A stretch of DNA of 25,438 nucleotides from a virus, in IMG/VR virus record IMGVR_UViG_3300031524_000077, positions 1-25,438 of that record; one strand, 5' to 3'. The notes below the pieces were generated by a model that had not been told where the DNA came from, did not search any database, and worked only from the letters and a program-made list of their open reading frames with translations. Position numbers and translations under genes: made by a program. This document shows positions 1 to 25,438 of this stretch, one piece after another. How positions within the stretch are numbered: position 1 is the first letter of the stretch; every line of letters begins with the position of its first letter.

Positions 1-56
1 TAAAGGTCTCAAAGCCCACTCCATGTGATTACGCTACTCCGCTAACTTTCCTAGAA

Positions 57-440
57 ATGGCTCAAAAGTTTTACGGAACGACTGATGTCAAAGAACTTCT
101 AAAAAAGACTTTCTCTCTTACGGAAATCGAGGCATACACCAAAGACCCAGAAAAGTACGGACTAAAGACCGATGGCTGGGGCAACTTATTCTTCGTCGAG
201 GAAAAGAATGGAGGTGTCTCCGTCGTCGGCATCGGTCGGGGCGACGACGGGCGGTGGAGTGTGCACGTCGGCGGGCTCGACCGCGATGATCGTTGGAGCA
301 TCGGGCATCGGTTCTTCTCTCGCAACTTGGACTCTCGGACTCTTGGAAACTCTGACACTTCCGACATAGAAAAACGAGTAAGTGATTTGGAAAAGTATGT
401 TGATAGACTTCGAGATGTATTTAGTAATATCACTGAATAA
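57..440 (+). CDS. Variable protein 1, DGR-type target (small, internal hypervariable segment)
   Basis: A 127-residue protein in three parts. Residues 1-58 are a conserved-looking head that includes DGWGNLFFV. Residues about 60-90 form a Trp/Gly/Asp/Arg/His-rich segment of the form W-x-V-x-V-x-x-L-D, then W-x-x-G-x-R-F-F-S-R-N. Residues about 100-127 are a charged, heptad-like tail that is probably a coiled coil. The middle segment is far more GC-rich than its surroundings, and most of its polar codons end in C or T. I recall small proteins of this pattern as common in CPR genomes and as targets of diversity-generating retroelements (DGRs); that recognition is from memory. The role is probably binding or display with changing specificity, but no partner is visible. 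No Shine-Dalgarno sequence precedes the ATG. The stop TAA is followed by one T and then the ATG of the next gene, so the two are probably translationally coupled. Confidence 0.7.
   Translation: MAQKFYGTTDVKELLKKTFSLTEIEAYTKDPEKYGLKTDGWGNLFFVEEKNGGVSVVGIGRGDDGRWSVHVGGLDRDDRWSIGHRFFSRNLDSRTLGNSDTSDIEKRVSDLEKYVDRLRDVFSNITE
234..326 (+). other. Putative DGR variable region 1
   Basis: In codons 237-311, 54 of 75 bases are G or C, and only 10 are A, in otherwise A-rich DNA. Sixteen of the 25 codons end in C or T and encode G, D, S, H, V, L, R or I. Most of these are residues expected when template AAC/AAT codons are randomised at their adenines. The interspersed W, V, L, G and R-F-F-S-R-N positions look fixed. 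The matching template repeat is not in the window, so the boundaries are approximate. Confidence 0.55.
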
Positions 441-441
441 T

Positions 442-1026
442 ATGAAAACAAAAACCAATTCAATTACCACACTCGGTCTTACAGGTTCGGAATGGATTAC
501 CCGTCTTGAAAAGAAATACAAACTTTCCGATTACGCAAAACAAGTCCTTAATTCTCCCAGTTTCAAACTCACGAAAAAATCATACGATATTGTCATCTTC
601 ACCATCAAAGACATCGGAGACAAGTTGTACTACACCACCAAAGAAATAGAAGACTACGCTTTCTCAAAGGGATATGAAAGACTGCCTGTGGACGCCGCCT
701 GTGTCATCAGAGAGAAGTTTACGGATAAAGACATTGAGAAACTTGGATTGTGGTATATCGTTACGATGCACGAATCCATCGAGGCCTATGGCGGCCCGCA
801 CTTCCTCCGTGCCGATCGGGACGGCGGTGGCGGGTGGCTCCGCACGCCTTGGGCTTACCCTGGCAGCTTTTGGTATGACTTCGGGGCGTTTGCCTGGTCT
901 CTCCCGCAAGGTACTAAGTCCTTGAAATTGAGCACTAAAGCACTTGGAACCTTAGACCTTTCCAAAATCTCGGTAGAAATCAAAATCGGCAAAGATACTT
1001 TTACAGGTAATTTGAAAAGGAGATGA
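442..1026 (+). CDS. Variable protein 2, DGR-type target
   Basis: A 194-residue protein that begins at the ATG one base after the stop of the preceding gene; an upstream in-frame ATG at 382 would overlap that gene by 59 bases and is not needed. Residues 1-110 are Lys-rich and look soluble. A motif LGLWYIVTMHE is followed by a hypervariable segment (residues about 114-153) rich in G, W, P, R, Y and A, and ending in AWSLPQ. The tail, about 40 residues, has a beta-rich look (LSKISVEIKIG). The segment resembles CPR DGR-target proteins I recall with W-x-x-x-P-x-x-x-W spacing, but its family differs from that of variable protein 1, so a separate template would be expected. Its stop TGA overlaps the next ATG (ATGA), which suggests an operon. 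Confidence 0.7.
   Translation: MKTKTNSITTLGLTGSEWITRLEKKYKLSDYAKQVLNSPSFKLTKKSYDIVIFTIKDIGDKLYYTTKEIEDYAFSKGYERLPVDAACVIREKFTDKDIEKLGLWYIVTMHESIEAYGGPHFLRADRDGGGGWLRTPWAYPGSFWYDFGAFAWSLPQGTKSLKLSTKALGTLDLSKISVEIKIGKDTFTGNLKRR
781..906 (+). other. Putative DGR variable region 2
   Basis: In codons 784-897, 78 of 114 bases are G or C, against an AT-rich background. Tyr, Gly, His, Phe, Leu, Arg, Ala, Asp, Pro and Ser codons ending in C or T alternate with fixed-looking Trp, Gly and Pro codons, and the stretch ends in a conserved-looking segment coding AWSLPQ. This is the expected trace of adenine mutagenesis of AAC/AAT codons copied from a template repeat. No template or reverse transcriptase is in the window. 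Confidence 0.5.
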
Positions 1027-1190
1027 CATTTCACCTACATAGTTTTGTTCAGTGTGTATATCTCATTGCATTCTCTTATATCTTTTTAGAAGAAGGCAAA
1101 TGGAGTGCTTGGAGATATATATCAGTATTATTTATTGCGATTTCTTTTTTGACTTTAAGAGTAAGAAATGAGAGCATACAACCAATATAA
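1023..1190 (+). CDS. Small membrane protein following the variable genes
   Basis: A 55-residue open frame whose ATG overlaps the TGA of variable protein 2 (ATGA at 1023-1026). It has two hydrophobic stretches, residues about 7-22 and 32-45, separated by a short charged turn (EEGK), and a basic, polar C-terminus. Two short membrane segments in a hairpin are likely. The stop-start overlap with a real gene supports translation. Function is unknown; from its position it could be a membrane anchor or an accessory factor for the variable proteins, which is inference. It overlaps the next small gene by 23 bases. Confidence 0.45.
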   Translation: MTFHLHSFVQCVYLIAFSYIFLEEGKWSAWRYISVLFIAISFLTLRVRNESIQPI

Positions 1191-1338
1191 AACAATAAAG
1201 TGTAAAACTTGTGGGAAAGACATTCAAAGAATGAACGACCACAAAAAGGCAAGATGTATGGACTGTAAGTTAAAGAAACAAAGAGAATATCAGAAACTTT
1301 ACAAGACAAAAACAATCAAAAGTAGTATAATTATATAG
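1168..1338 (+). CDS. Small zinc-knuckle (CxxC...CxxC) protein
   Basis: A 56-residue, strongly basic protein with two Cys pairs, C12-x2-C15 and C30-x2-C33 (KCKTCGK and CMDCK). The spacing fits a single four-cysteine zinc ribbon. A Lys/Gln/Tyr-rich helix follows. Such proteins usually bind nucleic acid or act as small phage regulators; no specific family is recognised. It starts inside the 3' end of the small membrane gene, and upstream there is only a weak purine stretch (aagaa). The conserved Cys spacing is the main reason to accept it as real. Confidence 0.5.
   Translation: MRAYNQYKTIKCKTCGKDIQRMNDHKKARCMDCKLKKQREYQKLYKTKTIKSSIII
1303..1331 (+). promoter_or_regulatory. Candidate sigma70-type promoter for the 1354-1813 gene pair
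   Basis: A perfect TATAAT (1326-1331) lies 17 bases after AAGACA (1303-1308), which matches the TTGACA consensus at 4 of 6 positions. Transcription would start near 1338, leaving a leader of about 15 bases that contains the GGAGG ribosome site at 1341-1345. The element overlaps the end of the zinc-knuckle gene. Confidence 0.45.
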
Positions 1339-1353
1339 AAGGAGGTCTTTGAT

Positions 1354-1608
1354 ATGAAACATCCAAATCTAGTCTATATGGCTTGCGCAAAGACTCGTAT
1401 CACAATCCCCCGATTGATTTACGAATCTTTTGTTTATCAAGAACGTATGACTAGCACGCGGAGACTCTACAATCTCCATCAGCTTTTCATACACGGTTGT
1501 TACGATGACGTTCCTCAATTCATCGAGGACTACGCCTTAAACCTATTAGCAAAAGGAGGACACTATGAACTACCGCAGGGAAATCCGAAAACTACGGAGG
1601 CGAGATAA
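1354..1608 (+). CDS. Small protein of unknown function
   Basis: An 84-residue protein with an excellent ribosome binding site (GGAGGT, eight bases before the ATG). That is notable because the minus-strand late genes mostly lack such sites. It is mixed in character, with several aromatic residues and a probably helical middle (RLYNLHQLFIHG). I recognise no domain. It overlaps the start of the next gene by 44 bases in another frame, so the last 15 residues may be constrained by the overlap. The shared promoter and overlap suggest co-expression with the HNH-like protein downstream. Confidence 0.6.
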   Translation: MKHPNLVYMACAKTRITIPRLIYESFVYQERMTSTRRLYNLHQLFIHGCYDDVPQFIEDYALNLLAKGGHYELPQGNPKTTEAR

Positions 1609-1813
1609 AATCTCCTATGCGAGACATCATCGCCTCCCCAGAAGTCGTGGCGGGTCAAACGATGAGAGTAACATCTCAATCGTTCCTCGTCATTTACACC
1701 AAGCGTGGCACACACTATTCGCTAACCATAGCCCAGAGGTCATCTGCGCTATCATCAACGAAAGGTGGATTCCGCATAACGTGGAGTTTCTTTGTCAGAC
1801 AAGGGCGCGATAA
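1565..1813 (+). CDS. Small HNH-nuclease-like protein
   Basis: An 82-residue protein with a strong ribosome site (AGGAGG) just ahead of the ATG. A basic N-terminus leads into RHHRLPRSRGGSND, then NISIVPRHLHQAWH. The His-His pair, the central Asn (NIS) and the final His match the HNH/beta-beta-alpha-metal core, and there are no zinc-binding cysteines. A tail containing INERWIP follows. I recall this compact form as common in CPR and phage genomes. Possible roles are DNA nicking or cleavage, or a DNA-binding protein derived from a nuclease; activity cannot be judged. It is the last gene of the plus-strand block, and its stop lies inside the terminator stem. Confidence 0.7.
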   Translation: MNYRREIRKLRRRDKISYARHHRLPRSRGGSNDESNISIVPRHLHQAWHTLFANHSPEVICAIINERWIPHNVEFLCQTRAR

Positions 1814-1826
1814 GCACCCTTTTTTA
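1801..1826 (+). terminator. Rho-independent terminator of the plus-strand block
   Basis: AAGGGCGC (1801-1808) pairs with GCACCCTT (1814-1821) with one C-A mismatch and a five-base loop, followed by a run of T (1820-1825). The HNH-like gene ends inside it. Confidence 0.75.
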
Positions 1827-1830
1827 TACA

Positions 1831-1861
1831 CAAAACCGCCCATTTATCGACCATAGGCGGT
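1831..1861 (-). terminator. Terminator of the endolysin transcript
   Basis: Read on the minus strand, ACCGCC (1861-1856) pairs with GGCGGT (1840-1835) and is followed by TTT. It faces the plus-strand terminator, so the two blocks converge here. Between it and the endolysin stop is a second hairpin (1875-1908), with arms GTAGTT/AACTAC and an inner CGCA/TGCG stem but no T run. Confidence 0.6.
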
Positions 1862-1911
1862 CTTGGTAAGGATAGTAGTTCGCAGTTTTGATGCGAAGTC
1901 GAAACTACCTG

Positions 1912-2380
1912 CTAACCGCTATCGGCTAGCACTTCGTTTTTCCATAGAACTTTGCTTGCTTCCCAATTAGAAATACCACCGTCTTTAATTACTTTTAATG
2001 CACAAATAGTAGAAGTATGTGGGTCGTTCTTTTCACTCATAGAATCGGCTACTTTGTATAAATCAATGCAATAATACTTAAATGAACCGTTGAGCCACTC
2101 CCAGAGTCCTGATGCACTAGACGAGGCGTTTTGAGCGTTTGGGTTGAAATTAGACTCGGCTTGAACTATCGAAAGGGCTAATTGAACAGGAACTCCCTCG
2201 CTTTGAGCTTCGGAGTTGATAAAATCTACGATTCGTTCCTTTGAAATATCGTAGTCTAAACGCCCTTCATGAACGATAGGGGTGGTGGTCGGAGCGTTAT
2301 AGGTTATGGTTTGGGACAGAGCTTGAACAAGGGATTCTAGTAAAATATTTTTAAAGTTATGCTTTCTTTGAGTCTCTCAT
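1912..2380 (-). CDS. Lytic transglycosylase (SLT fold), probable endolysin, with a frameshifted 5' end
   Basis: The frame from 2361 to the TAG at 1912 codes 149 residues and is free of stops but has no ATG, GTG or TTG near its beginning. It contains VQLALSIVQAESNFNP, then ASGLWEWLNGSF. This is the catalytic-Glu motif of SLT/goose-type transglycosylases (E-S-x-F-x-P, Glu codon at 2155-2157) followed by the G-L-W/M-Q-like helix. Such enzymes cut the glycan backbone of peptidoglycan. An ATG at 2378-2380 opens MRDSKK and then hits TAA in the other frame; skipping one base near 2362, in a purine-rich run, joins it to HNFKNILLESL, a plausible N-terminus. A sequencing error, a real lesion or recoding could each explain this. 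It lies beside the holin-like gene but has its own upstream region. The SLT call is confident; the start is not. Confidence 0.8.
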
Positions 2381-2430
2381 TCTACTGCGAAGCTCGACGA
2401 GAGTTTCCGTAGCGTTGCTGTTTCAGTATG

Positions 2431-2734
2431 AAAAGATAGACAGGATTCTGAACGTGCCAACGCGTTTGTAAATTGGAGGACATCTACGTTCAGAGTTCTA
2501 TCTACCTTTTGTAATTCTCTAAAGCAGGTCTATGAAGCTTTCACACTTCGCCCCAGTTTTATCTGATAGCTAACAGTAGTGAACACATTATCCTTTTGAC
2601 CGCATAGTTTCCTTAAGGAGTAGGGCAAAAAGCCCACTATTATCGGTCAGTCAAAAGACTTGTATATTTATCAGGCGACCACGCCCTAAGACGTCTTTCC
2701 GTCAGTCATCATAGACTTGATTTAGAGAACTACA
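2431..2734 (-). ncRNA. Candidate structured RNA with its own promoter, upstream of the endolysin
   Basis: This stretch holds no convincing gene but many nested complementary segments on the minus strand. UGUAGUUCUCUAAA (2734-2721) pairs with UUUAGAGAAUUACA (2523-2510): 14 pairs, one of them G-U. After a 4x4 internal loop, GUCUAUGA (2716-2709) pairs with UCAUAGAC (2535-2528). Inside, CUUUUGAC (2657-2650) pairs with GUCAAAAG (2600-2593) and encloses a GGGC-UUUUU-GCCC hairpin. A separate hairpin follows: GAUAGA (2502-2497) with UCUAUC (2440-2435), and UCUGAACGU (2494-2486) with ACGUUCAGA (2455-2447), then UUUU. The predicted transcription start (about 2734) coincides with the first base of the closing helix. 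It may be a free RNA or a very structured leader of the endolysin mRNA. I could not match it to a known family. Confidence 0.55.
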
Positions 2735-2740
2735 GGTTTA

Positions 2741-2768
2741 ATGGTATCAAAAAATAGTTATTTGTCAA
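2741..2768 (-). promoter_or_regulatory. Promoter for the structured RNA and endolysin
   Basis: On the minus strand a perfect TTGACA (2768-2763) is followed after 16 bases by TACCAT (2746-2741), which matches the -10 consensus at four positions. The start predicted about seven bases on falls at the 5' end of the long closing helix. It lies immediately after the terminator of the late block, as expected for an independent transcription unit. Confidence 0.55.
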
Positions 2769-2782
2769 ATGATAAGTTAAAC

Positions 2783-2832
2783 AAAAAACCGCTTTAAGAA
2801 GCTATAAAAATAGGTTTGTCTTCTAAGCGGTT
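2783..2832 (-). terminator. Strong terminator after the holin-like gene
   Basis: Read on the minus strand, AACCGCTT and AGAAG (2832-2820) pair with CTTCT and AAGCGGTT (2801-2787), with a two-base bulge, an 18-base loop and a following run of six T (2788-2783). It closes the late block. In the 80 bases up to the holin stop there is also a GGCG/CGCC hairpin and a 9-base direct repeat, GATATATAC, at 2895-2903 and 2906-2914. Confidence 0.8.
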
Positions 2833-2915
2833 CAGTATTTCTATTCCGTCTATATTTCAGGCGGTTCTGCCTCGCCGTATACTCGGTGGAGGAAGATATA
2901 TACCAGATATATACG

Positions 2916-3122
2916 TTAGATTCCCTTTACGCCAGCAACTTTTGCGAGTGCCTTATGTGCTACATATTGTCTGTAAACACCATAAAGAACGACTATTGCT
3001 GAAGCAACTGTTACAACGCTTTGAGTGGTGATACCTAAAAACGGAGCATAGTTGTTTATAAGACCGACAACGAAAGCGATTACCGCAGTATACGAACCCG
3101 ACGCATCAAAAACTGGAGTCAT
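2916..3122 (-). CDS. Holin-like small membrane protein
   Basis: A 68-residue protein with two hydrophobic segments, residues about 12-31 and 34-53, separated by a short polar turn and followed by a basic tail (RQYVAHKALAKV). This matches the general build of two-segment phage holins, which form inner-membrane holes and release the endolysin. It is the last gene of the late block, with a consensus promoter of its own upstream and a strong terminator and the endolysin gene downstream, which supports a lysis role. Sequence alone cannot separate a holin from another small membrane protein. The ATG is preceded by an A/T-rich leader without a Shine-Dalgarno site. Confidence 0.6.
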   Translation of the reverse strand: MTPVFDASGSYTAVIAFVVGLINNYAPFLGITTQSVVTVASAIVVLYGVYRQYVAHKALAKVAGVKGI

Positions 3123-3153
3123 ATTTTTAAAAAATTATTTAATAACGTATTTA

Positions 3154-3180
3154 ATTATACGCTTTCTATTGAATTGTCAA
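3154..3180 (-). promoter_or_regulatory. Consensus promoter for the holin-like gene
   Basis: TTGACA (3180-3175) and TATAAT (3159-3154) are both perfect, but the spacer is only 15 bases. The predicted start near 3147 gives a leader of about 25 bases. The remaining sequence between the peptidase-like gene and the holin (3181-3256) shows no further gene. Confidence 0.65.
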
Positions 3181-3256
3181 GAGTAGATATTAACTTTTTA
3201 CTATGACAGGACTTTCTAGTAAATTAAGTCTTCCACTACACCACAAAGTAAACATC

Positions 3257-4171
3257 TTAATTTATTATCTTTAACCATTTTAACAGGTTTATAAACTGTT
3301 GAACTACGGTAAGGGAAACTTGTTCCTGTCCTATAGTCTGTTGAGGAACTACTGAAACTACAGATAGAATTACCTGCGAAATCCAATAATCTGCCGAGAG
3401 GACTTTAGTAAACGGGTCATAATTATCTCCTATGAAAAAAGGAAAAGGATTTGTGCTTGCGTCAATAAACTCTATGTCTACGCAGTGTTGAAGTTGTTTT
3501 CCGCCATCCCAAGTGACCTGTCCACTATTCCATATGTATACGTTTTCTGGAATTGGAACACCGATAATAAGGGGTGCTTGTTTTTGAGCTTCCATAAGAA
3601 CGGACACCAAAGTATTTCCATCTCCGTTATTTATCCACTCGTTAGCGAGAGAGATATATTTCAAAGATTGAAGTCCGAGTGTAATCATTTGAGGAGTGAT
3701 ACGGTTTTGAGAGTAGTAAGCAGAGTCTTGTTCCTCTTGTGAGTTATATATTTGGCTTTCTTCTAAAGTCATTTCAAGCATTGGTCTAGGTATGACACCT
3801 TGAGTTCTTACCGATTCGACTAGATTCCACGGATTATTTCCATTTATAGTTGTGCCGTCTAAAATAGCGTTAAACTCATCAGAGAAAGAGAAGTTACCTG
3901 AAGCATCGAAGTAGTTGTTCGTAGTAAAGAAGTTTAATGCGTCTGGTGAAAACTTACCAAGACTTTTAAGCCAGTTACATTGAGCTTCGAGAGCTTTTAT
4001 AGGAGAGAGTTCTGAACATTCGTCAGTGTCAAATTTAAGCATCTGTTTCGTATGGTCGGTCTGAAAAGGTCGCCAATCTCCATTAGCAATATTTACTACA
4101 TAAGGAATTACGCCTTTAACGTAGTCTGACGGACTTTTTACGAATACAGGTTTGTTGCGAAAGGTGTTCAT
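3257..4171 (-). CDS. Papain-like cysteine peptidase-like phage protein
   Basis: A 304-residue protein; the ATG at 4171 lies one base after the preceding stop, whereas a GTG at 4216 would overlap that gene. A segment KFDTDECSELSPIKALEAQ places Cys52 at the start of a helix. Later come LQHCVDIEFI (His229) and FFIGDNYDPFTK (Asp249/Asn250). Cys, then His, then Asn/Asp is the order of C1 (papain-fold) peptidases. The pattern resembles phage structural-module proteins I recall with a 'FDT.aCvsfS' and '.DSYDPF' signature. The substrate is unknown: it could be host wall cross-links or a phage protein. The C-terminal 40 residues (VILSVVSVVPQQ onward) are hydrophobic to amphipathic and may contact a membrane. 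Its place next to membrane and lysis genes is compatible with host entry or exit. Confidence 0.5.
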   Translation of the reverse strand: MNTFRNKPVFVKSPSDYVKGVIPYVVNIANGDWRPFQTDHTKQMLKFDTDECSELSPIKALEAQCNWLKSLGKFSPDALNFFTTNNYFDASGNFSFSDEFNAILDGTTINGNNPWNLVESVRTQGVIPRPMLEMTLEESQIYNSQEEQDSAYYSQNRITPQMITLGLQSLKYISLANEWINNGDGNTLVSVLMEAQKQAPLIIGVPIPENVYIWNSGQVTWDGGKQLQHCVDIEFIDASTNPFPFFIGDNYDPFTKVLSADYWISQVILSVVSVVPQQTIGQEQVSLTVVQQFINLLKWLKIIN

Positions 4172-4172
4172 A

Positions 4173-4568
4173 TTAATGTGTCTTAAAATAAATTTGTAAC
4201 AGGGCTTCACCAACACCTATTATAATCATAATTGATGTCCCCCAAGTTAGTATTTTTGTAACAGAACTTTCTAATGCCCTTGTTCGTGATTCGTGGTCTG
4301 CTTGTATTCTAACGACCTCGCTGAATTGTGCTTGTGTTACCGAGGAATTGCTTTGTTTTTTCAAATCTGTAACGTCGGATTGAATTTGGTCTACTTTCGT
4401 ATCAAGTTTCGTGAGCAAGTCGTGGTCGCCAGAGCTCGGAGGAATAATAGGTGGAATAGCAGGGATAGCAGGGATAGCAGGAATTGGGGCAATCGCAGGA
4501 GTCATTCTCTCAACAATTAGAGCTAGTCTTTTTACCTGTTCTGCTAAATCTTTGTTACTGTTTGGCAT
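4173..4568 (-). CDS. Coiled-coil protein with C-terminal membrane anchor (XhlA-like build)
   Basis: A 131-residue protein in four parts: a charged N-terminal helix (1-22), a proline-rich linker with tandem AIP units (24-45), a long coiled coil (about 48-105) and one membrane segment (about 106-127) near the C-terminus. Coiled coil followed by a C-terminal membrane anchor is the build of XhlA/haemolysin-type phage lysis proteins, which act with holins; homology beyond that is not shown. It is linked by TAA-T-ATG junctions to the genes on both sides, so the three are probably translated together. Confidence 0.5.
   Translation of the reverse strand: MPNSNKDLAEQVKRLALIVERMTPAIAPIPAIPAIPAIPPIIPPSSGDHDLLTKLDTKVDQIQSDVTDLKKQSNSSVTQAQFSEVVRIQADHESRTRALESSVTKILTWGTSIMIIIGVGEALLQIYFKTH
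4453..4488 (-). repeat. Tandem 9-base repeat encoding AIP units
   Basis: Four consecutive 9-base units (plus-strand ggRatagca type, the last diverged) encode the proline-rich linker of the coiled-coil membrane protein. Slippage here could change the linker length. Confidence 0.7.
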
Positions 4569-4569
4569 A

Positions 4570-4914
4570 TTACGGTGTAGCTAAACTAGCTTGATAATCC
4601 ACATTGTTTGTAAATCCTGCCGCTGTTCCTACCGTGTATGTCGCAAAGTCAGTCCATCCTCCGACCGCGAGAAGTGTCGTAACCTGTGCCGTGAGAGTCG
4701 TTACGAGTCCTTGCGCCGTCGTGAGATTGTCTTGTATCGGAGCTATCCCTGCGGCGATTCCCGAAGCAATTGCAGTCGCATTTGCCGCTTGGTCGCTTTG
4801 ATAGCCGTTTTGAACTATGGCTAAAGCGTTCTGTTTGACGGCAATATCGTATTGGTCTTGTGCGATTGATTGAGTAATAGCGTCGATTGCTTGTGGATTG
4901 TTAAATGTTTGCAT
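4570..4914 (-). CDS. Small helical fibre-region protein, unknown
   Basis: A 114-residue protein rich in Ala, Gln, Thr and Ile. Residues 1-80 look like a long helix or coiled coil with a Gly/Ala interruption (ATAIASGIAAGIAPIQ). The last 30 residues (GGWTDFATYTVGTAAGFTN) look like beta structure. No family is recognised. It lies between the large fibre-like gene and the coiled-coil membrane protein with short gaps, so a trimeric fibre or accessory role is possible, as inference from build and place. Confidence 0.5.
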   Translation of the reverse strand: MQTFNNPQAIDAITQSIAQDQYDIAVKQNALAIVQNGYQSDQAANATAIASGIAAGIAPIQDNLTTAQGLVTTLTAQVTTLLAVGGWTDFATYTVGTAAGFTNNVDYQASLATP

Positions 4915-4919
4915 ATATT

Positions 4920-7517
4920 TTAACTATGTTCTAATAATACCCACCCGACAGAGCAAGTATCTGTGAGAGATGAGCTTGTGATTGTAAATGAGGTGGTCGT
5001 TGTGGCGGTGATTTTAGGAAATCCTACACACGTTCCAACTCCTTGGTCGGCTGGAAATATCACTGTGTTGTTATCAATCACCACTCCTGTTGTTAGATTA
5101 ACTGTCGCAACTCCGCTTGATTCGACAGCAGTACCAGCTGTCTTTCCAAAACTAACACGCCCCCATTGGTCTAATTCAAATATAGTCGTCGTAGCGACAC
5201 TTGGTGTGGTACTCGATACGACAAAATATGGTTTCGTATTGGTTACGGTTGTTGATGTTGCTATCGAAAGCATTGCCCACGGAGAAGTCGTTGCTCCTAT
5301 GCCTACATCGTCTTCCGAAGCGCCTGTACCGCTAATATAGAGAGGTATTAGACCAGTGATTTGGTCGTTAAACTCCAAATCTCTTGCCGAGTTATTCAGT
5401 ATTTCGTTCCATTCAGTTGAGTTGCCTGAACTTGCAAATATAATACCGCCAGAACTTTGTCTCGAAGTATATCCCGCAGCGGTAAGTGCGCCACCAATAG
5501 TTCCTACACCTGTATTTGATACCGAAAACTCGCTTGTACCCGCGATGTTATACGCGTTTATGATGTTCGTATTTCCTTTCATATTATTAATAGTCAATTC
5601 AGACGACGATACTGAAAGCGACGATGTACCTATTCCCACGTTTCCATTGTGGTCGATAAATAGAGGTGTCGATGTGGCTCCGCCACCCGCACTCGTCGAT
5701 GCGATTTCAAACATCGCTTGCGTCGCGCTGTATGTTGGCTGTGCGACAGTAAAGAGTGCGAACGGCGATGTTGTGCCGATGCCGACACTCGCGTTCGTGC
5801 CGTTTTGATAATAAATATTTGAACCGCTTGTTGTCCACTGACTTGCGCCGCTTATGCTGTTACATCCGAATGTTCCGTTGTTCCACGTCAGAGCGTTTGA
5901 GGCGGAATTACAACTCTGGAGATTGGCTCCGTAGAAGTTTGTCGATGAAGCGGTCGTCGCGAATAAATTTGTTGTTGTTGCATTTGTGCCGGTCGCGTTG
6001 AGGAACGTGAAGTTCTGCAAAGTCGTCGAACCGGCGGCAAAGAAGTTTGTCGAACTTGCGACGCCGAAGACGTCCAGTTTCGCCTGAGGATTGGTCTCTC
6101 CGATACCGACATTTCCATTTGCTAGGATAACCTCTCTGTCTGTGGCTTGTGTTTGAAAATGTATATATGCTTCTGTATTCGTGGTCGAAGCTGTACCGAC
6201 ATAAAGAGCGTTGTCACTTGCATAAAGATAACCGTCATTTGCATTTCCGAAAAAGTTAGTATTGTTTCCAGAGCTGTCTATTCCAAAATTTACATAATAA
6301 TTTGATTGACCTTGTGATGCATATGCGTAACCAAGATTGTTTTGTGCCAAAAAATCGGCAGAAGCGTTTGAGCCGTTGCTCAAATTTGAGGTATAGACTT
6401 CTTCGTAATTATTCACACTGCTTACACCCGCGAAAACATTTGTCGGGTATTGACTGTTTGTTGAGTCCACAAATAAAGGAGCTTGATTTGAGTCGGCGAC
6501 ATATTGTTCTGATGTCGTACCAATCAATAGAGAACCTGCGAAAGTTGAAGTAGCTGTCGAGGATGTGGCGACAAAATAAGAAAACCAAGCAGGAGCGGTT
6601 GTCGTTGCCGCATTGTAATAATTTCCTGCGTTGTTATAAAGCAAGAGTGAAGAACCTCCACCACCTCCACCACCCGTTGCATTGATAGTGAATGTCGGAT
6701 ATGTACCCGTGACGCTTATGTTCGTTCCGTTATTGAGAACGACAGTCTGGTCTGGAGCAGAGTTGGTTATCACACCGCCAGAATATCCTATGCCCGTTCC
6801 TGCAGAGAGAAGTCCACGGATGTAAGTTATAGCATTAGCTCCAAGACTTATATTTGAGGTATTGAAATTAGTCGTCGTGGCGTTTGTGGCGTAAAGATTC
6901 GTGGTTGATGCCGTGCCGTAGACTTCGAGATTAAAGTTTGGATTGGCAGTATTGATACCGACGTTGCCATTGGACAACACCTTAAGCATCGTATTTCCAC
7001 TTGATGAGGCAATGAGAAAAGGATTGGTCACCCCAGAGCCTGTTATCGAAAGAGAGGCGGAAGGACTTTTTGTCCCGATTCCTACCAGACTTGAAAAATA
7101 TCCTATCTGACTATTAGGGTCGAAGATGAACTTTGCCGATGAGGTCGAGTTTCCACCTACAGTCACGATGTCGGTGTTATTGAGAGAATAATTTATATAG
7201 GAAGATGTTTGAGAGGTTGTGGTTGCCCAGGTACCGCCACCCGAACCGCCACCCGAAGCACTTATCGTGTATGGACTTCCTGCAGTACCATTTCCCGTAA
7301 TAGTCACGTTTGCTCCTTGAGCGATGAGTCCGAGGATAGAAGCAGCGGTGACATTGAGAGTAGAGGTAGCGACAGGAGTGTAGTTTCCACCTGATTGATT
7401 TCCGATGAGTACCTGACCGTAAGCGGTTGATTGGGGAACAGTAACTTGAGCGCAATACGCAGTTAATGGTAAACTTAATGCTATTAGAGACAGGAAATAA
7501 ATAATTTTCTTATACAT
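4920..7517 (-). CDS. Large fibre/adhesin-like protein with N-terminal signal peptide
   Basis: An 865-residue protein. Residues 1-23 form a typical export signal: KK, a hydrophobic core FLSLIALSLPL, then TAYCA. The rest is Ser/Thr/Asn/Gly-rich beta repeat. The motif V-G-I-x-(T/E/A) followed by S/N-P and a hydrophobic strand recurs about six times (first at residues 145-149). Between repeats are (A/T)TSTTNFYA-like strands and two glycine linkers, GGGSGGG and GGGGGGGSS. The C-terminal 80 residues form a compact domain with two cysteines. Such repeats form trimeric beta fibres in phage tail fibres and also occur, with signal peptides, in surface proteins of CPR bacteria. A signal peptide is unexpected for a virion part assembled in the cytoplasm. 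It could be a secreted phage product or a captured host surface gene. A TGTTATAAT element stands directly before the ATG. Confidence 0.75.
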   Translation of the reverse strand: MYKKIIYFLSLIALSLPLTAYCAQVTVPQSTAYGQVLIGNQSGGNYTPVATSTLNVTAASILGLIAQGANVTITGNGTAGSPYTISASGGGSGGGTWATTTSQTSSYINYSLNNTDIVTVGGNSTSSAKFIFDPNSQIGYFSSLVGIGTKSPSASLSITGSGVTNPFLIASSSGNTMLKVLSNGNVGINTANPNFNLEVYGTASTTNLYATNATTTNFNTSNISLGANAITYIRGLLSAGTGIGYSGGVITNSAPDQTVVLNNGTNISVTGTYPTFTINATGGGGGGGSSLLLYNNAGNYYNAATTTAPAWFSYFVATSSTATSTFAGSLLIGTTSEQYVADSNQAPLFVDSTNSQYPTNVFAGVSSVNNYEEVYTSNLSNGSNASADFLAQNNLGYAYASQGQSNYYVNFGIDSSGNNTNFFGNANDGYLYASDNALYVGTASTTNTEAYIHFQTQATDREVILANGNVGIGETNPQAKLDVFGVASSTNFFAAGSTTLQNFTFLNATGTNATTTNLFATTASSTNFYGANLQSCNSASNALTWNNGTFGCNSISGASQWTTSGSNIYYQNGTNASVGIGTTSPFALFTVAQPTYSATQAMFEIASTSAGGGATSTPLFIDHNGNVGIGTSSLSVSSSELTINNMKGNTNIINAYNIAGTSEFSVSNTGVGTIGGALTAAGYTSRQSSGGIIFASSGNSTEWNEILNNSARDLEFNDQITGLIPLYISGTGASEDDVGIGATTSPWAMLSIATSTTVTNTKPYFVVSSTTPSVATTTIFELDQWGRVSFGKTAGTAVESSGVATVNLTTGVVIDNNTVIFPADQGVGTCVGFPKITATTTTSFTITSSSLTDTCSVGWVLLEHS

Positions 7518-7523
7518 AGATAA

Positions 7524-7532
7524 ATTATAACA
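7524..7532 (-). promoter_or_regulatory. Extended -10 element before the large fibre gene
   Basis: TGTTATAAT (7532-7524), with no recognisable -35. The expected start, about seven bases on, falls at the A of the ATG at 7517, which would give a leaderless mRNA. Confidence 0.45.
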
Positions 7533-7535
7533 CGA

Positions 7536-8198
7536 TTAAGCTATTCCGAAAATAGAATTAGATGGAGTGATTAAAGTTGTGATTGTAAGTCCACTACTCG
7601 ACCACTGTACTACTCCATTGTTGTCAGTCTTTTGATACCATGCACCATCGACAACTAAGAATGTAGGCACTTGAGTGAAAGTGAAAGTTTGGTTTGAACC
7701 ATTGACTGTACCCGTGGCTGCAAGAACAGTAAATCCTCCGCCTCCTCTGACTACGGAAAGAGGATTAGCAAACGAACCGTCTCCAGTAAGAGTTGAATCT
7801 GTATATACCTTAAATCCAGCAGAAGACCATTGAATATTATCTTTTTTACTATTTAACCATTCCAAATCTTTTAAGTCGAAAATAGAAAGTTTGTTTTTTA
7901 ACTTTTCTATAATCTCATCTGTTGTTATTATATCTCCATCTTTACCTTTTAGTGGTTCTGGTATAAGAGGTTTAATCATCTCTAGTAGCTCTTCTTGTGT
8001 GGGGGTATAACCGTCGTCGCCTTTTATAGGTTTTGGGATAAGAGGAACTATGATTTCTTCCAATTCTTCTTTTGTTGGGGTATGACCATCATCACCCCTA
8101 AGTTTATTTCGGTCTATTTCCTCAAGTAAGTCAAGAATCTTCTCCTCAGGGGTAGAGAGTTTGTCGTATATTTCCTTAATCTTTTCAATTTTTGGCAT
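7536..8198 (-). CDS. Fibre protein with two tandem 25-residue repeats and C-terminal beta domain
   Basis: 220 residues from the ATG at 8198; a TTG at 8249 is possible but overlaps the upstream gene by 65 bases. After an N-terminal coiled-coil stretch come two near-identical 25-residue repeats (about 35-59 and 60-84), each starting GDDG(H/Y)TPT and ending in PLIP(K/E)P(I/L)K. A third, partial GKDGD unit follows. The G-x-x-G starts resemble short collagen-like or phage fibre linkers. The C-terminal half (GGGGFTVLAATGTVNG onward) is beta-rich and resembles receptor-binding domains of tail fibres. Its first bases overlap the end of the ATP-grasp gene by 14. Probable role: a tail fibre or spike involved in attachment. 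Confidence 0.65.
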   Translation of the reverse strand: MPKIEKIKEIYDKLSTPEEKILDLLEEIDRNKLRGDDGHTPTKEELEEIIVPLIPKPIKGDDGYTPTQEELLEMIKPLIPEPLKGKDGDIITTDEIIEKLKNKLSIFDLKDLEWLNSKKDNIQWSSAGFKVYTDSTLTGDGSFANPLSVVRGGGGFTVLAATGTVNGSNQTFTFTQVPTFLVVDGAWYQKTDNNGVVQWSSSGLTITTLITPSNSIFGIA

Positions 8199-9717
8199 AG
8201 ACAATTTTCTTAAGTCTTCTTCTAATTTCTTTCCGCTTTTTCTCTTCAACCTCTTTCTTGGACTTTTCTATATTTTGTTCGTTTGCTTTCTTTTGTTCAT
8301 CAGTAAGTATATAACCCCATTTAGTTAGTTCGTCTTTTGCTTTATGGTAATTAGATTTATCAAAATCATTTCTCCAAAAACCTTTAGGCACGACAATTTT
8401 ACTCAGTAAGTCGTTGAGATTTTTACCAGCATCTTCCACCTTTTCGGCAGTTTGAGAAGCTGTAAGCACATATCCATCGGCATTTGCTATCTGTAATCTA
8501 CCATCTTTGAAACGAAGTCCATCGGGGTGTACGTGTTTCCAATCTTCTTTTGTGAAGTCTTTTTTGAAGTTCACTTTTATACCCTCAGAGTTAGACATTC
8601 TAAAACTCATCACATCTGCGATTTCCTGCATACCTACTGGAGGTTTTCCTTTCTCATATACATCGGTCATCTTGTGAGAATTAACGAAAGGAAATGGTTT
8701 TGTGTAAAGCCAAGAAATAATACAGAACTTTGGGTCATACTGAAAGTCTTTTACTTGTGTTCCATCAGCGATAGCTTTAAGAAACTCATACCACGGAGTT
8801 TTATGTATCTCCAATAGTCCCGAAGTAGCAGGAACACCCATTCTCGGCGTGAACTCAAGAAAATAAGCACCCTTTTCAGTTACAATTGAGTTAATATCAA
8901 AATCTCCACGAAAATCTATTTGTTTAAGAAGCGGTCTGCATTTATCCAAAGTTTCTGAAAATAATTTAGAATCTTTTGCTTTTACCATTCGTTGAACGGT
9001 ATACTGCTCTCCTGTAGACTCTCCAAGTCCTCCCGGAAAGAGTGGTTTATGCTCAAAGTTCTCTTCACAAAGCTCGTTTCCATCTTTGTCTTTCATAAAC
9101 TCTTTACCATTCCAAAACGAACCGATAGCCATTTCGTGTCCTTCGATTTTTTCTTGTAGAACGAAGTCTTTTTTCACTCCTTCAATCCAATTCTTTTCTA
9201 GGATAGGAAGAAAGTCCAAAAGGTCTTCCGAATTAGGCATCTTAGAGACAAAGGAAAGACCCTTAATCTCATCTATTTTACCACACTGTTTTAACACAAA
9301 TTTTCCACCCTTTTCTTTTATGAATTTTGCCATTTCACCAAAATCAGTAAATGGATACATTTCAGGAGTAAGAACTCCACACATTTTTGCCATTTTATTT
9401 CCCCACATTCTGTCCAGTTCCAATTTATCGACAAGTTTTGAACCTCCTATAACTGATAGTCCTTGTTTTCTTAGTTCTACTGATTCGTCTCTAAAACTTT
9501 TGTCCTCATATATAACTAAATCGCAAGTTTTTGCATATTCTAATCTAGTGTCAAACGGTATTCTTTTTAGTGTTCCCTTTAGAATGTTAGTAGTTCTTTT
9601 CATAGCCAAAGCAACATCGCATCCTTCCATTTGAAGTTTCAAGTATAATGAGGGCGCAAGAAGTTCATCAGTTACACACAAAACCCCTTTTTTAGTATTT
9701 TCTATTTTGTTTTCCAT
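8185..9717 (-). CDS. PurD-like ATP-grasp ligase
   Basis: 510 residues with the full ATP-grasp order. The N-terminal domain (11-100) carries GVLCVTDELLAPSLYL in place of the PurD GxGGREHA motif. LELDRMWGNKMAKMCGVLTPE follows at 99-119. Lys143 lies in FVLKQCG. FVLQEKIEGHEMAIG (185-199) supplies adenine-binding and acidic residues. GDFDINSIV and FLEFTPRMG (Glu288) are metal-binding strands. A tail (GYVLTASQTAEKVEDA..., then GFWRNDF) resembles the PurD C-terminal domain. The last 40 residues are a basic helix absent from PurD. ATP-grasp enzymes join a carboxylate to an amine through an acyl phosphate. The missing N-terminal motif and the changed E-F-T-P-R metal strand suggest a different substrate from glycine plus phosphoribosylamine. 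It sits between the HNH and fibre genes, overlapping both. A role in modifying a virion or host component is inference. Confidence 0.75.
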   Translation of the reverse strand: MENKIENTKKGVLCVTDELLAPSLYLKLQMEGCDVALAMKRTTNILKGTLKRIPFDTRLEYAKTCDLVIYEDKSFRDESVELRKQGLSVIGGSKLVDKLELDRMWGNKMAKMCGVLTPEMYPFTDFGEMAKFIKEKGGKFVLKQCGKIDEIKGLSFVSKMPNSEDLLDFLPILEKNWIEGVKKDFVLQEKIEGHEMAIGSFWNGKEFMKDKDGNELCEENFEHKPLFPGGLGESTGEQYTVQRMVKAKDSKLFSETLDKCRPLLKQIDFRGDFDINSIVTEKGAYFLEFTPRMGVPATSGLLEIHKTPWYEFLKAIADGTQVKDFQYDPKFCIISWLYTKPFPFVNSHKMTDVYEKGKPPVGMQEIADVMSFRMSNSEGIKVNFKKDFTKEDWKHVHPDGLRFKDGRLQIANADGYVLTASQTAEKVEDAGKNLNDLLSKIVVPKGFWRNDFDKSNYHKAKDELTKWGYILTDEQKKANEQNIEKSKKEVEEKKRKEIRRRLKKIVYAKN

Positions 9718-10202
9718 ATATTTATATGTCTATAAGTGTCTGTTTTTTTATGGCACTCCAAACAAAGAGTTCGACCATTGTTCAAATCCCAAAGTTCTTC
9801 ACAACTTTCAGCTTTTTCGATTGTATTTATTTTGTTTTCAATGATAATTTTAGAGAAACTCTTTGGATAGTGGTCAGCATTTAATACTACAGTTTTCCCA
9901 TTTCCACTCTTTATGTTACATATTTGACAAGTAAAATTATCTCTATGAAATACATCAGACCTCCACATTCTTGATTTGAAACAATTTCTTATTCTGTCTT
10001 TTATTTCTGTGATTCCACCTTTCCAATTCCAGTGTTTACTACCAGAACGAGACTTTCCCATTTTTTCTCCAATTTCTTTAGAAAGTTTTTTGCCTTTATT
10101 CCAAGGGGTATAGCCTTTTTTGAAACCTCTCCCCTTAGGATGTGGAATACCCTTTACAAACCGTCCTTTATTTATTCCATTTTTAGGTATTCCTTTAGGC
10201 AT
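9702..10202 (-). CDS. HNH homing-type endonuclease with NUMOD3-like repeats
   Basis: 166 residues. The N-terminal 60 carry basic, Gly-rich repeats (KGIPKNG, KGYTPWNKGKKLS, then GSKHWNWKGG) like NUMOD3 DNA-binding motifs of free-standing homing nucleases. The C-terminal half is an HNH core with zinc cysteines: C92-x2-C95, ADH (His111), Asn142 in NNGR, and C147-x2-C150-H. It probably cuts an allele lacking the gene and spreads by repair. It overlaps the ATP-grasp start by 16 bases and splits the ejection-protein genes from the fibre region, as expected of an inserted selfish gene. An extended -10 element lies just upstream. Confidence 0.85.
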   Translation of the reverse strand: MPKGIPKNGINKGRFVKGIPHPKGRGFKKGYTPWNKGKKLSKEIGEKMGKSRSGSKHWNWKGGITEIKDRIRNCFKSRMWRSDVFHRDNFTCQICNIKSGNGKTVVLNADHYPKSFSKIIIENKINTIEKAESCEELWDLNNGRTLCLECHKKTDTYRHINIWKTK

Positions 10203-10208
10203 AAAATT

Positions 10209-10217
10209 ATTATAGCA
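10209..10217 (-). promoter_or_regulatory. Extended -10 element before the HNH gene
   Basis: TGCTATAAT (10217-10209), with no clear -35. The expected start coincides with the ATG at 10202, so the transcript could be leaderless. Confidence 0.45.
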
Positions 10218-10262
10218 TTTTTATAAGAACCTTGCTTTTTTTGTTTTCTTGTGATAGAGTTG

Positions 10263-12317
10263 TCATATATGAGTTGCTCCAGTAACTGTTCCTGTTAATT
10301 TTCCACTAGAATCTTTACTCACACTGTCAATATACTGAAGAAGTTTTTGGACTATGGCATCAGGGTCAGTTTGTCCTTTACCTATAATTGTTAGAAGATT
10401 TCTTCCCGCTACCATTATTGGATTGTAAGATAATCTTGCGTTTTTTATGACATCGTAAGGTTTGTCTGAATTATATATATCTTCTATGAATTTAGTTAAA
10501 GCGGCGGGTTGTCCAATTTTTACACCTGTGGCATTTTCGATATTCTTCCAAACAGAAGGATTATCTTTCGTTCCATTCTTTCCAAAAACTGTTGCCGAAT
10601 TATCGTATTTACCCGTAGATGGTCTTTTAGTTCCCAAAGAATCTTTAGCATCATTATAATCTTGAATTAAGTTTCTATATTCATCATTAGATTCTCGATA
10701 AGGATGTCCATCAATTCCTGCGGCGGTCTCTGCAGTGTCGGCGGCTTTTTTTGTTGCCTCATTTATATTGTGAACAGTCGAATCAATCAACGCACCCACA
10801 GAGTTGTTCTGCATTTGTTTTGAAGCGTCTGTTGATTGCCATTTTCGTAGAAAATCATCAACTTCTTTAATGGTGGAACTGGTAGAACCTTTTGGAACTG
10901 GGATTGCTTCTCCATCGAGTGAGTAAATAAACCTATCTCCCGTTGAGGCATCTGTCTGTATTTTTCTTCCCTGATATGTATTACTTCCCTCATCAATAGA
11001 GGCACCTATTCTGTTTAGGTCGTCAGTAAAGTCATTAAGTAATTTATTGTCTCCATAAGACGCAACTGGAGGTCGTTTCTTTAGATTACTTTCAAAATCT
11101 GAAACAATAGGGTCTAGTGTAACTTGCGCTCCACCCACCGCAGGATTTTCCAAAGACTTTTGCATTTTAGTTCCAATAGCATCAAGTTGTGTTTTTGCTG
11201 TAGTAAGAGCTTCTTGATGGATTCTATTTCCCTGAACATCTGAAGCGGTAGGAAGTGAAGAATCTTTAATATTCTTTTTAGTAAGGTCTTGTGCTTCGAG
11301 TATTTGTTCTTTTGCTTTCGGGACATTAGACAAAACACCCTCATCTCCTTGAAGTTTCTCTGGAACTTTAGCAAGATTTCCAAAAAGAGGTTCACCCTGA
11401 ATTTTATTTGAAATTCCACCGGCAACTAACTCTCCACCAGCTCCAAAAGCGCCTCCTATTAGACCACCCTCTGCCGTAGAATTTGCTACATCACCAGCAT
11501 TTGCTCCTTGAGCTAAACTACCTCCAAGCCCTCCTGTTGCTCCGTAAGTAGCACCAATTTTAGCACCTTTTAGAATTTTACTTCCCAAAGAAACACCCTC
11601 TTTGGTTGCGGCATCTGCGGCATCTCCTATTCCTGAAGTAAAGAATGAAGCATCAAGACCTGCGTTAATAGCTGTTCCTAACATTTCTTCAAAGTTCTTA
11701 CCCGTAGATTGATTCATTCTCCTAAGAGTTGTTTGGTCAAAGAAATCAGATAGTTGCGGGGCATTTGATTTTAGAGTAGCAAGTGCTTTTTCAAGTCTAG
11801 TTGTATCTTTACCTGCCGATTTATCTTTTGCGATTTGAGCGGTTAGATTTTGCCCTGTTTGAGTATACTGATTAACGGCATTTTTGTATAAATTCGTATT
11901 TTTCGGTATAGCGAGTGTTGAGCCAGAATAAGTACCTAATTGTTTAATTCCGTCTACGAAACTTCCCACTATTTTTCCTACTGCCGTATTGGAGAAACCG
12001 CTTGTGTCCGCAAGGTCAGTTATACCTAAATCTTTTTCTTGATTTCCACTTGAAAGACCACCAACATTTGCGGTTGCCTGAAGCGAGCTTTTTATGTTTG
12101 TCGATATATCATCATTTGAGAATTTAGAAAGACTAGGCAATCGTTGTTTAAGTGAAGAAAAAAACTGCGGATTCCCCTTTGTTACAGCATTACTGATTTG
12201 CCCACCTAAAGTCGCATTATCTACTGAAGCATATTCAGGAAATGCTTGTTTGTATGTTGAAAGAAAGTTTGGGTCTGGTTTCAAAGTCGTATTTGGAGTT
12301 GTTGGTTGTGTTGTCAT
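10263..12317 (-). CDS. Large internal virion / DNA ejection-like protein
   Basis: 684 residues. The N-terminal 210 are polar and helical. A Gly/Ala-rich amphipathic stretch follows (about 220-305, with GLGGSLAQGANAG and GGLIGGAFGAGGELVAGG). A long mixed alpha/beta region continues to the end. Gly/Ala-rich membrane-active segments in a large protein placed after the tail genes are typical of podovirus ejection proteins, which leave the capsid and form a channel into the cell. No catalytic domain is recognised. It starts one base after the stop of the preceding gene (TAA-T-ATG). The call rests on size, composition and place, so it is moderate. Confidence 0.55.
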   Translation of the reverse strand: MTTQPTTPNTTLKPDPNFLSTYKQAFPEYASVDNATLGGQISNAVTKGNPQFFSSLKQRLPSLSKFSNDDISTNIKSSLQATANVGGLSSGNQEKDLGITDLADTSGFSNTAVGKIVGSFVDGIKQLGTYSGSTLAIPKNTNLYKNAVNQYTQTGQNLTAQIAKDKSAGKDTTRLEKALATLKSNAPQLSDFFDQTTLRRMNQSTGKNFEEMLGTAINAGLDASFFTSGIGDAADAATKEGVSLGSKILKGAKIGATYGATGGLGGSLAQGANAGDVANSTAEGGLIGGAFGAGGELVAGGISNKIQGEPLFGNLAKVPEKLQGDEGVLSNVPKAKEQILEAQDLTKKNIKDSSLPTASDVQGNRIHQEALTTAKTQLDAIGTKMQKSLENPAVGGAQVTLDPIVSDFESNLKKRPPVASYGDNKLLNDFTDDLNRIGASIDEGSNTYQGRKIQTDASTGDRFIYSLDGEAIPVPKGSTSSTIKEVDDFLRKWQSTDASKQMQNNSVGALIDSTVHNINEATKKAADTAETAAGIDGHPYRESNDEYRNLIQDYNDAKDSLGTKRPSTGKYDNSATVFGKNGTKDNPSVWKNIENATGVKIGQPAALTKFIEDIYNSDKPYDVIKNARLSYNPIMVAGRNLLTIIGKGQTDPDAIVQKLLQYIDSVSKDSSGKLTGTVTGATHI

Positions 12318-12318
12318 A

Positions 12319-13482
12319 TTATTGATTTAGACCCGCTGGGTCTGTGGCAGAACCTACTGCAGTTTTTGTAGAAGTTTTTGTTGAACTGAAAGGAGTTGGA
12401 ATACCCAAAATTGTAACAGGAGCGTTTGTAGTCGTATTGGTTGATGCGGGAGCTACCGCCGTTTTCTTACCTGAATTAGAAAGATAACCCGCCGGAAGTC
12501 CTAGAGAAGTTTCAAGTTGAGTCGCTTGGTCTGGATCAAGAGTAATGGAGCCACTTCCGATAGCCGTAAGAATAGATTTACCAATAGCTTGATTATTTTT
12601 AAGTTCTGCATCAGAAAGTTTCTTTGTAGAGATTCCAAGATTTGCGTTCTTGTAGAAGTCAGCTTGAGCTTGTTTGAGATTATCTCTTGCTTGGGTAAGA
12701 AGACTTGAATATTGAGATTGAGATGTGGCAAGAGGCGCACGTTGGTCAAGAAGTCCGTTAATTTGTTCCTGAATTTCTCTATTTTGTTCTGAAACATCTG
12801 CTCGAACTTGAGATTCAATAGGAGTTCCACCCGCTTCAGTAATTTCTTTTATCCTATCGTCATAAAGATTTTGCTGAGACTGTCTAAGTGTTGAAACTTG
12901 TTGGTCAATTTGAGCGATTTGATTTTGGTAACCTTGATATTGAGACATCGTGTCATTTACTGCCTTATTCGCAGTCCATACGTCTGGGTCTGTATCTATA
13001 GTTCCATCAGAAGTCGGTGGAGTGTCTGAAGTGTTTGTAGTTGTATCGGTGGTCGGAGTTGCGGCAGTTGAAACCGAGCCACCTACTGTGTTTCCTTGTG
13101 TAGTAGTAGTTTGTACATTTGGGTCGGTTTGACTCGCTGTAGAGCCTTGTGGTGTGCTAGACGAGGATATAGAGCCAGTTACAGGTGTCGTAACAGGTGG
13201 TTTTCCGCTTTTTAGGGCGTTTAGAAGTGCCGTATTTCCCTCGGCAGTTCCTATGTTCGTTATTCCATACTGTTTAGCTAAATCAAATCTTGAATTTGGG
13301 TCTTGCCCATTGAACTTTAAGTAATCAACTATTGATGTGTTTTTATTTAATCCACTATAATACTCAGGTAGAGTAGCGAGTGATTGAGGTGAAAGAGTAG
13401 AAAAAGTTTGAACTTCGTATGGGGTTGTGGTTCTTCCCACTGCTTTCTGAACGATTGGGTCTAGCTGGTTTTGAGTTACCAT
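12319..13482 (-). CDS. Gln-rich coiled-coil internal virion-like protein
   Basis: 387 residues. The N-terminus (1-95) is mixed. A low-complexity Ser/Thr/Pro linker spans about 96-160. A long Gln-rich coiled coil (about 175-285, with QNQIAQIDQQVSTLRQSQQN) follows, then a Thr/Asn/Ser-rich tail. No domain is recognised. Its position between the tail protein and the large ejection-like protein suggests a second ejection or scaffold-like internal component; it is coupled to the next gene by TAA-T-ATG. A TGTTATAAT element lies nine bases before the ATG. Confidence 0.5.
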   Translation of the reverse strand: MVTQNQLDPIVQKAVGRTTTPYEVQTFSTLSPQSLATLPEYYSGLNKNTSIVDYLKFNGQDPNSRFDLAKQYGITNIGTAEGNTALLNALKSGKPPVTTPVTGSISSSSTPQGSTASQTDPNVQTTTTQGNTVGGSVSTAATPTTDTTTNTSDTPPTSDGTIDTDPDVWTANKAVNDTMSQYQGYQNQIAQIDQQVSTLRQSQQNLYDDRIKEITEAGGTPIESQVRADVSEQNREIQEQINGLLDQRAPLATSQSQYSSLLTQARDNLKQAQADFYKNANLGISTKKLSDAELKNNQAIGKSILTAIGSGSITLDPDQATQLETSLGLPAGYLSNSGKKTAVAPASTNTTTNAPVTILGIPTPFSSTKTSTKTAVGSATDPAGLNQ

Positions 13483-13490
13483 ATAATTAA

Positions 13491-13499
13491 ATTATAACA
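13491..13499 (-). promoter_or_regulatory. Extended -10 element before the coiled-coil virion gene
   Basis: TGTTATAAT (13499-13491) ends nine bases before the ATG at 13482; no -35 is recognised. Confidence 0.4.
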
Positions 13500-13503
13500 T
13501 AAA

Positions 13504-14961
13504 TTAACCTTGATGTATAAGGTCTATCTGCCTAATAATCGGAATCCAAGTTCCTGAATTGACTGTAGTTAATACAACTTTTACCTTATCTCCTGTAAAT
13601 CCTCCAACATCCAAAGAAGTATATTGAGAATTAAGAAAACTCGTAGGGGTTATTGATTTAAGTGATGTTATTGTAGCACTCGAGTTCTTTCCTTTTCCAT
13701 AGATAGTTACATTTATTGCATCTGTTCCCGAGTTAGGAGGAGTTTCATAATAAACATCTATTCGTTTTAAGTTTTGAACGGTAATCCATTGAGATGTGTA
13801 AGAAATAGTGTTAGTCGCAGTATTGCTTCCTAAATTGTCATAGCAGATTGTGCTTCCTTTAAGTGCGTAGAGTTTTGCAGAAGAACCAGCTGTAATTATT
13901 TTGTTATAGTCTGAAGTTGTATCATATTGGAATAAAACATTTCCAATATCAGAGTCTTCCTTGAATAAAACCAATCCTATAGATGATTCAATACCTAAAT
14001 ATCCATTAACATTCGTACAACAATTACTTCTTATTCCTAATCTAGTTACAGAAGATGAAATACCCGTTAGTCCCATTATTCTTTTTAGAGAATATCCTAC
14101 TATTTTGTAAAGTGTCTGAAAACCAAATATTTCCTCTACGATTACATAAAAATTTCCATTTATGCTTTTCATCCCAATAAACATACCCGGAAGTTCTATC
14201 TTGTATTGAACGGTTTTTCCTGAACCATTCCAAAAGAATAAAGCATTTCCAATATAAGTATTATTAGTTGGTAGAGTTAATACATTCTCGCTCTTATATG
14301 CGGCAATCACCGCATAATTTCCATTTGCATATATTTCTGGGGCGCACGCAATATACCAACCAGTACCTAAATCTAGGTTAGCACTACCACTTATAGTCAA
14401 AGTCTTGTCTATTTTGTAAATATATTCACCAAAACAAACCATTAGAAATCCTTGATTTTCAAACGGGACTAGCCACCCACCATAACCAGCGTGATTAGGA
14501 ATACCAGTTAAATTTATCCAATCTCCACTATCATAGTTTGCATATTGTATTGAACTAGAAGCCCCATTTGCCCAACTCATCGCCCAAACAAAACCAGCGA
14601 AGTCGGCAAGCGTTACGTTTCCAGACGTAGAGCCGAAAACATTGTTATCGTCAAGTCCACTGAGTATCATCCTCTGAACATACCCGCCATTGTCCGCAGA
14701 AACATAGTCTCCATATCTACTAGGGACAGAAATTATATCTGAATATACTGAAGACCTTGCGTTAGTAGCTTGAGAAATAAGCGTAGTTGAGGGATAAAGC
14801 GGAGAAATTTGTTCTTCCTGAGCAGCAGGACTAGCCTCATTCATCGTAGCCAAATAATACAAAGGATTTACTCCAACAATATATTGATGTTGATTTTTGT
14901 CCGAGTATTGAGGCACGCTAGGAGACATCTTTTGAAAGTTTGTAAGAGAAATTGTTTTCAT
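13504..14961 (-). CDS. Tail (nozzle/stabilisation-like) protein, beta-propeller build
   Basis: 485 residues, almost entirely beta, with recurrent short blades that include aromatic strands such as GFVWAMSW, GFLMVCFGEYIYKID, GNYAVIAAY and GNFYVIVEEIFG. This is the look of a beta-propeller, as in podovirus tail nozzle/stabilisation proteins. A C-terminal domain (TSQWITVQNLKRIDVYYE and the following 90 residues) looks like a beta sandwich. It directly follows the adaptor gene, with a one-base stop-start overlap (TAATG), the usual order in podovirus tail modules. The precise family is not recognised. Confidence 0.6.
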   Translation of the reverse strand: MKTISLTNFQKMSPSVPQYSDKNQHQYIVGVNPLYYLATMNEASPAAQEEQISPLYPSTTLISQATNARSSVYSDIISVPSRYGDYVSADNGGYVQRMILSGLDDNNVFGSTSGNVTLADFAGFVWAMSWANGASSSIQYANYDSGDWINLTGIPNHAGYGGWLVPFENQGFLMVCFGEYIYKIDKTLTISGSANLDLGTGWYIACAPEIYANGNYAVIAAYKSENVLTLPTNNTYIGNALFFWNGSGKTVQYKIELPGMFIGMKSINGNFYVIVEEIFGFQTLYKIVGYSLKRIMGLTGISSSVTRLGIRSNCCTNVNGYLGIESSIGLVLFKEDSDIGNVLFQYDTTSDYNKIITAGSSAKLYALKGSTICYDNLGSNTATNTISYTSQWITVQNLKRIDVYYETPPNSGTDAINVTIYGKGKNSSATITSLKSITPTSFLNSQYTSLDVGGFTGDKVKVVLTTVNSGTWIPIIRQIDLIHQG

Positions 14962-15722
14962 TATGACATTGATTGTTTCCCAAAAGGAAAGTCCCAGCCG
15001 CCCTGGTCGTCTTGACCCTCTACAATTCCAATCTCATCTGGAACTCTTGTCGAAGCATAGACAGCAATATCTTCAAGTCTTTTCTTAAAGTTCGCTATAC
15101 TATCTTTTTTTAGATTTTCATCTCCTAACCTCTCCGCTATATCTATAAGTGAACCGTGAGTAATCGCGTCTCTGAAACTTGGAAAAACTAGTGGAACATC
15201 GGTATCATTAACAAGTTGATTTTGAGTTGGAATATAATACATTTTTACGCCACCTGTTACGGGATAGAGTGTTACATCAGTTACCAAAGGAAGTAGAGTA
15301 AAATATGTTCCAAAAACTAGGGCGGTTGGTTGTGTAAAAGTATATGATGGGTCTGAAATTGAGTCAGGGTCTACTATATTTACTCTTTGAAATTCGGTTG
15401 TTAAGGGAGCAGAAGGTGTTGCTGGTTGAAACGACGCCCAAATTGACTTTATTTTCTCATATTGGGGAGCTGTTCCTGTTCCATCTGGGAAGGTATAAGT
15501 TCCATCTCCGATTACCAAGTCTGAAGTTGCTTCGGTTAGATAGAAGTTTTCATTTACACCTCTAATAACCTCTTGAACTTGAGCGTAATACTTATTTATA
15601 ATTCGATTTAAGTCATTTGCACCTATAAATGAAGCATTACATTGTCCAATAAAGTAAATATCTTCTCGTATTCCAGCGAGTGTTGAAGAGTTACCATAAG
15701 ACATTCCTGAATAAGTTGTCAT
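14961..15722 (-). CDS. Head-tail adaptor/connector-like protein
   Basis: 253 residues. The N-terminal part holds a helix with FIGANDLNRIINKYYAQVQEVIRGV, a beta-rich middle follows, and the C-terminal helix pair FRDAITHGSLIDIAERLGDENLKK and FKKRLEDIAVYAS comes last. N-terminal helices, a beta insertion and a C-terminal 'IDIAERLGDEN' helix pair fit P22 gp4 / T7 gp11-like adaptors that join the portal to the tail. The junction with the propeller-like tail protein supports this. The ATG is preceded by TGTTATAAT. Confidence 0.6.
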   Translation of the reverse strand: MTTYSGMSYGNSSTLAGIREDIYFIGQCNASFIGANDLNRIINKYYAQVQEVIRGVNENFYLTEATSDLVIGDGTYTFPDGTGTAPQYEKIKSIWASFQPATPSAPLTTEFQRVNIVDPDSISDPSYTFTQPTALVFGTYFTLLPLVTDVTLYPVTGGVKMYYIPTQNQLVNDTDVPLVFPSFRDAITHGSLIDIAERLGDENLKKDSIANFKKRLEDIAVYASTRVPDEIGIVEGQDDQGGWDFPFGKQSMS

Positions 15723-15730
15723 TTGATTAT

Positions 15731-15739
15731 ATTATAACA
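15731..15739 (-). promoter_or_regulatory. Extended -10 element before the adaptor gene
   Basis: TGTTATAAT (15739-15731) ends nine bases before the ATG at 15722. It occupies most of the intergenic space and has no clear -35. Confidence 0.4.
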
Positions 15740-15743
15740 CAAT

Positions 15744-16490
15744 TTACCAACTAATAATAACTACTCCTGCCGTTCCTGTTCCTCCTGGCGCACTTATACC
15801 ATCTTCATTTAATCTTGCCGCGCCACTTCCCCCACTACCATATCCAGCACCATTTAATCCACTAGCTTTTCCTGAAGTAACAACGGGAGAGATACCACCG
15901 AAACCAAGTAAAGAAGAACCGCCTTTTCCTCCGACAACTAGACTTGATATAAATATTCCGTTTCCACCAACTTCTCCTAAAACCTGTAAAGTTCCTACTG
16001 CTGATGTAGCTGAACCAGAACCAGGAGCGACAACAGAAGTCCCAAATGATGTATCTCCTCCACTTGCTGAACCTATAGTAACCGAAACTGAACTTATACC
16101 ACTTATTAGATTAACTAAACTTTGACAATATGTTCCTGCTCCTCCACCATTTCCTGCACCTATAGAAAATCCTCCTACTGCACCACCTGAGGAACCTCCA
16201 CCTACTGCTTGAATCATAAACTCTGTAAATCCTGTCGGAACGGTAAAAGTTCCTGAGGAGGTAATCACTTGATAACCGTTTAGACCACCAATTCCTACAC
16301 TATTTATCAAATCTATCGTGTCTTGAGTGAGAGGAAAAGTTAATTGACCGCTATTTTGCTGTAAATCTGATATTGCTTGATTCGTATCTGTCTCAAAACT
16401 TTCCACATCTTCATCTGGTGTGTTTAGACTATTTTCAATAGCTTCTATCCTATTCTCGTGGTCGTCTAATTCGTTGTTTATGTCATCCAT
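15744..16490 (-). CDS. Glycine-rich phage surface/fibre protein with coiled-coil stalk
   Basis: 248 residues from the ATG at 16490, one base after the previous stop; an upstream start at 16559 would overlap that gene. Residues 1-48 form a coiled coil (NELDDHENRIEAIENSL). After a short linker comes GTFTVPTGFTEFMIQAVGGG, then glycine-rich loops (GNGGGAGTY, GYGSGGSGAA) ending in GTAGVVIISW. This is the pattern of the glycine-rich domain found in many phage fibre and appendage proteins. A trimeric virion decoration or adhesin is likely. Confidence 0.65.
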   Translation of the reverse strand: MDDINNELDDHENRIEAIENSLNTPDEDVESFETDTNQAISDLQQNSGQLTFPLTQDTIDLINSVGIGGLNGYQVITSSGTFTVPTGFTEFMIQAVGGGSSGGAVGGFSIGAGNGGGAGTYCQSLVNLISGISSVSVTIGSASGGDTSFGTSVVAPGSGSATSAVGTLQVLGEVGGNGIFISSLVVGGKGGSSLLGFGGISPVVTSGKASGLNGAGYGSGGSGAARLNEDGISAPGGTGTAGVVIISW

Positions 16491-16491
16491 A

Positions 16492-17394
16492 TTATTGTCC
16501 TTGATTTTTACCTGTCCAATTTGTCGGTGTGATTGTCTTAATAGTCCACGACACCGCACTTACGACCTTTTGTGTCCAAATACTGTGAATTGTTGCAGTT
16601 ATTCCTGCTTTCATACCAGTAAGAATATAACTAGCGACACTTGTCACCATAAGAAATTGTTTTCCTCTACTAAGGGTCACCGATATTCCTGTGAGAGCAA
16701 AACTTCTTACAGCTCCTACCATAGTAAGGATTCGATATTCTCCTGTTGATTTTGGGGTGTAAGAGAATGAAGCGGGTGCGGTCGTGAGAGTGTAGACTGT
16801 TCCCGATGCTGCTGGAGCAATCGAAATGATAATTGCTCCTGATGAACCACTACCTGTGTTTACAGTCATACTATGTGAACCTGCAGGATGTATCACTCCA
16901 TTTGAATCAAAGACTGCAAATGCAGAACTTATGACACTCCCTCTCAAGGTAGAACCAGAACCTGCAGATGGACTCGGTTGGTCAGACAAAACATACATCG
17001 CTGTCCAACAATTATCAGCAACAGTCGTTAGAGTCCCTACAATGGTCGTACCAGAGCCATTACTTGTTCCTGATTTATTATCAGGTTGTCCTGATTGTTT
17101 TGTACCTGAATAAGTAACGAAATGCATATCAGAGACACTACCAGCACTCGTTGTAATAGCTAAAGTATGAGTCCCTGTCGCAGGAGCGATTAAAGTGAAA
17201 GAATATAGTTGATAGAAAGATGAGTCTACTGCAGTAGCCCCTGTTGCGGTCATTGAGACTCCATTGTAAGTACAAGAAACAGTCGCACTCAAAGCATTTA
17301 TCGACATAGCGACAAACATGAAATCACCTGCCGTATTTGTTACGGATATGGATGTTCCGCTTCCATTTCCTGTACTATCAAAGGCAATCGCCAT
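16492..17394 (-). CDS. Ig-like/adhesin virion surface protein
   Basis: 300 residues. The N-terminal about 200 form a beta sandwich with SCTYNGVSMTATG, ATGTHTLAITTS, VTYSGTKQSGQP, ADNCWTAMYVLSD and IIISIAP. I recall this order from metagenomic phage and CPR proteins of unknown function that look like jelly-roll or Ig-type adhesins. The C-terminal third has two copies of a short repeat ending in FALTG or YILTG followed by a basic strand, like structural repeats in phage head or tail proteins. The start has one A between the TAA of the previous gene and the ATG. The exact place in the virion is unknown. Confidence 0.55.
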   Translation of the reverse strand: MAIAFDSTGNGSGTSISVTNTAGDFMFVAMSINALSATVSCTYNGVSMTATGATAVDSSFYQLYSFTLIAPATGTHTLAITTSAGSVSDMHFVTYSGTKQSGQPDNKSGTSNGSGTTIVGTLTTVADNCWTAMYVLSDQPSPSAGSGSTLRGSVISSAFAVFDSNGVIHPAGSHSMTVNTGSGSSGAIIISIAPAASGTVYTLTTAPASFSYTPKSTGEYRILTMVGAVRSFALTGISVTLSRGKQFLMVTSVASYILTGMKAGITATIHSIWTQKVVSAVSWTIKTITPTNWTGKNQGQ

Positions 17395-17395
17395 T

Positions 17396-17815
17396 TTAAG
17401 CTAGAGTTAAAAGACCTGAACCAAAAGTTATCGTTAGTTGGTCTCCATTCGCGCCGTTGAGGGTAACTTCAGAACCATAATCATACCAACCCAAAATGTT
17501 CTTTGATGCTGCGGTGTCATCGTAAATAACGATATATCGAAATGGACCGAAGTTTCCTGTCTGAGAAGTTCCTGTCCACGTTGCCGCACCAAGTGTCGCT
17601 GTTCCCGTGGATTGTGTCCACGTTACTGAAGTCAAAGCAGGTGAGGTAGCCATATTCGTAAGAGCAAGAGGTGAAACTATATCTGTATAAACGTGTGTAG
17701 CCGTAGTTGGAGCTGTATCCGTAAAAGCCAACTTTAACGTGTCTGAAGTGAAGTTAATCAACTTACTTCCTAAGTCGAGAGTCAAATAATAATTTTTTGA
17801 GAGTGTTACTGACAT
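17396..17815 (-). CDS. Virion structural protein, unknown
   Basis: 139 residues of Thr-rich beta structure (KLAFTDTAPTTATHVYTDI, FGPFRYIVIYDDTA, GWYDYGSEVTL). The pattern FRYIVIYDDTA...LGWYDYG is common in small phage structural proteins of unknown function; I recall it from metagenomic phages only. A long leader holds two hairpins, one of them the GTGTCT/AGACAC hairpin at 17837-17851. The next gene follows with the TAA-A-ATG junction. Confidence 0.5.
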   Translation of the reverse strand: MSVTLSKNYYLTLDLGSKLINFTSDTLKLAFTDTAPTTATHVYTDIVSPLALTNMATSPALTSVTWTQSTGTATLGAATWTGTSQTGNFGPFRYIVIYDDTAASKNILGWYDYGSEVTLNGANGDQLTITFGSGLLTLA

Positions 17816-17836
17816 AATTTTTTATTAAATAATAAT

Positions 17837-17851
17837 GTGTCTATCAGACAC
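17837..17851 (-). promoter_or_regulatory. RNA hairpin 21 bases before a head gene
   Basis: GUGUCU and AGACAC arms with a three-base loop. It shares the GUG-N-CU / AG-N-CAC frame of three other hairpins in front of head genes (see 19161, 21553 and 21603), but here the variable position is a normal pair. A separate CTCGC/GCGAG hairpin lies upstream at about 17856-17877. Confidence 0.4.
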
Positions 17852-17885
17852 TATGGCTCGCTCCGTATAGAAGCGAGTGAAGTGC

Positions 17886-18110
17886 CTAATAACCTTTTGA
17901 CTTAGCTACAGATTTTTCAACCTGAGCATAAGTTGGATTACTGACTTTCTTCTGTTTGCGACTCTTGTGAGCCGTATTCAAAGCCACCGCAACCGCTTGT
18001 TTATTTGCCGTTGCCTTACCGAACTTTCCCGCAGTTTTTGCAAAGGTCTTTCCTTTGTGAAACTCGGAGATATTTTTACCGATATTTTTCTTTCCTTTTA
18101 GAAGAGGCAT
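17886..18110 (-). CDS. Small basic virion-module protein (DUF6496-like)
   Basis: 74 residues from the ATG at 18110, four bases after the preceding stop; an upstream start at 18221 would overlap that gene by over 100 bases. It is very basic (MPLLKGKKNIGKNISEFHKGK, then KQAVAVALNTAHKSRKQKK). The 'NI.EFHKG...KQAVAIALN' pattern resembles small basic proteins found in podovirus structural regions. The family name is from memory. The charge suggests nucleic-acid binding, perhaps inside the head. Confidence 0.5.
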   Translation of the reverse strand: MPLLKGKKNIGKNISEFHKGKTFAKTAGKFGKATANKQAVAVALNTAHKSRKQKKVSNPTYAQVEKSVAKSKGY

Positions 18111-18114
18111 AGTT

Positions 18115-18396
18115 TTAGAATGTTTTACCCATCGTTTTGCTAATACTTTTCTGAACCTGTTGAAGAGTCGGTTTCTTGAAAGGTTTTGCGGGTTTACTAG
18201 GATTCTGAATATTCTTATCATTGAGTTTGGCTAATTTCTGTCGTGCCTTTCCACCACTCGGCATCCAGTATGCATTTTTTGTGCTTTTCGGAACATTGTA
18301 GACAGAAGGTTTAGCACCTCCGAGAAACGATTTCCTCAAACCTCCTACCACTTGAGGTTTAACTGGATTTGATTGTTGCTGTTGTTGTCCGTTCAT
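18115..18396 (-). CDS. Small basic Gln/Lys-rich protein, unknown
   Basis: 93 residues. After a Gln run (NGQQQQQSNP), the protein is rich in Lys, Pro and Gly and ends in LQQVQKSISKTMGK, which resembles the tail of the next gene's product (YAQVEKSVAKSKGY). The shared ending suggests that the two small basic proteins are related or bind the same partner. No known family. Confidence 0.5.
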   Translation of the reverse strand: MNGQQQQQSNPVKPQVVGGLRKSFLGGAKPSVYNVPKSTKNAYWMPSGGKARQKLAKLNDKNIQNPSKPAKPFKKPTLQQVQKSISKTMGKTF

Positions 18397-18402
18397 AATT
18401 TT

Positions 18403-18816
18403 TTAATAACCATATAATCCTTTTCGTTGAGCCAAGAGATATTCTTTGAATTGAGGAGTGCAGAATGACCATTCTCTAGCACCCAACATTCCATAATCCC
18501 TTGTCCAACCTTTTTTACTTTCGTAATCTTTCGGATCTGCCAAAAAGAGCTTCTCTTTCTGAAAGTCCGATTTCATTCTGACTGATACGTTCTTATCAAG
18601 TAATTTCTTTTTCGTCTCAAAGTATTCTTCTTGGATTCTGAGAAGGTCATCAGCTTGGTCTTGAGTAACCTTAATATTTCCGACAAAGAGTTTTCCGTTT
18701 ACTCGGATTCCTCCATCAGTCATATCTCGGTCAATAAAAACACTTACCAATTCTTTCTTTTCCAAAACAACTTCAGGAGAAGTAGAAACTTCTTTAACAG
18801 TTTGTGTTTTAGACAT
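18403..18816 (-). CDS. Unknown head-module protein
   Basis: 137 residues. It starts polar, then has a short beta region (VSVFIDRDMTDGGIRVNGKLFVG), a helical, Lys-rich stretch (QDQADDLLRIQEEYFETKKKLL) and an aromatic C-terminus (REWSFCTPQFKEYLLAQRKGLYGY). I recognise no family. The start lies one base after the previous stop (TAA-A-ATG). Lying between the capsid and the small basic genes, it may be a head or packaging accessory. Confidence 0.5.
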   Translation of the reverse strand: MSKTQTVKEVSTSPEVVLEKKELVSVFIDRDMTDGGIRVNGKLFVGNIKVTQDQADDLLRIQEEYFETKKKLLDKNVSVRMKSDFQKEKLFLADPKDYESKKGWTRDYGMLGAREWSFCTPQFKEYLLAQRKGLYGY

Positions 18817-18817
18817 T

Positions 18818-19153
18818 TTATTTCTTGGTTAATTTATTATTGAGTCTTTCCGCTTTTTTCATCGTTTCTCCCGCTTGAGATTTGGTGTCCATTTCTTTCT
18901 TAAGAGCTTCATCGAGTTTCTTCACCTCTGCGGTGCGTCTTTCCGATGCCGCTACTAAAAGAGCTTTCTCACTAATCTCACGCTCTTGAACCGACTTAAA
19001 AGCAGTATCAATCAATTTACTAACCTGTGATACTTGTAATTCGATTTCTGTATCTGTAAGCGTTTGCTTGTCAGAATAGATAGTCGAAGTAAAGCTCACA
19101 TTCTCAGAACCAAACTGTCTCAAAGACGAAAACTTAAACTCATTTTGTTTCAT
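18818..19153 (-). CDS. Coiled-coil head-module protein, unknown
   Basis: 111 residues. The first 35 have beta character (FKFSSLRQFGSENVSFTSTIYS). The rest is a charged coiled coil (SQVSKLIDTAFKSVQEREISEKALL and on to the C-terminus). No family is recognised. A structured hairpin (19161-19181) sits seven bases ahead of its ATG. Confidence 0.5.
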   Translation of the reverse strand: MKQNEFKFSSLRQFGSENVSFTSTIYSDKQTLTDTEIELQVSQVSKLIDTAFKSVQEREISEKALLVAASERRTAEVKKLDEALKKEMDTKSQAGETMKKAERLNNKLTKK

Positions 19154-19160
19154 AATTTTT

Positions 19161-19181
19161 GTGCCTATTTTTGATAGCCAC
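19161..19181 (-). promoter_or_regulatory. RNA hairpin directly before a start codon
   Basis: On the minus strand GUGGCUAU pairs with AUAGGCAC with one G-G mismatch and a five-base loop, ending seven bases before the ATG at 19153. It is one of a repeated family (21553, 21603, 17837). Its 3' arm holds the only SD-like AGG near this start. Confidence 0.5.
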
Positions 19182-19204
19182 GATTATTTTTAATAAGAAC
19201 CTTG

Positions 19205-19251
19205 TTTTAGGTTCTATCGGGAGCGTATAAACGCCCCCTAAGAACCTAAAA
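19205..19251 (-). promoter_or_regulatory. Long hairpin just after the major capsid gene
   Basis: The outer stem TTTTAGGTTCT/AGAACCTAAAA (11 pairs) encloses a second stem, GGGGGCG/CGCTCCC, with one G-U pair. It starts about ten bases after the capsid stop. There is no T run, so it is more likely an RNA end protector, processing site or attenuator than a full terminator. It would separate capsid from downstream expression. Confidence 0.55.
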
Positions 19252-19260
19252 TCCTTCAGA

Positions 19261-20232
19261 CTATGCAGTCGTTCCCGAAAGCGTAGCTGAAACTTCGTTG
19301 CGAACCAATCTGTTGTTGTCCAAAATTGCCGCAACACCTTCCCATTTCCAACCGACAGTAGAGCGTTGCTCCAACGGGTCGGAAGTGTCCTGAACACCAC
19401 CAGTGTGGATGTAAGTCTTCAAACCAGCAGAGAACTCAGAGACCGCGTAAGCACCCTTACCGTAAGCAAGAACACCATATACGTTCTGACCAGTAGAACC
19501 CGCACCCACGAATACCGGCGACATAGTTGTCGATATAATGCGTGCGCCTTGCCAATAACCCAATTCTCCCGTGAAGAGGTCTCCACGATACTCATTTGAC
19601 GGAGTAGGAGATGAGTAATTGACTGCCGAAATCCAAGAAGTATCGAGTCGAAGGTCATACATAACGTCTGGATGACCAACGACAGCATAAGCTGAGCCAA
19701 TAACAGGAATCGCATCGAACTTCTGAACATTGTTTCGCTCAAGCCAGCGAATATCACGAGTGATAAGAGCTGAAGTGAGTTTCATAGCAGATGTAACCGT
19801 TACACGAGATGATACTGTACCATCTCCGTAGATTACGTTCGTACCTGCCGCAACGACGTTCATAATCGTTGTGTCAATGGTTTCAGTTGCCTGAATACCA
19901 AGAACATCTGAAGCATCCTTAATCATTGAACGGTCATAGAGGAACTCCGCAACGTCGGTAATGACTGTGAAGTCACCGTATTGCGAGAGAACCGCCGTAA
20001 CTGAGTTCATCGTAAGGTTTGAACCTGAAGGGGTTACTCCTTCGTTAAGAGGAGTAAGAGCAAGAGCGAGTCGGTTGAAACCACGGAAGATAACAGTCTT
20101 GCTGTTGCTTCCTTTCGTTACCGGAGTAACTTTCGATGTCTTGTACCAGAGAAGTTTCTGTTTCAAGATGTCAATAAGTTCCTTCGCAACGATTTTCTGA
20201 CCTACATCGATTGCGTTAAATATTGTAGCCAT
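19261..20232 (-). CDS. Major capsid protein, N4-gp56 family
   Basis: 323 residues, within the usual length of this family. The N-terminus (about 1-50) has a helical opening followed by KTVIFRGFNRLALALTPLNEGVTPSG (residues 46-70). SVTAVLSQYGDFTVITDVAEFLYDR and LGIQATETIDTTIMNVVAAGTNVIYGDGT follow. This order is that of the N4-gp56-type HK97-fold capsid proteins of podovirus-like phages. C-terminal parts include GHPDVMYDLRLDTSWI and LGYWQGARIISTTMSPVF. It forms the capsid shell. The scaffold-like and head surface genes lie upstream and a strong hairpin follows the stop. No Shine-Dalgarno sequence precedes the ATG; the leader is A/T-rich. Confidence 0.9.
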   Translation of the reverse strand: MATIFNAIDVGQKIVAKELIDILKQKLLWYKTSKVTPVTKGSNSKTVIFRGFNRLALALTPLNEGVTPSGSNLTMNSVTAVLSQYGDFTVITDVAEFLYDRSMIKDASDVLGIQATETIDTTIMNVVAAGTNVIYGDGTVSSRVTVTSAMKLTSALITRDIRWLERNNVQKFDAIPVIGSAYAVVGHPDVMYDLRLDTSWISAVNYSSPTPSNEYRGDLFTGELGYWQGARIISTTMSPVFVGAGSTGQNVYGVLAYGKGAYAVSEFSAGLKTYIHTGGVQDTSDPLEQRSTVGWKWEGVAAILDNNRLVRNEVSATLSGTTA

Positions 20233-20265
20233 TAAAGTTTAATAATTTGTTAATGTTTGTAATTT

Positions 20266-20835
20266 CTATTTTGCGTACTGAGCATAGTTATCTCTGTAGG
20301 TAACTGTGAGAGAACCTGTGTCGAGAGCAGTTGTGTTAGGTGTAAAGACAGATGAAGTCTCGTTCTTTACAAATACATAACCAACCTCAACTGAAGTTGA
20401 TAGCGGTGTTCGAGCAATATCCGAGTCTTGAGCCTGTCGATGTTTCGGAAAATCCTGACCCGCAAGCCAGTAAAGACTGACCGTTCCCGCTTCTGTCTGA
20501 GCTGAATCCGCGCAGAGGGTATACAATCGGCACGAGTTCGTAGTTACAGGAACAGTTCCGTTATCAAACGCAAGATTTCCTGAAACTGGAGAAGTAGCAC
20601 CTCCAAACGTAAGTTGGTTTCCAATGATGGCTGGAGAACCACCAGCAGTCCCATTCACTCCCGGAGCGATTGTCGTCGCAAGAGCAAGGGAAGGCATATC
20701 TGCCGCCACGAAATACATTTGTCTTCCATTGACCTTAAAAAAGGTCGTGTTTGCTGTCTTAACAACTGCCGAACCGGCTCCGTGAATCGCAAGTCCCGGA
20801 GCTGTTTCGCAGTTGTTTACTGAAAATTGGTTCAT
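20266..20835 (-). CDS. Head surface/decoration-like protein
   Basis: 189 residues, beta-rich, with VNGRQMYFVAADMPSLALAT, CRLYTLCADSAQTEAGTVSLYW, GYVFVKNETSSVF and GSLTVTYRDNYAQYAK. The pattern fits a trimeric beta head decoration or accessory protein, placed between the scaffold-like gene and the capsid gene. The family is not identified. Function is inferred from position and build. Confidence 0.55.
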   Translation of the reverse strand: MNQFSVNNCETAPGLAIHGAGSAVVKTANTTFFKVNGRQMYFVAADMPSLALATTIAPGVNGTAGGSPAIIGNQLTFGGATSPVSGNLAFDNGTVPVTTNSCRLYTLCADSAQTEAGTVSLYWLAGQDFPKHRQAQDSDIARTPLSTSVEVGYVFVKNETSSVFTPNTTALDTGSLTVTYRDNYAQYAK

Positions 20836-20857
20836 TTATAATGTTTTTAACTTTTAA

Positions 20858-21544
20858 TTATCCTTTCATACTTTCAAGCATATCGTAGAGTTCATCTTTC
20901 GATTTTCCTTCTGTACTAATCGTTCCCCTATTCGGAGTAGATGCAGTCTTTTCAATCGGCTTAATTTTATTCAGAGATATATCCGCTACAATTTCTCCAA
21001 CAAGTGCTTTTAAGGACTGATTGGGATTTCGTAGGAAAGTCTTTTTCAAATCATTTTCATAATCTGAAAGACCTTCTATTCCCTTGTATTTACCAAACTC
21101 TAAATCGAATTTAGCTTCATTGTTTTTCTGTTCTATGGGTGCAAGAATGGTAGAAGTCTCACTCTTAATCACACCATAAAACTTTTCCAACAACTCACGA
21201 GAGGGTTTATCTTGAACTGCACTAAGGAATTCCTGAACGTTCTTAAATTCGTGGGTGGGTTTAGTCTCTTCTTTAGGAGTTTCTTTGGGAGTTTCCTTTT
21301 CAGGTTCTGCCTTAGATTCTGCTAACTTTTTGACTTCTTCAGCCAATCCTCTAATACGTTTTTGAGCGCGGGGACTGAGTTTAGATATTTCTTCTTCACT
21401 TAATTCCGCCTCATTGTCATCTTCTTTTGGAGTGATGACTTCCTCCTTTGGTTTTTCGAGGGACGCCTCGGGGGTTTCCACTTCCTCTGATTCAAGAGTC
21501 TTTTTCAACTCAGCATACAAATCTACGTCTTTTTCTTTTTCCAT
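20858..21544 (-). CDS. Scaffold-like capsid assembly protein
   Basis: 228 residues, strongly acidic and helical. A Glu/Pro/Lys-rich first half (LAEEVKKLAESKAEPEKETP...) is followed by a helical region (FLSAVQDKPSRELLEKFYGVIK) and a small basic-to-neutral end (NKIKPIEKTASTPNRGT). High charge, helicity and position between portal and capsid are typical of internal scaffolding proteins that guide prohead assembly and then leave. Two hairpins of the head-gene family lie upstream (21553-21572 and 21603-21622). Confidence 0.6.
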   Translation of the reverse strand: MEKEKDVDLYAELKKTLESEEVETPEASLEKPKEEVITPKEDDNEAELSEEEISKLSPRAQKRIRGLAEEVKKLAESKAEPEKETPKETPKEETKPTHEFKNVQEFLSAVQDKPSRELLEKFYGVIKSETSTILAPIEQKNNEAKFDLEFGKYKGIEGLSDYENDLKKTFLRNPNQSLKALVGEIVADISLNKIKPIEKTASTPNRGTISTEGKSKDELYDMLESMKG

Positions 21545-21552
21545 TTTATTAT

Positions 21553-21572
21553 GCGCCTATTTTGGTAGTCGC
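21553..21572 (-). promoter_or_regulatory. RNA hairpin directly before the scaffold-like gene
   Basis: On the minus strand GCGACUA pairs with UAGGCGC with one A-G mismatch and ends eight bases before the ATG at 21544. Compared with 19161-19181, the U-A pair is replaced by C-G and the mismatch is kept, so the fold covaries. Confidence 0.5.
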
Positions 21573-21602
21573 TGTTAATTTTAATACCGACAATTTCTTT
21601 TT

Positions 21603-21622
21603 GTGCCTATTGGTATAGCCAC
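21603..21622 (-). promoter_or_regulatory. Second RNA hairpin in the scaffold leader
   Basis: On the minus strand GUGGCUAU pairs with AUAGGCAC with one G-G mismatch and a four-base loop. The arms are identical to those at 19161-19181. It lies just after the stop of the preceding gene, 30 bases upstream of the other hairpin. Confidence 0.5.
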
Positions 21623-21629
21623 TTAGAAA

Positions 21630-21929
21630 CTAATCCGGTATCAATCTCTCAATCTCATCATCAAGAGTTTTACTTATTGACTTTGTATCTGCTACCGTAA
21701 GAAGAGCGAGTAAGGTTGTTATTTTCAAATCATGTTGGACTAATTCTTTAATTCTTTGTTGGAGTTCTTCACGAATCTTGCCTTCAAGAATCTTCCAACC
21801 ATCAGTAGCTTTCATTGAATTCAACGAACTGATTTCCTTATCAACAAATGTAAGAGACTTGATAAAGTTCTGAGACTCTTTATCGTATGTGTGCATCTCT
21901 GCTTCTAGTGTTGAAAGGTCTTTTTTCAT
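21630..21929 (-). CDS. Small coiled-coil protein between portal and scaffold
   Basis: 99 residues, almost wholly helical and charged (LSTLEAEMHTYDKESQNFIKSL, then ILEGKIREELQQRIKELVQHD), ending in DDEIERLIPD. No family is recognised. Many tailed phages place a small helical protein here that assists portal or scaffold assembly, which is only positional inference. TGTTATAAT stands seven bases before its ATG. Confidence 0.5.
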   Translation of the reverse strand: MKKDLSTLEAEMHTYDKESQNFIKSLTFVDKEISSLNSMKATDGWKILEGKIREELQQRIKELVQHDLKITTLLALLTVADTKSISKTLDDEIERLIPD

Positions 21930-21935
21930 AGTCTA

Positions 21936-21944
21936 ATTATAACA
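21936..21944 (-). promoter_or_regulatory. Extended -10 element before the coiled-coil gene
   Basis: TGTTATAAT (21944-21936) overlaps the 17-base gap after the portal stop. The predicted start coincides with the ATG at 21929. Confidence 0.45.
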
Positions 21945-21946
21945 CA

Positions 21947-23725
21947 TTATTTAATAGTTGGTGGAACTTGTGCGGCTGCTTGCTGTCCAGTTGCCGACAA
22001 AAGCGGTGTGGCATCTGTTGGTGTAGGGGTCTGAGGAGGAGTCTGGGCAGGAGTCTGGGGTGTTTCAGGTGAAACATCTGGTGTGGGTTGAGTCTGAGGA
22101 ACATTTGCATCATCTGCCGTAAAGATTGCTTGTAAGTCATCAGGTTCGGTATCAAAAGTTTTTGCAACAATTCGTCTAAGAGCAATCTGTCCCGGAATCT
22201 TCGGGTCATCTTTGAAAGCCACATACATATCCATTTTTGCTTTCTGTTTAATCGCTTTATTCTGCTGAGCATCTTCAGACTGACTTGCTTTAGCTACAAG
22301 TTTAACTCCTTTGAAATTCTTTTTAGTAACATCTTCAATCGTAAGGTTTTTGAATCCGAAGATTTTAACAGGTCGGGGTTTGGTGAGTTTCTCTGCGGTA
22401 ATGTCTGCCATAAGTTGATAGAGTTCCTTGCACGCTAGTGTTGCGTTGCGTTTCATTACCATAATTTTAGCTTCTACTTGAGCATTAAGAGCCGCTTGCT
22501 GTGTTACCGATACTTTTCCTTTCTGATTAGGCATTGACGGAGCCATACCTGAAGCTGAGTCAGCAAATCCCTTAATAGCTTGCATCGTAGTGAGAGCTGA
22601 AGTTATCTCAGGAACATTTGGTTGCCACACTGCGTCTGTAATCTTTCCACCCGGGGCGACTGTAATCGAAGTAATACCTAAAGGTCTTGGAACGATTGAA
22701 CTTTGCTTAAGTCCAGAAGAAGAAGCGACAAACATCATTCCAAAATTTCTGTAAGTATTATTGTCTATTGCTTGATTTACATTGACGTTGATTGCTAGGT
22801 TAGGGTCTCGATATACGTCTGCGATTGAGGGACACCAAAATGTAATTCCACGGGTAAATGTTCCCCACGAAATAAACGGAGGTCGTTTCAATCCTAACTC
22901 CGACGCTTTTTTGGCTCGGAGAAGATACAAGTCATTTGCTACTGTGAGACAATATAGTTCCGATGATTTTTTATCTTTACTTGATATGTATGTCCACCAT
23001 TCTGTAATCTCGACAACCTTTGAACCATATTGCGTAGTATTAGATAGTCCTAACTGAGCCATACGAAGATTTTTTGCGGACATTTCCGTAGAGGTACTGA
23101 CTTGAGTTTCAGAAGGTATTTTTTGTTTCTTCAATTTATCCAACTCTTCCTCATCATAGTCCATAGTGTCCGATTCTTCGTAAAGTTCCTCAATAGTTTT
23201 ATATATAAATTGCTGACCTTGATACAGTGCTTCACGGGTGTTCTTGGCTATAGGAGAGATAAGATAGGCAAGCGTGTCAATCAGTTCTACAGTCTGCTTG
23301 TCATTTCCGGGAATTACTTTGTAAATAGTTCTTCCGTAAACTCCGCATTCAGTCTTAGACTGCTCATAAAGCAAATCCCAGTCCGAAGAATCTAGGTCTT
23401 GTTTGACAACGTGTTCCATTATCTCCTGCGCGTTCTCGTCACCTTCGGGAATAGTATCAAACTTCAAACCGGGTGCTTGTCCAACCTTTGACGACATATT
23501 CTGCACGCCTTCAAATACTACGGGAACGTGAAGGTTAGATCGTGTGAGTAGTGTTCTTTGAGTTACGCCGTTATATAATTCTTCGTTCTTAGCCCAGTTT
23601 ACTATCTTCGTCTGACGTGCTTTAACAGCATAGTCTTTCTCTTTCAGATACTGATTGATAATATCTACTTTCCCATCTATCTTATTCTTAAACTCTGGCG
23701 GCGTGTCTTTTTTTTGTTTAGCCAT
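21947..23725 (-). CDS. Portal protein (podovirus-like)
   Basis: 592 residues. Recognisable parts are an N-terminal helical domain with KARQTKIVNWAKNEELYNGV, then VPVVFEGVQNMSSKVGQ, a helix-rich middle (VKQDLDSSDWDLLYEQSKTECGVYG), the aromatic beta unit VVEITEWWTYIS, the motif RGITFWCPSIADVYRDPNLAINVNVNQAIDN, and a long helix with VTQQAALNAQVEAKIMV. These match P22-type/phage portals that form the dodecameric DNA gate. The last about 65 residues are Pro/Thr/Gln-rich (about 535-592) and probably disordered, a common portal ending that may contact DNA inside the head. Confidence 0.85.
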   Translation of the reverse strand: MAKQKKDTPPEFKNKIDGKVDIINQYLKEKDYAVKARQTKIVNWAKNEELYNGVTQRTLLTRSNLHVPVVFEGVQNMSSKVGQAPGLKFDTIPEGDENAQEIMEHVVKQDLDSSDWDLLYEQSKTECGVYGRTIYKVIPGNDKQTVELIDTLAYLISPIAKNTREALYQGQQFIYKTIEELYEESDTMDYDEEELDKLKKQKIPSETQVSTSTEMSAKNLRMAQLGLSNTTQYGSKVVEITEWWTYISSKDKKSSELYCLTVANDLYLLRAKKASELGLKRPPFISWGTFTRGITFWCPSIADVYRDPNLAINVNVNQAIDNNTYRNFGMMFVASSSGLKQSSIVPRPLGITSITVAPGGKITDAVWQPNVPEITSALTTMQAIKGFADSASGMAPSMPNQKGKVSVTQQAALNAQVEAKIMVMKRNATLACKELYQLMADITAEKLTKPRPVKIFGFKNLTIEDVTKKNFKGVKLVAKASQSEDAQQNKAIKQKAKMDMYVAFKDDPKIPGQIALRRIVAKTFDTEPDDLQAIFTADDANVPQTQPTPDVSPETPQTPAQTPPQTPTPTDATPLLSATGQQAAAQVPPTIK

Positions 23726-23745
23726 TATATTAAATTAGTGATATA

Positions 23746-23754
23746 ATTATAACA
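23746..23754 (-). promoter_or_regulatory. Extended -10 element before the portal gene
   Basis: TGTTATAAT (23754-23746) sits in the 37-base gap after the terminase. The start would be near 23739, so here a leader of about 14 bases is possible. Confidence 0.4.
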
Positions 23755-23762
23755 CATAAAAT

Positions 23763-25214
23763 CTATTTCAAATAACCAGTCCTAGAATCTAACTGCATCT
23801 CCTCTATTGCCTGTTGGTATTCAGACTTTAATTTAATTGGCGGTTGTGCTATCTGTTCTTGATAAGCGAGCGCGTCTACCGCGTCATCGTTTATACCTTT
23901 GGGAAAGCGTAACATCTCATCTTCTAAAGAATCGCATTGACCTTTGACGTGAAATATCTTTCCAGCTTCGTATCGGGGTATGAGTCCTCGTATTCTAAGC
24001 TCTTTATTCGTTCCGTGGTGCTTCAAAGAGACAATAACGGGGAATATGTTACGTTTTATCATTTCGAGACGTATAAAGGGGTATACAGCATCTAGATAGG
24101 TCGTTTCTTCTATACCTATGGAGTCGGGTCTCTCCTTTGTCCAAAGCTCGAATATCCAATCTATGAGTTTAGCGGAGTTTATACGTTGCTTGTTAGCTCT
24201 GATATACCAGTTATTATCCTCGTCTATTTTGTTTATAATCGTTCCCGTATAATCGGCACTATCTTTTTCTTTTACGGCAGGATCGATAGTTATAAAACAA
24301 TTAGTCCTTTTTTCTAATAGATCATACTCATTTACATAGTGAAACATCTCACGCTTAAACTCTTGCGTCTCGGAGTTGATGGGATTCTGTTGATAGAGCG
24401 AGGACCATTCATACGTTCCAATATCTCCCTTTGTTTTGAGTAAGTTAGATAAATCATATTGCGCAGACCATAACGCCTCGCCTTTCTTTCTGTGTCCTTC
24501 GTCTACTTCAGCAATAGCGGGAAATGATATAATCTCCCAGTCGTTCTTGTTGTCACTTGATAAGAGTCTTCCCGCTAAGTCGTCATCGTGCCAGCGTGTA
24601 ACGCATAGTATAACAGCACCGGAAGGGCTTAGACGTGTTCTAGCCGTTGACTTATACCAATTGTATATATTCTCACGAATAAGAAAAGAATCAGCCTCCT
24701 TTCTGTTTTTGATAGGATCGTCAATGATTAGCACATCAGCGCCTTTACCGGTTGCCGCGCCACCGACACCGAGAGCATTATACTTTCCTCGTCCATTAGT
24801 TGACCAAGTTGACTTTGATTGACTATCTTCCGCAAGCGTAGTATCGAATATGTTTTTGTATTCTGGAGAATCTACAATATTACGAGCTTGTCTGCCAAAC
24901 TCCGTAGCCAAATCCGCCGAGTAGCTAGCTTCGATAACGCTTTTATCTTTGTCCTTTCCTAATACATACGGAGGAAAGTTTATAGATACCATTTCAGATT
25001 TACTATGGCGAGGCGGTAAGAATATCATCAGACGTTTACACGTTCCATTTTCTACACGATTAAGAGCGTCAGCGATGACTCTATGATGCCAGCTTACTTT
25101 GAACCACGGCGACGTGTATCTAATAAAATAAAGAAAATCACGCCGAGCGAGTAAACGTTTTGCCGCTTCCTTTTTAGCTTCGCTATTCTCCAATAAGTTT
25201 TGCGAGATCTTCAT
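23763..25214 (-). CDS. terL: Terminase large subunit
   Basis: 483 residues. ATPase: Walker A LPPRHSKS (66-73), Walker B VLIIDDP (161-167, followed by IKNRKEA), and TRWHDDDLAGRL (206-217), typical of TerL coupling and following helix. RNase H-like nuclease: ITIDPAVKEKDSADYTG (Asp311), IGIEETTY (Glu369-370) and INDDAVDALAYQ (Asp443/444/447). Together these are the DNA packaging motor and genome-cutting enzyme. All main catalytic residues are present. It overlaps the end of the small-subunit gene by 32 bases. Confidence 0.95.
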   Translation of the reverse strand: MKISQNLLENSEAKKEAAKRLLARRDFLYFIRYTSPWFKVSWHHRVIADALNRVENGTCKRLMIFLPPRHSKSEMVSINFPPYVLGKDKDKSVIEASYSADLATEFGRQARNIVDSPEYKNIFDTTLAEDSQSKSTWSTNGRGKYNALGVGGAATGKGADVLIIDDPIKNRKEADSFLIRENIYNWYKSTARTRLSPSGAVILCVTRWHDDDLAGRLLSSDNKNDWEIISFPAIAEVDEGHRKKGEALWSAQYDLSNLLKTKGDIGTYEWSSLYQQNPINSETQEFKREMFHYVNEYDLLEKRTNCFITIDPAVKEKDSADYTGTIINKIDEDNNWYIRANKQRINSAKLIDWIFELWTKERPDSIGIEETTYLDAVYPFIRLEMIKRNIFPVIVSLKHHGTNKELRIRGLIPRYEAGKIFHVKGQCDSLEDEMLRFPKGINDDAVDALAYQEQIAQPPIKLKSEYQQAIEEMQLDSRTGYLK

Positions 25215-25438
25215 TTGAAAGATTATCTAACTGTCCGAAACTAACATTTGTCCTTTGTAAAATCTTTTCAGGCGCATACGTTCCTTTTATTTTGTACGCC
25301 ATATCTAATCCTTTTCCTATTGCGTAAGAGTCGATACTTTCCTCTGTATCAACCAATTCTCCTTTAATGCGAGTTGTTTTTATCTTTTGAGCATTTAATA
25401 GTTCCAAGTGCTTTTCTACTAACAGCTTATCAGGAATA
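25183..25438 (-). CDS. terS: Terminase small subunit, N-terminus cut by window edge
   Basis: The frame is open from the stop at 25183 to the edge of the window, giving 84 codons. It starts in mid-gene with IPDKLLVEKHLELLNAQKIK, the typical helical opening of phage terminase small subunits that recognise packaging sites. GLDMAYKIKGTYAPEKILQRT follows, as in small subunits I recall from CPR-associated phages. A TTG at 25407 lies within the frame but there is no reason to take it as the start. It would bind viral DNA and load the large subunit. Confidence 0.75.
   Translation of the reverse strand, partial: IPDKLLVEKHLELLNAQKIKTTRIKGELVDTEESIDSYAIGKGLDMAYKIKGTYAPEKILQRTNVSFGQLDNLSNEDLAKLIGE

Follow-up and report, generated by a model that had tools for sequence, protein, structure and literature searches.

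A strongly folded noncoding element upstream of a phage endolysin gene, tentatively read as a structured leader

Positions 2431–2734 on the minus strand of a 25,438-base phage record, analysed at its full length and called the window here, are predicted to fold far more stably than shuffled versions of the same segment. Our preferred reading, which we hold tentatively and put somewhat below an even chance, is that the segment forms an orphan structured 5′ leader of the endolysin transcript, made from a promoter of its own and perhaps processed into a free RNA. The element is plausibly a credible orphan, if less striking than at first reading.

The late genes of the phage run leftward, from the terminase through the capsid gene, the tail region and a gene for a holin-like protein to the gene for the lysis enzyme (Table 1). 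The tail-region and plus-strand proteins resemble those of the Patescibacteria, which suggests a host in that group. The holin-like protein has no family match. Along the minus strand, the holin-like gene is followed by a terminator-like hairpin, a promoter-like site, the folded segment and then the SLT-type lysis enzyme. No coding frame spans 2431–2734 and no coding signal is present over 2360–2734, in agreement with the initial annotation, which had seen no credible gene in the segment next to an endolysin.

The minus strand of the segment has a minimum free energy (MFE) of −108.6 kcal/mol, where dinucleotide shuffles average −71.1 (z −9.0), and none of 100 shuffles is as stable. On a common scale with a pooled standard deviation it scores −7.8, whereas 81 other 304-nt segments have a mean of −0.4 and a minimum of −4.6, making this the most stable fold among the 304-nt stretches compared (z about −8 to −9). 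The segment holds two imperfect inverted repeats that are the top two of the window, I1 (26 nt, 2709–2734/2510–2535, 88% complementary) and I2 (25 nt, 2486–2510/2431–2455, 84% complementary), which abut and have base 2510 in common. The best inverted-repeat match is 22/25 in the real window, as against 18–19 in 10 windows shuffled whole or block-wise. Taken with the shuffled folds, this comparison confirms the observation and places it far outside what chance would give. The 173-nt interior of I1 on its own reaches a z of only about −2.3, so that the surplus stability resides mostly in the two inverted repeats and not in an ornate core, although individual helices of the interior have mean pair probabilities of 0.7–1.0. 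The plus strand is nearly as stable (z −6.6; −7.2 on the common scale against −7.8 for the minus strand), and departures from perfect pairing in the arms, which we read by eye, yield equal numbers of G-U pairs on either strand. Given this near symmetry, the fold by itself cannot separate an RNA from a DNA palindrome.

The predicted element comprises two domains (Table 1). In domain 1, a closing helix of 14 pairs (2734–2721/2523–2510, one G-U) is continued by an 8-pair helix (2716–2709/2535–2528) that stacks on it via mismatches, the two together constituting I1. Most helices of the element have mean pair probabilities of 0.7–1.0, and those of the arm with the GGGC hairpin (2635–2632/2626–2623) are 0.71–1.0. 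The closing helix, the stacked helix and the GGGC-hairpin arm all lie where the initial annotation had placed them. Domain 2 forms 9 pairs at 2494–2486/2455–2447 and 12 at 2509–2498/2443–2432; it had been described as a 3′ hairpin of 9 and 6 pairs, of which the first count holds and the second falls short by half. Domain 2 is a candidate site for double-strand processing, or a candidate 3′ border of a free RNA.

Table 1 Features of the locus and predicted architecture of the folded element
Feature	Position	Strand or direction	Basis or remark
Terminase TerL	23763-25214	leftward late gene	PHROG 38
Capsid protein	19261-20232	leftward late gene	Pfam Phage_capsid_4
Gene for a small, holin-like membrane protein (68 aa)	2916..3122	(-)	hydrophobic sequence and position only
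Terminator-like hairpin (intrinsic type), AACCGCTTAGAAG...CTTCTTAAAGCGGTTTTTT	2783..2832	(-)	sequence; pairs in centroid fold
Sigma70-type promoter-like site TTGACA-16-TACCAT, TG one base ahead of -10	2741..2768	(-)	10/12
Domain 1, 225 nt: predicted five-way junction of the closing helix, two arms and two short hairpins	2510..2734	(-)	MFE -80.5, z -6.6
Closing helix, 5′ arm (I1)	2709..2734	(-)	26 nt, 88% complementary to 2510-2535
Closing helix, 3′ arm (I1)	2510..2535	(-)	inverted-repeat search
Hairpin A (GACG-GAAAGA-CGUC)	2690..2703	(-)	predicted fold and pair probabilities
Hairpin B (GGGCG-UGGU-CGCCU)	2673..2686	(-)	predicted fold and pair probabilities
Arm C, long, interrupted; includes GGGC-UUUUU-GCCC hairpin and palindrome UCCUUAAGGA	2583..2665	(-)	predicted fold and pair probabilities
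Arm D	2541..2582	(-)	predicted fold and pair probabilities
Domain 2, long irregular hairpin I2, arms 2486-2510 and 2431-2455	2431..2509	(-)	z -4.4
Lysis enzyme (endolysin), SLT transglycosylase domain	1912..2346	(-)	Pfam SLT E 7e-10; 5′ end is the probable AUU 2346

The promoter-like site preceding the element is the only one that scores at least 10/12 within 1800–3300 in a scan with spacers of 16–18 nt. Sites scoring 9/12 or better are about as frequent as chance predicts (4 found, 3.6 expected). Exact TTGACA is present nine times on the minus strand and is accompanied by a matching −10 only here and at 3180, where both hexamers, TTGACA and TATAAT, are perfect and lie 15 nt apart upstream of the holin-like gene. 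The −10 ends at 2741, 7 nt ahead of the first base of the closing helix. A promoter that starts the RNA exactly at that base, as first suggested, is plausible as regards the site, but its exactness was overstated: the −10 hexamer TACCAT agrees at 4/6 positions, and the position of the start is defined to no better than about 2 nt.

The hairpin at 2783–2832 exceeds the loop limit of our pattern scan for terminators and was therefore missed by it; from its terminator-like appearance, it would close the holin-like transcript and separate the holin-like gene from the folded segment. The scan found no terminator-like site inside the segment and no intrinsic terminator between the segment and the endolysin, where past 2431 there is only CUUUU. 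The choice between a free RNA and an endolysin leader, both of which the initial annotation had allowed, is thereby tilted slightly towards a leader or processed leader. A separate cluster of hairpins with the look of a bidirectional terminator lies at 1801–1960 (minus strand, z −4.9), where the leftward late genes meet rightward genes.

Ahead of its SLT domain, the frame of the endolysin lacks an ATG, GTG or TTG; it is open upstream only as far as the TGA at 2377–2379, and shows a clear coding signal only below about 2316–2346. In the window, TTTAAAAATAT occurs only at 2344–2355 and 3120–3131 (minus strand), and the next base is T at the endolysin (ATT) and G at the holin-like gene (ATG). With both strands searched, the only two instances of TTTAAAAAT are likewise TTTAAAAATATG, at the holin start, and TTTAAAAATATT, at 2355–2344. 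Because TTTAAAAATAT is common to the two starts and found nowhere else, AUU 2346 is the probable start of the endolysin, sharing with the holin start the context TTTAAAAATAT followed by G or T. A mutated or misassembled start is a possible alternative. An AUU start would suit a lysis gene with weak expression. We rejected readthrough of the TGA stop, as the frame beyond about 2346 shows no clear coding signal. We also rejected a switch that works by simple occlusion of the start codon, because the predicted accessibility of the endolysin start hardly differs between the full leader (0.65) and its absence (0.64–0.65).

Elsewhere on the minus strand, six extended −10 sites TGNTATAAT stand directly before late genes, at 23754, 21944, 15739, 13499, 10217 and 7532, five of them being TGTTATAAT and one TGCTATAAT. 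The distance from the extended −10 to the start codon is 6–20 nt across the six genes, and TATAAT and ATG are 6–8 nt apart in five. Late messages from these sites are probably leaderless or nearly so, with an own promoter for each gene or small group, which would make a 388-nt leader ahead of the endolysin exceptional in this genome.

We infer transcription, processing, the AUU start and a function for the element along the following lines. RNA polymerase would start at about 2734, just past the terminator of the holin-like gene, and the first 26 nt of the transcript would close a folded 225-nt domain, to be followed by a long irregular hairpin. With no terminator in between, the transcript would continue into the endolysin, 84 nt separating the hairpin from the probable, weak AUU start. 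The action of the element would be chiefly in cis: as a 5′ leader, it would stabilize or time the endolysin message, and the long hairpin could be cleaved by a double-strand-specific RNase to give, in addition, a free RNA of about 225–305 nt. A wider claim, that the element represents an undescribed class of compact RNAs, self-closed through their 5′ and 3′ ends, that lie between holin and endolysin and govern lysis timing in phages of (probably) Patescibacteria, seems to us rather unlikely. To our knowledge, structured leaders on phage lysis genes have rarely been described. If transcribed and conserved, the element would provide the lysis cassette of this phage, which belongs to a poorly known group, with RNA-based control or a structural RNA, and it offers a defined 300-nt target for direct test.

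Searches of the segment against Rfam gave no family match, GOLLD (not even at E 10), ROOL and the phi29 packaging RNA included, which bears out the original decision to assign it to none of these. A match to mir-266 (E 0.12–0.35, far below the cut-off) comes from hairpin I2 on the plus strand and was dismissed as chance. We scanned viral contigs with the endolysin, the terminase, a 319-aa tail-region protein, a 684-aa protein, the ATP-grasp protein and an HNH protein as queries, searched phage and plasmid sequences by blastn and phages by tblastn with the endolysin and holin, and scanned bacterial genomes. No homologue of the segment was found in another phage across the viral contigs, bacterial genomes, and phage and plasmid sequences, a lack of matches that is no evidence of uniqueness. 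The only close relatives (L003–L008 and L011–L014, with terminases 50–100% identical) are partial contigs that stop short of the lysis genes, as does the best of them, a 21-kb contig (L011/L089/L090). A single-sequence covariance model of the element (R1), run over 86 sources totalling 0.95 Mb, gave no notable matches except to the two strands of the window, the minus strand scoring higher than the plus strand (36.5 bits). Matches to the SLT domain in L002 and L092–L094 are distant and confined to the domain, with an unrelated context in L002, and a 21/26 match to one arm in L070 lies inside an open reading frame, the partner arm not being seen; we discarded both.

Phi29-type phages possess a small RNA, the pRNA, whose two ends pair to close it. 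Our element is likewise predicted to close by pairing of its two ends; unlike the pRNA, it has no Rfam match, it neighbours the lysis genes at a distance of over 20 kb from the terminase, and the TerL here is an ordinary one and not a gp16-type packaging ATPase. Messages of T7-type phages carry structured 5′ leaders and hairpins processed by RNase III, which the long irregular hairpin in the predicted leader of a late gene resembles. They differ in that a much larger domain is added here and the predicted accessibility of the start is unaltered by the leader. GOLLD and ROOL RNAs share with the element that they are phage-borne, non-coding and highly folded. ROOL has a length of about 660 nt, many GOLLD RNAs are longer than 800 nt, and a location near tRNA islands is common (PMC12286853), whereas the element measures 225–305 nt, in a window without a tRNA, and at about 300 nt falls outside the ROOL length of about 600–660 nt.

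The element might instead be a free-standing phage noncoding RNA with its own promoter, in which I2 marks the 3′ end, the closeness to the endolysin is incidental and the role, though not the family, is like that of GOLLD or ROOL. The start of the closing helix at the predicted transcription start and the abutting arms, which suggest a compact self-contained molecule, point this way, as do the folding of the element independently of the endolysin region and the reported rise of GOLLD expression at phage lysis (PMC12286853). The CUUUU past 2431 is not a proper terminator, the interior fold is weak, homologues were not found and the element is far smaller than GOLLD or ROOL, and we regard a free-standing RNA as somewhat unlikely. 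It would be improbable, in our judgement, that the long hairpins are only transcription punctuation, acting as bidirectional terminators or 3′ stabilizers between transcripts, with a 225-nt domain that has no specific role. I2 has A-rich and U-rich flanks and the other transcript end is hairpin-rich too (1801–1960), but a complete terminator-like hairpin is already present at 2783–2832, and the 225-nt domain exceeds the size of a terminator and lacks a U-tract, no terminator-like site having been found in the segment.

The near strand symmetry of the fold, together with the concentration of the surplus in two inverted repeats around an interior of z −2.3, would also be compatible with an element that acts as DNA, the RNA fold being a by-product: either a small mobile element of 225 bp, bounded by terminal inverted repeats (TGTA...TACA), or a palindromic site for protein binding or replication. 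As in miniature inverted-repeat elements, the stretch is non-coding and its 26-nt terminal repeats start with TG and finish with CA. Against this, the flanks (...TTAAACC / AAAGGTA...) show no direct target-site duplication, neither the window nor roughly 1 Mb of retrieved phage loci yielded a second copy, the Pfam-scanned proteins of the window include no transposase, integrase or reverse transcriptase, and a second, abutting inverted repeat, which would not be expected of such an element, is present, as is an upstream promoter-like site; we consider a DNA-level origin quite unlikely. A self-splicing intron, or its remnant, interrupting the endolysin would account for the missing ATG, GTG or TTG and for a frame that closes at the TGA. 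Such an intron is very improbable: no group I or II match was obtained in Rfam even at E 10 with permissive filters over 501–1501 bases, there is no upstream exon, a terminator and a promoter precede the element, and the missing ATG would be explained by an AUU start in the holin start context. The structured leader, perhaps processed, remains the reading that we prefer.

Among the late genes, an ATP-grasp protein of GARS_A type is encoded at 8185–9717 (minus strand; E 2e-8) and is 68% identical to its counterpart in the related 21-kb contig. Predicted folds are unusually stable within late coding genes at 20970–21230 and 19101–19400 (z about −4.6). The C terminus of a tail-fibre-like protein encoded at 4920–7517 (minus strand) matches the K1-lyase_C domain (E 9e-7).
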